Assembly: GCF_027925305.1 (NCBI RefSeq)
Contig: NZ_BSDR01000001.1
Location: 2,383,001 to 2,447,000, forward strand
Direction: 5' to 3'
Origin: Desulforhabdus amnigena
Lineage (GTDB): Bacteria > Desulfobacterota > Syntrophobacteria > Syntrophobacterales > Syntrophobacteraceae
DNA length: 64,000 bases
Shown: positions 1 through 64,000 of the stretch, piece after piece
Layout: each line of letters starts with the position of its first letter
Position numbering within the stretch: position 1 is the first letter of the stretch
Position numbers and translations under genes: made by a program
Notes under the pieces: generated by a model
Databases searched by the model: none
What the model was told of the DNA's origin: nothing
Seen by the model: the letters and a program-made list of their open reading frames with translations, nothing else

Positions 1-2
1 TG

Positions 3-533
3 GACCTCTTTGTCCGAAAAGGAAGGGGAGTGAAAGGGGGTGTGTCTCAAGCCACTCCCGAATCCCTTGAAAAAGGAATCACCGGCTTTATGGCAACACT
101 GAGTGGGGTCAACGCCAGGCGAACCTCTCCTCTGCGGCTTCGGGAAATGGACTTGTTGGAACAGGCATCTCATCGAAAGAAGAATCCGCCCTTCTGTCAT
201 GCCTGCAAGGGGGAAAGCCTGGCAATACATCCCGATGGAACGCTCTATCCCTGTTCACAGACGGCCGGCGATCCCCTTTTCGCCGCGGGAACGCTGGATC
301 ATCCCGATAGAGAGCGCCTCATGGCCTTGAAACGGTTCACATTGTTTTCCGAGGAGTGCAAAACCTGCGTCCTGGCGGATCGCTGCCCGGGCGATTGTCC
401 CAGCAGGCAGTATTACAATCGAGGGGGAACCAATTCTTTGACCTGTGTGATGTACCGCACTTTATGGAACGGCTCCAGGAAAAATGGCGATTTCAACCTT
501 CTCCTTAACTCGACGTTCTCAGATTTCATGTGA
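3..533 (+). CDS. Radical SAM/SPASM protein, C-terminal part (5' truncated by window edge)
   Basis: The reading frame is open from base 3, so the gene begins upstream; the GTG at 30 is probably internal. What is visible is a SPASM-type auxiliary cluster domain: CHAC near the start, then LAIHPDGTLYPCSQ, and a terminal CKTCVLADRCPGDC cysteine set. In radical SAM maturases such domains hold one or two auxiliary [4Fe-4S] clusters and act on peptides or proteins. The N-terminal CX3CX2C radical SAM core is outside the window. It lies 160 bases upstream of the chelatase genes and on the same strand, but a dispersed repeat separates them, so co-transcription is uncertain. Substrate unknown; a tetrapyrrole-related role would be guesswork. 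Confidence 0.7.
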   Translation, partial: DLFVRKGRGVKGGVSQATPESLEKGITGFMATLSGVNARRTSPLRLREMDLLEQASHRKKNPPFCHACKGESLAIHPDGTLYPCSQTAGDPLFAAGTLDHPDRERLMALKRFTLFSEECKTCVLADRCPGDCPSRQYYNRGGTNSLTCVMYRTLWNGSRKNGDFNLLLNSTFSDFM

Positions 534-547
534 CAGTGTCGCACCAA

Positions 548-656
548 GAGCCTATCCGAAACCCATCCTTGGCAGAGGACATCCCCCTTCAATTCCCCCC
601 TCAAGGGGGACTGAGGGGGTTATTCCAAGGTCCATAGGAGGTTTTCGAACAGGCTC
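548..656. repeat. Dispersed palindromic repeat, family A copy 1
   Basis: Begins GAGCCTATCCGAAA and ends TTTTCGAACAGGCTC, which are imperfect inverted repeats of one another. The interior contains CCCCCCTCAAGGGGG-type palindromes. Related copies lie at 13150-13260, 15601-15743 and 58013-58066. It has no coding capacity and looks like a MITE or REP-type element. Confidence 0.7.
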
Positions 657-693
657 TTATTCAGCCATCGTTTTTGCTTAAAGAGCAGGACTT

Positions 694-2736
694 ATGCATA
701 AAAATGTTTATCCATTTTCCGCCATCGTGGGACAGGAAAAACTGAAGCTTTCCCTGATCCTGAATGCTATCAACCCTCAAGTCGGCGGAGTCCTCATCCG
801 GGGCGAGAAGGGTACGGCCAAGTCCACAGCAGTGCGTGCGCTGGCGGCTCTGTTGCCGGAAATCAAGGTCGTTCAGGGGTGCCCCTATTCGTGCGACCCG
901 GATCAGCAAAGCGAGCTTTGTGAAAAGTGCCGTGAAAAGCGGGCGCAACATCGGGAAGTGTGGCGCCGCACGAAAGTGATCACACTTCCCTTGAATGCCA
1001 CCGAGGACAGGGTCGCAGGGGGAATCGACTTCGATCTGGCCATAAAAAAGGGGATACGCGTCCTTCAGCCGGGGCTCCTGGCCAAAGCACACCGGGGCAT
1101 TCTCTACGTGGACGAAGTCAACCTGCTGGACGACCACATCGTAGACATCATCCTGGATGCGGCGGCTTGCGGGGAAAACCGCATCGAGCGCGAGGGGATT
1201 TCCTACCGTCATCCCGCCCGCTTCATCCTGAGTGGGACCATGAATCCCGAAGAAGGGGAATTGAGGCCGCAGCTTCTCGACCGATTTGGGCTTTGCGTCG
1301 AGGTAACGGCCGAAGCCGATCTCGAAAAACGGGCACTTCTCATGCAATACCGGGAAGAATACGACCTGGACCCCCGGGGCTTTCAAGAGCGATTCCGCGA
1401 GGAAAACGAAAAGATCGCCGCCCGGATCATCCACGCCCGGGAAATCCTGGGTGATGTGAGGCTCCCGCGGCATCTCCGGTTGTTCATTTCCGAGCTCAGT
1501 ACGCAAAACCATGCAGCCGGGCATCGGGCCGACCTGGTCATGGAACAGGCAGCCAAAGCTCACGCCGCCTACCACGATCGCTTTGAAGTCACGATCGACG
1601 ACATCAGCGAAACGGCTCCCATGGTGCTTCTACACCGAAAACGGGATGAAGCCCCGGCACCCCCGCCCCCTCCTCCGCCTGCGAAGAATGAAGAGCAGGA
1701 AAAATCCCCGGAGGATGAAAACCCTAATCTGGATCCCATGGACGAGCAGCAGAATGACTCCCCCCAGGAATCCCAGCCCCCGCCCGAAGAGGCGGATTCC
1801 CGAGCGGACGATGCCCCACCGCCTCCCCGGGACGACGGGAAACAGGATCCAATGGACCCGGAGGAAAAAGAGGGAGAGCGGGAAATGCGGGAACAGGTCT
1901 TCGAGGTGGGAGCGACCTTCCGCATCAAGCACTTTGAAGCCCCCAAGGACCGGGTCGTTCGGAGGGGGTCGGGGAGAAGATCCCGCACGCGCATTTCACA
2001 AAAACAGGGGCGATACGTCAAGAGCACCATGAAGAGAGGAACGGGGGACATCGCCCTGGACGCCACTTTGCGGGCTGCGGCGCCTTATCAGCAGAGCAGG
2101 AAGGGAAACGGGAAGCTCGCCGTCTACCTCAAAGATGAGGATATACGGGAGAAGATCCGGGAAAAGAGGATCGGGAACTTTTTGCTTTTCGTGGCGGATG
2201 CAAGCGGCTCCATGGGAGCCCGAAGCCGCATGGCGGCTTCCAAGGGAGCCATCATGTCCCTGCTCCTCGACGCCTATCAGAAGCGGGACCGCGTGGCCAT
2301 GATTTCCTTCAGAAAGCGGGAAGCGGTGCTCAACCTCCCCCCCACCTCCTCCGTGGAACTGGCGGGAAGGCTGCTCAAAGAGATGCCCGTCGGAGGAAGG
2401 ACTCCCCTCTCAGCGGGATTGGTCAAATGCCATGAGATCCTGCGAAATCAGTTTCTGCGGGATCCGAGCATGCGGCCTTTCGTTATTTTCATCACGGATG
2501 GAAAGTCCAACGTGGCGCTGGGGGAAGGGAAACCCGTAGAAGAAGCCCTGGACCTGGCCGCCAGGATGAGCCTGGATCCCCGCGTTCAGTTCATTGTCGT
2601 GGACACGGAAGAAGACGGAGTCGTCTCTTTCGGCCTGGCACGGCAGCTTGCCGCTGCAATGCATGCCCGATATTTCAAAATCGACGACCTCAAAGCGGAC
2701 CAACTCGTGAACGTTGTGAAAGGAACGGTTCAATGA
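694..2736 (+). CDS. ChlD/BchD-like chelatase subunit: AAA+ domain, acidic/Pro linker, VWA domain
   Basis: 680 aa, likely an accessory ATPase/integrin-like subunit of an ATP-dependent CobN/BchH-type metal chelatase, cytoplasmic. The N-terminal AAA+ module has Walker A GEKGTAKST (about 37-45) and a Walker B-like LYVDEVNLLDD (about 137-147). An insert of four cysteines, CPYSCDPDQQSELCEKC (about 62-78), follows Walker A. Residues about 318-405 form a Pro/Glu/Asp-rich linker, as in ChlD/BchD. The C-terminal VWA domain carries a MIDAS DASGSMG (D near 502), GGRTPLSAG and ITDGKSN. The ATG at 694 starts a well-formed N-terminus. The gene overlaps the next by four bases (ATGA), so the two are translationally coupled. 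Known ChlI-ChlD pairs drive a large H/CobN subunit, which follows here. The metal is not determined by sequence. Confidence 0.88.
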   Translation: MHKNVYPFSAIVGQEKLKLSLILNAINPQVGGVLIRGEKGTAKSTAVRALAALLPEIKVVQGCPYSCDPDQQSELCEKCREKRAQHREVWRRTKVITLPLNATEDRVAGGIDFDLAIKKGIRVLQPGLLAKAHRGILYVDEVNLLDDHIVDIILDAAACGENRIEREGISYRHPARFILSGTMNPEEGELRPQLLDRFGLCVEVTAEADLEKRALLMQYREEYDLDPRGFQERFREENEKIAARIIHAREILGDVRLPRHLRLFISELSTQNHAAGHRADLVMEQAAKAHAAYHDRFEVTIDDISETAPMVLLHRKRDEAPAPPPPPPPAKNEEQEKSPEDENPNLDPMDEQQNDSPQESQPPPEEADSRADDAPPPPRDDGKQDPMDPEEKEGEREMREQVFEVGATFRIKHFEAPKDRVVRRGSGRRSRTRISQKQGRYVKSTMKRGTGDIALDATLRAAAPYQQSRKGNGKLAVYLKDEDIREKIREKRIGNFLLFVADASGSMGARSRMAASKGAIMSLLLDAYQKRDRVAMISFRKREAVLNLPPTSSVELAGRLLKEMPVGGRTPLSAGLVKCHEILRNQFLRDPSMRPFVIFITDGKSNVALGEGKPVEEALDLAARMSLDPRVQFIVVDTEEDGVVSFGLARQLAAAMHARYFKIDDLKADQLVNVVKGTVQ

Positions 2737-3776
2737 CCCAGAGAATGACATACCCTTTTGCCGCTATTGTGGGCCAGGAAAAGATGAAGCTGGCTCTCAC
2801 CCTGAACCTCATCAACCCCACCCTCTCCGGGGTCCTGATCCGGGGCGAGAAAGGCACAGCCAAGTCCACCGCGGTGCGCGCGCTGGCGGAGATCCTTCCT
2901 GAAATCGAAGTGGTCCGGAGCTGCCCTTTTCAGCTTTCCTTGAATTCCGAACGGGACGTTTGCAGGGAATGCGCCCGGGTGGAATGCCGTGAAAGAATCC
3001 TCAAAGGGGAACCGGTCGAAACCCTGAAAAGAAAGATCCGGGTGATCGAGCTTCCCGTGGGGGCCACGGAAGATCGCGTGGTGGGGACCCTCGACCTGGA
3101 ACACGCCCTCAAGATGGGTGAAAAACGGATCGAGCCCGGCCTTCTGGCGGCGGCTCACCGAGGGATTCTCTACGTGGATGAGGTGAACCTCCTGGACGAC
3201 CACGTCGTGGACGTGCTTCTGGATTCCGCGGCCATGGGAATCAACACCATCGAACGGGAGGGAGTCTCTTTTTCTCACCCGGCAAGGTTCACTCTCGTGG
3301 GGACCATGAACCCCGAAGAGGGCGAATTGAGGCCTCAACTGCTCGACCGATTCGGCCTGTGCGTCCATATCGAGAGCCTTCAGGATCCGGAGCAGCGCGT
3401 CGCCATCATGGAACGGAGGGCAGCCTTCGACGAAGACCCAGAAAGCTTCTGCAGGCAGTGGGAAGGGGCGTCGGCTCAACTGGTTCGAGAAATCGAAAAC
3501 GCCATTCAACTCTATCCCAGGGTAACCGTCGACCGCTCCCTCTTTTTCGAAATCGCCGCATACTGCCTTGACGTGGGGGTAGACGGACACCGGGGAGACA
3601 TCATCATTTTGAAGACGGCCAAAACGATCGCGGCCTTCAACAGCAGAACGGAAGTGATACGGGAAGATATCGATACGGCCGCGGAGCTCGCTCTGCCTCA
3701 TCGCATGCGGCGTCAACCGCTGCAAGACATCGTCATGGATGTGAAGAGCGTGCGAAGGAACCGAAATCAAGGATGA
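2733..3776 (+). CDS. ChlI/BchI-like AAA+ chelatase ATPase
   Basis: 347 aa, the typical length for a ChlI/BchI-type chelatase motor. It has Walker A GEKGTAKST (about 37-45), Walker B LYVDEVNLLDDHVVDVLLDSAA, and the ChlI signature GTMNPEEGELRPQLLDRFGL. Like its upstream partner it has a cysteine-bearing insert after Walker A, CPFQLSLNSERDVCRECARV (about 64 on). Its AAA+ core is very similar to the N-terminal half of the upstream ChlD-like protein, indicating a duplication. It overlaps both neighbours (ATGA at 2733 and at 3773), giving a tightly coupled ChlD-ChlI-CobN order. Expected to form the hexameric ATPase ring that energises the CobN-like subunit. Confidence 0.88.
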   Translation: MTQRMTYPFAAIVGQEKMKLALTLNLINPTLSGVLIRGEKGTAKSTAVRALAEILPEIEVVRSCPFQLSLNSERDVCRECARVECRERILKGEPVETLKRKIRVIELPVGATEDRVVGTLDLEHALKMGEKRIEPGLLAAAHRGILYVDEVNLLDDHVVDVLLDSAAMGINTIEREGVSFSHPARFTLVGTMNPEEGELRPQLLDRFGLCVHIESLQDPEQRVAIMERRAAFDEDPESFCRQWEGASAQLVREIENAIQLYPRVTVDRSLFFEIAAYCLDVGVDGHRGDIIILKTAKTIAAFNSRTEVIREDIDTAAELALPHRMRRQPLQDIVMDVKSVRRNRNQG

Positions 3777-3787
3777 GGGGTACGGCC

Positions 3788-6700
3788 ATGAACGCCTATA
3801 CACTCTGCTACTACAGCGCCACCTCCATGGAGATCGCCTCCCTCAGCCAGGGGGTGTCGCAATACCAGGAAGAGGGCGGACGTATCAGAGTCCTCGCGAG
3901 AACGAAGAGTCAGCTTTTCGATGATTCCCGAATCCATGCCTTCGTCCAGGCGGCCCTGGAATCCGACGTGATTTTGATCACGCTGCACGGGGGGGAGGAG
4001 TCCTGTCCCGCATTTTCCCCACTCATTCAGGCATTGGAAGAAAAAAGATCGCTGGGAGAAAAAACACCCCATTTCCACATTCAACCCTCCGCCGGGGATG
4101 AGGATGCCTCGGCCTTGGCCCAGAAGCATTCTGACGGCTTCGGCCGGGAGGTCTGGAATACCATCAGCGGCTATCTCCTCCAGGGAGGAGCGCTCAACTG
4201 CAAAAACCTTTTAGTCTACCTGCACAACCTGGTCTTCCACAAGATCGAGCCCCTGGAACTCCCCCAGCCCCTCCCTCATGAAGGGATCTATCACCCCGAC
4301 CTTCCGGGAGTTCCCGATTTCGAGAAGTACCTCAAAGAACGGGTCGATCCCGGCAAGGTCACGGTGGGGCTCTGGTTTTACCAGACCTACTGGGTCAACA
4401 ACAACCTGGCCGCCATCGATGCCATCATCCGGGAAATCGAAAGGCAGGGAGCCAACGTGATCCCGGTTTTTCACTTCAGGTACAAGGATGCCCTGAGGGG
4501 GAACCGGGGGGCGGACTACATCGTGGAACACTTTTTCATGGAAAACGGACGCCCTCGAATCAATGTTCTCATCAATCCCCTCATGTTTTCCCTGACCCTC
4601 GTCGCTCCGGAATGTAAGGAACTCCTTTCGCGACTGGATGTTCCCTTCATCCAGGCCGTCTGCACCATGAATCCCCATGCGGTCTGGAAGGAAAGCCCGC
4701 AGGGGCTGACCGCCATGGACGTGACCTATTGCGCCGCACAGCCCGAATTCGACGGAGCGCTCATCACCGTTCCCGTGGCAACAAGGGAGGAAGATGCCGT
4801 AGATCCCCTGACGGGCGCCCTTCTCACCCGGACAATGCCCATCCCTGAGCGGGTGCAAAAAATGGTTTCCCTCTCTCTCAACTGGGCGCGGCTTCGAAGG
4901 AAAGAGAACGCCGAAAAACGGATCGCTATCGTCTTCCACCATTACCCTCCCCGCAACGACCGCATCGGCTGTGCCGCGGGGCTGGACAGCTTCGAGAGCG
5001 TCAAGCGGCTGCTCGACCACATGCGGGATGAGGGATACCGCATCGACCGCACGTTTGAAAGCGGCGATGCCCTGGCCCGGGAAATGCTGGAGCGCATGAC
5101 CTGCGACAGGCGGTGGCTGACTCCCGAGCGCATGGCGGAACGCGCTGAAGCCCATGCAGGGGCAGAGCACTTCGTTCCGTGGCACGAAGCGCTTCCCGCA
5201 CCCATTCGAGAAAAAATGACGGCGGATTGGGGAAAGGTTCCAGGGGACCTTTTTGTGCACGACTACCGGATGCATTTTCCCGGAATGATCGACGGAAACG
5301 TCTTCCTCACCATTCAGCCCCCGAGGGGCTATTTCGAAAACATCGACAAGATCTACCACGACATGTACCTTTCCCCGCCGCATCACTATCTGGCTCATTA
5401 CCGCTGGATCAGGGACGTTTTCAAGGCCGATGCGGTCATGCACGTGGGCAAGCACGGGTCGCTCGAATGGCTGCCGGGAAAAGGGGTAGGATTGAGCGAG
5501 GAATGCTATCCGGACCTTTCCATTATGGACCTTCCCAATGTCTATCCCTATATCATCAACGATCCCAGTGAGGGAACTCAGGCCAAACGCCGTTCGTACT
5601 GCTGCATCATCGACCATCTCACTCCCGCCTTCACCAATGCGGACCTCTATGAAGACCTGGCAAAGGTGGAAAACCTCGTCAAGGACTACATCGAAGCCAG
5701 GCAACAAAATCCCGACAAGCTGAACGTGCTGAAACCCATGCTCTGGGAAGCCGTCGTACAGGCCGATCTGGACAAGGATCTGCAAATCGGCGAGGCGGAA
5801 GCCTTCCAGGATTTCGATCGTTTCCTGGAACGCCTCCACGACTGCCTGACGGATCTGGCCGACACCATGATCAACGACGGGCTCCACATCCTGGGTACGA
5901 CCCCCGAAGGTGAAAAACTGGTGGAATTTCTGGTGCAACTCACCCGGCTTCCCAACGGGGAGGTTCCGTCCCTTCGAGAATCCGTGCTGAGAGCCATGGG
6001 CTACGACCACGACGACCTCTTGGAAAACAAGGGGAAAACTCTGGAACAATACGGCAACAGGACCGGCGGGGAGATCCTCCGCCTGGGCCATGAAGCGGCC
6101 CTCGGGATGGTGAGGGAGCTCGAATCCGCTGGATTCCAGCGGGAAAGCATCCGCTCCGCCGTCGAGTCCTACCTGGGGGTCTATCACGCCGATGTTGCTT
6201 CGGTTCTGACATACATCACCGAGACCCTGGTACCCCGAATCCGACAGGTGACCGACGAACTGACCGCGAGCCTCCGGGCTTTCGACGGACGGTTTGTGCA
6301 GCCTGGGCCTTCGGGAGCTCCCAGCCGGGGACAGGCGGATATCCTGCCCACCGGGCGCAACTTTTATTCCGTGGACCCGGACAAGATCCCGAGCCCCGCA
6401 GCCTGGGAAGTGGGCAAGAGACTGGGAGACGGGCTCATCGAACGGTATCTTTCAGAAACAGGTAAGTATCCCGAGAGTATCGGCATCCTTCTCTGGGGGG
6501 GACCCACGATGAGGTCGAAGGGAGACGACCTGGCCGAAATCCTCTACCTCATGGGGGTGCGTCCCCGGTGGCGGAAAGGGAGCGGAAAAGTGGCCGGCCT
6601 GGAAGTCATTCCCCTGTCGGAACTGGGCCGTCCTCGCCTGGATGTGGTCCCCAGGATTTCCGGCTTTTTCCGGGACGCCTTCCCCAACCTGGTGGAACTC

Positions 6701-7561
6701 ATCGACAATGCGGTGAAAATCGTCGCCGTACTCAAAGAGCCTCTCGAAAGCAACATCCTGCGGCGTCACGTGCTGGAAGATCAGCAGACCTACCGCAAGG
6801 ATGGGATGTCCGAGGAAGATGCCTTCAGGGAAGCGACTTTCCGCATCTTCGGCTGTCCCCCCGGTACCTACGGTGCCGGAGTCGCCGAATTGGTGGAATC
6901 CAAGCACTGGAAAACCCAGGAGGATCTCGGGAACAACTACATCCGCTATACCGCTCACGCCTATGGGAAGGGAAGCTACGGGAAACAAAAACCCAAAACG
7001 TTCCGAAAAATCCTCTCACGCATGGATGTGACGATCAAGAACGAGGATTCCCGGGAATACGACATGCTCTCCTGCACTGACTATTACAACTATTACGGGG
7101 GGCTCATCGTTGCGGTCAAGACCGTCCGGGGGGAGCTCCCGCACGCCTACATGGGCGACAGCTCGGACCCCCGGCGGATCAAGATCCGGTCCACCTTCGA
7201 AGAGGCCAGGCACGTTCTGCGCTCCCGCCTTCTCAATCCCAAGTGGCTCGAAGGGCTGAAACGCCACGGTTACAAGGGGGCCGGAGACATTTCCAAGATG
7301 ATGGACGTCGTATTGGGCTGGGATGCCACGGGGGAAGTGATGGAAGACTGGATGTACGAGAGGATGGCCCGAAAATACGCCCTTGATCCCAAAATGCAGG
7401 AGTGGATGAAAGAGGTCAACCCCTACGCCCTCCAGAACATTCTGGACAAGCTCCTGGAAGCCGTCAACCGAGGGATGTGGAACGCTGACGAGGAGATGGA
7501 AAAAGAGCTTCGCAACGCCTACCTGGACATTGAAGGGGAAATCGAAGAAGTGACGGAATGA
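3788..7561 (+). CDS. cobN: CobN-like chelatase large subunit (canonical motifs)
   Basis: 1257 aa from the ATG at 3788, which has GAGGGG upstream; an in-frame ATG at 3773, overlapping the previous stop, is an alternative start. CobN/BchH family: the subunit binds the tetrapyrrole and inserts the metal using ChlI/ChlD ATP hydrolysis. Visible family motifs are VGLWFYQTYWVNNNLAAIDA, IQPPRG...YHDMYLSPPHHY, HVGKHGSLEWLPGKGVGLS (H552 and H556 both present) and INDPSEGTQAKRRS; near the C-terminus a CTDYYNYYGG block is kept. Length and motifs fit a working cobaltochelatase-type large subunit. Nickel or magnesium insertion cannot be excluded from sequence, since BchH, CobN and other paralogues are homologous. 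Confidence 0.88.
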   Translation: MNAYTLCYYSATSMEIASLSQGVSQYQEEGGRIRVLARTKSQLFDDSRIHAFVQAALESDVILITLHGGEESCPAFSPLIQALEEKRSLGEKTPHFHIQPSAGDEDASALAQKHSDGFGREVWNTISGYLLQGGALNCKNLLVYLHNLVFHKIEPLELPQPLPHEGIYHPDLPGVPDFEKYLKERVDPGKVTVGLWFYQTYWVNNNLAAIDAIIREIERQGANVIPVFHFRYKDALRGNRGADYIVEHFFMENGRPRINVLINPLMFSLTLVAPECKELLSRLDVPFIQAVCTMNPHAVWKESPQGLTAMDVTYCAAQPEFDGALITVPVATREEDAVDPLTGALLTRTMPIPERVQKMVSLSLNWARLRRKENAEKRIAIVFHHYPPRNDRIGCAAGLDSFESVKRLLDHMRDEGYRIDRTFESGDALAREMLERMTCDRRWLTPERMAERAEAHAGAEHFVPWHEALPAPIREKMTADWGKVPGDLFVHDYRMHFPGMIDGNVFLTIQPPRGYFENIDKIYHDMYLSPPHHYLAHYRWIRDVFKADAVMHVGKHGSLEWLPGKGVGLSEECYPDLSIMDLPNVYPYIINDPSEGTQAKRRSYCCIIDHLTPAFTNADLYEDLAKVENLVKDYIEARQQNPDKLNVLKPMLWEAVVQADLDKDLQIGEAEAFQDFDRFLERLHDCLTDLADTMINDGLHILGTTPEGEKLVEFLVQLTRLPNGEVPSLRESVLRAMGYDHDDLLENKGKTLEQYGNRTGGEILRLGHEAALGMVRELESAGFQRESIRSAVESYLGVYHADVASVLTYITETLVPRIRQVTDELTASLRAFDGRFVQPGPSGAPSRGQADILPTGRNFYSVDPDKIPSPAAWEVGKRLGDGLIERYLSETGKYPESIGILLWGGPTMRSKGDDLAEILYLMGVRPRWRKGSGKVAGLEVIPLSELGRPRLDVVPRISGFFRDAFPNLVELIDNAVKIVAVLKEPLESNILRRHVLEDQQTYRKDGMSEEDAFREATFRIFGCPPGTYGAGVAELVESKHWKTQEDLGNNYIRYTAHAYGKGSYGKQKPKTFRKILSRMDVTIKNEDSREYDMLSCTDYYNYYGGLIVAVKTVRGELPHAYMGDSSDPRRIKIRSTFEEARHVLRSRLLNPKWLEGLKRHGYKGAGDISKMMDVVLGWDATGEVMEDWMYERMARKYALDPKMQEWMKEVNPYALQNILDKLLEAVNRGMWNADEEMEKELRNAYLDIEGEIEEVTE

Positions 7562-7591
7562 GGCCTTTCGCCTCACGATGGGAGATGCACA

Positions 7592-10500
7592 ATGAATATC
7601 GTTTTTGTCCATACGCACATGTTTCACCACCAAACGTGGAAAAGGGTCGCCGACCGTCTCGAGAGTGAAGGCATTCGTCTCAGCATTTTTCCGCAGCAAA
7701 ACGCGCCTCTTGTCCTGGATATGCTGGCTGCGGGGGATACGGATCTCTTCCTGGGGGAACTGTCTCAGGGGCTGCCGGCTTTCAAAGAGCTGACAGCGGC
7801 AGCGGAACAGGCCAGGCATCGCATCGGCTTCGGAATGGAAATGCCCAAGGGGTTCTCCACTCTAAGCGAGGACGTTCTCTCCCTTTTCAAAAGCTATATC
7901 GCGAAGGTCTCCGAGGAAAACTATTATAACGGCATCAAATACCTCGCTTCTCAGGCCGGCATGGATACGGCCTACGAAGCCGTCCAGCCGGTGAAAACAC
8001 ACGGCATTTACCACTGCGATGCCCCGGAAACCTTCGGAGACACGGCTTCCTATCTCAACTGGCATGAAAAACACCGGGGCGTCTCCAGCGACGGGAACAT
8101 CGTCGGAATGCTCTGTTATCATTCGCAGATCGTCGAAGGGAACACCGTCGAAATCGATGAAGTGATCCACTCCCTGGAAGATCATGGGCTCGTTCCCCTC
8201 TGCGTTTTTTGCGAAGGCATTCCGGACAGCTCCCTGCTGCCCGACAGACGCTACCCCTGGCTTTCATACTTCAAGACAAACGGTTCCCACCCCGAAGCCG
8301 TCCTCAACCTGCTGGGCGGCCGCTTCCTGGCTCGGCAGCAGGATGTGCGACATCTGCAGGGACTGGATGTGCCGGTTTACCAGCTCATTCGCAATTATAC
8401 TCAGACCGCCGGACAGTGGCTCGAAGATCCCGTGGGGCTCTCCGGCCACAGCCTGGTCTATGCCGTGGCCCAGCCGGAAGTGGCCGGAATCATCGAACCC
8501 ACGCTGGTGGCGGCGCTCGCGATCGAGATATCCCCCGCCGATCCGGCTTCTTCCAGGCCATTCACTCCCATCGAGGAACGCATCGATACCCTCTGCAGGC
8601 GGCTGAAGCGTCTCATCCGGTTGCGGCGGCTTCCCAATTTTCAAAAACGCATCACTTTCGTTCTCCACAACAACCCCTGCAAGGGAGTGGAAGCCACGGT
8701 GGGAATGGCGACCGGACTGGACGCCTTCCAAAGCCTGGCGTCCGTCCTGCAGGCCATGAAGAGTGCGGGTTACGACACGGGGGATGCGCCGGCAAACGGC
8801 AAGGAAATCCTGGAAATGATCCTGCAGCGCAAAGCTGTCTCCGAATTCCGCTGGACGACGGTTTCGGAAATCGTTCAAAAGGGGGGTGTGCTTTACCGCA
8901 TGGGACGGGAAGAATACGAAACGTACCTGGATTCCCTGCCTTCGGAAGCCAGGGAGCGTGTCCTCTCGGAGTGGGGGGGCTTTCCGGGGCAGGGAATGGT
9001 TTACCGGGAAGACGGACGCGACGTGCTGCTCATTACGGGCCTTCGGTTCGGAAAGATCAAGATCATGCCCCAGCCCAAAAGAGGCTGTTACGGTTCCAAG
9101 TGCAACGGCGAAGTCTGCCGCATCCTCCATGACCCCGAACTTCCGCCGCCTCACCACTGGCTGGCCACCTACAAGTACATTCGGGACACTTCCGATGCGG
9201 TCGTTCACTTCGGCACCGGAGGGTCCCTGGAATACCTTCCCGGGAAACGCGCCGCCCTTTCGGAGCGATGCTTTCCCGCCCTCTCTGTGGACGACCTCCC
9301 CCATATCTATCTCTACGTGATGAACGTTCCCGGTGAGGGGCTGATGGCCAAACGGCGCGCAGGCGCCGTGATGGTGGATCACCTCACCCCCGTTTACCGG
9401 CCTGCTGAAATGGATGAAGAAACACGGCGACTGGAGGCCCTCCTGGAACAGTACTTCAGGGCCTCCGATATGGGGGAGGCGGCGCGCCTGGATCTCATCG
9501 GAAAAGAGATGCTGCCCCTCATGAAGCGACTAAAATTCGTGGAAAAGGACGACGGCGGCGAGGATCTGCAAGAAAAGGCACGGCTCGCGTCGCGCCAGAT
9601 CGAACTCACCAAGAGGGCCCTGGCCCCCGACGGCATGCATATTCTGGGGACTTTTCCCGATGCAACGGGCAGAGCCCGGATGCTTACGACCATTTTGCTC
9701 CATCCCTCCCCGGAACTGCCCGACCTCCAGGGAATCACACAAAAGCTGGAGGGGGGAACAGGGAACGTTTTTGAGGACGGAGTCGAAATTACGCAGTCGA
9801 TCCTTGAAAACCTCAAGCCCGAAAGGCTGCCCGATGAACTGCTCACCCGGGAGAGCTTCAACGGCCTGGCGGATTGGTGCCGAAACATGGATTGGCAGAT
9901 CAGGGAGAGCCGGCGTGAAATTCCTCAGCTTCTCAAGGCCCTGAACGGAGGCTACATAGAACCGGGCTTGAGCGGCTCCATCTACCAGGGCAAAACGGAT
10001 GCCCTCCCCACAGGACGGAATTTCTTCGCAACGGACGTCACCATGCTTCCCACCCGGGCCGCTTGGGAAATCGGCTGCAAACTGGCCGACAGGCTTCTCT
10101 CCAAGTTCCTGGACGAGGAAGGCCGCTTTCCGGAAAACATCGGGATCAACCTCTGGAGCTCCGATGCCTTCAAATCCGACGGGGAAGTCTGTTCCCAGAT
10201 ACTCTATCTCCTGGGGGTGCGGCCCGTCTGGAATGCCTACGGGCGGGTCGGCAAGGTCGAGGCCATCCCCCTGGAAGAGCTGGAGATCCGGGTCGCGGGA
10301 GAAAAAATAGTCCGTCGCCCGCGCATCGACGTGACCATCCAGGCGAGCGGTATTCTGAGGGACATGGTCATGAACTTTTGCGAACTGCTCGACGATGCCG
10401 TCCTCCTGGTGAGCCGCCTCGATGAACCCGGGGAATGGAACTTCATACGAAAGCACACCTTGGAACACATGGATGCCTTGCGAAGCGAAATGCAGGACCG

Positions 10501-11371
10501 GCTCTCCGAATCGCAGATTAGAAGGCTGGCCAGTTTCCGTGTTTTTTCCTCGGCCCCCGGTACCTATGGGCTGGGAGTGGGACTCGCCCTGGACGCCTCC
10601 GCCTGGGAAGACGACAAGGACCTGGCGGAAGTCTATGTCAACTGGGGCGGATACGCTTACGGTTCCAACAAAAACGCCGAGGGACTCAAGGTGTACGGTA
10701 TGGAGGTGCAGGACCTGCTGGCCCGGCAGCTGTCCAATATAGACGTATCTTTCATGAAACAGAGCACCGCGGAATACGACATCCTAGACTGCGGATGCTA
10801 CGCTGTGTTCCAGGGGGGGATGGCGGCCGCTTCCAGGGCTCTGGGCGGTAAGGGACCGAAGCTCTACTGGGGAGACGCCAACCAGGCCGATACTCCGGAC
10901 ATACGTGATTTCAAGGAGGAAATCGGGAGGTCCGCCCGCGCCAGGCTTCTCAACCGCAAGTGGATCGAGAACATGAAAAGGCACGGCTATCAAGGGGCCC
11001 AGGACGTATCGAGCCGCGTGAACAACCTCTTCAAATGGAGCGCCACCTCCCGGGAGGTGGAAAAATGGGTTTTCGACTCGGTGGTGGAGTCCTACATCCT
11101 TGATCGGGAAAATCTCGAGTGGCTGCGGGAAGCCAATCCGCATGCCCTGGAGGAACTTACCCGCAGGCTGCTCGAAGCCCACTCCCGCGGACTCTGGGAG
11201 GCCGACCCGGAGTTGCTGGCCGAGGTGCAGTCCGCCGCCCTCACCATCGAAGGGGATATGGAGGAGATGATGGGCGACGTGGAAGGGGAATTCCAGGGGG
11301 GCAAGGTGGAGATGTTGACCTCCCGCAACGTGGAGAAGTGGGAGCCCAAATGGACTTTCAAGAAGCCGTAG
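7592..11371 (+). CDS. Second CobN-like large subunit, diverged at conserved motif
   Basis: 1259 aa, RBS GGGAG before ATG 7592, 30 bases after the first cobN. It aligns over its whole length with the upstream paralogue but is strongly diverged. The HxGxHG motif reads HFGTGGSLEYLPGK: H539 is kept, while the second histidine is G543. NDPSEG is changed to NVPGEG, and the C-terminal DYYNYYGG block to GCYAVFQGG. A cysteine trio absent from the first copy, CYGSKCNGEVC (C499, C504, C509), sits just before HDPELPPPHHW; similar cysteines occur, from memory, in some other anaerobe CobN proteins. It is intact and full length, so selection is probably maintaining it. It may use a different metal or tetrapyrrole, or be a non-catalytic partner of the first CobN. 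Confidence 0.82.
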   Translation: MNIVFVHTHMFHHQTWKRVADRLESEGIRLSIFPQQNAPLVLDMLAAGDTDLFLGELSQGLPAFKELTAAAEQARHRIGFGMEMPKGFSTLSEDVLSLFKSYIAKVSEENYYNGIKYLASQAGMDTAYEAVQPVKTHGIYHCDAPETFGDTASYLNWHEKHRGVSSDGNIVGMLCYHSQIVEGNTVEIDEVIHSLEDHGLVPLCVFCEGIPDSSLLPDRRYPWLSYFKTNGSHPEAVLNLLGGRFLARQQDVRHLQGLDVPVYQLIRNYTQTAGQWLEDPVGLSGHSLVYAVAQPEVAGIIEPTLVAALAIEISPADPASSRPFTPIEERIDTLCRRLKRLIRLRRLPNFQKRITFVLHNNPCKGVEATVGMATGLDAFQSLASVLQAMKSAGYDTGDAPANGKEILEMILQRKAVSEFRWTTVSEIVQKGGVLYRMGREEYETYLDSLPSEARERVLSEWGGFPGQGMVYREDGRDVLLITGLRFGKIKIMPQPKRGCYGSKCNGEVCRILHDPELPPPHHWLATYKYIRDTSDAVVHFGTGGSLEYLPGKRAALSERCFPALSVDDLPHIYLYVMNVPGEGLMAKRRAGAVMVDHLTPVYRPAEMDEETRRLEALLEQYFRASDMGEAARLDLIGKEMLPLMKRLKFVEKDDGGEDLQEKARLASRQIELTKRALAPDGMHILGTFPDATGRARMLTTILLHPSPELPDLQGITQKLEGGTGNVFEDGVEITQSILENLKPERLPDELLTRESFNGLADWCRNMDWQIRESRREIPQLLKALNGGYIEPGLSGSIYQGKTDALPTGRNFFATDVTMLPTRAAWEIGCKLADRLLSKFLDEEGRFPENIGINLWSSDAFKSDGEVCSQILYLLGVRPVWNAYGRVGKVEAIPLEELEIRVAGEKIVRRPRIDVTIQASGILRDMVMNFCELLDDAVLLVSRLDEPGEWNFIRKHTLEHMDALRSEMQDRLSESQIRRLASFRVFSSAPGTYGLGVGLALDASAWEDDKDLAEVYVNWGGYAYGSNKNAEGLKVYGMEVQDLLARQLSNIDVSFMKQSTAEYDILDCGCYAVFQGGMAAASRALGGKGPKLYWGDANQADTPDIRDFKEEIGRSARARLLNRKWIENMKRHGYQGAQDVSSRVNNLFKWSATSREVEKWVFDSVVESYILDRENLEWLREANPHALEELTRRLLEAHSRGLWEADPELLAEVQSAALTIEGDMEEMMGDVEGEFQGGKVEMLTSRNVEKWEPKWTFKKP

Positions 11372-11394
11372 AAAGATTTCGCGCTGTGGGTGTT

Positions 11395-11456
11395 TAGGGA
11401 ACCGGCGGATTCCAATATCCCGTTATTCACCACGGAGACACGGAGGGCACGGAGAA
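11395..11456 (+). repeat. Dispersed repeat, family B copy 1
   Basis: Carries GATTCCAATATCCCGTTATT followed by CACGGAGACACGGAGGGCAC. Copies at about 22053-22122 and 48636-48696 share the same order of blocks and the same orientation. Each lies just after one + strand gene and before the next. Non-coding. Confidence 0.75.
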
Positions 11457-11534
11457 TGCTTTAAAATTTTTATGGATTTCATCCACGATAGCATTGAAGA
11501 GGACTTTTGATCTTTTGATATAGGGAGAACGGCA

Positions 11535-13112
11535 ATGGACACATCGTTGAAGGTCCTGAAGGTCGCTTTTGTGCACCTAGACGTCCGGTACAAAGATCCT
11601 GAGGCCAACCGGAAAAACCTGCTCCGGTTGAACCGGGAAGCGGCCATACAGGGAGCCAACCTCATTTTGAATACGGAAATGCCCCTGGCGGGCTATTCAT
11701 TCTCTTCACGGGAGGACATTTCCGGTTACGTTGAATCGGAAAACGGTCCCACTCTGACCGAAATCAAGCGGCTGGCAAAAGAATACGGGACCTACATCGG
11801 AATGGGGCTTGCCGAGCACGATGAAGCGACGGGAATCTACTACAACAGCGCATTCGTGATCGATCCGGATGGCAGGCGGGTTTGCAGGTACCGCAAGATC
11901 AATGCGGAAATGCGCTGGGCATGCCCCGGAGACCCCAAGCAGAGCGGGACCTTCGATACCCCCTGGGGGCGGATAGGAGTCCTGATCTGCTCGGATTCCT
12001 ACTATGGAATGATGCCGCGTTCCATGGCCATGCGAGGGGTTGACCTCCTGTGGGTGCCGGCCAACTGGCCTCCGAGCGGCCTCGACCCGCTGGAGCTCTG
12101 GAAGGGAAGAGCTATCGAAAATGGTTTTTTCATCGCCGCCTGCGGGCGTACGGGAAAAGACCGCATCATGGACTGCACCTCCGCGGTCTCCTGCGCGTTC
12201 GACCCGCAGGGCCGGGAGCTCTTCGCCGCATCCTCGGAAGAATCCCGGGTCTTCATGGTGGAAATTCCATTGAACGAAGTGGGAAGGCTTTCCAATGGAT
12301 CACACCCCCAAACCCTGCAAGGCCGGAATCCCTCCCTCTATCGATCCATCTACCTGGACTTTCGCCTCATCGACGATCTTACGGCCCATTATGACCTGCC
12401 GCAGCCGGGACCATTGCATGTTCACTGCCTTGTTCCAGGCGGGGAAGACTGGGATCTCGAAACCTTCGAGAGGCAAATTACCGTCACAAAAAAGGAAGGC
12501 TCCAACCTCTTCGTGCTGCCCCCTCTTTCTTCTGCTCTCATGGATGCAAAGAGTTTGAAGTCCCTGGCCAGACAGCACGATGTCGCACTGGCCACATCCC
12601 TTTACAGTGGCGGACCGGCAGACAGCGTCTCTTCTTCGAGCGATGAGACACCGGGAAGGGAAAACCCTTCCGCCGTTCAGGTTTTGGTGACACCCGACAC
12701 AACCTGTGAATGGCGCATCGAAGATACGGAGCATCCAAACGGCAAGTTTCCTTTTCCCACGGTTCATTACGGCCCGGCAAAACTGGGCATGGCCCCGTAT
12801 GAACTGCTCTTGCATCCCGAACTGGCCGTCGCTTTTTCCAAGGAGGGATATGACCTGGTGGTCCTCTCGGAAAATCGATTGGACAGGACCCAACGTCTCC
12901 TTTGCGGAATCAGGACAATCGAAGGAATTGCCGTAGCCGCCTGCTCCCCGAACGGCGCGATCATCTCCATGGTCCCGAAAGGACACGAACGCTGGGAAGA
13001 GCAAAGCATCGAAGGTCCGGGAACCTGCTCCTACGCACTCGACACAGCGCGGATCAGGAAAAAGCGCTTTCAGGATCGAGTGGACTTCGAGCTTCTCCTG
13101 AGGACTTCCTGA
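11535..13112 (+). CDS. Tandem nitrilase-fold (carbon-nitrogen hydrolase) protein
   Basis: 525 aa, RBS GGGAG before ATG 11535. The N-terminal half is a nitrilase-superfamily amidase with the expected E-K-C triad: E48 (NTEMPLAGYSF), K121 (YRKINAE, with E125) and C152 (GVLICSDSYY). The C-terminal half (about 295-525) looks like a second nitrilase fold whose catalytic positions are not kept: PPLSS replaces the Glu region and GPAKLGMAPYE replaces the Cys region. Nitrilase-fold enzymes hydrolyse or form amides and nitriles, and the substrate cannot be read from sequence. Placed between CobN-like chelatases and a CbiZ fusion, it could act on corrinoid side-chain amides, but that is inference from position. 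No signal peptide, so cytoplasmic. Confidence 0.82.
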   Translation: MDTSLKVLKVAFVHLDVRYKDPEANRKNLLRLNREAAIQGANLILNTEMPLAGYSFSSREDISGYVESENGPTLTEIKRLAKEYGTYIGMGLAEHDEATGIYYNSAFVIDPDGRRVCRYRKINAEMRWACPGDPKQSGTFDTPWGRIGVLICSDSYYGMMPRSMAMRGVDLLWVPANWPPSGLDPLELWKGRAIENGFFIAACGRTGKDRIMDCTSAVSCAFDPQGRELFAASSEESRVFMVEIPLNEVGRLSNGSHPQTLQGRNPSLYRSIYLDFRLIDDLTAHYDLPQPGPLHVHCLVPGGEDWDLETFERQITVTKKEGSNLFVLPPLSSALMDAKSLKSLARQHDVALATSLYSGGPADSVSSSSDETPGRENPSAVQVLVTPDTTCEWRIEDTEHPNGKFPFPTVHYGPAKLGMAPYELLLHPELAVAFSKEGYDLVVLSENRLDRTQRLLCGIRTIEGIAVAACSPNGAIISMVPKGHERWEEQSIEGPGTCSYALDTARIRKKRFQDRVDFELLLRTS

Positions 13113-13149
13113 GCGGCTTGGGAAGCGATTCGAGGAATACTCCACTTTA

Positions 13150-13260
13150 GAGCCTATCCGAAAACCTACCTAGGCAGCGGACACCCCCCCTTTAATTCCC
13201 CCCTCAAGGGGGGACCGAGGGGGGTGTCGCAAAGTCCACGGGGGGGGGCGGATAGGTTAT
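13150..13260. repeat. Dispersed palindromic repeat, family A copy 2
   Basis: Starts GAGCCTATCCGAAAACC, ends GCGGATAGGTT (inverted), with CCCCCCTCAAGGGGGG inside. The 331-base gap between the nitrilase-like gene and the CbiZ fusion (13113-13443) consists largely of this element and the REP-like hairpins at 13301-13371. I saw no cobalamin riboswitch there. Confidence 0.7.
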
Positions 13261-13300
13261 TAGTACAGCTCCAGATTGAAGGTGAACAAAATGCACTTGC

Positions 13301-13371
13301 CGTCACCCCGGCGAAAGCCGGGGTCCAGAAAAGCTTAATTGACCTGGATTCCGACTTCCGTCGGAATGAGG
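13301..13371. repeat. REP-like double hairpin
   Basis: Contains CCCCGGC-GAAA-GCCGGGG and then ATTCCGAC-TTCC-GTCGGAAT, two perfect stem-loops spaced about 25 bases apart. The sequence resembles widespread proteobacterial REP-type elements. It is not part of the downstream gene even though that frame stays open through it. Confidence 0.6.
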
Positions 13372-13443
13372 ATGGATAGCCTCCACCGATTTTGTACACT
13401 TGTTTGTGTGGGGCTGAAAAACAGGGATCAGGGATCGAAATCC

Positions 13444-15510
13444 ATGAAAGAATACAAGCGTTTTATGAGACGAAACTGGCGGTTGCGGTATTGTTTTCTT
13501 ATGGCTCTCTTTTGTCTGACCTTCCTGGGATCCGCTTTGGGATCTGCGGCTTCACTCTTTGCCTATCCTGTCAGTCTGACGGATTCCGGGGGAAATACCA
13601 TCATCTTGGAGCGGAAACCCCAAAACGTGATTTCCCTTGTCCCCGCGATCACCGAGATCATTTTTGCTCTGGGTGAGGGTGAATCCATCAAGGGAATCAC
13701 TTATCACGACACCTGTCCACCCGGTGAAAATCAAAAGAGCATCGTGGGAGGATTCTTCGCTCCGTCACCGGATCGAATGGAAGCCCTTGGACCCGATCTG
13801 ATCTTTGTCTCTTCCCTGCACAGGGAAATCCAAAACCGCTTTTCTCATGAAAACTGTCGAATGATTCAGCTGGAGTCTCATTCCATTGATCAGCTCTATG
13901 AAAACATTCGCTCTTTGGGATTGATCTTCGAGAAGACCCGTGAGGCGGAAGCAATCATTGAGGGGATTCAAAACCAGCTGCGGCTCGTTGCTCAAAAAAT
14001 CGACAAGATCCCGGGCAGTCAAAGAAAAAGAGTTATTCGGCTCATGGGGCGGGACCGCGTGATGACACCGGGGGACGACTCCTTCCAGAACGCATTCATC
14101 CGTGCCGCGGGAGGCATTCCTCCTGAACTCGGCAAAAAGGGAAACGTGGTGGATGTTTCCCTCGAGGAATGGACGCGTTTCAATCCCCAGGTGATCTATG
14201 GCTGCAATGGAGACCGGGAGGTTGCCGGGAAGTTTTTTTCCCAGCCGGGTTGGAAGGATGTGGAAGCCGTCCGTACGGGCAGGATTTTCTATCTGCCCTG
14301 TGAACTGACGTGCCGCGCTTCGGTGCGTTCAGGCGATTTTGTCCAGGGACTCGCGTCCCTGGTTTACGAAGAGGAATTTTCCTCCGTCCGGAACAGGGTC
14401 CTCGAGGAAAAGCGTGTTCAAAGCAAGCCCATAGAGCTCCCTTTGGATTACGTCCGGTCGGCGAGAGTGGATGAAAGCAACATCTTCGATTTTCCGAACA
14501 AGACCTTGACGATTGAATTCAGGAGACCCATGGGGGTCACCTCCACCCTTGAAGGAGAGCGCGAAAAGATCATCGCCGTCGGCAACCACTATTCTTCTCC
14601 CCCGTGCTGGAGCATCGAACACAGGCTGGGTCTCGAAAAGAGCAGGGAACGCATCTACAAGGCGATCGGGAGGTCGAAAAAGGACAGCTGCTTTCTTTTT
14701 ACCGGTGCAGACATGGGGAATTTGAGTGTTCAAAAGGCGCAATTCAAAGAGATGACCGTGTATGCCCTGGTGACGGCGGGTGTGGAGACCAACGCCGTAC
14801 GCATGTCGGTAGACGAAGGGCTTTTCTACGAACCGGGCACCATCAACGTGATTCTCATGACCAATATGAAACTCTCCCCCAAGGCGAGGGCGAGAGCGGT
14901 CATCAGCGCGACGGAAGGCAAAACGGCGGCAATGCAGGACCTGGACATTCGAAGTTCCGTCAGCCCCCTGAAGAGTCAGGCGACAGGGACCGGCACGGAT
15001 GAGGTCCTTGTGGTCGAAGGAGAAGGCAAGCCCATCGACAATACAGGGGGACACTGCAAGATGGGGGAATTGATTGCAAAAACCGTTTACGACGGAGTGA
15101 AGGAAGCGGTCTACCGGCAAAATGGAATCCTGCTCCAGCGCAGTATCTTTCAGAAGCTCCGGGAAAGACACATCAACCCCAATGGACTTCTGAGGGAATG
15201 CGGTTGCCTTGGTCAAGGAAACGATGAACGCGCCAATATCGCCCGGTTCGAGGCCATTTTGCTGCAGCCTCGATACGCCGCCTTCCTGGAATCGGCCTTT
15301 GCCCTCAGCGATGCCTACGAAAGGGGACTGATTACGGACCTCGGCGCCTTCGAAGCGTATTGTCGCACCGTTTCCGAGGAAATTGCAGGGCATAGGACAG
15401 AAAATTGGACCGACAGAATAACCTCCGAGGAGATCCCTATTGTTCTCAGAATGTCTCTCAACGCCTTGCTGAATGGAATGGTGCTGAAAAACGAGCAACC
15501 GCAACAATGA
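13444..15510 (+). CDS. BtuF-like corrinoid-binding protein fused to CbiZ amidohydrolase, exported
   Basis: 688 aa from ATG 13444; the frame is open further upstream but only through a REP element. Residues 1-40 are a basic stretch followed by a hydrophobic signal (RYCFLMALFCLTFLGSALGS), so the protein should be exported. About 45-300 is a BtuF/FhuD-type binding-protein domain (KPQNVISLVPAITEIIFALG). About 346-558 is a CbiZ domain, with GVETNAVRMSVDEG, GTINVILMTN and DNTGGHCKMGELIAKTVYDG. CbiZ removes the nucleotide loop side chain of adenosylcobinamide-type corrinoids so they can be rebuilt. A 120-residue C-terminal region (HINPNGLLRECGCLGQG) is of unknown function. The export signal implies that corrinoid remodelling happens outside the cytoplasm. 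No BtuC/BtuD genes adjoin. Confidence 0.85.
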   Translation: MKEYKRFMRRNWRLRYCFLMALFCLTFLGSALGSAASLFAYPVSLTDSGGNTIILERKPQNVISLVPAITEIIFALGEGESIKGITYHDTCPPGENQKSIVGGFFAPSPDRMEALGPDLIFVSSLHREIQNRFSHENCRMIQLESHSIDQLYENIRSLGLIFEKTREAEAIIEGIQNQLRLVAQKIDKIPGSQRKRVIRLMGRDRVMTPGDDSFQNAFIRAAGGIPPELGKKGNVVDVSLEEWTRFNPQVIYGCNGDREVAGKFFSQPGWKDVEAVRTGRIFYLPCELTCRASVRSGDFVQGLASLVYEEEFSSVRNRVLEEKRVQSKPIELPLDYVRSARVDESNIFDFPNKTLTIEFRRPMGVTSTLEGEREKIIAVGNHYSSPPCWSIEHRLGLEKSRERIYKAIGRSKKDSCFLFTGADMGNLSVQKAQFKEMTVYALVTAGVETNAVRMSVDEGLFYEPGTINVILMTNMKLSPKARARAVISATEGKTAAMQDLDIRSSVSPLKSQATGTGTDEVLVVEGEGKPIDNTGGHCKMGELIAKTVYDGVKEAVYRQNGILLQRSIFQKLRERHINPNGLLRECGCLGQGNDERANIARFEAILLQPRYAAFLESAFALSDAYERGLITDLGAFEAYCRTVSEEIAGHRTENWTDRITSEEIPIVLRMSLNALLNGMVLKNEQPQQ

Positions 15511-15600
15511 TGGCCCCGAAAGTCCGCCACTGAGAAACTCTCTGAAAATTCTCCCCTTGAGGAGATTGGCGTCAGGTTAAGTAAGGCCGCTCAACCGTAA

Positions 15601-15743
15601 GAGGCTGTCTGAAAATTCCTCTGCTTGAAAGTCGAACCTGCTTCGATTCCCCCCTTGAGGGGGGCCAAAGGGGGGGTGTTTTTCTGGTTCGCGAAACCTT
15701 GGCCCCCTGCCCCCCCCTCAAGGGGGGAATTTTCAGACATCCT
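15601..15743. repeat. Dispersed palindromic repeat, family A copy 3
   Basis: Begins GAGGCTGTCTGAAAATTCC and ends GGAATTTTCAGACATCC, near-perfect terminal inverted repeats, with C-run/G-run palindromes inside. A partial further copy (CTCTCTGAAAATTC) precedes it near 15537. The 981-base gap 15511-16491 holds this element, AT-richer unassigned sequence (about 15900-16200) and the tandem repeat at 16216; I see no convincing gene in it. Confidence 0.7.
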
Positions 15744-16247
15744 ATGAAGGTTAAAATCCCTCCTTGAAGGGGGACAGGGGGGTGTAACGCTCTGAAAACA
15801 TCCCATTTCAATCCCCCCTTCCACTCAAGGGGCCTCCCAAAACAGGTTGGGAGGTGTCCCCCCAGTTGGGTCCAGTCAATTATCTCTTTAGTCACTGAAA
15901 AAATCCGTGATCTCCTGATGGACAATCCCTCTGAATAGCCATATTTTTGTTGTATATTATTCTTTCTTGACCCGAAATTTTCCTGCCGACAGTTTTATTG
16001 ATTGGGATGAAATGCCAACAGAACCCAGTAACTATTCAAAATCCAAGTTTGTTGGGTTACCGCCTCCCTGGATAACTACTCGAATTGAGTAACAACCGAT
16101 GGATTTTGTCCTCCAGCCCCACAGCGCAACGGCAAGCGGGTCTGCAACCTGGGCGGTTTGTAAGATTAATCGAATTGAGATGGGTCTATGTCTATGGTTA
16201 AAGGCTGACCTTAGGGATTGTAAAAGAACTATTTCCCGGTTTCTCCT

Positions 16248-16281
16248 GGATTCCGGTTTTCGCCGGAATCCGGTCTTTTTT
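16248..16281 (+). terminator. Terminator-like hairpin, unit 1
   Basis: GGATTCCGG-TTTTCG-CCGGAATCC is a perfect 9-bp stem with a 6-base loop, followed by GGTCTTTTTTG. It has the layout of a Rho-independent terminator reading + strand, though it may equally be a repeat-borne hairpin. Confidence 0.5.
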
Positions 16282-16374
16282 GAAGAAATACGGAACTTGT
16301 TTTTCTAAGGGCCCTTAGTCCATTTCAAGGGCTGACCCCGGTGATTGTAAAAGAACTATTTCCCGGTTTCTCCT

Positions 16375-16408
16375 GGATTCCGGTTTTCGCCGGAATCCGG
16401 TCTTTTTT
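16375..16408 (+). terminator. Terminator-like hairpin, unit 2
   Basis: Identical copy of the 16248 hairpin plus T-run in the second tandem unit. The two in series would insulate the downstream gene from upstream transcription. Confidence 0.5.
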
Positions 16409-16491
16409 GAAGAAATACGGAACTTGTTTTTCTAAGGGCCCTTAGTCCATTTCAAGGGCTGACCCCGGTGACTGACCCCGGTGACTTGGTC

Positions 16492-17241
16492 ATGTACGAT
16501 CCTGTCAAAAGAGCAATAGACACCGCAAAGATCGCCTGCCGGGAAGATCTGAGGAAATATTCTCGCTTCAGGCCGGCAAGATTCTATGGAGGAATAGCCA
16601 CGGCAGACTGCGTGGGGTGCTGCCTTCAATGCATCTTCTGCTGGTCCTATGATAGTGTGGTGAGACCGCAGGCCATCGGGGAGTTCTACTCTCCTGAAGA
16701 AGTTGCTCGAAAGCTCGTCGGCATCGCCGGAAAGAAAGGCTTTCATCAGGTGAGAATCAGCGGAGGCGAGCCGACCCTCTCAAAGGTACATCTCCTCAAG
16801 GTTCTCGACCTCATCCCCAAAGATATCCGGTTCATACTCGAGACCAACGGGATCCTCATCGGCCATGACGAGAAATATGCCAGGGCTTTGGCAAGTTATG
16901 AAAACCTCCATGTCAGGGTGAGCCTCAAGGGAACGAATGAGGAGGAGTTCTCACGCCTGACGGGAGCAATACCTGCCGGTTTCGAATTGCAGTTGAGAGC
17001 CCTGGAGAATCTCATCCGAGCCGGGGTATCGACTCACGCCGCAGCGATGGTGAGCTTCTCTTCACCGGAGGACGTTGAGAGGCTTGGAAAAAGACTTGCT
17101 CGAATATCACAGGAACTGGGGGAAATGGAAATCGAAGAGCTTGTGTTTTTCAACCCAGGTGTAGAGGAGAGGCTGAAGCGTGCAAAGGTGCGCTATCGCA
17201 CATCCTATCGCCCCGACAGCATCCCACCCGAGCAAATCTGA
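16492..17241 (+). CDS. Radical SAM protein (small, MoaA-like core)
   Basis: 249 aa from ATG 16492. CVGCCLQCIFCW contains a CX3CX2C radical SAM triad, followed by ISGGEPTLS (the GGEP SAM-binding motif) and ILETNGILI. These place it in the general MoaA/PflA-activase-like radical SAM group; I cannot name the substrate. There is no SPASM domain and the protein is short. The frame stays open to a GTG at 16468, but that stretch is the end of the tandem repeat array. No good Shine-Dalgarno sequence precedes either start, suggesting that repeat expansion altered the 5' region. It lies alone between repeats and a convergent gene pair. Confidence 0.8.
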   Translation: MYDPVKRAIDTAKIACREDLRKYSRFRPARFYGGIATADCVGCCLQCIFCWSYDSVVRPQAIGEFYSPEEVARKLVGIAGKKGFHQVRISGGEPTLSKVHLLKVLDLIPKDIRFILETNGILIGHDEKYARALASYENLHVRVSLKGTNEEEFSRLTGAIPAGFELQLRALENLIRAGVSTHAAAMVSFSSPEDVERLGKRLARISQELGEMEIEELVFFNPGVEERLKRAKVRYRTSYRPDSIPPEQI

Positions 17242-17431
17242 GTTCGGCATCCCCCGGTGTCACCCTGAATACCAATGATCATTCCATTATGGCGCGAGGC
17301 TTTTCTCATCATAGCCGAGGATCTCGTCTGCACCGCATATTTGGCCGAAAGAATTGCTGGATTGTTTCTGCCGAGCTGTACCGCTTGCAGGTCCGGCTTT
17401 GCAGACATCGTCGAAGAATTTCGTAATGGTA

Positions 17432-17818
17432 TCAATATTTCGACTTCCAGGGTATCACACCGCGAACGCCCCCGGTCGGATCTTCAACATCGCCTGTATT
17501 GCGCGGAATGAGATGGATGTGGACATGGGGAATGGTTTGCCCTGCGGCCGTGTTTACATTGATTCCGATGTTAAAGCCGTCCGGGTGATATTCTTTAGCG
17601 AGATATTCTTTTGCCCGCCACAAGAGACGCATGAGATCCTCCACCTCGTCTTGGTGTAGATCAAAGAAGTTGCTGACATGGCGTCTTGGGATGACGAGAA
17701 GATGGCCAGGGTTGACAGGAAATGCGTCAAAGACAGCGTAGGAGAGGTTGGACTCGATCACACACTTGCGATTCTCGAGTTGACAGAAAGGGCATTCTTC
17801 AGGGGTTAAGGCGCGCAT
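17432..17818 (-). CDS. HIT family nucleotide hydrolase/transferase
   Basis: 128 aa from the internal ATG at 17818 (MRALTPEECPFC); an upstream in-frame start at 17863 would add 15 residues. The histidine triad PHVHIHLIPR and the FPVNPGHLLVIPRRHV segment are diagnostic. A CPFC pair near the N-terminus is common in zinc-binding HIT proteins. HIT enzymes cleave nucleotide phosphoramidates or dinucleoside polyphosphates in the cytoplasm. Its start overlaps by 20 bases the end of the disrupted gene upstream (stop at 17799), which suggests they were once an operon. Confidence 0.88.
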   Translation of the reverse strand: MRALTPEECPFCQLENRKCVIESNLSYAVFDAFPVNPGHLLVIPRRHVSNFFDLHQDEVEDLMRLLWRAKEYLAKEYHPDGFNIGINVNTAAGQTIPHVHIHLIPRNTGDVEDPTGGVRGVIPWKSKY

Positions 17819-18568
17819 AGTATGTTTCGATCCCTTTCTTACAGGCGCGATGAGGTTCTTCAATGTCCTCTGGAGCGAGTTGCTTCCAAAGCGAGGGCTT
17901 CATTTCGATAAGGGCCAAATCCCGCCCATAACGGAAATAGTGTCGTCTCTCGAATTCCTCGAACGGCATAGAAAGCAATACCTGCTTTACTTCATCAAGA
18001 ATGAGGTTGTCGACATCCACCATCCGCATACCCGGCTTCTCGACAGCAAGACCTTGCTCTTTCCGGTTTTTATAGAATTCCCAGAATGTTTTCAAAACAT
18101 CGACAACCTTCGTGTGGCCATTTTTATCGCAAACCGATTGGAGCGATGCAAGGAGTACACTCAAAAGGGACGGTAGCGCCGCCGTGGAAGGCGGCGCTAC
18201 CGAATATTGGATCATCGAAATGATTCATGTCGTTCCAATGACCTCCAAACCCGGACTTCCACTCGCTGATTTTCGGATTCGGCAGTCGTTTCAAAAGAGC
18301 CGTACCCATCAAATATGACATTGTAGAATTGACTGAAGGGTAGTCATAATCAGAATCAGACGCTGATAAACGTTGACGCGCACTGATCTTCGCCAGAAAT
18401 TGCGCCCATCGCCCTGCCGAGAGTTGATACAAATTGCCAAACCGGCACCAATATTTTATGATCCTGATACTTCCCCGCCAGACCATATCGCCCGTTTTTC
18501 CGCACATCCCCTCCGATATGTCCGTTGAAAGCCGGGAAGTATAGAAGCTTCAAGTCGATGAGATTCAC
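17799..18568 (-). pseudogene. Disrupted gene, fragments in three frames
   Basis: Three overlapping minus-strand frames carry protein-like sequence in succession: 18568-18356 (MNLIDLKLLYFPAFNGHIGG), 18507-18124 (SVNSTMSYLMGTALLKRLPN) and 18215-17799 (VVDVLKTFWEFYKNRKEQ, then MPFEEFERRHYFRYGRDLAL). The change from the second to the third frame coincides with a 32-base perfect palindrome at 18171-18202. I read this as one gene broken by a frameshift near 18450 and a repeat insertion near 18190. I do not recognise the family. The 3' piece is long enough (about 100 aa of good sequence) that it might still be translated. Confidence 0.4.
18171..18202. repeat. GCC-rich palindrome, family D copy 1
   Basis: CGGTAGCGCCGCC and GGCGGCGCTACCG form perfect 13-bp arms around GTGGAA. 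A degenerate relative lies at 46721-46748 in the Hyf/Ehr operon. It sits inside the disrupted minus-strand gene. Confidence 0.8.
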
Positions 18569-20402
18569 TGAATACAGAACAGAGGAAAATTTGTCGCCGC
18601 AAGAAAGGATATGGGAGGCCGCACGCAGCCTGGGGGAAGAGGAAGCCCAGGTACTGGAGCTGCTTTACGGCTTCGGCGGAAGGTCCTGTTCCACCCCGGA
18701 AGAGGTGAGCCGGGCCCTCGGCTGCCCTCCTGAAGCAGTTTTGAAAATGGAGACCGGCGCCATCAGGAGGCTGAGGCATCCCAGGGTGCTTAGATCCATT
18801 GTTCAAGCCCTGGACGATGCCGTCGAGGAGATATGGCGCGCATTGGCCGGGCCCAATCGCCTGCTTTTCAAGAGTGAACTCCAGCCCACAATCGAAGAAC
18901 ATCTCCCCGGGGAGCTTCGTGTGGCCGTTAAGGTCCGGTACGAAGCCATCCAACCCTGGCTCGAGGAGCATACCTGTGAAACGCCCGGGGCGTGGTACCG
19001 CGGCCGGTATTCCTGCGACGAACTGCTGCATGCCATTGCCCGCATCGAAACGATCCATAGCGAAATATGCCTTCCCACCCCCCTTTCGTTTCTCTCACAG
19101 CTCCTTGAAATGGACCTGGAGCTTTTGATACCGGCCATCAAGCTGGCTGATTCCTCCTCCATCTACAGGGGATACCTCTCGAACTCCTCTATGGGGGAAC
19201 GGGTCTCAAGAGCTGTCGATATCCACCTGCTGTTCGCATCCAAATACATACACGAATGTGTCACCCTTGGACGCCTTACCAAGGAGTACAATCTCCTCCA
19301 CCCGAACGATGCGCTGGGACCCGACGAAGTGGAGACCGTACTGAACACAAGTTCCCATCTTTTCCGTGACGCGGGTTGGATGGGCTGGTGCGCCACCGGG
19401 CTTCCGAAAGAGGACCTCTCTTACATCAACTCCGGCCCTCCTTCCACTCCGCTCGATCCGGATGGCCGTATCTCGAGACACCAGGCGAAGAGAAGCGATG
19501 AGCTATCCAAAACGGACCCGTTGGACCTGATCCGGCAGATCCTGGAGGAAGGCCCCTGCCACGTTTCCGAGCTCGATCGCCGGTTTGAAGAAAAGAGCTC
19601 CAGTGCTTTCGGCCCCAAAATGTTGACTGGGTACCTCAAGGCTTCAGAGGATTTCATCATCCTCGCTCCGGAAATTTTTGCTCTCAAAGACCACCTGAGC
19701 GACCCGGCAATCCTGCAGGGCGCTCTTCCCTTCCTCTTCACACCGAGGCACTGCCGCCTCTACACCCTCTTCCGTCATGCCGGAGAGCCCATGGATGCCT
19801 ACCCTTTGTGGCCACTCATGGGTGAACAGCGGCTCTGCGGCTGGGCGGAAAGCCATGTTGAACGCAAGCTCTTTTCATCCCTGTTGGCTATAGCGGAACC
19901 CCAAAAGTGGGAAGCACCTCGAGCGTTCAGGGACATCTGGTCTTTCAAGAAGCAATGCATCGGCCGACACTATCACATCGCTCTCAATGTAAAGAAATCT
20001 GCCTGGAAACTGCGTCCCGCACTCCATGATCTCTTTGCCATTGCATTGTGTACGCAGCAATGGGGTTACATCAACTGGCTGAGAATCGAGCAAATCCTGA
20101 GACCGCAGCTCCTTCACCAGATCCACGACCAAACCGCCGTACCCCTCCTGGCGCTCATGATTGCCTCGAACATTGTGGGTCCAGCGGATCACTGGCAGAA
20201 AATGCACCGTTTGAACCCGGAAGCCGAACCTCTCCTCACCATGATGTCTCATGAACTCCAAAAAAAGGGAAATATTCTGTGGGAAGACGATGCAGGACGC
20301 CGCTTGATGGAACGTCTCAAGAGCGGCTGCGGGACGACGGACCTCGGGTGGGTCGATCCGGCTCAAATGGGGAATCTGCTGAGATCACTGCGGAAGAAAT
20401 GA
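18558..20402 (+). CDS. Large helical protein with N-terminal sigma-70 region 4-like HTH
   Basis: 614 aa from ATG 18558; a TTG at 18525 is an alternative. Residues about 20-80 read like sigma-70 region 4: EEAQVLELLYGFGG, then TPEEVSRALGCPPEAVLKME and the tail AIRRLRHPRVLRS, matching the usual region 4 RLRHP ending. No sigma region 2 is visible, so it is not a complete sigma factor. Around 320-385 (DPLDLIRQILEEGPCHVSEL to EIFALKDH) there may be a second winged-helix domain. The remainder is helical and unrecognised. It lies alone on the + strand, divergent from the disrupted gene with an 11-base 5' overlap. Possible roles are a DNA-binding regulator or a defence-type protein; neither can be shown. 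Confidence 0.7.
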   Translation: MRFTEYRTEENLSPQERIWEAARSLGEEEAQVLELLYGFGGRSCSTPEEVSRALGCPPEAVLKMETGAIRRLRHPRVLRSIVQALDDAVEEIWRALAGPNRLLFKSELQPTIEEHLPGELRVAVKVRYEAIQPWLEEHTCETPGAWYRGRYSCDELLHAIARIETIHSEICLPTPLSFLSQLLEMDLELLIPAIKLADSSSIYRGYLSNSSMGERVSRAVDIHLLFASKYIHECVTLGRLTKEYNLLHPNDALGPDEVETVLNTSSHLFRDAGWMGWCATGLPKEDLSYINSGPPSTPLDPDGRISRHQAKRSDELSKTDPLDLIRQILEEGPCHVSELDRRFEEKSSSAFGPKMLTGYLKASEDFIILAPEIFALKDHLSDPAILQGALPFLFTPRHCRLYTLFRHAGEPMDAYPLWPLMGEQRLCGWAESHVERKLFSSLLAIAEPQKWEAPRAFRDIWSFKKQCIGRHYHIALNVKKSAWKLRPALHDLFAIALCTQQWGYINWLRIEQILRPQLLHQIHDQTAVPLLALMIASNIVGPADHWQKMHRLNPEAEPLLTMMSHELQKKGNILWEDDAGRRLMERLKSGCGTTDLGWVDPAQMGNLLRSLRKK

Positions 20403-20502
20403 GTCGAAAGAACGCGCAAGCGCCTAGCGGATTCACTCAATTCTTTCGAGAAGGTTTGCTCTCTCGATGCATCCGGCGTATAAAGAAAAAGGTCATCATC
20501 CT

Positions 20503-20592
20503 TCAGCCCCCCTTTGAAGGGGGATGAAGAATGATGTGTGCCTGCCCACCCCCTCTGCCTCCCCTCGAAGGGGGAATTGGGGCGTTCAAGGA
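20503..20592. repeat. C/G-run palindromic repeat
   Basis: CCCCCCTTTGAAGGGGG and then CCCCTCGAAGGGGGAATTGG, of the same style as the family A interior but without clear ends. It lies between the sigma4-like gene and cydA. Confidence 0.5.
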
Positions 20593-20655
20593 TAAGCTCC
20601 CTCCAATCCTTGCCATGAGGGTTGATTTCATCCGGTGAATCAGCGGAGGATAAAA

Positions 20656-22026
20656 ATGGATGTCGTGTTTCTCTCCAGGCTGCAGTTCGGTTTGACCACC
20701 GCCTTTCATATTATCTTTCCCACCCTGACGATAGGTCTTGCCCTCTACCTGGTCATCGTCGAATTCCTCTGGCTGAAAACCCGGGAAGAGATCTATTACC
20801 GCATGTACCGGTTTTGGGTGAAGATCTTCGCGATTCACTTCGCTGTGGGCGTTGTTACGGGAATCACTCTGGAATTCGAATTTGGGACCAATTTCGCCCG
20901 CTTTTCCCAGGCGGTGGCGAATGTGATCGCTCCCCTCCTTGCCTACGAAGGAATGACGGCCTTCTTCCTGGAGGCTGGATTTCTGGGCATTATGCTCTTC
21001 GGGTGGAACAGGGTTCCACGCGTCATCCATTTTCTCTCCACCTGTCTTGTAGCGCTCGGAGCGACCCTCTCCTCCTTTTGGATCATGGCGGCGAACTCCT
21101 GGATGCAGACGCCTGCGGGCTATGAACTGGTGGACGGCAAATTCATGGTCACCGACTTCTGGAAGGCGATTTTCAATCCATCCTTCCCCACGCACCTGAT
21201 CCACATGGTGCTGGCATCCTACGAGACAGCGGCCTTCGTCGTGGCGGGAATCAGCGCCTATTTCCTGCTTCGGGAAAAAGACGTGCTCTTTTACCGCAAG
21301 TCGCTCAAGCTCGCGTTCCTCCTGGCTGTGATGATCGCTCCCCTGCAGGTTTTCGTGGGAGATCAGAAAGGGCTCGTCGTAGCGCACCACCAGCCGGCCA
21401 AACTGGCTGCCATGGAATCCCACTGGGAAACCAACACAGAGGGAGGCGCCCCCTTTGTGCTCTTCGCCATACCCGATATGGAGGCGGAAAGAAACCGTTT
21501 CGAAGTCACTGTGCCCAATGGCCTCAGCCTCCTCATCACCCACTCGATGAACGGCAAAATCCAGGGGCTCAAGGACTTCCCTCCCCAGGATCGCCCTAAT
21601 GCACTCATCACCTATTGGACGTTTCGAATCATGGTGGGAATAGGGTTTCTCTTTCCGGCCGTCATGCTCTGGGGGATCGTTCTCTGGTGGCGCAACAGGC
21701 TCTTCGACACTCCCCTTTTCCTGAAAACCCTGGTAGCCATACAGCCCCTCGGTTTCATCGCCACCGTCTCCGGTTGGGTCACCGCTGAAATGGGTCGCCA
21801 GCCGTGGGTCGTCTATGGGCTGCTGCGGACTACCGATGGAGTTTCTCCCATTGCGGCGGGAAACGTGATCTGGTCCCTGACGCTTTTCATGTTTTTCTTC
21901 GCCCTCATCGGAGCGAGCTACTTTTTCTATGTTTTGAGGACTCTTCGGCGGGGTCCGGACCTCACCAGTCCCATTCCACCGGTGCAAAGACCCGCGGGCA
22001 TGCGGCCCGTCAAGGATTCAATGTAA
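20656..22026 (+). CDS. cydA: Cytochrome bd oxidase subunit I
   Basis: 456 aa from ATG 20656 with GGAGG 7 bases upstream. Quinol:oxygen oxidoreductase subunit carrying haems b558, b595 and d in the inner membrane. Family features are FLSRLQFGLTTAFHIIFP (H18, haem ligand), SFPTHLIHMVLASYE (H183), the acidic residues around E99/E107, and GWVTAEMGRQPWVVYGLLRT (M379, haem b558 ligand). The Q-loop after GDQKGLVVAHHQPAKLAAME is short, as in the CydA/CIO-type short-loop group. In an otherwise anaerobic gene set it probably serves oxygen removal or microaerobic respiration. It is separated from cydB by 192 bases containing a dispersed repeat. Confidence 0.95.
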   Translation: MDVVFLSRLQFGLTTAFHIIFPTLTIGLALYLVIVEFLWLKTREEIYYRMYRFWVKIFAIHFAVGVVTGITLEFEFGTNFARFSQAVANVIAPLLAYEGMTAFFLEAGFLGIMLFGWNRVPRVIHFLSTCLVALGATLSSFWIMAANSWMQTPAGYELVDGKFMVTDFWKAIFNPSFPTHLIHMVLASYETAAFVVAGISAYFLLREKDVLFYRKSLKLAFLLAVMIAPLQVFVGDQKGLVVAHHQPAKLAAMESHWETNTEGGAPFVLFAIPDMEAERNRFEVTVPNGLSLLITHSMNGKIQGLKDFPPQDRPNALITYWTFRIMVGIGFLFPAVMLWGIVLWWRNRLFDTPLFLKTLVAIQPLGFIATVSGWVTAEMGRQPWVVYGLLRTTDGVSPIAAGNVIWSLTLFMFFFALIGASYFFYVLRTLRRGPDLTSPIPPVQRPAGMRPVKDSM

Positions 22027-22052
22027 TATCAGGTTTACAGATAATGTAGGAT

Positions 22053-22122
22053 TTAGGGAGTTGGCAGATTCCAATATTCCATTACTCACTATTCACCACG
22101 GAGACACGGAGGGCACGGAGAA
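22053..22122 (+). repeat. Dispersed repeat, family B copy 2 (between cydA and cydB)
   Basis: GGCAGATTCCAATATTCC followed by CACGGAGACACGGAGGGCAC, as in the copies at 11395 and 48636. Homology with copy 1 seems to continue into the following TTTTGGAATTCTTATGGAAT stretch. Confidence 0.75.
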
Positions 22123-22218
22123 GATTTTGGAATTCTTATGGAATCCTTCTGCGATCTTTGTGCCTCCTTGGTAAACGGGGATTTCAAGAGCGACTCACTC
22201 CCTTATGGAGGTCGATAG

Positions 22219-23214
22219 ATGGATCTGGTTCATTTGTGGCTCTGCCTGGTCGGACTCGTCATCATTCTCTATGTGGTTCTCGACGGTTTCAGTTTGGGTG
22301 TGGGCATGCTTTTTCCCACTGCCCGAAACGAGGAAGAACGCGATGTGCTCATGAACAGCATCGCTCCCATCTGGGATGCAAATCAGACATGGCTCGTATT
22401 TGGCGGCGGGGCGCTTTTTGCGACCTTTCCCATGGTGTATACGATTCTTTTTAGCGCCCTCTACATTCCTCTCCTCACCTTCATTTTCGGACTGATCTTC
22501 CGGGGGGTTGCTTTCGAATTCCGGGCCAACTCCACAAGAAAGACCAAATGGAACAGGGCCTTCTTCCTGGGAAGCGTAGTAGCGGTATTCGCTCAGGGGA
22601 TCACCCTGGGCGGGTATATTTCCGGAACCACCGTGGTGGACGGTCATTTCGCGGGAGGTCCTTTCGACTGGCTCCATGCCTTTTCCGTCATGGTCGGCCT
22701 GGCGCTCATCGCCGGCTACAGTCTTTTGGGGGCCACTTATCTCATCATCAAGACCACCGGAACCGTGCAGGAACGCGCCCGCCGCCAGGCCTTTTGGCTG
22801 GCCCTGGTAGTGGGAGGGTTCATGCTCCTGGTGAGCGTTTGGACGCCGGTTCACGATCCCTCCATTCCGGCCCGGTGGTTCAGTGTTCCCCGCGTCTATT
22901 TCATCTGGACCTTCCCTCTGCTGGGGGTCGTTGCGTTTTTTACACTTCTGAAAAGCCTGATGGCGAAAAAATCCGTCACGCCTTTCCTGAGTGCGATAGT
23001 GCTTTTCATATCCGCTTACCTGGGCTTGCTCGCAGCCCTCTATCCCTATGCCATCCCGCCTGCCGTCACGGTTCTCGAGGCCGCATCCCAGCGGGAAACC
23101 CTCATCTTCACCCTTTGGGGGGCATGCCTGGTCCTGCCGGTGGTACTCGGTTACACCATCTACAGCTACTGGGTGTTTCGGGGCAAAGTGGTGGCTGAAG
23201 AAGGCTACCATTAG
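22219..23214 (+). CDS. cydB: Cytochrome bd oxidase subunit II
   Basis: 331 aa, RBS GGAGG before ATG 22219. Polytopic membrane partner of CydA, with the family hallmarks VLDGFSLGVGMLFP near the N-terminus and WDANQTWLVFGGGALFATFP. Length is typical for CydB. There is no cydX-like small ORF or cydCD in the window. The 192-base gap from cydA includes a repeat, so transcription may read through it or start anew. Confidence 0.94.
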   Translation: MDLVHLWLCLVGLVIILYVVLDGFSLGVGMLFPTARNEEERDVLMNSIAPIWDANQTWLVFGGGALFATFPMVYTILFSALYIPLLTFIFGLIFRGVAFEFRANSTRKTKWNRAFFLGSVVAVFAQGITLGGYISGTTVVDGHFAGGPFDWLHAFSVMVGLALIAGYSLLGATYLIIKTTGTVQERARRQAFWLALVVGGFMLLVSVWTPVHDPSIPARWFSVPRVYFIWTFPLLGVVAFFTLLKSLMAKKSVTPFLSAIVLFISAYLGLLAALYPYAIPPAVTVLEAASQRETLIFTLWGACLVLPVVLGYTIYSYWVFRGKVVAEEGYH

Positions 23215-23226
23215 TCTTGCAAAGGG

Positions 23227-23565
23227 CTAGTCCAGCTCCAATTCGATTTCTTCAAAAACATCTTCCATGCTGTACAGAAATTTATCCGCCTGAGCAAGGT
23301 CCCAGTCGGCAATACTCTTCTCGATGCTCTTATGGAGATTCTTGAGCTTCCCATGATATTTCAGGAGCACTTCTCCGAGCCTTGTCCCTTCATGGCGATA
23401 AAGGAGCTGATCCAGTTCTCCGGTCAATTCATAAAGAGAGGGATTCCGGAGCGGCCGGGCCGGGTCGAAACGCCCCAGGTGGCGCGCCAGGTGGGGATAA
23501 GTCCTTTCCAGGTCCGGTTCATAATGGGGCCGGACCGTGACGGTCAACTGCATATACTTGCTCAT
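23227..23565 (-). CDS. Small conserved-looking protein, unknown function
   Basis: 112 aa from the ATG at 23565, preceded by AAGGAGAT. The frame is open further upstream only because the start region is duplicated. The sequence MSKYMQLTVTVRPHYEPDLE, then TYPHLARHLGRFDPARPLRN, is followed by an acidic helical C-terminus (SMEDVFEEIELELD). No cysteines, no membrane segment, no family that I recognise. It converges with cydB, its stop lying 12 bases from cydB's stop. Confidence 0.65.
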   Translation of the reverse strand: MSKYMQLTVTVRPHYEPDLERTYPHLARHLGRFDPARPLRNPSLYELTGELDQLLYRHEGTRLGEVLLKYHGKLKNLHKSIEKSIADWDLAQADKFLYSMEDVFEEIELELD

Positions 23566-23694
23566 GGCCGATCTCCTTATCGAGACGCCCCAGGTGGCGC
23601 GCCAGGTGGGGATAAGTCCTTTCCAGGTCCGGTTCATAATGGGGCCGGACCGTGACGGTCAACTGCATATACTTGCTCATGGCCGATCTCCTTT
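23470..23694. repeat. Tandem duplication (115-base period) of a gene start
   Basis: ACGCCCCAGGTGGCGCGCCA begins at 23470 and again at 23585, and about 110 bases match. The unit includes the ribosome-binding site, start codon and first 32 codons of the minus-strand gene at 23227-23565. Because 115 is not a multiple of three, the outer copy cannot read into the gene. Confidence 0.9.
23519..23680 (-). pseudogene. Duplicated 5' end of the 112-aa gene (out of frame)
   Basis: The outer copy has its own AAGGAGAT and ATG (23680) and repeats MSKYMQLTVTVRPHYEPDLE through RHLGR. It then runs out of frame through the junction and stops at 23519 after 53 codons. It could be translated as a short peptide upstream of the true start. 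Confidence 0.6.
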
Positions 23695-23784
23695 TAAAAA
23701 ATGGAAGTCTCATCCTCTTGGACTGTTTTTACATCATTATGCTTTATGGCGATATGAAAATCAGGGGATGGCCGTCAGGCTTTT

Positions 23785-23830
23785 CCATCCCGTTTTTATC
23801 CGCAGATTACGCAGATTTTCGCAGATTAAA
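23785..23830. repeat. Dispersed repeat, family C copy 1
   Basis: CATCCCGTTTTTATCCGCAG continuing through GATTACGCAGATTTTCGCAG. The same stretch appears reverse-complemented at about 63550-63592, and a related palindrome lies at 36308-36366. The gap 23695-24073 otherwise shows nothing I can name. Confidence 0.7.
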
Positions 23831-24073
23831 AATGAGTGACGCGGCCAACAGGTTGTCCGTGTCACCCCTGGAAATAGCCACGTAATTATGGAACTCCGCT
23901 GCAAGTTGATTCTTCCGTCTCTACGTCTTATATGATGCTGAAGATAAGCGATTTTTTCTTTAAGCCCAAGATTTCGGAGTTCCGAAATTTAAAACGGAAT
24001 GCCCTCTTTGTCGCATTCCCCGACATGGCTCTCGACAGATGAAAAACCAACACCATGAAAGGAGGGTAATGGT

Positions 24074-24601
24074 ATGTTGTTTTGTTTTAATGCAGGAGAA
24101 GTCTTTCAGTTGGCCATCGATATGGAAGGAAATGGGATCGGATTTTATGAGAAGGCTCAGAAACTCATAGAAGATGCCGAGGTGAAAGAGCTTTTTTCCC
24201 TGCTCATTCAAGAAAACAGGGAACACAAAAGGTATTTTGAAGAACTCAAGGCTGATCTGCCAGGGGAACTGGTCCGCCCTACGGTGAGTGATCTCGACAA
24301 CGAACTCGATGCTTACCTCAAGGCCATGGCCGATCAGCATGTTTTTAACGACATGGATAAATTGAACGCTCAACTGGCCGAAGCCCGAACGGTTGCGGAT
24401 GCCGTCAAGCTGGCCCTGCAATGCGAAAAGGATTGCGTAATTTTCTATCTCAGCATGCTGGATGCCACATGCGAAGGAAAGGCGCGCGACCTTGTCAATC
24501 TTCTCATCAAGGAAAAACAGGAGCACGTGAGGCGGCTCTCTCTTCAATTCCAGAAGTGTTCAGAAGTTGGCAACGAGTGTCTGTTGAGCTGGCCGGCATA
24601 G
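24074..24601 (+). CDS. Ferritin-like/rubrerythrin-type di-iron protein
   Basis: 175 aa, strong RBS AAGGAGGG before ATG 24074. A four-helix ferritin-like domain: helix 1 has AIDMEGNGIGFYEKA, helix 2 ENREHKRYFEE (ExxH), helix 3 ALQCEKDCVIFYLSM and helix 4 KEKQEHVRRLS (ExxH). This gives the two Glu and two ExxH motifs of a di-iron site. It lacks the C-terminal CxxC rubredoxin domain of classical rubrerythrin. Such proteins reduce peroxide or handle iron in anaerobes. Its position after cytochrome bd fits an oxidative-stress role (inference). Confidence 0.85.
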   Translation: MLFCFNAGEVFQLAIDMEGNGIGFYEKAQKLIEDAEVKELFSLLIQENREHKRYFEELKADLPGELVRPTVSDLDNELDAYLKAMADQHVFNDMDKLNAQLAEARTVADAVKLALQCEKDCVIFYLSMLDATCEGKARDLVNLLIKEKQEHVRRLSLQFQKCSEVGNECLLSWPA

Positions 24602-24654
24602 CTGCCCGGAGCGGGACGGACATCCCGCCGCGGGACTCAATTTGAGGATCATGA

Positions 24655-25821
24655 ATGCAGGCAGATGTTGTCGTCATCGGAGCAGGCGCTTCAGGACTCA
24701 TGTGCGCCATGGAGGCGGGAAAAAGGGGCCGGTCGGTTCTTGTTTTGGAACATACAGAAAGAACAGGCAGCAAAATTCGTATCTCTGGGGGAGGGCTCTG
24801 CAATTTCACCAATAGAAATGTTAGCCGTGAGAATTATATATCAACAAATCCCCATTTCACCACCTCGGCCCTCTCCCGGTTCACGCCGGGTGATTTCATC
24901 TCCTTGATAGAAAAACACAAGATCAAATATCACGAACGGGAAGGGGGGCAGCTCTTCTGCAACGAAAGCGCACAAGAGATCATCGACATGCTCCAGGCGG
25001 AGTGTCAAAAGGCATCGGTAAAGTTCGTCATGCGCTGCAAGATATCGAAAGTTGAGAAAGCCGAACGCTTTTTTGTTGCAACAAACCGTGGAGTTTTCGA
25101 AACCGGGTCCCTCGTCATTGCCACCGGGGGGCTGGCCGCACCGAAGGTAGGAGCGACAAACTTCGGGTATCTGACGGCAAAACAGTTCGGGCTGAAAGTC
25201 ACTCCATTGAAGCCCGCCCTCACTCCACTCCTGTTTAGTCCAAAGGACCAGGAGATTTTCGGGAGTTTGAGCGGCATTTCCATGAAGGCGGCCGTGAGCT
25301 ATGGGGCAAAAGAGTTCATGGGGAGCGTTCTCTTTACACACAAGGGACTCAGCGGCCCGGCCATTCTGCAGATTTCATCCTATTGGGATGAAAGGGGGGA
25401 CATCACCCTTGATCTCCTCCCCGGCATCGACACGCACACGATGCTCCTGGAAAAGCGCGGCAGCAGAATGCTCCTCGGCACATTGCTGGATCAGCACCTG
25501 CCGGCACGTTTTGCAAAGAAATGGTGCGATCTTCACTTCGAGTCCAAACCGCTCAATCAGTACTCGCCAAGAGAACTCCATGCCGTCGCCGCTGCCTTGC
25601 ATCATTGGCGAATAAGACCCGCTCGCACCGACGGTTTCAGCAAGGCAGAAGTCACCCTGGGCGGGGTCGATACAAACGAACTTTCCTCCAAGACAATGGA
25701 ATCGAAGAAAGTGCAGGGGCTCTATTTTCTGGGAGAGGTCGTGGATGTGACGGGACAGCTTGGAGGATATAATCTCCACTGGGCCTGGGCCTCCGGATAT
25801 GCGGCTGGTCAGTACGTCTGA
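24655..25821 (+). CDS. HI0933/BaiN-family FAD-dependent flavoprotein
   Basis: 388 aa. The N-terminal dinucleotide-binding motif DVVVIGAGASGLMCAMEAGK, then SGGGLCNFTN, and a C-terminal VDVTGQLGGYNLHWAWASGY FAD block are typical of the HI0933-like/BaiN family of aminoacetone- or NAD(P)H-dependent flavoproteins. The exact reaction is unknown for most members. ATG 24655 directly starts the Rossmann strand, as usual in this family. It follows the rubrerythrin-like gene by 53 bases on the same strand, so a small redox operon is possible. Confidence 0.88.
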   Translation: MQADVVVIGAGASGLMCAMEAGKRGRSVLVLEHTERTGSKIRISGGGLCNFTNRNVSRENYISTNPHFTTSALSRFTPGDFISLIEKHKIKYHEREGGQLFCNESAQEIIDMLQAECQKASVKFVMRCKISKVEKAERFFVATNRGVFETGSLVIATGGLAAPKVGATNFGYLTAKQFGLKVTPLKPALTPLLFSPKDQEIFGSLSGISMKAAVSYGAKEFMGSVLFTHKGLSGPAILQISSYWDERGDITLDLLPGIDTHTMLLEKRGSRMLLGTLLDQHLPARFAKKWCDLHFESKPLNQYSPRELHAVAAALHHWRIRPARTDGFSKAEVTLGGVDTNELSSKTMESKKVQGLYFLGEVVDVTGQLGGYNLHWAWASGYAAGQYV

Positions 25822-25941
25822 GAGGCTATAGAAGATCCAGACTGTTGTCATGTAAATTCTCATTCCGGGGCGGCACCCTTGAACGATGAAAATCCATTTC
25901 CCCAGGTAACTTTCGGCCCTATTGATCCAGGAGGAGGATCC

Positions 25942-27273
25942 GTGAGAGGGAAAACGACGAAGATGTGGCAATTTGCAAGCTTTGCCCTGTGCCTGGCGGG
26001 CCTGTTCATTTGCGGCCAGGCGCTCGGCCGGAACACCCATGAACCTGAAAAGAAAGCGGCAGGCAATCAACATCGGACCTTGGAAGCGGGAGCAGTGGTG
26101 ACACTTGAGGAACTCCTTGGTGCGGCCGTCGAAGGGAACCCGGGACTCAAAGCCGCCATGCAATCGGCCCATGCCGCAAGGCAGATGGTCACGCCTGCCC
26201 GAACGCTCCCCGATCCGACCTTCACTTTTCAGAACATGGCCGGCCCGGATTTCCCGCAGTTGGACGCGGGCGATGCGACCTCCGGGCGCACTTATACCCT
26301 CGAGCAGGAGCTGCCGTTTCCAGGAAAACTCGATCTCAAGGGTAAAATCGCCTCCTCCGAAGCCGATGTTCAGGAACTCGGTCACGCGCAGTTTCTCCTG
26401 CAGCTCAAGTCCAACATCAAACAGGCTTACTACGATCTTTTCTTCACCTACAAATCCATGGAAACGGTGCGCACGGACAAGGAACTCCTCCTCACCTTTA
26501 CCCAAATCGCAGAGACCCGTTATCAGACAGGCCAGGGTATTCAACAGGATGTCGTGAAAGCGCAGGTCGAGATCTCGAAGCTCATCGATCGGCTTGTCAA
26601 CCTCGACAGGCAGCGGCACACTATTGAAGCGGACATGAACAAGCTCCTCTATCGCTCTGTGGAAACCCCCATCGGCAAGCCTGCCGAATTCGAAAAGGCG
26701 GAGCTCATTTACTCTCTCGATGAGCTCCTGGAGATGGCCAGGTCCTCGTCGCCCACTATTCAGACACGCAGGCGGGAGATAGAGGGGAGGCAGTACGGCG
26801 TTGAGCTCGCCCAAAAGGAATATTACCCGGATTTCGCTCTGGGAGCGAGCTATGTCGAGCGGCGTGACCAGTCCGATATGTACGGGATCATGATCAAAGC
26901 CAAGCTTCCTGTCTACTTTTGGAGGAGACAGCGCCCTGAGCTCGAAGCGGCCAGGGCGAACTTGATGAGCGCCCAGATGATGCGCAATGAAACCGTCTCC
27001 GACATCAGCTCGAAGATAAGGGAAGCCTACGTGACGGCAACGACGGCGGATCAGTTGATAAAACTTTATTATTCGGCCATCGTGCCTCAGTCCAGGATGT
27101 CGCTCGAATCGGCCATGGCGGGCTACCAGGCCGGGAAAGTCGATTTTTTGACTCTTATCGACAACCTGGTTACCCTGCTCGATTATGAGTTAAAATATTA
27201 TGAATCTCTCAACGAATACCAGAAAGCCCTCGCTCGCCTGGAGCCCCTCGTGGGCATGGAGCTGACCCGCTAA
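25942..27273 (+). CDS. cusC: TolC/CusC-family outer-membrane efflux protein
   Basis: 443 aa from GTG 25942, chosen because GGAGGAGG lies just upstream; the frame is open to 25879. It has an N-terminal export signal (FASFALCLAGLFICGQALG), followed by two repeats of the outer-membrane efflux fold: about 55-245 (LLGAAVEGNPGLKAAM; LEQELPFPGKLDLKG) and about 255-440. It forms the outer-membrane channel of a tripartite heavy-metal efflux pump. The adaptor and RND pump genes follow within 17 bases, so this is one operon. The cusC symbol rests on the partners, since CzcC-type proteins are alike. Confidence 0.85.
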   Translation: MRGKTTKMWQFASFALCLAGLFICGQALGRNTHEPEKKAAGNQHRTLEAGAVVTLEELLGAAVEGNPGLKAAMQSAHAARQMVTPARTLPDPTFTFQNMAGPDFPQLDAGDATSGRTYTLEQELPFPGKLDLKGKIASSEADVQELGHAQFLLQLKSNIKQAYYDLFFTYKSMETVRTDKELLLTFTQIAETRYQTGQGIQQDVVKAQVEISKLIDRLVNLDRQRHTIEADMNKLLYRSVETPIGKPAEFEKAELIYSLDELLEMARSSSPTIQTRRREIEGRQYGVELAQKEYYPDFALGASYVERRDQSDMYGIMIKAKLPVYFWRRQRPELEAARANLMSAQMMRNETVSDISSKIREAYVTATTADQLIKLYYSAIVPQSRMSLESAMAGYQAGKVDFLTLIDNLVTLLDYELKYYESLNEYQKALARLEPLVGMELTR

Positions 27274-27289
27274 CCAGGAGACCCCAAGC

Positions 27290-28945
27290 ATGGAACCCAA
27301 GGACAATCCCACGGCAGGGGATAATCCGCAGCCCGCTGGCGGTACGGCTTCCGACGGACTGGAAGCACCATCTCCAAGGATTAAGAAACGGTGGTTCGGA
27401 CGACTCCTTTTTCTTGCCATCGTCTTTGCATGCGGTATCGCCATTGGCAAATGGGTCGATACCGAGGCTCTGCTCCAGGGCCGGTTGGCTTTGCGGCATA
27501 AAACTCCAAGAGAGATGAGCGGAAAAACCGTACCGGCTTTTCCGCAGGAAAAGCCCCCTTCGGGAGAGAGGAAACCTCTCTACTGGGTGGACCCCATGAA
27601 CCCGTCTCACAAATCGGACAAGCCCGGTAAAGCGCCGGATGGGATGGACCTCGTTCCCGTCTATGCCGAAGAGGGGGCTCCGTCTGAGAGCCTTCCCCCA
27701 GGGTCGGTACAAATCAAGCCCCGGCGTCAACAGCTGATTGGAGTACAATATGGAGAAGTTGCCGAAGGGCCGGTTACAAAAACCATCCGTGCCGTTGGAA
27801 TGCTGGCAAGTGATGAAACGAAAATCGCCCACATCCACACCAAATTCGAGGGATGGATCGATGAAACCTATATCGACTTCGTGGGAATGCTCGTGGAGAA
27901 GGGGCAACCCCTCCTGAGCATTTACAGCCCGGATCTCTATTCCACGCAGCAGGAGCTGCTGCTTGCGAAAAAATCAAAAGAGACTCTTGCCGACAACGAA
28001 TTCAAAGAGATCGCCTCCGGGGCCGTATCGCTTTACCAGGCTACCCGGGCGCGCCTGAAGCTCTGGGACATTCCAGATCGGGAAATCGACGCCATCGAAA
28101 AGCGCGGCTCGCCCATGCGGTCCCTCAAGCTCTATTCACCCATCAAGGGCTTCGTGCAGGTGAGGAACGCTTTCCCGGGACTTCGCGTTACACCGGATAC
28201 TGAGCTCTACACTGTTGTGGACCTCTCCAATATCTGGGTCTTTGCCGAAATCTACGAGTACGAGCTCCCCATGGTCCAGGTCGGACAGCAGGCGAAGATG
28301 AGCCTGAGCTATCATCCTGGAGAAACCTTTACTGGAAAGATCACCTACATCTATCCCAGGCTCAACGCAGAGACGCGCACCCTCAAGGTTCGCCTGGAAT
28401 TTCCCAACAAGAACTATCGCCTGAAGCCCGACATGTACGCCAGCGTGGTGGTCGAAAAAGACCTTGGAGTCCGCATCTCGGTCCCGGCCAGTGCGGTCCT
28501 GGATTCGGGGACCGAGCAGATTGTTTTTGTCGCTCTCGACAACGGCTACTTCGAGCCCCGCACCGTCGAGACAGGCCCACGGGTTGAGGGGCGATACATC
28601 ATTCAGAAGGGATTGAAGCCCGGCGAAAAGATCGTCACTTCAGGCACTTTCCTGGTCGATTCCGAAAGCAAGCTCAAGTCGGCAGTGGGCGCCATGGGGG
28701 AGCACGTTCACGGGGGCGTCGCTCCGGGGGCTGAGGAGGAGAAGAAGCCGTCGGCCCCATCCCTGTCCAAAGAGGCCCCAACGACCCCGGTCGACCACCT
28801 ACGACACCCGCGTCCACCTGAGCCAATGAGCCAACCCGACCATTCACAACATCAGGCTCCTTCTCCACCGGTTGCACAGCCCGACCATTCGGGACACCCG
28901 ATGCCCTCCATGAACGGAGAAGCCCATGATCAACAAAATCATTGA
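27290..28945 (+). CDS. cusB: CusB-type RND periplasmic adaptor with His-rich tail
   Basis: 551 aa. Order: cytoplasmic tail, one membrane anchor (about 34-55, RWFGRLLFLAIVFACGIAIG), a degenerate heavy-metal-binding domain (about 96-125), then the CusB adaptor fold (PGSVQIKPRRQQLIGVQYGE; LYTVVDLSNIWVFAEIYEYE; VSVPASAVLDSG-like barrel end). In the metal-binding domain the usual YxCPMHP...CPxCGM cysteines are absent (YWVDPMNPSHKSDKPGKAPD). The last 85 residues (about 467-551) are a Pro/His/Gln-rich tail with DHSQHQ and DHSGHPMP. It overlaps cusA by 20 bases. Expected to link pump and outer-membrane channel and to pass Cu+/Ag+. Confidence 0.9.
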   Translation: MEPKDNPTAGDNPQPAGGTASDGLEAPSPRIKKRWFGRLLFLAIVFACGIAIGKWVDTEALLQGRLALRHKTPREMSGKTVPAFPQEKPPSGERKPLYWVDPMNPSHKSDKPGKAPDGMDLVPVYAEEGAPSESLPPGSVQIKPRRQQLIGVQYGEVAEGPVTKTIRAVGMLASDETKIAHIHTKFEGWIDETYIDFVGMLVEKGQPLLSIYSPDLYSTQQELLLAKKSKETLADNEFKEIASGAVSLYQATRARLKLWDIPDREIDAIEKRGSPMRSLKLYSPIKGFVQVRNAFPGLRVTPDTELYTVVDLSNIWVFAEIYEYELPMVQVGQQAKMSLSYHPGETFTGKITYIYPRLNAETRTLKVRLEFPNKNYRLKPDMYASVVVEKDLGVRISVPASAVLDSGTEQIVFVALDNGYFEPRTVETGPRVEGRYIIQKGLKPGEKIVTSGTFLVDSESKLKSAVGAMGEHVHGGVAPGAEEEKKPSAPSLSKEAPTTPVDHLRHPRPPEPMSQPDHSQHQAPSPPVAQPDHSGHPMPSMNGEAHDQQNH

Positions 28946-31900
28946 ATGGTGTGCAACGCACAGGTTCTTCGTCTTCCTCTTCACAGTGGTTGCGATCTTC
29001 TCCGGCCTCTACTGCATGAGGCACATCACCCTGGATGCCATCCCCGACCTTTCGGACACCCAGGTAATCATCTTTTCCCGATGGGACCGAAGCCCCGACA
29101 TCATGGAAGATCAGGTGACCTATCCCATCATTACCTCCATGCTCGGTGTTCCGAGAGTCAAAGACATCCGGGGCTTTTCCGATTTTGGCTACTCCTATGT
29201 CTACATCATCTTCGAGGAGGGGACCGACATCTACTGGGCGAGGTCTCGAACCCTGGAATACCTGAGCAACATTCTTCCAAGACTTCCCCAGGGCGTAGAA
29301 GTCGAGCTCGCAAGAGATGAAACGGCCATAGGCTGGGTCTTCGAGTATGCGCTGGTCGATACCACGGGGAAGCACAATCTCGCCGAACTTCGAAGTCTCC
29401 AGGACTGGTTCCTGCGATTCGAGCTCCAGTCGGTTCCCGGAGTGGCTGAAGTCGCCCCCATCGGGGGCTTTGTTCGTCAGTACCAGGTAAACGTCGATCC
29501 CAACGCCCTGCTGGGCTACGACATCCCCATCGACAAGGTGGTCGAGGCCATAAAGGATGGAAACAACGATGTGGGCGGAAAGCTCGTCGAGTTCTCAGGA
29601 CGGGAGTACATGGTGCGGGGCCGGGGCTACATCAAATCCGTCGAGGATGTAGAAAACATCGTCGTCGGAGTGAACCAGCAGACGGGGGTTCCGATCCTGG
29701 TCAAGCATATCGGCACCGTGGTGCTCGGCCCCGACATGAGGCGGGGAGTTGCCGACCTCGACGGCGAGGGGGATGTCGTCGGCGGAATCGTCATCATGCG
29801 CTACGGGGAGAACGCTCTTCGGGTGATCGAACGGGTGAGGGAAAGGCTTGCCGAACTCGAACCGAATCTTCCTGAAGGGGTCAAGATCGTCCACACCTAC
29901 GACCGTGCCGACCTCATCGAGCGCTCCATCGAGACCCTCAAGGGAACGCTCCTGGAAGAGCTCACGATTGTAAGCGTCCTCATTCTGATATTCCTGTGGC
30001 ACGTGCCGAGCGCCGTCATTCCCATCCTCTCTATTCCCATAGCGGTGATCCTCTCCTTCATCCCCATGTATTGGATGGGGCTCACGGCCAACATCATGAG
30101 CCTCGGCGGCATTGCCATCGCCATAGGCGCCATGGTGGACGCTTCCATCGTTATGGTCGAGCAGCTCCACAAGAAGATGGAACATTGGGAAGCGGCCGGA
30201 AGAAGGGAAAACTTCAGGGAGGTGATTCTCGGGGCTTTGAAGGAAGTGGGCGGACCGAGCTTCTTCGCCCTGCTGGTGATCGCAGTTTCCTTCATGCCCA
30301 TATTTACACTGGAGGCTCAGGAGGGAAGGCTCTTCAAGCCCCTGGCCTTCACGAAGAATTTCGCCATGGGGATTGCCGCGTTCCTCTCCATCACACTACT
30401 TCCAGCCATTGTCCTGCTTCTCATCAGGACAAAACGGTTTCAATTCCGCCCCCGTCTTCTGTCGAAGATGGTGAACGGGATACTCGTCGGGACGATCCAC
30501 AAGGAGGAGAACCATCCCATAAGCCGGCCGCTCATGAGGCTCTATCACCCCTTTGTCGAATTCGTTCTCCGGCATCCCTGGCCGACCATCATGGCCGCCG
30601 TGCTTACGGTGATTCTCACCATTCCGGCATTCATGCGGCTGGGATCGGAATTCATGCCGCCCCTCGATGAAGGGGTGCTCCTCTATATGCCCACAACCCT
30701 TCCGGGCATATCGGTCACCGAGGCGCAGGCATTGCTTCAAACGCAGGACAAGGTCTTGAAAAGCTTTCCCGAGGTGGAAAGTGTCTTTGGAAAAGCGGGA
30801 CGAGCTGAGACCGCAACTGATCCGGCACCTTTTTCCATGATGGAGACGGTAGTGGTTTTGAAGCCCCCAGCCCGGTGGCCCAGAGTCAAGCGATGGTACA
30901 CGGACCGGCTGCCCGAGTGGACGCACGGGATGCTGCGCCGCGCCTGGCCCGATCACAAAACCACCCAGGAGCTCATCTACGGCCCCGGAGGGTTGAACGA
31001 GGCCATGAATTTCCCCGGACTCGTCAACGCATGGACGATGCCCATCCGTGCCCGCATAGACATGCTCTCAACGGGAGTGAGAACTCCCGTCGGCATCAAG
31101 ATTCTCGGGCCGAACCTCGAAAAAATCCAGGAGATCGGCCGGCACATGGAGGCAGCTCTGAGGACGGTCCCCGGCACGACGAGCGTTTTTGCCGAAAGAA
31201 CAGCCGGAGGGTATTTTCTCGATTTCGATCTCAAGAGGTCCGAGCTTGCCCGCTACGGTCTCACCATAGGCCAGGTCCAGATGGTCATCATGTCCGCCAT
31301 CGGAGGAGAGAACATCACCACCACCGTCGAGGGCCGGGAGCGCTATCCGGTGAACGTGCGGTACCTTCGGGATTACCGGAGTACGGTCGAACAGCTCAAG
31401 CGCGTCCTGGTGCCGACTCCCGGTGGAGCCGAAATCCCCATGGAACAGCTTGCCGACATCAAGCTCCTCTACGGCCCCGGTATGATCCGGGATGAGAACG
31501 CGCGCCTCAGCGGCTATGTCTACGTGGATGTTGCCGAAAGGGATGTGGGAAGTTACGTGGTCGATGCAAAAAAGGCGGTGGCCGAGCAAGTGCAGCTTCC
31601 GCCCGGATACCGGTTGGTCTGGAGCGGTCAGTACGAATTCATGCAGCGCGTTCGCGAACGCCTTTCGGTTGTGGTCCCCATCACCCTCTTTATCATCTTT
31701 CTCCTCCTTTACTTCAACACAGGCTCCGTGGCTAAGACCCTGATCATCTTCCTGGCCGTACCCTTCTCCGCCGTGGGAGCGATACTTTTCCTGCATCTGC
31801 TCGACTACAACATGAGTATCGCCGTCTGGGTGGGACTCATCGCTCTTCTCGGAGTCGATGCAGAAACCGGGGTTTTCATGCTCCTTTACCTGGACCTGGC

Positions 31901-32192
31901 TTACTACGACAGGGTGAAGCAGGGTCTCATGAAAACGAAGGACGAACTGCGAGAGGCCATCGTGGAGGGAGCCGTAAAGCGGCTTCGGCCGAAGTTTATG
32001 ACCGTTGCCGTGATGTTCATGAGCCTCGTTCCCATCATGTGGTCCACAGGGTCCGGAGCCGATGTCATGAAGCGCATCGCCGCCCCCATGATCGGCGGCA
32101 TCTTCACCTCCTTCATCATGGAGCTCCTGGTTTATCCAGCCATCTACGAGCTGTGGCGATGGCATTTCTATGTCAAAAAGGAGGCGGCGTGA
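28926..32192 (+). CDS. cusA: CusA/CzcA-family heavy-metal RND efflux pump
   Basis: 1088 aa, the usual HME-RND length. It starts MINKIIEWCATHRFFVFLFT, with the first transmembrane helix and then the periplasmic porter domain. AWTMPIRARIDMLSTGVRTP and LGVDAETGVFMLLYLDLAY are characteristic of the Cu(I)/Ag(I) CusA branch rather than CzcA, though the metal is inferred. The proton-driven trimer in the inner membrane exports metal through CusB and CusC. Its start lies inside the cusB 3' end, indicating coupled translation. No cusF or cusRS-type regulator is seen nearby. Confidence 0.93.
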   Translation: MINKIIEWCATHRFFVFLFTVVAIFSGLYCMRHITLDAIPDLSDTQVIIFSRWDRSPDIMEDQVTYPIITSMLGVPRVKDIRGFSDFGYSYVYIIFEEGTDIYWARSRTLEYLSNILPRLPQGVEVELARDETAIGWVFEYALVDTTGKHNLAELRSLQDWFLRFELQSVPGVAEVAPIGGFVRQYQVNVDPNALLGYDIPIDKVVEAIKDGNNDVGGKLVEFSGREYMVRGRGYIKSVEDVENIVVGVNQQTGVPILVKHIGTVVLGPDMRRGVADLDGEGDVVGGIVIMRYGENALRVIERVRERLAELEPNLPEGVKIVHTYDRADLIERSIETLKGTLLEELTIVSVLILIFLWHVPSAVIPILSIPIAVILSFIPMYWMGLTANIMSLGGIAIAIGAMVDASIVMVEQLHKKMEHWEAAGRRENFREVILGALKEVGGPSFFALLVIAVSFMPIFTLEAQEGRLFKPLAFTKNFAMGIAAFLSITLLPAIVLLLIRTKRFQFRPRLLSKMVNGILVGTIHKEENHPISRPLMRLYHPFVEFVLRHPWPTIMAAVLTVILTIPAFMRLGSEFMPPLDEGVLLYMPTTLPGISVTEAQALLQTQDKVLKSFPEVESVFGKAGRAETATDPAPFSMMETVVVLKPPARWPRVKRWYTDRLPEWTHGMLRRAWPDHKTTQELIYGPGGLNEAMNFPGLVNAWTMPIRARIDMLSTGVRTPVGIKILGPNLEKIQEIGRHMEAALRTVPGTTSVFAERTAGGYFLDFDLKRSELARYGLTIGQVQMVIMSAIGGENITTTVEGRERYPVNVRYLRDYRSTVEQLKRVLVPTPGGAEIPMEQLADIKLLYGPGMIRDENARLSGYVYVDVAERDVGSYVVDAKKAVAEQVQLPPGYRLVWSGQYEFMQRVRERLSVVVPITLFIIFLLLYFNTGSVAKTLIIFLAVPFSAVGAILFLHLLDYNMSIAVWVGLIALLGVDAETGVFMLLYLDLAYYDRVKQGLMKTKDELREAIVEGAVKRLRPKFMTVAVMFMSLVPIMWSTGSGADVMKRIAAPMIGGIFTSFIMELLVYPAIYELWRWHFYVKKEAA

Positions 32193-32606
32193 GGCGCTCA
32201 TAGCGCTCACTCGAAGAGAACCGGATGATCCACCCTCTTCCTTCCGGATGGGAAGCATAATAGGAAGCCCAAGCCCCCTTCCCTCTTTTTTTTCATTTTG
32301 TCAGTCAATCAGGAGGGAGAAGTTTGAATTGCCTTGAAAATGGTCACTACTCGGCATATATTTACGTAAAGTTTTATGAGCGCTTCTCCTTTCTTTCCGT
32401 TTTATGGATAAATCATCTTCAAAGGAGCATGTCTTTTTCTACCACCCTCTCTGGATTGCCACAACAGGGCCTCTACTACCTGGGAAACGGCAAAAGTTTT
32501 GCTTTCAAGTCAGCGATCTAAAAGCCCGCAAGAAGAAAGTCCTCTCAGCGATCGGGATGCTTTGATCATTCTTATTACTTTTAAATTTGAAAGAGCGAGT
32601 TGAATC
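32193..32606. other. Intergenic region upstream of the PHA genes
   Basis: A C-rich stretch then TCTTTTTTTTC (about 32283-32293) may end the cus transcript. AAAGGAGC before an ATG at 32428 opens a 30-codon frame to 32521, which could be a short peptide but has no other support. The AT-rich stretch ATTCTTATTACTTTTAAATT just before phaE may hold its promoter. No repeat family member was seen here. Confidence 0.4.
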
Positions 32607-33521
32607 ATGAATCAGGATAGCCAAGAAAAGGGCAATATGGATTCTTTACTGGCTGCATGGATGAAATCGGCTACAGACTTCTGGATGTCCGGTGCAAAAA
32701 TGTGGTCTCCACCCTCGGAAGCGCCGAAGAACGGTTCCACGTCGGTCGGCGGTTTTAAGGACCGGACTCAGGAATCGTGGCAAAATGCATTCAAATTATG
32801 GCAGGGTTTGCTTTCGAGCATGAGCACCCCGGAATCCGTGGAAGCGTTCCTCAGCGGGGCGAGCACCTCCCCTGAAATTGCTATGAAAATAGCACGCACG
32901 GCAATGGAGGGGTATTCCGCTTTTTATCAACAATGGCTGAAAAAGATGGGAAATCTCTCGGAACCGGGACAGGCTTATCATTTCGAAAACCTCGACCAGA
33001 ACACCTTCAAAGCTTGGAGGGAACTCTATGAGAAAGAAATTCGGCCGTTTCTCAAGTCTCCGCAGTTGGGACTTACCCGTTCCTATCAGGAGAGAATGAA
33101 CGAGGCTCTCGATAGCTTCAATCTCTATCAGACAGCCGTCGCCGAGTTTTTCCAGATGCTTTCTCTTCCCGTCGAAAAATCGCTCCGCGTGATGGAAGAA
33201 AAGCTCGAAGAACTCTCCCGGGAGGGAAAACTCTCCGAAAACTTCAAAGACTACTATGACATGTGGGTCAAAGTGCTTGAGGGCCACTATATGACCCTCT
33301 TCAAGTCGCCGGAATACCTCCAGTCCCTCTCGAACACACTCAATGCAATAGCGAACTTCAAGACGGCGCGGCATAAAATGCTCGTCGATATCTTGCAGTT
33401 CCTCCCCATTCCAACAAACAAGGACATGGATGAACTCTACAAGGAAATCTACCTGCTGAAAAAGACCGTTAAAGAGATGAAGAAAAAAATGGCTGAGCAG
33501 GAAACTTCGGTCCCATTCTGA
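32607..33521 (+). CDS. phaE: Class III PHA synthase subunit PhaE
   Basis: 304 aa, helical and rich in Trp/Phe: MDSLLAAWMKSATDFWMSG at the start, YHMTLFKSPEYLQSLS-like segment YMTLFKSPEYLQSLSNTLNA near 230-250, and a C-terminal coiled coil (EIYLLKKTVKEMKKKMAEQE). These match PhaE, the non-catalytic subunit of the PhaEC synthase of class III. phaC begins 35 bases downstream. The complex polymerises (R)-3-hydroxyacyl-CoA at the granule surface. Confidence 0.85.
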   Translation: MNQDSQEKGNMDSLLAAWMKSATDFWMSGAKMWSPPSEAPKNGSTSVGGFKDRTQESWQNAFKLWQGLLSSMSTPESVEAFLSGASTSPEIAMKIARTAMEGYSAFYQQWLKKMGNLSEPGQAYHFENLDQNTFKAWRELYEKEIRPFLKSPQLGLTRSYQERMNEALDSFNLYQTAVAEFFQMLSLPVEKSLRVMEEKLEELSREGKLSENFKDYYDMWVKVLEGHYMTLFKSPEYLQSLSNTLNAIANFKTARHKMLVDILQFLPIPTNKDMDELYKEIYLLKKTVKEMKKKMAEQETSVPF

Positions 33522-33556
33522 AATGACGGTAGCAAGTCAATAAGGGAGAGCTTCCC

Positions 33557-34771
33557 ATGAGTCCAATCAAAATTCCAGTCGATCTCATTTTGAACAAGCT
33601 GGCGGAAGATGTCGAGAAATCACAGGATCGCATCCTAAAATCCAAGGACGTGCTGCTGGGTCCGCTCGATACAAGCATTGCCACAACCCCTTACGAGGTC
33701 CTCTACGAGGAGGACCGGGTCAAACTCAAGCATTATATTCCAACCCAAAAGACGCAACTCAAAACACCACTTCTCATGGTGTATGCCCTCATCAACCGGG
33801 AAACCATGCTTGATCTGCAACCGGGAAGAAGCGTGGTGCAAAACCTCCTCGACGAAGGGGTCGATCTCTACATGATCGACTGGGGTTATCCGGCCCGCAA
33901 AGATCGCTATCTCACCATAGACGACCACGTGAACGGCTACATGTCCAACGTTATCGACTTCATTCTTCACCGTCACAAGCTCCCCAGGATCAACCTCATG
34001 GGGATCTGTATGGGTGGGAGCTTTTCCATCATGTATTCGGCCCTACATCCCGAAAAGGTGCAAAACCTGATCACCACGGTGACCCCGAGCAACTTCGATA
34101 CGGACAAGGGCCTTCTCCATATCTGGATGAAGGGAATCGACGTGGACCGGATGGTGGATACTTATGGCAATATGCCCGGAGATTTGCTCAACATGGGTTT
34201 TTTGCTGCTCAATCCCGCCCGTCTCATGCTCGACAAGTATGTCGGTTTTCTGGAGAACATGGACGACAAGGTCTTCGTGGAAAACTTCATACGCATGGAA
34301 AAATGGATTTTTGACAGCCCGGACGTTCCTGGAGAGACCTTCCGGCAATTCATAAAGGACTGTTACCAGAAGAATTTGCTCATCCAAAGCAAGATGGAAC
34401 TGGGAGGACGGCGTGTCGACCTAAAGAACGTCACCATGCCTCTCCTGAACATTTATGGCCGTTACGACCACCTGGTTCCGCCCGAAGCGTGTGAACATCT
34501 CACCAGCAGGGTGGGAAGCAAGGACACCGAAGACATTTGTCTCAATACCGGCCACATAGGAATCTACGTGAGTTCAAAGTGCCAGAGGGAACTGACGCCG
34601 AAGATCGTTGGATGGCTGAAAGAAAGGGATGAAACCGGGGCGACCCAAGTCAGCAGAAAGGACGTGAGTAATATTTCGAGCGTTCGGAAAGATGCGGCCA
34701 AAACGAGAAAAACACAAGCTGCAGCTTCTTCGAAGACAAGAAAGCAGGACCCCAGGGAGAGCAAATCATGA
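33557..34771 (+). CDS. phaC: Class III PHA synthase catalytic subunit PhaC
   Basis: 404 aa, RBS GGGAG before ATG 33557. Alpha/beta-hydrolase synthase with the lipase-like box GICMGG (C151), D304 (GRYDHLVPP) and H333 (NTGHIG), the Cys-Asp-His triad of PHA synthases. MVYALINRETMLDLQPGRSV and DWGYP are family signatures. About 45 C-terminal residues beyond the usual end are Lys/Ser/Thr/Ala-rich (RKDAAKTRKTQAAASSKTRK), which is unusual and could bind granule or DNA. The stop overlaps the start of the GAF gene (ATGA at 34768). Confidence 0.93.
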   Translation: MSPIKIPVDLILNKLAEDVEKSQDRILKSKDVLLGPLDTSIATTPYEVLYEEDRVKLKHYIPTQKTQLKTPLLMVYALINRETMLDLQPGRSVVQNLLDEGVDLYMIDWGYPARKDRYLTIDDHVNGYMSNVIDFILHRHKLPRINLMGICMGGSFSIMYSALHPEKVQNLITTVTPSNFDTDKGLLHIWMKGIDVDRMVDTYGNMPGDLLNMGFLLLNPARLMLDKYVGFLENMDDKVFVENFIRMEKWIFDSPDVPGETFRQFIKDCYQKNLLIQSKMELGGRRVDLKNVTMPLLNIYGRYDHLVPPEACEHLTSRVGSKDTEDICLNTGHIGIYVSSKCQRELTPKIVGWLKERDETGATQVSRKDVSNISSVRKDAAKTRKTQAAASSKTRKQDPRESKS

Positions 34772-35817
34772 ACCGTGAAAATGATTACTTCAAGGCCATT
34801 TGCAAGGTGAGCAGAGCCTTTTGGACCACCTTGAATCATGACGAACTGCTGCACCTGATTGTGGACAGTGCTATTGACACCATGAAGGTGAAGGCCGCCC
34901 TTCTCTTTCTGCTCGACGAAGAAAAAGAGGAATTTCTTCCCGTGGCTCAGAGGGGGCTGTCGGAAAATTACCTTCGCTCGGGATTCACAGCACCTCGCAA
35001 GCTCGTCTTCTTCCTTGAAAAAGAAAACTATCTTTTTGTAGAGGATGCCACCAGCGACACCAGGTTGGACAACCTGGAGGTCAAAAAGCAGGAAGGAATC
35101 GCTTCCATACTGGTTGTCCCCATGCGAGTCAAGGGAGGCAAACTCATCGGGGGCCTCTGTCTTTATACCGGCAGCCCGCGTGTTTTTACTCAAGCCGAGA
35201 TCGACTTCCTGATGGCCATGGGGGAGCAGGCTAGCATGGCCATAGAACATGCGCGTCTCTTTGGCAAGATAAAGCAAAACACCGGCATCCTCCTGGACCT
35301 GGCCGTCAACATCCAGTCGAGCCTGGACCTCAAGAAGATCCTGCACATCCTGACCGCCGATGTTGCGGAATACTTCAAGGTAAAGGCCTCATCGATCCTC
35401 CTTGTGAATGAAAATAGAAATACTCTGGATTTCGTGGCGAGCTACGGGCTGAGTGAGGAGTATTTGAAAAGAGGCCCCTTGACCCTGGATAAGAGTGTCC
35501 AGGAAACCCTCGCCGGCGAACTGGTGGTGGTCCGTGATGCCTTAACCGATGAGAGGGTACAGCACAAGAAGGAAAAGGAAAAAGAAGGGATCGTCTCCAT
35601 TCTCTCCATCCCCATCAAGGCCGGAGAGAAGGTGATCGGGGTGATGAGGCTCTACAGCGGAACAAGGCGCGAGTTCACGGAAGAGGAGATCCTGTTTGGC
35701 ACCGTTCTGGCTCACCTGGGCGGCCTAGCCATCCAGAACGCTTCCCTTTACCTGATGCTCGAGAGTGACGTGAAGGACTTAAGAGAAAACATCTGGAGCC
35801 ACCGGGCCTGGTTTTAA
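34768..35817 (+). CDS. Two-GAF-domain protein coupled to phaC
   Basis: 349 aa, overlapping phaC by four bases. Two GAF domains in tandem: about 20-165 (LLHLIVDSAIDTMKVKAALL to QASMAIEHARLF) and about 190-335 (DLKKILHILTADVAEYFKVK to LAIQNASLY). There is no kinase, GGDEF or HTH output domain, so it is a stand-alone sensor or a scaffold. GAF domains bind small molecules or mediate dimerisation. Its translational coupling to phaC suggests that it modulates PHA synthesis or responds to its substrates (inference). Confidence 0.85.
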   Translation: MNRENDYFKAICKVSRAFWTTLNHDELLHLIVDSAIDTMKVKAALLFLLDEEKEEFLPVAQRGLSENYLRSGFTAPRKLVFFLEKENYLFVEDATSDTRLDNLEVKKQEGIASILVVPMRVKGGKLIGGLCLYTGSPRVFTQAEIDFLMAMGEQASMAIEHARLFGKIKQNTGILLDLAVNIQSSLDLKKILHILTADVAEYFKVKASSILLVNENRNTLDFVASYGLSEEYLKRGPLTLDKSVQETLAGELVVVRDALTDERVQHKKEKEKEGIVSILSIPIKAGEKVIGVMRLYSGTRREFTEEEILFGTVLAHLGGLAIQNASLYLMLESDVKDLRENIWSHRAWF

Positions 35818-35879
35818 ACACGAGATTTGTGCTGCAGCGAATCGAACCTTGAAAAATAAATGCAAGCGAGGAGTGGTTC

Positions 35880-36299
35880 ATGAGAGGAAAGACCCTGAGT
35901 GAAATCAAGATGGGCGACACTGCGGAATTTTCAAAAACGGTTTCTGAATCGGACGTGTATCTTTACGCTGGAGTGACCGGCGACTTCAATCCGGCCCACA
36001 TCAACGAAGCCTACGCACAGAAAACTTTCTTCAAGACCCGGATCGCCCACGGCATGCTGGGAGCGGGATTCATCTCGGCGGTCATCGCCATGCAGCTTCC
36101 GGGGCCCGGGACGATCTATATCCGGCAGGAACTCGACTTTCTCGCACCCGTTCGCATCGGCGATACGATTACGGCTCGAGTTGAAGTAATCGAGATCATT
36201 GCGGAGAAGAAACGGATCAGGCTCAAGACGACATGCGCCAACCAGGAAGGGACCCTGGTCCTGGACGGCGAAGCCATCGTGAGCCCTCCGCGAGGGTGA
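35880..36299 (+). CDS. phaJ: MaoC-like (R)-specific enoyl-CoA hydratase
   Basis: 139 aa, RBS GAGGAG before ATG 35880. Hot-dog-fold hydratase with the hydratase 2 motif: YAGVTGDFNPAHINEAYA (catalytic Asp and His) followed by RIAHGMLGAGF. It converts trans-2-enoyl-CoA to (R)-3-hydroxyacyl-CoA, feeding beta-oxidation intermediates into PHA. Length and location 3' of phaEC fit PhaJ. Beta-ketothiolase and reductase genes (phaA, phaB) are not in the window. Confidence 0.88.
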   Translation: MRGKTLSEIKMGDTAEFSKTVSESDVYLYAGVTGDFNPAHINEAYAQKTFFKTRIAHGMLGAGFISAVIAMQLPGPGTIYIRQELDFLAPVRIGDTITARVEVIEIIAEKKRIRLKTTCANQEGTLVLDGEAIVSPPRG

Positions 36300-36307
36300 C
36301 AAACTTT

Positions 36308-36366
36308 ACCCGCAGATTGCGCAGATGAAGAATTATTTTACCTTTAATCTGCGTAATCTACGGATC
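36308..36366. repeat. Dispersed palindromic repeat, family C copy 2
   Basis: CCCGCAGATTGCGCAGATG at the left and ATCTGCGTAATCTACGGAT at the right are inverted copies. The element lies between the convergent phaJ and the minus-strand coiled-coil gene, where it may act as a bidirectional hairpin. Confidence 0.75.
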
Positions 36367-36399
36367 CATTTAGCCTGATTTTCACCACACCAATCCTGT

Positions 36400-36903
36400 C
36401 TATTCCTGCTCGCCTTCGGACCGGACCGAATCTTTCTTGAACATCTTGTTGAAACCCTCTATGAGGTTTTGAAACTGATCGCTCTGCTTTTTGATGAGTT
36501 CATCGAAGTGCCGGGCCACCTCGGCGGAATTGGCGCCTTGTGATTCCGCCAACAACATCCGCAAATGCTTGATCGTCTCTTCCTGCGAGGCGACCTTTTC
36601 TTTGAGCTCCTCGTATTTTCTCACCAGCTCTAAATGTACGTCGAGGGGCACAACCCCCAGAAGGTTCAAATAATCCGTGAAGGATTTCTTGAAATCCACC
36701 TGGGCTTTTTTCCATGCCTTGAAGTAATCGGGAGTCCCCTGGGGAGTCTTGTCCAGCCCGTAAATCTTCCTGAAAAGGGAATTCATTTCCTCAAAACCGC
36801 TGAAGCCCTTCCGGATCCATTCCGTCACTTCTTCCATTTGTTTTTGGCCCTTGGCGACATTCAGCAGGTAGTTGCCCCAGAATTCCAGAAACTGTCTGTC
36901 CAT
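36400..36903 (-). CDS. PhaE/phasin-like coiled-coil protein
   Basis: 167 aa, AAGGAG before ATG 36903. Starts MDRQFLEFWGNYLLNVAKGQ; a Trp/Phe-rich helical N-terminus (DYFKAWKKAQVDFKKSFTDY) resembles part of PhaE, and residues about 100-130 form a heptad coiled coil (ELVRKYEELKEKVASQEETI). There are no catalytic motifs. In the PHA island a granule-associated or synthase-accessory role is likely. It could be a truncated PhaE paralogue serving the second synthase gene at 37031-38647, which is on the same strand just upstream. Confidence 0.7.
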   Translation of the reverse strand: MDRQFLEFWGNYLLNVAKGQKQMEEVTEWIRKGFSGFEEMNSLFRKIYGLDKTPQGTPDYFKAWKKAQVDFKKSFTDYLNLLGVVPLDVHLELVRKYEELKEKVASQEETIKHLRMLLAESQGANSAEVARHFDELIKKQSDQFQNLIEGFNKMFKKDSVRSEGEQE

Positions 36904-37030
36904 ATGATGTTTCTCCTTAAACTTTGACCACCTGATCGCCTCATGAGGATCCCCATTTCAAACAGGCACCCGACTTACGTTCCGTGCGAATGAGATCCCG
37001 ACTTCTTGATGTCCCTCAAAAGTCAAGGTT

Positions 37031-38647
37031 TCAACCGTTCACGGTATAACCGACATCATTGCCCGCGTTCTGCAAATCCAACTGGAAGCGGACCGGTCCC
37101 CGGCACTCGGTGGTATCGAAACGGGACGATTTATGAACGAAACATGAATGAAGGGCACATGCGGACGTAGGCATAGACCAGGAGGTGGCTATGGCTCCGT
37201 GCCCCTTGGGAAAAACGGAGACCTCCGCTTCCACGAAATCCAGGGCTGCAAGAGACGCTCTCTCGTCCACCAGGTCGTCGCTTTCCCCGATACAGATGAG
37301 CCACTGAATACCCATCTCTTTCAACCGCTTGAAATTAAGAGAACGACCAAAGATCTTCACGGGAAGCGTTCCATCCTCGCTCACGGGGATGGTGTAGGAA
37401 TCGAAGCTCATCTGGGTGATCGCCCGTGGAATATCCTTTTGATCGTAAAGCAACCAATGGTTGACGGCTGCCGCCGTTTTGCTGATTTCCGGCGGTTTCC
37501 CGTCGGATCTGTCAAACATCAGGAGATCCCTGTAAAAAGTGAATATGGGAGCCTCTGTTTCAATGCTTTTCAGCTTGTAGACCCAGCTCATCACCTTACC
37601 GTCCACCACCTGGTTCCCGTTGGGCAATGTTTTCAACGCATACCCCAGGTCCCTGAAACGGGGGGGCAGATGGGAGAGATACTCGACCAGGGACTTGCTT
37701 CGCGTTCCATCCATGGGCGCAACACAAGTAATGAGGGCGTCCACCAATCCGTCCAGTTCCCCGGACAGGAGGTTTACCACACTTATGAATCCGCCCTGGC
37801 AATAGCCGTTCAAGGTAACCGGTCTTCCATGCCTGGCCTTGAGCTGCTCACAAAAATAGCGGGTATCGCGAGCATCGTCTTCTCCCGTCATGGTCTGTAC
37901 CGCCGGCGTCGTATCGATGTCCTTCAGGATGCGGATATAGGTCGGAATCCCCTGGTTTGCATAACAATGGACATAGCTTTTGTTTTCCGCCGGCAGAAAG
38001 GCTAGAATGTTGGCGCCCAGTACATAAGGGGGAACGATCATGATGGGTTTACCGTCTTCCCTGACTTGAACCGCCTTATCCAGGGGAAAAACCTGGTAGA
38101 GCTCGAAGCGGTCCGTCTCTGCCACCTTGCTGTAGCCGCCGCTCTCGAAATGAAACCCGTATTCCGCCTTGATATCCCGGATTGCCTTGGGGTAGACGTT
38201 GACGACCAGGTCCAGGAGGCGCAGTTGCCGGTCCGTATAGCCGGCAATATCCTCTCCTTCAGACGCAAGAAAAGTATTCAGGGTTGCAGCAAGGAATTCA
38301 TACATCTTGCGGGAGTGGTAATCACTGGCCATCCTGAACGTGTTGGCAAGGCCTTTGTTCGCGATCTGGATGTTGAACTGCAGCAGTTCGAGATAATCCC
38401 TGGCGGTTTGTTCCGGTGGAGAATCCAGCGCCTTGATTTTTTCCAGGTTGGAAAAGGATTTCAGGGCGGTCCAATACGGAGCCATAAACTCGTTCGTGTA
38501 TTTGAGAATGGCATTCCAGTAGATCTGAGCGCTTTTCGCCTCGTTGAGGGACGCCTCCAGAATCTTCCGATTCCATTCAGGAAGTTTTTCAACCGCACGA
38601 ATCAAACAGTTTATTGAATCATGGACGGCGTCAAAATGATTGTTCAT
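37031..38647 (-). CDS. Second PHA-synthase-like alpha/beta hydrolase
   Basis: 538 aa. A 165-residue helical N-terminal region is followed by an alpha/beta-hydrolase core: IVPPYVLGANILAF, the synthase-like box GYCQGG (C283), GESDDLVDERASLAAL (Asp near 457) and PKGHG (H483). Cys in the lipase box instead of Ser is the mark of PHA synthases; a hydrolase/depolymerase would have Ser. It is longer and quite different from the class III PhaC at 33557. The SD sequence GAGGAGGGG lies within or next to a hairpin at 38661-38681. It may be a second synthase with different substrate range or a granule enzyme of unknown role. Confidence 0.78.
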   Translation of the reverse strand: MNNHFDAVHDSINCLIRAVEKLPEWNRKILEASLNEAKSAQIYWNAILKYTNEFMAPYWTALKSFSNLEKIKALDSPPEQTARDYLELLQFNIQIANKGLANTFRMASDYHSRKMYEFLAATLNTFLASEGEDIAGYTDRQLRLLDLVVNVYPKAIRDIKAEYGFHFESGGYSKVAETDRFELYQVFPLDKAVQVREDGKPIMIVPPYVLGANILAFLPAENKSYVHCYANQGIPTYIRILKDIDTTPAVQTMTGEDDARDTRYFCEQLKARHGRPVTLNGYCQGGFISVVNLLSGELDGLVDALITCVAPMDGTRSKSLVEYLSHLPPRFRDLGYALKTLPNGNQVVDGKVMSWVYKLKSIETEAPIFTFYRDLLMFDRSDGKPPEISKTAAAVNHWLLYDQKDIPRAITQMSFDSYTIPVSEDGTLPVKIFGRSLNFKRLKEMGIQWLICIGESDDLVDERASLAALDFVEAEVSVFPKGHGAIATSWSMPTSACALHSCFVHKSSRFDTTECRGPVRFQLDLQNAGNDVGYTVNG

Positions 38648-38660
38648 CGATGCCCCCCCT

Positions 38661-38689
38661 CCTCACCCCGAGGGGGTGAGGGGTTTTTT
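38661..38689. terminator. GC hairpin with T-run, overlapping phaC2-like ribosome-binding site
   Basis: CCTCACCCC-GAG-GGGGTGAGG is a perfect 9-bp stem. On the + strand it is followed by GGTTTTTTG, so it would terminate + transcripts. On the - strand its 3' arm runs into the SD sequence of the 37031-38647 gene, so it could also control translation. Confidence 0.45.
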
Positions 38690-38699
38690 GGATAAGTTC

Positions 38700-38975
38700 T
38701 TATTCGTTCTTGCCGGCTTCGCTGAAATAAGCTTCCACCTTCTTGTAGCTCTCATCTACATTTTTCTTAAACTCTTCCCGACCCTTCTTGTAGTTGGCGA
38801 CCCATTCGTTCAAGAGTTTCTTGCCTTCTTCGGGCAACCATGCGGCCTGCTCCAGGAAAGTGTTGACCGCCTTTTCCGTCTGCTCCTGAATAAGGACCAT
38901 GGCGTTAAAAGTGTTGTCGAAAGTTGCCTTGTTGAATTCGATCATCTGTTTTGCCATTTTGAGCGGTTCCATCAT
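38700..38975 (-). CDS. Phasin-like protein
   Basis: 91 aa from ATG 38975, with AGGAGG upstream; a longer open frame to 39098 runs into the promoter region and is rejected. Fully helical and amphipathic: MMEPLKMAKQMIEFNKATFD, then AMVLIQEQTEKAVNTFLEQA, ending in charged residues. The pattern (K.MIEFNK..FDN.FN.M...Q.Q.EK...) resembles small phasins that coat PHA granules. It is transcribed divergently from phaR with a palindromic candidate operator between them, as expected for a PhaR-controlled phasin. Confidence 0.8.
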   Translation of the reverse strand: MMEPLKMAKQMIEFNKATFDNTFNAMVLIQEQTEKAVNTFLEQAAWLPEEGKKLLNEWVANYKKGREEFKKNVDESYKKVEAYFSEAGKNE

Positions 38976-39084
38976 ATCCGTAAAACCTCCTGCCTTCCGA
39001 TAAATGATTGATTGAAATTGAATCTCCCGAATCCGTTCGGTGCCGTATAAAAGTAATTGTAATGACAACGATGCTGTTGTCAAT

Positions 39085-39111
39085 AAAAAATGCTGCAATG
39101 CAACATTTTTT
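39085..39111. promoter_or_regulatory. Palindromic candidate PhaR operator
   Basis: The core TGCTGCAATGCAACA is flanked by A6 on the left and T6 on the right, and the whole 27 bases are palindromic apart from two mismatched pairs and the central base. TGC-rich palindromes are the known type of PhaR target. It lies 110 bases upstream of the phasin start and 170 bases upstream of phaR. The rest of the 305-base gap (38976-39280) is AT-rich promoter-like DNA. Confidence 0.5.
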
Positions 39112-39280
39112 ATTCGGTTATTTTTTATCGAGCGGTAAAAACGATTATAGAATTTTATAGTGATTCATGTTAGTTAAAAAATTGATTCATTTTAAATGAA
39201 AACAAAACGACTCAGTGGAAATAATTTTTATTGCATCGTACCATAAATCCATTTTCAGATACCATGCGCAGGGACATGCC

Positions 39281-39763
39281 ATGACCGATCATGTAGTGTT
39301 TAAGAGATATCCCAACAGGCGCCTGTACAATACAGAGAAAAGCGCCTATGTCACTTTAAGTCAAATATCTGATATCATTAAAGAAGGAAGACGGGTTCGA
39401 GTGTTGGACGCGAAAACCGGAGAGGATGTCACCGCCTTCATACTGACTCAGATCATTGTGGAAGAAGCAAAAAACAAGAATGCGCTTTTGCCCGCTCCCC
39501 TTCTCCATCTCGTTATCCGCTACGGGGGAAATGTCCTCAGCGAATTTTTCGAAAAATACCTGGAACTCTCCATCAAGAACTATCTCACCTACAAGTCGGC
39601 CCTCGATGAGCAATTCAAGGCATGGCTCGGTAAAAGCATGGATATTTCGAGCCTCACCCCCGGAGGATTTCCGCCGTTCATGTCCATGGAATCCATCCTC
39701 GAATCTTTTTCAGATTGGGCCAAAAAACTGAAAAGCAAGAGGAACGGGAAAAGTAAGGAGTGA
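39281..39763 (+). CDS. phaR: PHA accumulation regulator PhaR
   Basis: 160 aa from ATG 39281 (AGGGA upstream); an upstream start at 39215 would only add promoter-like sequence. The N-terminus has the PhaR/PHB DNA-binding domain signature: FKRYPNRRLYNTEKSAYVTL, DIIKEGRRVRVLDAKTGEDV and TQIIVEEAKN. PhaR binds both PHA granules and phasin promoters; when polymer is present it leaves the DNA and derepresses phasin synthesis. The C-terminal half (SIKNYLTYKSALDEQFKAWL) is helical and phasin-like. Divergent from the phasin gene. Confidence 0.9.
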   Translation: MTDHVVFKRYPNRRLYNTEKSAYVTLSQISDIIKEGRRVRVLDAKTGEDVTAFILTQIIVEEAKNKNALLPAPLLHLVIRYGGNVLSEFFEKYLELSIKNYLTYKSALDEQFKAWLGKSMDISSLTPGGFPPFMSMESILESFSDWAKKLKSKRNGKSKE

Positions 39764-39834
39764 GGATCTTCCTCTTCACCCCCCCTTGCTCTCCTCAAGG
39801 GAGGAATTTGAACATTCAACTGTAAATTTCGTGC

Positions 39835-39873
39835 TTGACATTTGGAACTTTCAGGAACATTTTGCCGTTCCTG
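39835..39873 (+). promoter_or_regulatory. Possible promoter and inverted repeat upstream of the Hyf/Ehr operon
   Basis: TTGACA at 39835-39840 is followed after 17 bases by CATTTT, a weak -10. An inverted repeat CAGGAAC-8-GTTCCTG (39852-39873) overlaps the -10 and could be an operator. It sits about 50-90 bases before the first gene of the operon. Confidence 0.3.
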
Positions 39874-39924
39874 TGACTTGTTTCTCGTTATCTTGCGGCT
39901 CATGCAGAATAAAAATGTAGTCCC

Positions 39925-41928
39925 ATGGAGATTTCTCAGTTCGCCATGCTGCTCCTGCTCATCGCTCTGACTACTTTATGCTGTTCCGGGTTCTCATCGC
40001 TTCTTGCCGGTAAGAACAGGCAGTGGACCAATGCCCTTGGGCCTGCCGGGGCTGTTGCGGGCTGTATCCTGGGATTGGCGCCGGCCGTTCACACCCTGCT
40101 GAGCGGGACAGTTGAAAGACTCTATTTTCCCTGGAACATTCCATACGCTTCCTTTTTTCTGGAAATCGATGCCCTCTCTGCATTTTTCCTGATTCCCATC
40201 TTTGTGCTCGGCGCCCTGGCGGCGGTTTACGGCCGCCGGTACATGACGTCCTACGGGAACCACAAAAGTCTCGGCGCCTTCTGGTTCTTTTATAACCTGC
40301 TCATCGCCGGCATGGTACTGGTGGTTGTCGCACGCAACGGCATCCTCTTCCTGATGGTCTGGGAAATCATGTCGCTCTCCTCCTTTTTCCTGGTCACTTT
40401 CGAAAACGAAAAGGAAAGCGTGCGCCGCGCGGGTTGGACCTACCTTACGGCCACTCACCTCGGAACCGCCTTTCTCTTTATTCTCTTCCTGATGCTCGGC
40501 CACCAGGCGGGAACGGAAATCCTCGACTTCGACCGATTCACGGGGACAGACATTTCCTCCATCGCAAATATCGCCTTCGTCCTTGCGCTCGTCGGCTTCG
40601 GAACCAAAGCGGGGCTGGTACCCTTTCATGTCTGGCTCCCAGAAGCCCATCCAGCCGCTCCGAGCCACGTTTCCGCCGTCATGTCCGGCGCCATGATCAA
40701 AACAGGCATCTATGGCCTGCTCCGGATTATGACCCTGCTGGGACCCCCGGCACCCTGGTGGGGATGGCTGTTGCTCGGGATCGGCCTCATTTCCGGAATC
40801 CTCGGCGTCTTGTTCGCCCTGGCCCAGCACGATATGAAACGGCTCCTGGCTTACCACAGCGTTGAAAATATCGGCATCATCACTCTCGGTCTCGGTTTGG
40901 GCGTTCTCGGAATCAGCACGGACCTTCCGGTCCTTGCCGTCCTGGGCTTTGGCGGGGGGCTGCTGCACGTGATCAATCACGCCTTTTTCAAGGGGCTGCT
41001 CTTCCTGGGAGCGGGTTCCGTCATGCATGCAACGGGCACGGGGGAACTGGATCATTTGGGCGGTTTGATCAAGAAAATGCCCTGGACCTCGGCGACATTT
41101 CTCGTCGGATCTGTCGCCATCTCCGGACTGCCGCCTCTCAATGGTTTTGTCAGTGAATTTCTCATCTATATGGGTGCGTTCGGAAGTGTCCAGGCCCCCT
41201 CCATGGCCCTTACAGGCTTTGTGGTGATCGTGGGACTCGCCCTGATCGGCGGGTTGGCCCTCGCCTGCTTTGCAAAGGCTTTCGGCATCGTTTTTCTGGG
41301 GGAACCGAGAAGCGCTCACACCGCTCACGCACACGAGTCTTCATGGGGAATGAGCCTCCCCATGGGTGCCTTGGCCGCTTTGTGTGCCCTCATCGCGTTT
41401 TGCGCTCCCCTCATCATGAAAATCCTTTATCCGGCGGTGACTGTGGTGACGGGATATCGTTCCCTCAACGTGCAAAGCCATATTTCCGTCGCCATGCTCC
41501 CCTTGAAATGGATCGCGGCCGGAAGCGTTCTTCTCATCCTGGCGGTTTCTCTCGTGGCCTGGCTGAAGCAAAGTCTGCTCGCCAACCGCACCGTCGAGGA
41601 AGCGGACACCTGGGATTGCGGCTATATCCACCCCACGGCGCGCATGCAGTACACGGCATCCTCCTTCGCCGCTCCTCTCATAAAGATGTTCCAGGGTATT
41701 CTCAGGCCCGGCCGGGTCTTCGATAAACCCGATGGCCTTTTTCCGCACTATGCCACCCTGAAAACGGAACCTACGGATATCTTTCGAAATGCGATCTACC
41801 GCCCCCTATTCCTCGGCGTGGAACGGCTCGCACTGAAGCTGCGCTGGCTCCAGGAGGGACACGTCCAGCTCTATATACTCTATATCGCCCTGACCCTTCT
41901 GGCTCTTCTGATCTGGAACCTGAGATGA
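39925..41928 (+). CDS. hyfB: HyfB-like proton-pumping antiporter subunit
   Basis: 667 aa polytopic membrane protein of the NuoL/M/N-MrpD family. FYNLLIAGMVLVVVARNGIL, GTKAGLVPFHVWLPEAHPAA (conserved Lys and His) and FALAQHDMKRLLAYHSVENI are family blocks. The C-terminal TWDCGYIHPTARMQYTASSF is typical of HyfB/HycC rather than NuoL. It is probably part of the ion-translocating arm of the complex. First gene of a six-gene operon with tight spacing (4 bases to the next). Confidence 0.88.
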   Translation: MEISQFAMLLLLIALTTLCCSGFSSLLAGKNRQWTNALGPAGAVAGCILGLAPAVHTLLSGTVERLYFPWNIPYASFFLEIDALSAFFLIPIFVLGALAAVYGRRYMTSYGNHKSLGAFWFFYNLLIAGMVLVVVARNGILFLMVWEIMSLSSFFLVTFENEKESVRRAGWTYLTATHLGTAFLFILFLMLGHQAGTEILDFDRFTGTDISSIANIAFVLALVGFGTKAGLVPFHVWLPEAHPAAPSHVSAVMSGAMIKTGIYGLLRIMTLLGPPAPWWGWLLLGIGLISGILGVLFALAQHDMKRLLAYHSVENIGIITLGLGLGVLGISTDLPVLAVLGFGGGLLHVINHAFFKGLLFLGAGSVMHATGTGELDHLGGLIKKMPWTSATFLVGSVAISGLPPLNGFVSEFLIYMGAFGSVQAPSMALTGFVVIVGLALIGGLALACFAKAFGIVFLGEPRSAHTAHAHESSWGMSLPMGALAALCALIAFCAPLIMKILYPAVTVVTGYRSLNVQSHISVAMLPLKWIAAGSVLLILAVSLVAWLKQSLLANRTVEEADTWDCGYIHPTARMQYTASSFAAPLIKMFQGILRPGRVFDKPDGLFPHYATLKTEPTDIFRNAIYRPLFLGVERLALKLRWLQEGHVQLYILYIALTLLALLIWNLR

Positions 41929-41932
41929 TCCC

Positions 41933-42883
41933 ATGAATCCTTCCGCATTCATTCTACCCATCCTGGCGTTGCTCCTCTCACCGTTGCTGGCGGGAATCAT
42001 CAACCGCACCAAGGCCTTCTTCGCGGGGCGCAAGGGACAGTCCCTCTTTCAACTCTATTATGATCTGGCCAAACTCTTCAAGAAGGGGGCCGTTTACAGC
42101 AAAACGACTAGCTGGATTTTCCGCGCGGGTCCGGTGGTACAGCTGGTTGCAGCCGCCCTCGCCCTTTTTGTTCTTCCGTGGGGAGGAGCAGCGGCCCCGG
42201 TTCATTTCAGCGGGGACCTGATCTTTCTTGCCTATCTTCTCGGGCTGATGCGGTTTTTCATTGTCGTTTCCGCCCTGGACACGGGATCGGCCTTTGAAGG
42301 CATGGGCGCCAGCCGTGAGGTGCAGTTCTCCGCTCTTGCGGAACCGGCGCTGCTCCTGGGGCTGGCTGCCGTTGCGCATGCAGGGCAGTACATCATTACA
42401 AATTCATTTCGCGATCTGAGCAGTTTCCTCTCCCTCACGGAAATCTATTCCAGCATTTCCATGGGCACTTGGCTCCATTCGGGACCGGCCCTCCTGATGG
42501 TGGCAGCGGCCTTTTTCATCGTCTTTCTGGCTGAAAATTCCCGCATCCCCTTCGACGATCCCAACACTCACCTGGAACTGACCATGATCCATGAAGTCAT
42601 GGTTCTAGACCACAGCGGTCCAGACCTGGCGATGATTCTCTATGCCGCCTCCATCAAAATGTGGATTCTCGGGAACCTGCTCGTGGGAATTCTCCTTCCT
42701 GTGCGAACGGGAAATCCCTGGCTCGATGGAGCGGCTCTTTTCGGAGGCATGATCCTGCTTGCGGTGCTTACGGGCGTGGTGGAATCTTCCATGGCCCGCC
42801 TACGATTGCTCCGCGTGCCTCAGTTGCTGGTCAGCGCAGGCTTCCTTTCTTCACTGGCGTTGATCCTGCTGCTCTGGAGATAA
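41933..42883 (+). CDS. hyfC: HyfC/HycD-like NuoH-type membrane subunit
   Basis: 316 aa, about eight membrane helices. RKGQSLFQLYYDLAKLFKKG, GASREVQFSALAEPALLLGL and NSRIPFDDPNTHLELTMIHE are hallmark NuoH/HycD segments; the last forms part of the interface to the peripheral arm. It connects the hydrophilic module to the ion channel. One base separates its stop from hyfE. Confidence 0.92.
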   Translation: MNPSAFILPILALLLSPLLAGIINRTKAFFAGRKGQSLFQLYYDLAKLFKKGAVYSKTTSWIFRAGPVVQLVAAALALFVLPWGGAAAPVHFSGDLIFLAYLLGLMRFFIVVSALDTGSAFEGMGASREVQFSALAEPALLLGLAAVAHAGQYIITNSFRDLSSFLSLTEIYSSISMGTWLHSGPALLMVAAAFFIVFLAENSRIPFDDPNTHLELTMIHEVMVLDHSGPDLAMILYAASIKMWILGNLLVGILLPVRTGNPWLDGAALFGGMILLAVLTGVVESSMARLRLLRVPQLLVSAGFLSSLALILLLWR

Positions 42884-42884
42884 A

Positions 42885-43529
42885 ATGAAACTCATCATCG
42901 ATGCACTCATCGTCGCGCTCATTCTGACCAATCTCCGACTCATCGCATCGAGCCGAATCGCCTCCTGCATTTACGTGGTGGCTCTTCAGGGGATTTTGCT
43001 CGGCTTTCTGCCGCTTCTGGTGGGAACGGAAGCCGTCACGTTTCGCGCCTATGTCCTCTCGGGCATCACCATAGTGCTCAAGGGGATGATCTTTCCCTGG
43101 CTGCTCTTGCGCGCCCTTGACGCCGTAAACGTCCGAAGGGAAATAGAACCCCTTGTGGGTTATACGACCTCCCTTCTGGTGGGGGCCGTCCTGCTGGCCC
43201 TGGCCATGTGGCTTGGCAGGCGGCTGCCCTTGCCCGTATCGGCCGCTTCACCCTTTATGGTGCCCCTGGCTCTGTTTACGATCATGATCGGACTCTTTGC
43301 CATTGTCAGCCGCCGCAAGGCCCTCACCCAGGTCCTGGGATACCTCGTCATGGAAAACGGCATCTATGCCTTCGGACTGACCTTCGCAAGGCAGGAGCCG
43401 CTCCTGGTGGAGATCGGAACTCTCCTTGACGTCTTCATGGCTGTCTTTGTAATGGGAATCGCCATTTTCCACATCAGCCGGGAATTCGATCACATCGACA
43501 CCGACCGTTTGAGCCTCCTGAGGGACTGA
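42885..43529 (+). CDS. hyfE: HyfE-like membrane subunit (NuoK/NuoJ-type)
   Basis: 214 aa, all hydrophobic helices. NLRLIASSRIASCIYVVALQ, VLGYLVMENGIYAFGLTF (a NuoK-type Glu in a membrane helix) and the C-terminal GIAIFHISREFDHIDTDRLS. The latter half of this protein resembles HyfE from hydrogenase 4-type complexes. Its small size and position between hyfC and hyfF match. Confidence 0.86.
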   Translation: MKLIIDALIVALILTNLRLIASSRIASCIYVVALQGILLGFLPLLVGTEAVTFRAYVLSGITIVLKGMIFPWLLLRALDAVNVRREIEPLVGYTTSLLVGAVLLALAMWLGRRLPLPVSAASPFMVPLALFTIMIGLFAIVSRRKALTQVLGYLVMENGIYAFGLTFARQEPLLVEIGTLLDVFMAVFVMGIAIFHISREFDHIDTDRLSLLRD

Positions 43530-43534
43530 TTCAC

Positions 43535-45052
43535 ATGATTTCGGCATTGATCCTGATACCGGCACTGGCGGGAATCGCGTCTTTCCTGCTCCGATCCAAC
43601 AGCGTGCGACGCGGGGTGCTCGTAGCGACCGCTCTCACGCACACCGGATTGACCCTTTCGGCATGGGCGGCCCTCCCGGCCCCCATGTTCGGGGGATGGC
43701 TCCTGCTGGATGCACAGGGGCTCATTTTCCTGACGACGACGACCTTACTTTTCCTGGCCACATCCTTCTACTCCGTGGGATACCTCCGGCAGGAAGACTG
43801 GGGCAAACGGCAGGATTTCGAAGAGGGATTTCTTTTCACCAACGCCCGCGAAGCGACTTTCACTGGATGTCTGCTTCTTTTTCTGGCCACAATGACCCTG
43901 GTGACCGTCAGCCAGCATTTCGGCCTGCTCTGGGTGGCGGTCGAAGCCACCACCCTGGCGAGCGCGCCTCTCATCTATTTCCACCGTCACCGCCGCTCCC
44001 TGGAGGCGACATGGAAATATCTCCTCATCTGCTCTGTGGGAATCGCCCTGGCCCTTCTCGGGACCTTCTTCCTGTCCGTTGCCGGCACCATGGGGCGGGA
44101 GAGTCATATGCCCATGACCGTGCGAAATCTCATCCTCCAGGGGCAGACGTTGAACATCCCCTGGCTCAAGGCGGCCTTTCTTTTTCTGCTCGTAGGTTAC
44201 GGCACCAAGCTGGGGCTGGCTCCCATGCACACATGGCTTCCCGACGCCCACAGCGAAGCGCCTTCGGTCATCTCCGCCCTGCTTTCGGGGGCTCTCCTCA
44301 ACTGCGCCTTTCTCGGAATACTCCGTATTCAGCAGGTGTGCGTGGCCGCGGGTCAAGGCATCTTCGGACAAAAACTATTGCTCGGGTTCGGCCTGGTTTC
44401 CATGGCCGTGGCCGCCGTTTTTATCCTGCGCCAGGCCGATTTCAAACGGATGCTGGCCTACTCCAGCGTGGAGCACATGGGAATACTCTCTCTTGCCGTG
44501 GGGATCGGGGGCGGAGCGGACTTCGGAGCCATGCTGCATGCCGTCAACCACTCCTTGACCAAGGGCATGCTCTTTCTGGTGGCAGGCAATATTTTGACTG
44601 CATACAAGACCAAATCCACCGAGGACGTGCAGGGGGTTCTTCGAGTGCTTCCCGTCTCGGGCGTGCTTTGGGTGGTGGGCTTTCTCGCTATTTCAGGATC
44701 GCCTCCTTTCGGCCCCTTCCTGAGCGAACTGGTCATCCTCAAAGCGGCCCTGGACCAGGGTCAAATCGGGGTGGCCCTGGTGTACCTCGCTCTCCTGAGC
44801 ATCATATTCATCGGGCTCGCCACCATTATGTTGCGCATGTCCCAGGGAATGCCTCTGATCAAGCCGGGTGTGCAAACCCCGGCCCTGGAAGCTTTCTCCC
44901 TGAAGGGCCGGAACGCGTCTCCCCATGCAGAATCTTTCTTTTCCGTCCTGCCGCCCATGGCACTGGGAACAATGGTGCTGGTCCTGGGGCTCTATATCCC
45001 CCCAGGTCTTCGGAGTGTTCTGGAAGCGGCGGCCAGGGCCATCTCAGGATAA
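43535..45052 (+). CDS. hyfF: HyfF-like antiporter subunit
   Basis: 505 aa. Second NuoL/M/N-type antiporter subunit: GYGTKLGLAPMHTWLPDAHS, ADFKRMLAYSSVEHMGILSL and the NHSLTKGMLFLVAG histidine/lysine block are as in HyfF/NuoN. About 14 membrane helices. Together with hyfB it gives two antiporter modules, more than in the Hyc formate hydrogenlyase and as in Hyf and Ehr complexes. The start lies 6 bases after hyfE's stop. Confidence 0.9.
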   Translation: MISALILIPALAGIASFLLRSNSVRRGVLVATALTHTGLTLSAWAALPAPMFGGWLLLDAQGLIFLTTTTLLFLATSFYSVGYLRQEDWGKRQDFEEGFLFTNAREATFTGCLLLFLATMTLVTVSQHFGLLWVAVEATTLASAPLIYFHRHRRSLEATWKYLLICSVGIALALLGTFFLSVAGTMGRESHMPMTVRNLILQGQTLNIPWLKAAFLFLLVGYGTKLGLAPMHTWLPDAHSEAPSVISALLSGALLNCAFLGILRIQQVCVAAGQGIFGQKLLLGFGLVSMAVAAVFILRQADFKRMLAYSSVEHMGILSLAVGIGGGADFGAMLHAVNHSLTKGMLFLVAGNILTAYKTKSTEDVQGVLRVLPVSGVLWVVGFLAISGSPPFGPFLSELVILKAALDQGQIGVALVYLALLSIIFIGLATIMLRMSQGMPLIKPGVQTPALEAFSLKGRNASPHAESFFSVLPPMALGTMVLVLGLYIPPGLRSVLEAAARAISG

Positions 45053-45068
45053 TCGAGGGAGACAATCC

Positions 45069-45122
45069 ATGCTCTGCGTTCACGAAATCTTCACATGTCA
45101 TTACCCTTCTTTTCCAAATTGA
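45069..45122 (+). CDS. 17-codon mini-ORF between hyfF and hyfG
   Basis: GAGGGAGA then ATG at 45069 opens MLCVHEIFTCHYPSFPN and stops at TGA 45120-45122. The stop overlaps the GAGGA that serves as the SD of hyfG (ATG 45135). It may be a coupling peptide that delivers ribosomes to hyfG, or chance. Confidence 0.3.
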   Translation: MLCVHEIFTCHYPSFPN

Positions 45123-45134
45123 GGACCTGAATCG

Positions 45135-46655
45135 ATGTCTCTACTTGCCGCTCAGGTGCATCCCATCGCCAACGGCCAGGCCCTGGATTTTAAGGATATT
45201 TCCACGGCAGGCTTGGACGATTTTCTTCAATACGTGATCGAGGCCACGGAACATCACGTGAGAATATCTTCCCTCTTCGCCCAACCCCTGGAACATGACA
45301 TCACACGTCTTTGGGCGATCCTTTCCTACGACCACCAGTCCCTGGTGTTGCCGATTTATACGGATCTCGCCCGCAACCGGTATCCTTCCCTCACGCCCTA
45401 CTGTGCCCAGGCGCATTGGTTTGAACGGGAACTCTTCGAACAGATCGGAATCATCCCGGAGGGGCACCCCTGGCTGAAGCCCATCCGTTTCCAACCGCCC
45501 TTTTTCCCCGGTGCCCGTTCCGGTTCCGCGCAGCACGAGATCGGAATGACGGACTTTTTCCGCGTGGAAGGGGAGGAAATACACGAAGTGGCAGTCGGCC
45601 CCGTCCATGCCGGTATCATCGAACCTGGCCACTTCCGCTTTCAGTGCCACGGAGAAGATGTCTTCCATCTTGAAATCTCCCTCGGCTACCAACACCGCGG
45701 CATAGAGAAGGCCCTAACGGGAGGACCCGACAGGCGGACGGTTCACTACATGGAAACGGCGGCCGGCGATACCACCGTGGGACATACTCTGGCCTACTGC
45801 CAGGCCATTGAGGCCCTGAGCGGGACCGAAGTGCCGCCCAGGGCTCAAGTGCTGCGCGGTATTGCCCTGGAGTTGGAGCGCATTGCCAACCATACCGGGG
45901 ACCTCGGCGCGCTGGCGGGAGACGTGGGCTATCTTCCTACCCTCTCCTTTTGCGGGCGCATTCGCGGCGATGTCCTCAACATGACGGCCGTATTGTGCGG
46001 AAACCGGTTCGGCAGGGGCTTCCTGAGGCCGGGCGGAACGGGTTTCGACATCGATTCGGGCATCAGAGACGATCTTTTGAATCGCCTGCAGGCGGTGGAG
46101 ACGGATCTGAGGGTGGCGGTCGACCTGCTTTGGAACGCACCGTCGGTCATGGCAAGGTTCGAGGGGACCGGAACGGTCACAAGGAAGCTCTGCGACGACA
46201 TCGGGCTGGTGGGTCCCGCAGCCCGTGCCTGCGGAGCGGACCGGGACATTCGAAAGGACATGCCGCTGGGAATTTTTGAATCATCCCGCATTCCCGTGGC
46301 CACATGCGATTCCGGGGATGTTTTCGCTCGAAGCAAAGTGAGATGGCTTGAAATCCAGAGTTCCATTGCTCTCATCCGGGAACATCTCGAAAACTCGGCC
46401 GCCGGAGCCGTCCTTTCCCCCCCCGCTCCCCTGGCTCCCAATCGCCTGGCGGTCTCGCTCGTCGAAGGCTGGCGAGGAGAAATCTGCCACGTGGCCCTAA
46501 CGGATTCTGAGGGAAGATTCGCCCGGTACAAGATCGTGGATCCGTCCTTTCACAACTGGTTCGGTCTGGCCTGCGCTCTCAGGGATCAGCAGATATCCGA
46601 TTTCCCCCTCTGCAATAAAAGCTTCAACCTTTCGTATTGCGGCCACGATTTGTGA
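45135..46655 (+). CDS. hyfG: HyfG-like large subunit without nickel ligands (Ehr-type)
   Basis: 506 aa. N-terminal NuoC-like domain (1-130), then a 49-kDa/NiFe-hydrogenase-type large subunit domain: SLGYQHRGIEKAL, ELERIANHTGDLGALAGDVG. At the position of the hydrogenase L1 motif (CGxC) the protein reads METAAGDTTVGHTLAY, so A210 and T213 stand where the first pair of nickel cysteines would be. The C-terminal DPCxxC motif is also gone: DFPLCNKSFNLSYCGHDL. Without those ligands it should not hold a NiFe site. This is the state of energy-converting hydrogenase-related (Ehr) complexes, whose substrate is unknown, and of NuoD. Confidence 0.88.
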   Translation: MSLLAAQVHPIANGQALDFKDISTAGLDDFLQYVIEATEHHVRISSLFAQPLEHDITRLWAILSYDHQSLVLPIYTDLARNRYPSLTPYCAQAHWFERELFEQIGIIPEGHPWLKPIRFQPPFFPGARSGSAQHEIGMTDFFRVEGEEIHEVAVGPVHAGIIEPGHFRFQCHGEDVFHLEISLGYQHRGIEKALTGGPDRRTVHYMETAAGDTTVGHTLAYCQAIEALSGTEVPPRAQVLRGIALELERIANHTGDLGALAGDVGYLPTLSFCGRIRGDVLNMTAVLCGNRFGRGFLRPGGTGFDIDSGIRDDLLNRLQAVETDLRVAVDLLWNAPSVMARFEGTGTVTRKLCDDIGLVGPAARACGADRDIRKDMPLGIFESSRIPVATCDSGDVFARSKVRWLEIQSSIALIREHLENSAAGAVLSPPAPLAPNRLAVSLVEGWRGEICHVALTDSEGRFARYKIVDPSFHNWFGLACALRDQQISDFPLCNKSFNLSYCGHDL

Positions 46656-46720
46656 TGACGGAATCCTGTCAATGGAAATGTTTACGCAACATAGAGCAAA
46701 AAAATCGGGAAAGCGATACA

Positions 46721-46748
46721 ACGCCGCGAGGAAGGCGGCGCTGCCCGG
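46721..46748. repeat. GCC-rich palindrome, degenerate family D copy 2
   Basis: ACGCCGCGAGGAAGGCGGCG, continuing CTGCCC, has GCCGC/GCGGC arms and resembles the palindrome at 18171. It sits in the 164-base gap between hyfG and the ferredoxin/HyfI fusion. Confidence 0.5.
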
Positions 46749-46819
46749 AATGAGAAAACCACGTATCCTCGATTCAACGCCAGTGGATGAGGATGCACAT
46801 TTGAAAGGCCGACGTCACC

Positions 46820-47584
46820 ATGTTTGATGCTCTTTTGGCAAGGCTGCAGCAAAAGTACCGAACAATCCAATACCCCGATGGGCCTCCTCCGGAACTGCCT
46901 GCGCGTTTTGCCGGGAGGCCGGTCATACAACATGGGGCATGTTCAAAGGACTGTCGGCAATGCATCGATGTGTGCCCGACGGGAGCCATCGCCAAAGGGG
47001 AGCGGCTCCAAATAGATCTCGGCCGCTGTATTTTCTGTCGCGAATGCGCCGCTGCCTGCCCTGCACAGGCCATCAGCTTCACGCGGGAATACAGAATGTC
47101 CACGAGTACCCGTGAAGACCTGCTGATCGCATCCGATTCTTTTTCCCTGGCACGGGACCTCAGGGGCGAGATCAAACGGCTGTTTGGAAGATCTCTCAAA
47201 CTGCGGCAGGTGAGTGCCGGCGGGTGCAATGCGTGCGAAGCCGATACGAATGTCCTCTCCACCGTCGGTTGGGACCTCGGGCGGTTCGGCATACAGTTCG
47301 TGGCCTCACCGCGGCACGCCGACGGCCTCCTCATCACGGGCCCGGTACCCGAGAACATGCGAATCGCCCTGCTCAAAACCTTCCAGGCGGTCCCCTCCCC
47401 GAAGCTCGTCATTGCAGTGGGAGCATGCGCCGTTTCGGGAGGCATTTATCGGAACCACAGCGAAGTTCACAATGGGGCCGATTCCCTTCTCCCCGTAGAT
47501 CTCTATATCCCCGGCTGCCCTCCCCACCCCCTCACCATCCTGGATGGATTGCTGCGGCTCATTGGGAGGATTCGCAAAGAGTAA
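46820..47584 (+). CDS. HyfH-HyfI fusion: 2[4Fe-4S] ferredoxin domain plus NuoB-like small subunit
   Basis: 254 aa. Residues about 35-90 hold two ferredoxin motifs, CSKDCRQCIDVCP (first cysteines CX3CX2C rather than CX2CX2C) and CIFCRECAAACPAQAIS. From about 130 there is a NuoB/HyfI domain with the proximal [4Fe-4S] ligands: GGCNACEAD, VGACAVSGGIYRN and GCPPHPLTIL. In E. coli HyfH and HyfI are separate, so this is a fused electron-transfer pair. It passes electrons between ferredoxin and the large subunit. It is the last gene of the operon. Confidence 0.88.
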   Translation: MFDALLARLQQKYRTIQYPDGPPPELPARFAGRPVIQHGACSKDCRQCIDVCPTGAIAKGERLQIDLGRCIFCRECAAACPAQAISFTREYRMSTSTREDLLIASDSFSLARDLRGEIKRLFGRSLKLRQVSAGGCNACEADTNVLSTVGWDLGRFGIQFVASPRHADGLLITGPVPENMRIALLKTFQAVPSPKLVIAVGACAVSGGIYRNHSEVHNGADSLLPVDLYIPGCPPHPLTILDGLLRLIGRIRKE

Positions 47585-47649
47585 TACAGGGACAAAAATA
47601 AAGTTACATTTCTGTTAAAAATATTCCTTCCACTAAATCACATGGGCCA

Positions 47650-47832
47650 TCACTCCGGCAGTGCCCCAAGGGGTTCCATCTTCCTGGCGTGCTCCAGGTG
47701 TTTTTGAATCCGTTCCTCTCTCATAATGTCCTGAGCATATTTTACCGCCCCCAAGAACCGTCCCTGGCTATCTTTTATTTTGGTGGTGGTCATCCTGAGG
47801 ATTTTCCGCTCTCCACGACTATCAAATATCAA
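47650..47832 (-). pseudogene. PAS/histidine-kinase fragment
   Basis: Sixty codons reading SRGERKILRMTTTKIKDSQG, then RFLGAVKYAQDIMREERIQK, resemble the end of a PAS domain and the linker before a histidine-kinase H-box. HARKMEPLGALPE is followed by a stop exactly where KMEALGTLAGGIAHD-type sequence would continue. The frame closes about nine codons upstream. So both ends are missing: a decayed remnant. The rest of the gap 47585-48074 is AT-rich with no other gene. Confidence 0.6.
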
Positions 47833-48074
47833 GTATTTGGTTTCAAAATTGCATGATTATGTATTAATTACAATAAATTATTATTTTTACTTCAAAGAAT
47901 ACCAAACAAAAAATCGACCAATTTGAAACAAGTCCGAAACAACCACGTAACAATCCTCATAGATACTCTTCTCACCGTTTAACCAATCTTGTTTCAATCA
48001 TTGAAATTAGAGTGCCTGGTTGAGCACGCGGCCACCAGTACGTTAACCAACACACCTATTCGGGAGGTATAGCC

Positions 48075-48575
48075 ATGCTTGCATATTTTAGTGAGGCATT
48101 GAAGGTACGTTTGGAGGACTATCTGTTGGGGGCCAACAAAATCACTTCCACTTTCGAGAATTACGGATACCGCCGGGGGGATCCCATGGATGAGGCGGAT
48201 CTTGCTTCGGCTCGGTACGAAGAGGATTTCATACTGCACATGAAGCAGCGGAACCATCAGTTCATATTGGAAATCAAACAGGCTTTGAAGCGCATCGACA
48301 GCGGGGAGTTTGGAATCTGCGAGGAATGCGGTGATGAAATCGGGCTGGAACGACTGAAGGTCCAACCTATGACCCGAGTCTGCGTTCATTGCAAAAAGGA
48401 AATGGAAAACGCCGAAAGGCGCAAGCTTGGAAAAAACATGGCATGGAACCCTCCCTGGCCCCTGGAGAGAAATAGACTTCAAAGCATGCTCGCTGTGAGG
48501 GACCAGGGAAAGGGCAGGTACTCCATGGTCCAATGGGTCTCAGCAAAAGAACAAGCGACGGAAAGCGACAAATGA
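48075..48575 (+). CDS. DksA/TraR-family zinc-finger protein
   Basis: 166 aa, RBS GGGAGG before ATG 48075. Coiled-coil N-terminal half, then the C4 zinc finger CEECGDEIGLERLKVQPMTR followed by VCVHC. DksA proteins bind in the RNA polymerase secondary channel with ppGpp. It is slightly longer than E. coli DksA (151 aa), and its coiled-coil tip (MDEADLASARYEED) retains two acidic residues of the DxxDxA tip. The C-terminal 40 residues are extra. Confidence 0.85.
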   Translation: MLAYFSEALKVRLEDYLLGANKITSTFENYGYRRGDPMDEADLASARYEEDFILHMKQRNHQFILEIKQALKRIDSGEFGICEECGDEIGLERLKVQPMTRVCVHCKKEMENAERRKLGKNMAWNPPWPLERNRLQSMLAVRDQGKGRYSMVQWVSAKEQATESDK

Positions 48576-48635
48576 GGTGCAGAGCGATACCGGAGCGAGC
48601 AGAAAATGCCGGTGAGCCATCAGCCATGAGCTATG

Positions 48636-48696
48636 AGGGAGTTGGCAGATTCCGATATCCCGTCATTCACCACGGAGACACGGAGGGCACGGAGAA
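48636..48696 (+). repeat. Dispersed repeat, family B copy 3
   Basis: GGGAGTTGGCAGATTCCGAT and then CACGGAGACACGGAGGGCAC, as at 11395 and 22053. It lies between the dksA-like gene and the methyltransferase-like gene, again in the same orientation as both. Confidence 0.75.
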
Positions 48697-48819
48697 GTGC
48701 GTAGCAACGGACAATAATGATATGTCGCGTTTCGAGACTCAACGCGACCTACGTGCCATCAGCTCATGATGCCGCGGAAAACAGTGTTCAAATATAATAA
48801 ACGATAGACGAGGGAATGG

Positions 48820-49512
48820 ATGGAAGGATTCAGCTTAAACAACACGCTTTTGAAGGATATTTTTCAGTTTGCAAAACCCATGGGCCATCATGAGAACCCT
48901 GCAAACCTGAATCTCGGTTTCGGGTTCCTGTATTATGGCGCAGTGAGAGCACTCCGGCCCCATCACACCCTGGTCATCGGCTCCGGCTATGGATTCAGTG
49001 TGGTTTGCCTCGCCCTCGGTCTGAAAGACAACGGCGGGGGGTGCCTGACCTTCGTGGATCCATCCTATTCCCTCTTGAAAGACGGCCCCTTCAAGACAGT
49101 GGGCGGCAGCAACCACTGGAACGAACCCGGGAAAGTTGTTGAACATTTCAGGCAGTTTGGCGTGGAAGAGATCGTCACACACTATAAACTGCGAAACGAC
49201 CAGTTCTTCCCCTCTTATGAAACTTTTGGTCTCCCCCAGATCGACATGGCCTTCATTGACGGGAGCCACAGTTACAGGGACGTCCAGTACGATTTTCTTC
49301 AAACCCTCGAACAAAGCCACAAGAACACCTACATCTTTCTCCATGATACGCATATTCCCATTCGAGAACTGCTTCGTCATTCCGGGGTCAAAAGGTGGCT
49401 CAAGGTGCTGGAAAAGAAAGAAAATTTTTTCGAAGTCATCAATTTCCCTTTTTCGTCTGGAGTGGCCCTGGTCCGAGTGAAAAAGAACAACATACGGAAA
49501 GAGCTGCAATGA
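48820..49512 (+). CDS. Class I SAM-dependent methyltransferase-like protein
   Basis: 230 aa. HTLVIGSGYGFSVVCLALGL is a Rossmann SAM-binding motif I, and IDMAFIDGSHSYRDVQYDFL is typical of the methyltransferase 24-type family (cephalosporin hydroxylase/O-methyltransferase-like). YIFLHDTHIP gives a metal-ligand-like HD. The substrate is unknown. It overlaps the decarboxylase gene by four bases (ATGA at 49509), linking it to lipid or glycolipid metabolism. Confidence 0.78.
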   Translation: MEGFSLNNTLLKDIFQFAKPMGHHENPANLNLGFGFLYYGAVRALRPHHTLVIGSGYGFSVVCLALGLKDNGGGCLTFVDPSYSLLKDGPFKTVGGSNHWNEPGKVVEHFRQFGVEEIVTHYKLRNDQFFPSYETFGLPQIDMAFIDGSHSYRDVQYDFLQTLEQSHKNTYIFLHDTHIPIRELLRHSGVKRWLKVLEKKENFFEVINFPFSSGVALVRVKKNNIRKELQ

Positions 49513-50195
49513 TCACGATCATCGCTTCGGGTCTCGCCGCCCTTCTTATTGGCTTTTGCTACTGGCGTTATATCTGGTTTTTCCGAAATCCCGACAGAAT
49601 CCCTCCAGCGGGCGAAGGTATTTTGAGCCCCGCGGACGGTACGGTGGTCTATGCCAAAAGGATCCAACCTCACGACGCCGTGCTCGTCATCAAGAGAGGT
49701 GTCCAGGCAACCATCAACGATATTGCACGGGAAGACATGGGCTCGGAAAAAATCCTGATCGGCATCTTCATGAGCCCTTTCGACGTTCACTATAACCGTG
49801 CCCCCCTTTCCGGAACGGTCGGGTTCATACACCACCACCCGGCGAAAGGAACCAATCTGGCCATGTGGCAGATGCATCTCAGAGCGCTCCTCAAACGCAA
49901 TCCCTACCACAAAGGCAGCATGCACATTTTACAGAACGAACGGACCGTAACGAAAATAAACGGTCACTTCCGGGGAAAACCCTGCCCCTGCTATGTCGTT
50001 CAAATTGCAGCCAAAAGCGTCAGCGGCATTGAAAGCTATGTCGAGGAAGGGATGAGGGTCGAGCGCGGTTCCATTTTCGGGATGATCCGCATCGGTTCCC
50101 AGGTGGACGTCATCATGCCCTGGCAGGAAGGAATGCAACTCATGGTCCGCCCGGGAGACAAGGTAAGGGCGGGAAAGACTTTATTGGTCCAATAG
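49509..50195 (+). CDS. psd: Phosphatidylserine decarboxylase-type protein (short form)
   Basis: 228 aa from ATG 49509, overlapping the upstream stop. It has an N-terminal membrane helix (IIASGLAALLIGFCYWRYIW), FFRNPDRIPPAGEGILSPAD, SPFDVHYNRAPLSG and, near the C-terminus, RIGSQVDVIMP with the Gly-Ser at which the pyruvoyl group forms. The short form (about 210-230 aa) resembles the archaetidylserine/Psd-related group common outside enterobacteria. It makes phosphatidylethanolamine from phosphatidylserine in the inner membrane. No pssA is visible, so the donor is made elsewhere. Confidence 0.88.
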   Translation: MITIIASGLAALLIGFCYWRYIWFFRNPDRIPPAGEGILSPADGTVVYAKRIQPHDAVLVIKRGVQATINDIAREDMGSEKILIGIFMSPFDVHYNRAPLSGTVGFIHHHPAKGTNLAMWQMHLRALLKRNPYHKGSMHILQNERTVTKINGHFRGKPCPCYVVQIAAKSVSGIESYVEEGMRVERGSIFGMIRIGSQVDVIMPWQEGMQLMVRPGDKVRAGKTLLVQ

Positions 50196-50221
50196 CAGAC
50201 AGTCCGAGAGGAAGGAAAAAA

Positions 50222-52690
50222 ATGAAAGCCGATCTCCATGTTCACTCGAAATATTCCAGGCGGCCATCGCAATGGATACTGCAGAAAATCAACTGCCCCG
50301 AGAGTTTCACAGAGCCTTTGCAGCTCTACAAAATCGCAAAGGAACGGGGCATGTCTCTGGTTACGATCACGGATCACAACACGATCGCCGGGGCGATGGA
50401 GTTGGCACACCTCCCGGACACCTTCCTCAGCGAGGAGGTCACAACCTATTTTCCAGAAAACGGCTGCAAAATACACGTTCTCACCTGGGACATCCAGGAG
50501 CGTCAACACACGGAAATCCAGAGACTTCGAGAAAGTATCTACGACCTTGTCCCGTATCTGCAACAGGAAAAAATCTTTCATGCCGTAGCGCATCCTCTTT
50601 ATTCCATTAATGAACGCCTGACCCTGGAACACTTCGAGAAGCTCCTGCTGCTTTTCCGGAATTTTGAACTGAACGGAGCCCGCGAAGACCTGCAGAACCA
50701 CTTTCTCAGGGATTTTCTGGGGCAGCTGACGGAACAGGACATCCAAATGCTCGTGGAAAAACATCGCCTGGAGCCGGGTTTTTCTCAACCGTGGAAGAAA
50801 AATCTCACCGGCGGCTCGGACGATCACAGTTCACTCAATATATCCAGGAGATACACTCAGGTTAAAGGCGCCGCCAACGCCCGTGAGTTTCTTGAAGGCA
50901 TCGAAACCGGCAGGGCCGAAGTTCTGGGCAGGGGAGCATCTCCTCAGACCATGGCTCACAATCTTTACGGCATTGCTTACCAGTTCTACAAGAACAAATT
51001 CAACCTGGATCGACACATCCACAAAGACATTTTCCTGCGCTTTGTCGATCGTTTTCTCCAAGCCGGTCCAGAGCGGGAGGAGGGATTGTTGAGCCGTTTT
51101 TACTGCATCTGGAACTACCGCCGGTCGCGAGCCAGGTCACGCGGGTCCGCTTCAGTTCAACAGATCTTCAAACTCGAATCCCAGAAGCTCATCATGGACG
51201 ACCCCGAACTCATGGCCATTGTGAGAAACGGCGGCGAAAACAATGAGAACAAAAACGCTGAAAAACGCTGGTTCGAGTTCGTCAACAAGGTTTCCAACAA
51301 AGTGCTCATGCACTTTGGCAATCATTTGATGGACCATATCTCGGGGGGCAACTTTTTCAACATCTTCAATTCATTGGGTTCGGCCGGTGCTCTTTATTCC
51401 ATGCTCGCGCCCTATTTTGTCGCCTTCTCCATTTTCACCCAGGACAGGCAGCTGGTGGATCAAATCATCGACCGCTATCCTCACCTGGTCCGCAAAAAAC
51501 TTCGAGAACGCAAGGACGTTCATGTCGCTCATTTCACGGACACCCTCTACGAAGTCAATGGAGTCGCCCACACTCTGCAGCAGCAGGTTCGACAGGCCAT
51601 TCAGACGGGCAAGAAACTTACCGTGATCACCTGTGACGCGGAGAACCATGCAAAAAAGCAGGGAATCAAGAATTTCCGTCCCGTCGGTGTGTATGAACTC
51701 CCCGTCTACCAGGAACAGAAACTTTTCTACCCCCCTTTCCTTGAAATGCTCAATTACTGCTACGAGCAAGGATTCACCCACATCCACTCGGCCACCCCCG
51801 GCCCCATCGGGCTCGCGGCCCTGGCCATTTCCCGTATTTTGAAACTCCCCATCAGCGGAACCTACCACACATCGCTCCCCCAGTATGCGAGATACCTTAC
51901 GGGAGACCCCAACATCGAGGATCTCACTTGGAACTACGTTCTCTGGTACTACGATCACATGGACACGATATTCGTTCCCTCGCGCAGTACGGGAAAGGAA
52001 CTCGAAGAAAAGGGAATACATGCGGACAAGATTCAACTTTTTCCAAGAGGCATAGACATCGAAAGGTTTCACCCTTCAAAGCGCAACGGCAGGTTCGAAA
52101 AACGTTACGCATTGCAGGGAAAAACCAGGTTGATTTATGTGGGACGCGTCTCCAGGGAAAAAGACCTCCACATCCTCACCGATGTCTTCAAAATCCTCAG
52201 CCTCTCCATGCCCGACGTCTGCCTTGTCGTCGTGGGTGACGGTCCATACCTGGAAGAAATGAAAAGCGAATTGAAGGGACAGCCGGCCGTTTTCACGGGA
52301 TACCTGGAAGGTGAAGACCTCACCGAAGCCTACGCATCCTGCGATCTCTTCGTTTTTCCCAGCACGACGGATACCTTTGGAAACGTCGTGCTGGAAGCTC
52401 AGGCATCCGGCCTGCCGGTGATCGTAACTGACTCGGGAGGACCACAGGAAAACCTGATTGAAGGGAAGACAGGGCTCATCGTCCCAGCCAACAACAGTGA
52501 AGCGCTTCTCGATGCCATTTGCAGCCTCATCAAGGACCCGAATCGACTCAAAAACATGAGCAGGGAAGCACGCATCTATATGGAAGAGCGGTCTTTCGAG
52601 AAGAATTTCGAACGCACCTGGCAGATTCAATTCCAGGTCAAACCGCCGAAGCCCCACGAACCGGAATGTCCCCTGGCTAAGGCGAGTTGA
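50222..52690 (+). CDS. PHP phosphoesterase domain fused to GT4 glycosyltransferase
   Basis: 822 aa, RBS GAGGAAGG before ATG 50222. Residues 1-280: PHP-type metal-dependent phosphoesterase, DLHVHSKYSRRP (H6, H8), ITDHNTIAGAM and GGSDDHSS. A linker of about 150 residues follows. Residues about 435-800: GT-B glycosyltransferase family 4, with FTDTLYEVNGVAHTL, the GTYHTSLPQYARYL acceptor region, YVGRVSREKDLHILTDVFKI, and GLPVIVTDSGGPQENL with the E of the EX7E-like motif. Such fusions occur sporadically; the PHP domain may cleave a phosphorylated product or regulate the transferase. Its neighbours psd and the glycosidase-like gene suggest work on a lipid-linked sugar (inference). Confidence 0.85.
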   Translation: MKADLHVHSKYSRRPSQWILQKINCPESFTEPLQLYKIAKERGMSLVTITDHNTIAGAMELAHLPDTFLSEEVTTYFPENGCKIHVLTWDIQERQHTEIQRLRESIYDLVPYLQQEKIFHAVAHPLYSINERLTLEHFEKLLLLFRNFELNGAREDLQNHFLRDFLGQLTEQDIQMLVEKHRLEPGFSQPWKKNLTGGSDDHSSLNISRRYTQVKGAANAREFLEGIETGRAEVLGRGASPQTMAHNLYGIAYQFYKNKFNLDRHIHKDIFLRFVDRFLQAGPEREEGLLSRFYCIWNYRRSRARSRGSASVQQIFKLESQKLIMDDPELMAIVRNGGENNENKNAEKRWFEFVNKVSNKVLMHFGNHLMDHISGGNFFNIFNSLGSAGALYSMLAPYFVAFSIFTQDRQLVDQIIDRYPHLVRKKLRERKDVHVAHFTDTLYEVNGVAHTLQQQVRQAIQTGKKLTVITCDAENHAKKQGIKNFRPVGVYELPVYQEQKLFYPPFLEMLNYCYEQGFTHIHSATPGPIGLAALAISRILKLPISGTYHTSLPQYARYLTGDPNIEDLTWNYVLWYYDHMDTIFVPSRSTGKELEEKGIHADKIQLFPRGIDIERFHPSKRNGRFEKRYALQGKTRLIYVGRVSREKDLHILTDVFKILSLSMPDVCLVVVGDGPYLEEMKSELKGQPAVFTGYLEGEDLTEAYASCDLFVFPSTTDTFGNVVLEAQASGLPVIVTDSGGPQENLIEGKTGLIVPANNSEALLDAICSLIKDPNRLKNMSREARIYMEERSFEKNFERTWQIQFQVKPPKPHEPECPLAKAS

Positions 52691-52747
52691 AAACAGCCGC
52701 AGTCGAATCCAGTTTGCTTGAAGAAAGCGACACGAAAAACACCCCTC

Positions 52748-55700
52748 ATGCGTAAATCCAACCTGAGGGGAATCCTCCCTCCCGTTGTCATTTTGCTCGT
52801 TGGATTCATCATGGCCACCGAATTCAACAGGCTTCTCGGAATTCGCTACGGAGGGAAGGTTCTTCCGGAGGTAAAACTCCCGCACGCAATCTCGCCGCAC
52901 TCCCTTCCGGCTTTTGCCGGGAGGATTGCGGCCGTCACCCTGCCCGAAGGCTGGACGCATTACATTCCCTACGCAACAGCTGCCGCCGACCTGGCAAACG
53001 CCATAGAGACCAGAACCGGCGAGCGGCCCATCATCATGGAGGAATCGGACAAGGAATTGCCTCCCGGGGGGATCATTGCGGTCGGCACTGGAGCGGCAAA
53101 AACGACCCCTCAGAAGCTTCACACCCCACCGCCTTCAGCCGAAGGTTTTTCGCTGCAGGGTCATTTTCGGGACGGCGGCTGGAAGCTCGCGATCACCGGC
53201 GGCAGCCCCATGGGAAATGTTTACGGCATGTACTGGCTTGCCGATGCCCTGCGGGGAGGATACACCGAGCGGGAACTGATACACATCAATCGCACGATCG
53301 ATCCGGCATTCCGGTATCGTCTCGTCGACATGGGCGCAGTGGGGATTGTCCCCGACCCCGCCGCCTGGGGCCATGACTATTTGCATCACACTCATGCCTT
53401 TCAAGATGCCGTTCTTCTCACCGAACCCTATGTGGATGAACGCAATTTCAGCCGGATTTCCGAGGAATTCAGGACATACCTCCAACGCGTTCTTTCCTAC
53501 GGGTACAACGGCATCGTCTTCGATGGTTTCCTGGAATTCATCAATTTCGACCGGGTCGGCAATGGAAGAGAAGTCTACGGCCCCGACAGCCCTTACAGGA
53601 AACGCCACCAGGTCCTGCGCGAAAGGTTTGGGGAACTCTTCCAGTATGCTCACAGCCTCGGAATGAAAGTCGTTCTTGCTACGGACATGCTCCCCCTGAC
53701 AGCACCCCTTGAAAGGTATCTCCGCAGCAAACCGGGGGGAATGGATCCCTCCGATCCGAATCTCTGGTCGGTCTATCGAGCCGGCCTGGAAGAGCTCTTC
53801 GATGCTTTTCCCAGCGTGGACGGTATCATGATCCGCATTGGGGAAGCGGGAGCCATCTACAATCTGAAGGATTGGGACTATTACAGCACGCTTCTCGTTC
53901 GAACCGGCGAATCCGTAAGAGCCATGCTGCAGGAATTATTGTATGCGGCAGAAAAAAAAGAGCGCAAGATTTTCTTTCGCAACTGGTCTGTCGGAATCGG
54001 AGAGGTGGGAGACGTTCATACGAATCCCGAAACCTATGAAAAAGTTCTTGGAGATTTCCATTCTCCCCACCTTATTGTTTCAACCAAGTACTGCATGGGA
54101 GACTTCTTCAGCTTTCTCCCCCTCAATCCCACACTGATGTCGGGCTCGCAGACGCGAATGGTCGAATTTCAGGCCAGGAGGGAGTTCGAAGGATTCGGCG
54201 TGCTTCCCAACTATATGGGTCCACTTCAACAGGTGGCCTTGTCGGAGCTTCGCAAACGCAACCCGGCCATCGACGGCATCTGGTTGTGGACTCAGCGCGG
54301 CGGACCGCTTCATGCCGGTCCCCTCTCCCTGTACCCTTTTCACGGATTTTGGATTCTTGTCGACGCCAATGTCTACACCACCGCTCGTCTGGCCTGGGAC
54401 CCCGAGGCCGATATCGAAACCCTGACTGAATCATGGATACGCAAGAATTTCGGCGATGATCCAGGAACGATTCATTCTCTTTCTCAACTCCTCTTCCTTT
54501 CAAGAAAAGCGATTTTAAAAGGTTTTTATGTGGGGGATTCCGCACTCCGACAGGTGATTGCCTGCGGCCTGCAGCTTCCCCCCACTCCCTGGCTGTGGAA
54601 CATGATTGGCGGGTCCTCTTCAGCACTCTCATTGACGTATTTCGCCGGCCGCGACAAACTGGAGCGAACCCTCGCCGAAGGGTTCGAAGCCGTCGACGTG
54701 GTGCGTCAAATGAAGGATTTGACCCAGCATATCGCCTGCTCCCACCCTGATGCCCAAAGATTCCATGCAGGTCTCATGAAATCCCTGGAGTACGAAGAAA
54801 GCCTCTTCGACACTCTCGCCTGGTACAGGACCTCTTTTCTCTCCTACTACCACTGGCTGGATACCGGAGACCCCACATCCCTTGAAAGATGGCGGGAATC
54901 CTTTGCTCTCTTTCAAGAAAAGAAAAGGAGCCATCTCTTGGCCTACGGCAAGAATCTGGACTTTCCCGCTTTCGATTTCGTCGACGCCGATGCGGGAATG
55001 GCCATTCTCGAACGCAATGGCGCCATGACCTGGCTGGCACGTATTCAGATGGTTTTCCTGCCGCTCTTCTTGATTTCCTTCATCCCGTCAGCACGAAAGC
55101 CGACCCCCATTGGCAAGGAAGAAAAGGCTTTCAGGATGCTTCGGCGGATGCGCACCGCATTTGCCGGCATTCCGTCCGACTCCTGTTCTCCTGCCTCTTG
55201 CACAGCGACGGGCCTCTCCTTCATCTTTTTCATCAAAGCCACCCTGATCTTCTCTTCTTTCCGATCTATCCTTTTCCCTGCCTGGACGCTTCTTTCCCTC
55301 TCCGTTTTTACCCTTTCACTCAGAGCATTCAGCCCCCGCGGCTCAGCCGGATGGATTCCCCCCCTGGCTACAACCTCGGGACCGCTCCTCGGCCTGGCCG
55401 GTCTTTTCATGGGAGTCGCCTCTATCAGAGGGCCGCTCTTCTTCTGGTACCGATTCTGGACCCACCCGGCCTTCCGTATCCTCTTCGTGACCCTTTTTAT
55501 CGCTTTTGGACTCTGGCTTTTCTTCGCAGTTTACAGGAGCGTCAGAACCCGCTGTGGGCAGTCGGTTCTTCCAGCAATGGGGCTAGTCCTCACGGCGATC
55601 GGCATGGTATGCGTCACAAACGGCCTGCTGGCCGCAACGGTTGGACTGGAGCACTGTCTCACGGCCTTGAACAACGAAATGGTCATCCTCCCCCTCAGCC

Positions 55701-55840
55701 TGTCGAAAGTTCTTGGAATCACAACGCATCTCAACATCAATCCCCATCTGCCGCTTTACATTGCGCTGTGCGGCACTCTCGCAGCCGGCACCGGTTTTCT
55801 CATGCGTTTTTTTTCAAAGCGTCATCCCATGGCACACTAA
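52748..55840 (+). CDS. Membrane protein with glycosidase-like barrel and C-terminal multi-helix domain
   Basis: 1030 aa from ATG 52748; TTG 52718 is an alternative. After an N-terminal helix (ILPPVVILLVGFIMATEFNR), about 40-200 looks like the N-terminal domain of GH67/GH20 enzymes (ADLANAIETRTGERPIIMEE; ITGGSPMGNVYGMYWLADAL). About 200-560 has barrel-like segments, FRYRLVDMGAVG, YNGIVFDGFLEFINF, VVLATDMLPL, VDGIMIRIGEAG and GIWLWTQRGG. The FQARREFEGFGVLPNYMG motif recalls GH67. A helical domain follows, then from about 758 eight or so membrane helices. I infer a glycoside hydrolase relative tethered to the membrane; the fusion with a large membrane domain is unfamiliar to me. Confidence 0.6.
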   Translation: MRKSNLRGILPPVVILLVGFIMATEFNRLLGIRYGGKVLPEVKLPHAISPHSLPAFAGRIAAVTLPEGWTHYIPYATAAADLANAIETRTGERPIIMEESDKELPPGGIIAVGTGAAKTTPQKLHTPPPSAEGFSLQGHFRDGGWKLAITGGSPMGNVYGMYWLADALRGGYTERELIHINRTIDPAFRYRLVDMGAVGIVPDPAAWGHDYLHHTHAFQDAVLLTEPYVDERNFSRISEEFRTYLQRVLSYGYNGIVFDGFLEFINFDRVGNGREVYGPDSPYRKRHQVLRERFGELFQYAHSLGMKVVLATDMLPLTAPLERYLRSKPGGMDPSDPNLWSVYRAGLEELFDAFPSVDGIMIRIGEAGAIYNLKDWDYYSTLLVRTGESVRAMLQELLYAAEKKERKIFFRNWSVGIGEVGDVHTNPETYEKVLGDFHSPHLIVSTKYCMGDFFSFLPLNPTLMSGSQTRMVEFQARREFEGFGVLPNYMGPLQQVALSELRKRNPAIDGIWLWTQRGGPLHAGPLSLYPFHGFWILVDANVYTTARLAWDPEADIETLTESWIRKNFGDDPGTIHSLSQLLFLSRKAILKGFYVGDSALRQVIACGLQLPPTPWLWNMIGGSSSALSLTYFAGRDKLERTLAEGFEAVDVVRQMKDLTQHIACSHPDAQRFHAGLMKSLEYEESLFDTLAWYRTSFLSYYHWLDTGDPTSLERWRESFALFQEKKRSHLLAYGKNLDFPAFDFVDADAGMAILERNGAMTWLARIQMVFLPLFLISFIPSARKPTPIGKEEKAFRMLRRMRTAFAGIPSDSCSPASCTATGLSFIFFIKATLIFSSFRSILFPAWTLLSLSVFTLSLRAFSPRGSAGWIPPLATTSGPLLGLAGLFMGVASIRGPLFFWYRFWTHPAFRILFVTLFIAFGLWLFFAVYRSVRTRCGQSVLPAMGLVLTAIGMVCVTNGLLAATVGLEHCLTALNNEMVILPLSLSKVLGITTHLNINPHLPLYIALCGTLAAGTGFLMRFFSKRHPMAH

Positions 55841-55854
55841 AAAAGCACAGGGAT

Positions 55855-56274
55855 TCATGTGTCCATCGAGGGTCGGTCGGTGGACCGGATTCCTTCAGTG
55901 TCAGGTTGCCGGGTCACCGAATTGGCCTCCAGAGCCCATTCTACCTTCGTCTTCAACTCCGAGAGGTCACATGATTTAATCACATAATAATCCGCCGCCA
56001 TGGCCTTCGGTTCAAACCTGAAGCTGTCGTATGCGCTACAGAGTATAACCGACAAGTCCGGGTAGAACTCCCGTATTTCCTGGAGCAGATCAAGCCCGTC
56101 ACTGTCGACCAGCTTGATATCGAGAATAACAACTTCGGGCTGGATAGACTCTATTCTCTCTACGAGCCTCAAACCGGTAGCGACCGTAATGACCTCGTGT
56201 CCTTCATCGGCCAGTTCACTTTCAAAAAAGCTCCTGATATGCTCTTCATCGTCAACCACAAGAATTCGTGACAC
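55855..56274 (-). CDS. Stand-alone response regulator receiver domain
   Basis: 139 aa from GTG 56274 with AAGGAG 6 bases upstream; an open frame to 56439 is rejected as promoter sequence. CheY-like fold: ILVVDDEEH (acidic pair), the phosphorylatable Asp in VVILDIKLVDSDG, CSAYDSF and the Lys of YYVIKSCDL. There is no output domain, so it probably signals by phosphotransfer or protein binding. No kinase gene is nearby. Convergent with the glycosidase-like gene (14 bases apart). Confidence 0.88.
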   Translation of the reverse strand: MSRILVVDDEEHIRSFFESELADEGHEVITVATGLRLVERIESIQPEVVILDIKLVDSDGLDLLQEIREFYPDLSVILCSAYDSFRFEPKAMAADYYVIKSCDLSELKTKVEWALEANSVTRQPDTEGIRSTDRPSMDT

Positions 56275-56520
56275 TTTGGACTCCTTATCTGCAAACCATA
56301 TTATATTGGGATTGAAAGACCGGCATATCACCTGTCTCTGTTTTTCCTGGAATTCGGTACGAGCGGCCTTAGGTGCACAGAAGGTTCCTGCGAAGAGTAA
56401 ACTCAGAGTTATGAAGAAAAAAGAGAAGCAGAGGAGCAAAACCCAAGTAGCCTTTTCAACAGAAGGCAGGCACAGACCCTCGCACCTGTTGATTGAAACC
56501 GTCGCGGAAATCTTCGCCCA

Positions 56521-56583
56521 TCATTCCCGCAAAGCGGGGCCCAGGGAAATTCAAAGCCTGGCGCCCCGCTTTTGCCGGAATGA
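56521..56583. repeat. REP-like inverted repeat
   Basis: TCATTCCCGCAAAGCGGGGC and, inverted, GCCCCGCTTTTGCCGGAATG have about 20-base arms with one bulge and one mismatch. It is the most distinct element in the 525-base gap 56275-56799 between metK and the response regulator; I see no gene there. Confidence 0.7.
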
Positions 56584-56799
56584 TGCGGGAGGGGCTTAAA
56601 ACGACAGGTTTCAACGAGAAAATCTGATTGGAATTTAAAGAAAGAATGTGTCAATCTGGTGGCGATTTTGTTAAACGATGTGGCGCCGTCCTAAAAAACT
56701 CACGGAAGCCTGTTCTTGAAAGGAGATTCAAGGAGATTCGTGGTGCCACGGTGAATGCATCCAGATGATGGATTCAAAGGCACAGCTCGAAAAAACGGT

Positions 56800-57987
56800 T
56801 CATCTCAGGAGTTCTGCCTTGTCCGTCTTCTCCCAGGGGACATCGATATCCGTTCGGCCCATGTGCCCATAGGCCGCAAGTTTTTCATAAAACCCGCCTT
56901 TTACAATCTGGGGCAGCCGTCTCAGGTTGAAATTCCGCATGATCCCGGCCAGGCGGAATTCAAAATGCTTTTCCAAAAGCTTTACCAGCTCTTCGTCGGG
57001 AATCCTTCCTGTACCGAAGGTTTCCACCTGGATACTTGCCGGCCGCGAAAGGGTAACCGAGTAGCTGAGCTGCACCTCACATTCATCCGCCAGACCCGCA
57101 GCCACAAGGTTCTTAGCCGCATAACGGGCGGCATAAGCCGCCACCCGGTCTATTCTGAGAGGGTCCTTGCCGCTCAGAGCCGCCCCGCTGTGCCGTGCAT
57201 ATTCGCCATAGGTATCGATCGCCGTCTTTCTCCCCGTGAGCCCCGAGTGCACGGACGGACCTCCGGAAATGAACGCGCCTTCGGGGTTTATGAAAATATC
57301 GGTGTTCTGATCCGGCTTGATGGCTTCGTCTTCGAAAGACGGCTTGATGACAGTTTCATAGATGTCATTGCGGATTTTCTGGAGGCTCGGTTCGTAAGTA
57401 TGGGCCTGGCTTGCGGTGACCGTGATGCTGTGAATGCGATGAGGCCTCCGGTTCCTGTACTCGATTCCCACATCGGTTTTGCCCTCGGGACAAAGATAGG
57501 GCAGTATCTTCTCGCGCCGTACATGGGTGATTTGCCGTGAAAGCTTATGAGCCAGCCAGATGGGCAGGGGCATGAGAGCCGGTGTTTGATTGCACGCGAA
57601 ACCAAAGACGGTGACCTGGTTTCTGGCGGGTATGCGTTCTATTTCATCCTCGGAAAGAGCTCTTTCATCGAAACAGCAGTGTTCTTCCACGGGCAATTCC
57701 TTGAGGCTCGTCAGCACACTGCAGGTCTTTGCATTGAAGTCTTGCTGATCATAGCCGATGTGCCGGATGACCCTCCGCGCAACATTCGGGAAATCCACCA
57801 CGGCATCGGAGGCAAACCTCGCTGCGATGAAAAGAATGGATACGGACACGGCGCATTCGGCGATGACTCTCGATGAGGGATCCTGCTCCAGAAAATGGTC
57901 CACGATGGCATCACTGATCTGATCGCAGACCTTATCCGGGTGCCCTTCAGTCACCGATTCCGATGTGAACATGAAATCCTTTTTCAT
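56800..57987 (-). CDS. metK: Divergent S-adenosylmethionine synthetase
   Basis: 395 aa from ATG 57987 (GGGGAA upstream); TTG 58002 is an alternative. MetK fold over its whole length: TSESVTEGHPDKVCDQISDA, ACNQTPALMPLPIWLAHKLS, DTYGEYARHSGAALSGKDPL and DVPWEKTDKAELL. It departs from E. coli MetK at residues that line the active site. GDQG(LMFG) is replaced by RNQV(TVFG), so the methionine-binding Asp is N123; GPMGDCGLTGRK is replaced by GPSVHSGLTGRK, so another Asp is H247. The GGEI segment is also changed. Either a divergent true MetK or a paralogue with altered activity. It follows a P-type ATPase gene on the same strand. Confidence 0.8.
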   Translation of the reverse strand: MKKDFMFTSESVTEGHPDKVCDQISDAIVDHFLEQDPSSRVIAECAVSVSILFIAARFASDAVVDFPNVARRVIRHIGYDQQDFNAKTCSVLTSLKELPVEEHCCFDERALSEDEIERIPARNQVTVFGFACNQTPALMPLPIWLAHKLSRQITHVRREKILPYLCPEGKTDVGIEYRNRRPHRIHSITVTASQAHTYEPSLQKIRNDIYETVIKPSFEDEAIKPDQNTDIFINPEGAFISGGPSVHSGLTGRKTAIDTYGEYARHSGAALSGKDPLRIDRVAAYAARYAAKNLVAAGLADECEVQLSYSVTLSRPASIQVETFGTGRIPDEELVKLLEKHFEFRLAGIMRNFNLRRLPQIVKGGFYEKLAAYGHMGRTDIDVPWEKTDKAELLR

Positions 57988-58012
57988 TTCATTTTTCCCC
58001 AAGCGCCTGTAC

Positions 58013-58066
58013 GTTCTCCCCCGGCCCTCTCCAAAAAGGGCGGGGAGGTTTTCGGACAGGCTCTAA
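58013..58066. repeat. Family A-like repeat fragment
   Basis: TTCTCCCCCGGCCCTCTCC, then AGGGCGGGGAGGTTTTCGGA and CAGGCTCTA, which is the right-hand end seen at 548-656. It lies between the ATPase stop and metK. Confidence 0.5.
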
Positions 58067-61000
58067 ACCGGTTTCTTTGTGGCTTCATTGATGATAAGAG
58101 GGACTACGGCGCTGGTTCCGATCACCGCCGCGTCCACCAGGCCGACCGGTGTGAGTCCTAGGAGTCCTCGCAGCCCCGGAACGATCATCGTCAGCAGTTG
58201 AAGGGCGAGGGAGCCTCCGAGAGCCAGATTGAGATATCTATTGGGAGGCAGTTTTTCCTTGGAAAAAATGCCGGTCTTTTCCGAACGGCAGCTGACGGCG
58301 TGCATGAGCTGCGCCAGGGTCAGGCTCTGGAATGCAATCGTACTCGCGTTCGCCCCCATGCCATATCGCATGATGCCATAGCCGTAGGTTCCAAGAGCAC
58401 TCGCGCTTATCACGGCGGATTCGGCCGTAAGCCTCTTGAAATCGGACGCCTTGATGATGGGTTCGTGGGGATCCCGGGGAGGGCGCTGCATCACATCCGG
58501 TTCAGCCGGTTCCAGGGCGAGAGCCAGGCCGGGAAAGATATCCGAGAGGAGATTGATCCAGAGAAGCTGCATGGCGGTGAGGGGATGCCCCAGTCCCAGG
58601 GCCCCGGCCGCAAACATGACCATGATCTCGCTGAAGTTGGTAGAGAGAAGAAAATGGAGCGCCTTTCGAATGTTGCTGTAAATCGTCCGCCCGTGGCTCA
58701 CGGCAACGATCATGGTTTCGAGGTTGTCGTTTTCCAGGACGACGTCGGCCACTTCGCGCGCGATATCCGTTCCGGAATGTCCCATGGCCACACCGACATC
58801 GGCCGCCTTGAGGGCAGGGCCGTCATTGATTCCGTCCCCCGTCATGGCCACGACCCTGCCGGCCTTCTGGAGGGCCTGAACGATCTGCAGCTTGTTTGCC
58901 GGGCTGACCCGCGCAAAAACATGGACCCTCTGGGAAAGGGCTCTCAGGGCATCGGCGTCCATATCCCCCAGGTGCGAGGAATCCATGATCTCGAGAGGCT
59001 CCCCCCTGCTCAGATTGAGGTCCCTTCCAATGGCATACGCCGTGGGGCTCTGATCCCCCGTGATCATGATCGTTTCAATCCGGGCCTGATGAAAAAGTCC
59101 GATCAGTTCCTTCACTCCCTCCCTGACGGGATCCGCCATCCCCACCAGACCCAGCCAGGTCAACCCGCTGAGCCAGTCTAAGCCTTCGTTGCCTCCCACC
59201 ACCGCAGTGGCAAACCCCAGAACCCTGAGGGCATCTCCGGCCATGCGTTCATTTTCGACCTCTATGGCTTGCCGATCCTCCTCCGTCAGGGCAATCCTTT
59301 CCCCATCCTGCATGCGCCATTCACACATGGCAAGCACTTCCATGGGGCTTCCCTTGACGGCAACCAGCCTTTCTCCCGTGGAACATTCGTGGAATGTCCC
59401 CATGAAATTGCGATCTTCCGAGCGGAGCTTTGTTTTCAAAAGGGGATATTGCGATCTCACTTCACCCAGGTTCAAACCCGCCTTGACGGCGGCGGCAAGG
59501 AGTGCATTTTCCGTTGAAGACCCTTTGAGGATATATTCATCCCCCCTTTTTGCGATATCGCTTTCGCTGCAAAGGATGGAGACCCTCAGAAGTTCAAGGA
59601 GCTCCCGACAAGCTTCGGGACGCAAATTACCCTTCCCATAGCTGAAAAGGGTACCGGCGACTTCGATACGTTTGTCACCGGCAAAGATCCTTTGAACGGT
59701 CATCCGGTTTTGCGTGACGGTTCCCGTCTTGTCAAAACATATGGTCTGGATGGCGCCCAGGGTCTCCACCGCATCGAGATGGCGAATGAGAACTTTGTGG
59801 TCCCGCATTTTCCTGATGCCAATGGCAAGGGTCGTGGTGGCCACTGCGGGCAGTCCTTCCGGAACGGCCGCAACGGCAAGGGCGATGGATGAATTGAGCA
59901 TATAGAGCAGGCCGTAGCCCCGGGCGAGCCCCATCAGGAAAACGATGCCGCAAATGGCCCCGCTGATGAGGACGAGCTGATTGCCGATTTGTGTCAATTG
60001 CCGTTCCATGGGAGTCTCGGGAACGGTGGCCTCCCCCACGAGGAGGTGCAACTGACCGATTTCAGTGGATTTGCCTGTTGCAACCACCACGGCGATGCCC
60101 TGCCCTCCCGTGACCAGGGTTCCCATATAGACCATGTTCAGCCGGTCGGCCAGGGGAGTTTTCTCTCCCAGGATCGGCAGGTGCGTCTTGGCTATGGGAA
60201 GACTTTCCCCCGTGAGGGACGATTCGTCCACGGTCAGGTTGGTGCTGTCGATCAATCTGCTGTCGGCGGCAATGTAGGACCCCGGCCTGAGAACCAGGAG
60301 ATCCCCCAGCGCAACCTCCTCCATGCTCACTTCCGTCAGGACTCCGTCTCTCATGACCTGCGCACCGGGACGGACCAGGCTCTTGAGAGATTCGATGGTT
60401 CTTTCCGCCTGGTTTTCCGTTACAAATCCAATGACCGCATTGATAACCACCACCCCCATGATGACAACGGCGTCGGCAACTCCCCCCGTGGCGACCGAAA
60501 TGCCGGCGGAGACAGTGAGGAGCGCCACGGGAAAGGATTTGAACTGCTCTGCCAGGATGCTCCACCTGGACCTGGGTTCCGATTCGGGGAGGGTATTCGT
60601 ACCATATTTCTTCAGATTGGCTTGAGCGCTCTCCCGGGAGAGACCCGAGACCGCCGAAGTCCCCCATTCCTTGATGACAGAATCCGGATCCATAGTGTGC
60701 CATGGCTTGAGGCGGGGATCCTCGATACCATGGATATAAAGACAGGATGCTTTCGGCTTTGGTGCGGCATTCCTTTTGCCGCTGCCCAAAAAGGGGATTC
60801 CACTTAAAAGAGCACTCTTCAGGGAATTCTTCCCAGGGGATTCAGGGGCAGGCGAAGATTCACTGGCCGGTAAGCCCCTCTGCTGTCTGAACCCCGAGAC
60901 CACCTGCTCCAGCAGGGATGCGATGGTCTGAACCGTGTTTCCCGAATTGAAATGGATGAGAACCGTGCCCGTCAAGCGGCTCGCAGAGACCTGCCTCACG

Positions 61001-61116
61001 ACATCCATCCGGGACAGGTGTTCCTCCAGATGATTCTGGAGAGCCTCGGAACGGTAAAGCTCCCTGACCCTGTATCTCGCCCTGCCTTTGATAGCGGTAT
61101 GTATCGGCTCAATCAC
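58063..61116 (-). CDS. P2-type cation-transporting ATPase with cysteine-free HMA-like N-terminus
   Basis: 1017 aa from GTG 61116 with GAGGGGTGAG upstream. Residues about 1-80 resemble an HMA ferredoxin-like fold (GRARYRVRELYRSEALQNHL; TVLIHFNSGN) but have no CxxC metal site. From about 140 it is a P-type ATPase: LTGES (about 301-305), VPEGLPAVATTTLA (M4, PEGLP as in Ca2+/Na+ P2 pumps rather than CPx heavy-metal pumps), DKTGTVTQN (D462) and MTGDGINDGPALKAADVG. The C-terminal membrane part ends in NLALGGSLALQLLTMIVPGL. The transported ion is unknown. The genes upstream encode Ala/Gly-rich repeat proteins and a DUF5132-like protein, likely partners. Confidence 0.9.
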   Translation of the reverse strand: MIEPIHTAIKGRARYRVRELYRSEALQNHLEEHLSRMDVVRQVSASRLTGTVLIHFNSGNTVQTIASLLEQVVSGFRQQRGLPASESSPAPESPGKNSLKSALLSGIPFLGSGKRNAAPKPKASCLYIHGIEDPRLKPWHTMDPDSVIKEWGTSAVSGLSRESAQANLKKYGTNTLPESEPRSRWSILAEQFKSFPVALLTVSAGISVATGGVADAVVIMGVVVINAVIGFVTENQAERTIESLKSLVRPGAQVMRDGVLTEVSMEEVALGDLLVLRPGSYIAADSRLIDSTNLTVDESSLTGESLPIAKTHLPILGEKTPLADRLNMVYMGTLVTGGQGIAVVVATGKSTEIGQLHLLVGEATVPETPMERQLTQIGNQLVLISGAICGIVFLMGLARGYGLLYMLNSSIALAVAAVPEGLPAVATTTLAIGIRKMRDHKVLIRHLDAVETLGAIQTICFDKTGTVTQNRMTVQRIFAGDKRIEVAGTLFSYGKGNLRPEACRELLELLRVSILCSESDIAKRGDEYILKGSSTENALLAAAVKAGLNLGEVRSQYPLLKTKLRSEDRNFMGTFHECSTGERLVAVKGSPMEVLAMCEWRMQDGERIALTEEDRQAIEVENERMAGDALRVLGFATAVVGGNEGLDWLSGLTWLGLVGMADPVREGVKELIGLFHQARIETIMITGDQSPTAYAIGRDLNLSRGEPLEIMDSSHLGDMDADALRALSQRVHVFARVSPANKLQIVQALQKAGRVVAMTGDGINDGPALKAADVGVAMGHSGTDIAREVADVVLENDNLETMIVAVSHGRTIYSNIRKALHFLLSTNFSEIMVMFAAGALGLGHPLTAMQLLWINLLSDIFPGLALALEPAEPDVMQRPPRDPHEPIIKASDFKRLTAESAVISASALGTYGYGIMRYGMGANASTIAFQSLTLAQLMHAVSCRSEKTGIFSKEKLPPNRYLNLALGGSLALQLLTMIVPGLRGLLGLTPVGLVDAAVIGTSAVVPLIINEATKKPV

Positions 61117-61276
61117 CGGAGCTCACCCCTCTGATAAGGTGCAAGTGGCATGAGGGGAGTCCTTGCCGGCCTCCCCCCCCTCAAGCATAAAAGCTTTCAC
61201 AAATCAGGATATCCAACAACAGAAGGAACAACAGAAACTTTGCAGTCGTGCGGGCAAACGGCTCTACTGAGACGCC

Positions 61277-61909
61277 TTATTCCTTCTCGGACGGTTCAGC
61301 AGGGCTTTTGGGCTTTGGCAGGGCAGCTCCCGCAATGTCCTTCACCCCTTCGACCGCTCCGAGCAGCACACCCCTCACAGCTTTGACGGCCGACTCGCCG
61401 ATACTTCCGGCGGCCTCGATGGATCCACCAATGGCTGTCTTCGCCAACTCTTCGACGTTGGCACCAACCTCTTTGCCCGCCTCTAGGATTCCGTCCACCG
61501 TCTTTTTGGCGACCTGTCCCACATCTGCCCCTATACTGGATGCTCCTTCAACCGCCCCCTTGGCTGTCTGCCGGGCAACGGCAAATACGTCCCCGCCCAC
61601 ATCGCTCACCCCCATCACGATGCCCTTGGCCACACTCTTGGTGCTCATGAGAAGCCCCGTGCCGACGTCTTCAGTGGCCGCGATGGCTCCCTTGATGACA
61701 CCTTTGGCCACATCGACCGCCTCGTTGGCAACGGAGCCGGTGGCCTTCAAAGCATCGGAAACTACATTTCTGGCCAGATCCACGACTCCGACCTCGATCT
61801 CGTTCACTGCCTTGAGACTGCTCAGAATCCCAACTTTGAGGGTATTTCCGGCCCTCTCGATACTTTCCTTGACACTCCCGCCACTTGTTGTCGTTTCCAT
61901 GTCAGACAT
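61277..61909 (-). CDS. Ala/Gly-rich repeat protein, 210 aa
   Basis: No cysteine, tryptophan or signal peptide. The sequence is made of imperfect 21-25-residue amphipathic repeats such as VAKGVIKGAIAATEDVGTGL, VAKGIVMGVSDVGGDVFAVA and AKGAVEGASSIGADVGQVAK. It ends VKDIAGAALPKPKSPAEPSE. It is a paralogue of the 271-aa protein at 62225-63040, which ends its repeat part with VKDVASALLPKPGSP. Repeats of this kind are seen in LEA-like, phasin-like or membrane-surface helical proteins. It lies 160 bases upstream of the ATPase, on the same strand. Function unknown. Confidence 0.75.
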   Translation of the reverse strand: MSDMETTTSGGSVKESIERAGNTLKVGILSSLKAVNEIEVGVVDLARNVVSDALKATGSVANEAVDVAKGVIKGAIAATEDVGTGLLMSTKSVAKGIVMGVSDVGGDVFAVARQTAKGAVEGASSIGADVGQVAKKTVDGILEAGKEVGANVEELAKTAIGGSIEAAGSIGESAVKAVRGVLLGAVEGVKDIAGAALPKPKSPAEPSEKE

Positions 61910-62059
61910 ATCCTTCCCTTTCCGTCATCTGATATTGTCGATATGTTCACACCCATGAACCCAGGGACAATCTATCTGCAAAACGGTTACATCCGCATGT
62001 CGAACACGTGAACCTTGCATTAAAGAACACCTTACCTCTCGTTCCCACAGCGAGCGCTG

Positions 62060-62193
62060 GCAGTCTGTCGGAGAGCTGCTTTTTTGTTATTTCGAACGAA
62101 GCGTAGCGAAGAGAGAAATCTAATGAATGAGCCACGTTGGACCAACTAGATTTCTCGCCTTCGGCTCGAAATCACGGCTCTCTGACAGGCTGC
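62060..62193. repeat. MITE-like element with terminal inverted repeats
   Basis: GCAGTCTGTCGGAGAGC at 62060 and GCTCTCTGACAGGCTGC at 62177 are 17-base terminal inverted repeats with 15 matches. Inside lie nested arms (ATTTCGAACGAAGCG, AGAAATCTA; inverted as TAGATTTCTCGCCTTCGG). It occupies most of the 315-base gap between the two repeat-protein genes. Confidence 0.75.
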
Positions 62194-62224
62194 TAGCGAA
62201 AAGATGAGGACTTGCGGGTCATTT

Positions 62225-63040
62225 TCAAGTGATCTCTTCAGGTTCAGGAATCGAAGAAGATTTTGAAGTATCCGGTGGCTTCTCTTCTTGAACAGGGGAT
62301 TCCTCCGGTGATGTTTTGAGCGCCTCGATCTTTGCCGCCCGGGTCCTGGCAGCCGTAGTTTTGGTGGCTGCAGTCTTTGCCACGGTCTTGGTGGCCGCAG
62401 TCACGACCTCGGCTTTTTGCACTTCAACTTCGGGAGATCCGGGTTTGGGCAGAAGAGCGCTCGCAACATCCTTGACCCCTGTGACCGTGGCGACAAGAAT
62501 ATTCCGTGTGGTGCTCACCGCGGTGTCACCAATCGAAGCGCCCACATCGATCGCTCCAATCACAACGACCTTGGCGGCATCTTCAATATTCAGACAAACG
62601 TCCTTGCTCGTCTTGAGGGTAAAATTCAGAGCATTTCCGGTCATTCCCCCGACACCGGCTCCGACTTCCGCGACACACTTTATGGTTTCACGCACCGCCC
62701 GATCGGTGACGGAGGCTACTTCAGCACCGACAGCAGCAACGCCTCCAATCAAACCTCTCGCCACGGCACTCAATACCCCTACGACCCCTCCGCCGACTTC
62801 CTCCGCTGCGGAGAGAGTCCCTAAGATTACATCGCGGGTCACAATGACCGCGTCTGTCGTCACTGAACCTGCTGCGCGGATCGTGTCTCCCACGACACTT
62901 TTTGCAAGTTCAAACACTTGATGCTCCACCTCGCCGACCCCCTTGACCGTGCCGATGATCCCTTCCTTGAAAATCGTTGCCGCAGCACCCAGGGTCCCTG
63001 CTAATTCCGGCCGACCCTGGCTTATCAGTTCTGACATCAC
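62225..63040 (-). CDS. Ala/Gly/Val-rich repeat protein with basic Ala-Lys-Thr tail
   Basis: 271 aa. Residues 1-195 are degenerate 21-25-residue amphipathic repeats (VVGDTIRAAGSVTTDAVIVT; VARGLIGGVAAVGAEVASVT), paralogous to the 210-aa protein at 61277-61909. From about 205 a low-complexity tail, TAATKTVAKTAATKTTAART, recalls histone H1-like or Lys/Ala DNA-binding tails; the last 30 residues are acidic and Pro-rich. Two cysteines. Same strand and order as the DUF5132-like gene, 70 bases away. The function is unknown; a granule-, membrane- or nucleoid-coating role is conceivable. Confidence 0.72.
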   Translation of the reverse strand: MMSELISQGRPELAGTLGAAATIFKEGIIGTVKGVGEVEHQVFELAKSVVGDTIRAAGSVTTDAVIVTRDVILGTLSAAEEVGGGVVGVLSAVARGLIGGVAAVGAEVASVTDRAVRETIKCVAEVGAGVGGMTGNALNFTLKTSKDVCLNIEDAAKVVVIGAIDVGASIGDTAVSTTRNILVATVTGVKDVASALLPKPGSPEVEVQKAEVVTAATKTVAKTAATKTTAARTRAAKIEALKTSPEESPVQEEKPPDTSKSSSIPEPEEIT

Positions 63041-63110
63041 ACACCTCCTCCGTACCTTCCCGGAGTTCAGTCAACACCATTGAATGAATAAAAAAGCACC
63101 CCCCTCTTCC

Positions 63111-63380
63111 CTACTCGCCAGAAGGAGTCGATGCTTCCGCCGTTTGTTCCTTGATCAACTCTGCTTTTGCTTCAGCGGCAATGTCTTCGAGCACTTCGGC
63201 CGTCTCCGCAATAGCTTCTCTGCCCTTTTCAAAAAGAATGATGCCGCCCTTGATGGTGGCCTTGAGCAGAGGTTTTACAACACTGCCCACAACAGGCAGT
63301 ACCACCGGAGCCAGAATAAGCGCCCCGATTCCCACCGCAATGCCGGTTCCCATCTTCAATCCATTATCAAAAAGTGCCAT
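63111..63380 (-). CDS. DUF5132-like small membrane protein
   Basis: 89 aa, GGAAGGAGA just before the ATG at 63380. MALFDNGLKMGTGIAVGIGA is followed by a long hydrophobic segment (LILAPVVLPVVGSVVKPLLK) and a charged helix (EVLEDIAAEAKAELIKEQ). The layout and the KMGTGIAVGIGALILAP start resemble DUF5132 proteins, which I recall as small membrane proteins near P-type ATPases. First gene of the - strand set that leads to the ATPase at 58063. Confidence 0.7.
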   Translation of the reverse strand: MALFDNGLKMGTGIAVGIGALILAPVVLPVVGSVVKPLLKATIKGGIILFEKGREAIAETAEVLEDIAAEAKAELIKEQTAEASTPSGE

Positions 63381-63496
63381 ATGCAGGTCTCCTTCCTTAT
63401 CATTGAGCGATCTTTATCGGAAACAGCCTGATCTCGCGTGATCAGGCATAAGTCAAGGTCGGCAGCAGGCTGGTGCGGTGAAAATCGGCTGAATCG

Positions 63497-63590
63497 ATCC
63501 GCAGATTGCACAGACTGAATAAATCCCATCACTAATATAAAGGGTTTTTTTAATCTGCGAAAATCTGGGTAATCTGCAGATAAAAACGGG
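63497..63590. repeat. Dispersed repeat, family C copy 3
   Basis: Left block ATCCGCAGATTGCACAGA; right block AATCTGCGAAAATCTGGGTA continuing AATCTGCAGATAAAAACGGG. The right block is the reverse complement of the repeat at 23785-23830. Confidence 0.7.
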
Positions 63591-64000
63591 ATGAAGATGA
63601 AAAAGTCTTACTGCCATCCTCCGATTTTCATCATCCCAGTAGCAGGTTCATTTGCAGGTTTCGAAATTGTCCTTTATGGTAATGTTTATCGGACGATTTG
63701 TCACGTTTTTCTTTCATTATTTACCTACACATACAACAGATTCATCACCTCCCTGCGAAATGAAAATTTCGACAACGGTTTGATTCATACCGGCTTAAAA
63801 AGACACATCCCCATCGATCCAAATTGCTTTCCGAATCATTGTGTTTTCCTTTGAAATGGAAGTAGGCAAACAATGATTCAGGGTTATTTACTTCACATGC
63901 AGCTCGTGTTAGGTGAAACCCTGTGGAAAAAAGAAGAATGCCTCTTATAGGCTCCCGTCATTTTGTCGGATGACCTTCAAGGGATAGTCGTCACTTGGAT
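63591..64000. other. Non-coding or unassigned end of window
   Basis: AT-richer sequence. The one open frame (63591-63854, 87 codons) has no ribosome-binding site beyond chance and no protein-like pattern. I see no repeat family member, RNA gene or promoter that I can support. Confidence 0.4.

Follow-up and report, generated by a model that had tools for sequence, protein, structure and literature searches.

A signal-peptide-bearing fusion of BtuF-type and CbiZ domains in Desulforhabdus amnigena and other Desulfobacterota: corrinoid trimming may begin before import

CbiZ is an adenosylcobinamide/pseudocobalamin amidohydrolase. The amide that it cuts adjoins the aminopropanol linker, and a link between this enzyme and uptake has been proposed before (PMC7733943); the published activity to which that paper refers is on adenosylated pseudocobalamin. 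Characterised CbiZ proteins have been treated as intracellular salvage enzymes, and CbiZ-based remodelling is usually placed after import. CbiZ is joined to another part of corrinoid salvage in CbiS (CbiZ with alpha-ribazole phosphatase) and in a 489-residue protein on a Cytobacillus plasmid (locus L146, 1418-2887, annotated as adenosylcobinamide amidohydrolase) that looks like a BtuD-CbiZ fusion; neither has a BtuF domain, and the latter has no signal peptide. BtuF, the binding protein of BtuCDF, has a class III fold and a signal peptide and stands in the context of btuCD and TonB-receptor genes. Dehalobacter restrictus belongs to the Firmicutes and has no outer membrane. Its corrinoid-starvation operon-2 is corrinoid-responsive and holds CbiZ, CobN, Mg-chelatase subunits and a BtuCD-like transporter together (PMC4285132), as the loci described below do, and a word search of the paper turned up no mention of fusion. 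The Hmu heme system with HmuS comprises a TonB receptor, ExbB-like energiser genes and an anchored CobN homologue, HmuU/V being described as acting together with the receptor (PMC12583661). CbiZ, BtuF, their operon company and the CbiZ-uptake link are already known (PMC7733943, PMC4285132). Searches of the open-access literature gave no account of a CbiZ that is exported or joined to BtuF, most subscription journals lying outside that search, so that novelty is unproven.

In the window, that is, the whole stretch of 64,000 nucleotides of the Desulforhabdus amnigena genome analysed here, an ATG at 13444 on the plus strand starts a frame of 688 residues that ends at 15510, and whose product consists, in this order, of a Sec-type signal peptide, a Peripla_BP_2 domain of the BtuF type, a complete CbiZ domain and a tail of about 120 residues that is predicted to be helical. 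A preliminary description made from the letters had read signal peptide, BtuF-type domain and CbiZ in one chain, and this was borne out by the open reading frame, Pfam, hydropathy and homologues. The AlphaFold2 model (mean pLDDT 87.8, pTM 0.84; 27 sequences in the input alignment) opens with a long helix at the N-terminus and further comprises the binding-protein and CbiZ domains and the helical tail. The majority-residue conservation among fusions is 0.24 in the signal region, 0.59 in the BtuF part, 0.69 in CbiZ, where it is highest, and 0.47 in the tail. As the phylum has many homologues that span nearly the full length and reach into the signal region, the architecture is no artefact of chance, frame or assembly. 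The protein shares with described CbiZ (PF01955) the full-length domain, the invariant residues of the family and corrinoid transport genes near by, but differs in being exported, as far as the N-terminus predicts, in following a binding-protein domain and in the helical tail behind. With BtuF it has in common the class III fold, the signal peptide and the gene context, whereas the hydrolase in the same chain sets it apart.

The predicted signal peptide occupies about residues 1-40 (13444..13563, plus strand), where a positive n-region precedes a hydrophobic core. The N-terminus, MKEYKRFMRRNWRLRY-CFLMALFCLTFL-GSALGSAASLFA, carries a net charge of +6 ahead of a core with a GRAVY of 2.63 over 12 residues, and has no lipobox. 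The mature protein shows no further membrane span (best 19-residue mean hydropathy 1.37), and with a positive N-terminus inside and no later span, all domains of the fusion are expected on the outer face. Export was scored by a hydropathy rule rather than by a trained signal-peptide predictor: an N-terminus passed when it had a 12-residue core with a mean hydropathy of at least 2 and K or R before the core. The collected loci gave 93 fusion frames, 75 of them scorable by a fixed anchor, and 74 of these 75 have a signal-peptide-like N-terminus, the sole failure starting at a contig edge; for comparison, the hydropathy threshold was reached by 37/39 separate BtuF proteins and by 0/16 cytosolic CbiZ. 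The signal region of the fusions thus diverges in sequence with its hydrophobic character preserved. One could suppose that the leader is spurious or non-functional and the protein cytosolic, as the preliminary description had allowed should the true start lie beyond residue 40, and the rule-based nature of the export call speaks for that caution. However, the early in-frame ATG codons (residues 1, 8 and 21) all lie before or within the hydrophobic segment, and the charged, hydrophobic N-termini of the homologues, set beside the two controls, led us to reject a cytosolic protein with a spurious leader, to which we give almost no credence. Therefore, the export of CbiZ together with the BtuF-type domain, proposed beforehand, can be regarded as a well-supported prediction, backed by N-termini, topology and homologues.

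The BtuF-type domain covers residues 62-285 (13627..14298; Pfam E 1.3e-23). Foldseek places it with the class III binding proteins, and the matches include BtuF at E from 5.4e-14 to 2.2e-12. With 33.6 bits against a cut-off of 234 it stays below the BtuF equivalog PRK03379, and for this reason the domain is named BtuF-type and not filed as BtuF. An alignment of 27 fusions with 39 standalone BtuF proteins brought out Cys254, Cys286 and Cys290 (14203..14313), all three present in 26 of the 27 fusions and none in the remaining one; in the standalone proteins C254 and C286 occur in 0 and C290 in 17. A cysteine-rich PCxLTCR loop marks the binding domain of the fusions, and none of the 39 standalone BtuF compared showed it. 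The three cysteines could possibly form a disulphide plus a free thiol, or provide a cobalt ligand. For the glutamates that dock on BtuCD, no clear difference between fusions and separate BtuF was readable in the alignment.

The CbiZ domain comprises residues 358-552 (14515..15099) and matches PF01955 over profile positions 1-191 of 191 (E 1.1e-48; 166.2 bits, cut-off 27). T420, T444, G446, N450, G465-T466, N468, E491, TGTGTD and H537 are common to the fusion and the cytosolic CbiZ compared (those of Dehalococcoides and of the group of about 390 residues described below), and alpha-proteobacterial CbiZ also has most of these residues, some being swapped. A sequence search returned no solved CbiZ structure. 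In the structure comparison, the CbiZ portion of the model aligned with NylC (a 6-aminohexanoate-oligomer hydrolase), BapA, ThnT, DmpA and ornithine acetyltransferase at VIA-align Z of 11.6-14.5 over 185-200 residues at 10-16% identity, the next group standing at Z of about 8, and so the modelled domain matches the NylC/DmpA/OAT amidohydrolase fold. Proteins of this fold are acyl-transfer or amide-bond enzymes, and many of them cleave themselves, thereby freeing an N-terminal Thr or Ser. The residue that we predict to be the catalytic nucleophile is Thr466 in the GTIN motif (14839..14841): it is retained in every CbiZ compared, whether exported, cytosolic, BtuD-fused or alpha-proteobacterial, and in the predicted models it opens a strand behind a low-confidence loop. 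GTIN sits at a position comparable to that of the autoproteolytic site of this fold. When CbiZ was compared without gaps to the NTT autocleavage motif of Peptidase_S58, the GTIN offset came out on top, and 31/1000 column shuffles did as well; the profile comparison of CbiZ with Peptidase_S58 was not significant, aligning a C-terminal helix alone. Since it is drawn from fold and position, the role of Thr466 stays a prediction.

Certain proteins that bind corrinoids in the periplasm are devoid of enzyme activity, and by analogy the CbiZ domain might be catalytically silent, with the protein just scavenging, storing or delivering periplasmic corrinoids. The best-conserved part of the chain is, however, precisely CbiZ, and the invariant residues from T420 to H537, including T466, coincide with those of the cytosolic enzymes, which makes a silent domain very improbable.

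In its own genome, the fusion belongs to a plus-strand run that begins right behind a cobalamin riboswitch (C1:2375925-2376097), one of 11 in this genome, and that encodes, in order, a BtuF-like binding protein, BtuC, BtuD, CobA, a TonB receptor, a radical SAM/SPASM protein, ChlD, ChlI, two CobN proteins, a nitrilase and the fusion; the names BtuC and BtuD come from the sequences and from BLAST searches seeded with them rather than from Pfam. A side observation in locus L032 is a pair of cobalamin riboswitches 1.4 kb apart (10553-10737 and 11925-12097), just before the run of the window genome. Within the window, and all on the plus strand, the run shows the 3' end of the radical SAM/SPASM gene (1..533; 352 residues, start upstream of the window), a ChlD/CobT-like AAA+ chelatase subunit (694..2736; putative cobaltochelatase TIGR02442), a ChlI-like AAA+ chelatase subunit of 347 residues (2733..3776; orthologue beside ChlD in L140), and two CobN-type chelatases (3773..7561, TIGR02257 above cut-off, and 7592..11371) that have neither signal peptide nor membrane anchor. 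The nitrilase-superfamily (CN_hydrolase) protein follows at 11535..13112 (525 residues, Pfam E 4e-34); proteins of this kind recur in loci of corrinoid chelatases or fusions (L034, L053, L057, L072, L138), and the C-terminal half, judged by eye, may repeat the first half in degenerate form. The nitrilase and fusion genes are separated by a gap of 331 bp that contains repeats, and co-transcription of the fusion with the riboswitch-led genes is therefore not certain. The genome also encodes CbiB, CobS, two CobT and CbiD, which would allow cobyric acid to be rebuilt into a cobamide, and it probably makes corrinoids itself.

The neighbouring btuCD and TonB genes that had been suggested as a check are present at fusion loci in relatives too, together with B12 riboswitches. 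One layout runs TonB receptor, fusion, BtuF, BtuC, BtuD, ExbB, ExbD, TonB, and a second one TonB receptor, DUF2162, ExbB-like, DUF2149, fusion, CobN. Counting genes on the same strand within 10 kb in the 39 loci that have at least 4 kb on both sides, we found a TonB receptor in 33/39, a separate BtuF in 21/39 and CobN in 16/39, while 36/39 have one or more of the three kinds receptor, BtuC/D and CobN. A same-strand cobalamin riboswitch lies upstream of the run of the fusion in 16/20 loci (Rfam; positions read by hand).

Taken together, our reading is that the fusion is a periplasmic corrinoid-processing binding protein that captures its substrate and cleaves the amide before import, and we put the probability of this at roughly two in three. 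To hypothesize, a TonB-dependent receptor would admit cobinamide or foreign cobamides to the periplasm, where the BtuF-type domain would bind the corrinoid and the tethered CbiZ domain would hydrolyse the amide of the f side chain, giving cobyric acid and the aminopropanol (nucleotide) part. The trimmed corrinoid would then pass to BtuCD, probably via a separately encoded binding protein, to be adenosylated inside by CobA and rebuilt by CbiB, CobS and CobT into a cobamide with the cell's own lower ligand. Cleavage before import would follow from the predicted topology and the conserved residues. The hand-over could also be more direct, the fusion itself docking on BtuCD with CbiZ at the mouth of the transporter, and with cleavage and import as one coupled step. 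The BtuF-type domain in the chain, the loci that have BtuD or BtuCD and no adjoining separate BtuF (e.g., L050, L086) and the earlier proposal of coupling between CbiZ and uptake (PMC7733943) would fit such docking, but a separate BtuF is encoded immediately downstream of 15/79 fusions and near by in 21 of the 39 flanked loci counted above, the PCxLTCR loop distinguishes the binding domain of the fusion from those BtuF, and a binding protein apart from the fusion is also encoded in the run of the window genome; we consider direct docking unlikely.

Several points are in tension with periplasmic trimming by the fusion. To rebuild the nucleotide loop is a cost to the cell, and the genome is probably able to supply corrinoids of its own. 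The main tension concerns the upper ligand: because CobA works inside, adenosylated corrinoids are perhaps scarce in the periplasm, and as the activity cited in PMC7733943 was on an adenosylated substrate, the exported form should tolerate other upper ligands, if our reading is right. Should trimming be periplasmic, BtuCD must import cobyric acid and CbiZ must accept non-adenosylated corrinoids, the choice of lower ligand could be set before the inner membrane, and CbiZ genes would have to be checked for export before cobamide use in anaerobic communities is predicted. The fusion suggests that many bacteria of the sulfate-reducing type trim B12 ahead of import.

The second layout brings in a further protein, since its CobN begins with a hydrophobic signal and ends in a membrane anchor. 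Compared with the PDB, the CobN of L089, the one sequence on which the relationship to HmuS rests, finds the heme dechelatase HmuS (E 2.4e-155) ahead of CobN (5.9e-131). Among 20 exported CobN, a regular expression for the neck His of HmuS matched one. The fusion and CobN genes overlap by 4 bp in 7/15 pairs, which suggests translational coupling. Exported, anchored CobN of the HmuS type stands beside DUF2162-ExbB-DUF2149 genes in L042, L045, L046, L089, L107 and others, a trio that we take to resemble hmuTUV. With such a pairing, the module might handle a tetrapyrrole that is not a corrinoid, or strip a metal. Against this stand the cobalamin riboswitches that precede several of these modules too, pointing to corrinoids and not heme, and the target of CbiZ, a corrinoid amide that heme does not have; moreover, the HGR motif of the heme-site neck of HmuS is replaced by HAS in L089, the sole sequence aligned, and the CobN proteins of the window are not exported. 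We rate this alternative as distinctly unlikely, below docking on the transporter. The relatives' module therefore resembles the Hmu system (PMC12583661) in receptor, energiser genes and anchored CobN homologue, and differs from it by the added BtuF-CbiZ and cobalamin riboswitch. The exported CobN is possibly a periplasmic corrinoid chelatase or dechelatase. A broader and decidedly tentative proposal, which we would rather doubt, is that in bacteria of the Desulfobacterota type corrinoid remodelling begins outside the cytoplasm with a dedicated, B12-regulated module in the periplasm, where a TonB receptor would feed a loop-stripping exported BtuF-CbiZ, and that in a recurring variant the translationally coupled, exported and anchored HmuS-like CobN would also handle the stripped corrinoid, making a periplasmic line of tetrapyrrole processing.

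A search for the same architecture in related genomes, also suggested beforehand, was productive: among 297 genomes of the phylum, the protein search gave 43 fusion genes in 41 genomes, 40 matching over most of the fusion and 3 shortened. The CbiZ family search in the same number of phylum genomes gave 63 matches in 59 genomes, and so about two thirds of the CbiZ genes in the sample are the predicted exported fusion, which is the commonest CbiZ form there and no one-off. In the named genome collection, almost all of the 80 best loci come from Desulfobacterota (e.g., Desulfosarcina, Desulfogranum, Desulforhopalus), and single MAGs bear the labels Nitrospirae and Mariprofundaceae. The fusion is the sole CbiZ of the window genome, while the sampled congener (G296) had no CbiZ match, and presence is therefore patchy. 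Standalone CbiZ of the phylum split into two clear groups. One (L128-L131) consists of exported single-domain proteins of about 275-310 residues, unfused to BtuF, with the CbiZ domain at the end and TonB receptors adjoining; in L130 a separate BtuF-like gene lies directly downstream, which is the same pair unfused. The other (L133-L142 and L034) has about 380-400 residues, no signal peptide, and CobN, ChlD/I, nitrilase, radical SAM, CobA or TonB-receptor genes as neighbours. One genome (G276) carries both the fusion and a cytosolic CbiZ. In the maximum-likelihood tree, a branch sets off each of three forms, namely the fusion (support 99/98), the single-domain form with export signal (100/97) and the cytosolic form of 390 residues (97/93). 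The fusion groups with the signal-less L132 and Dehalococcoides CbiZ (92/85), so that export may have had one origin or two.

The C-terminal domain of about 120 residues noted in the preliminary description is present as a segment predicted to be helical in both models (residues 561-688; 15124..15507), for which neither Pfam, at its cut-off, nor NCBIfam gave a match. The tail is absent from exported single-domain CbiZ and from Dehalococcoides CbiZ, the cytosolic CbiZ of about 390 residues also bear a C-terminal extension of similar length, and nothing observed ties the tail to export. Aligned with that extension by HHalign, the tail is collinear at a level that is not significant (E 0.0036 global, 0.025 local; probability 2-4%). 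A CobZ phosphatase as in CbiS was considered and rejected, the tail having no match in NCBIfam and the CbiS model NF038002 scoring 61.9 bits against 250. The structure comparison of the fusion model extended over the CbiZ part only, and an assembly or substrate-cover domain is our guess for the tail.

As to the repeats around the gene, a C/G-rich palindromic repeat occupies 13180..13260 in the nitrilase-fusion interval, and similar copies lie past the fusion at 15641-15784, so the fusion gene may be situated between repeat elements. They consist of CCCCCTTGAGGGGGG and relatives, with 9 pattern matches in the window versus 0.5 expected, a count that includes both strands of a near-palindrome, so that the sites are fewer. 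Further on, at 16200-16453, a unit of 127 bp is present in two tandem copies that are 96% identical, and a palindrome, CCTGGATTCCG..CGGAAT, is common to these tandem units and to 13343-13367.
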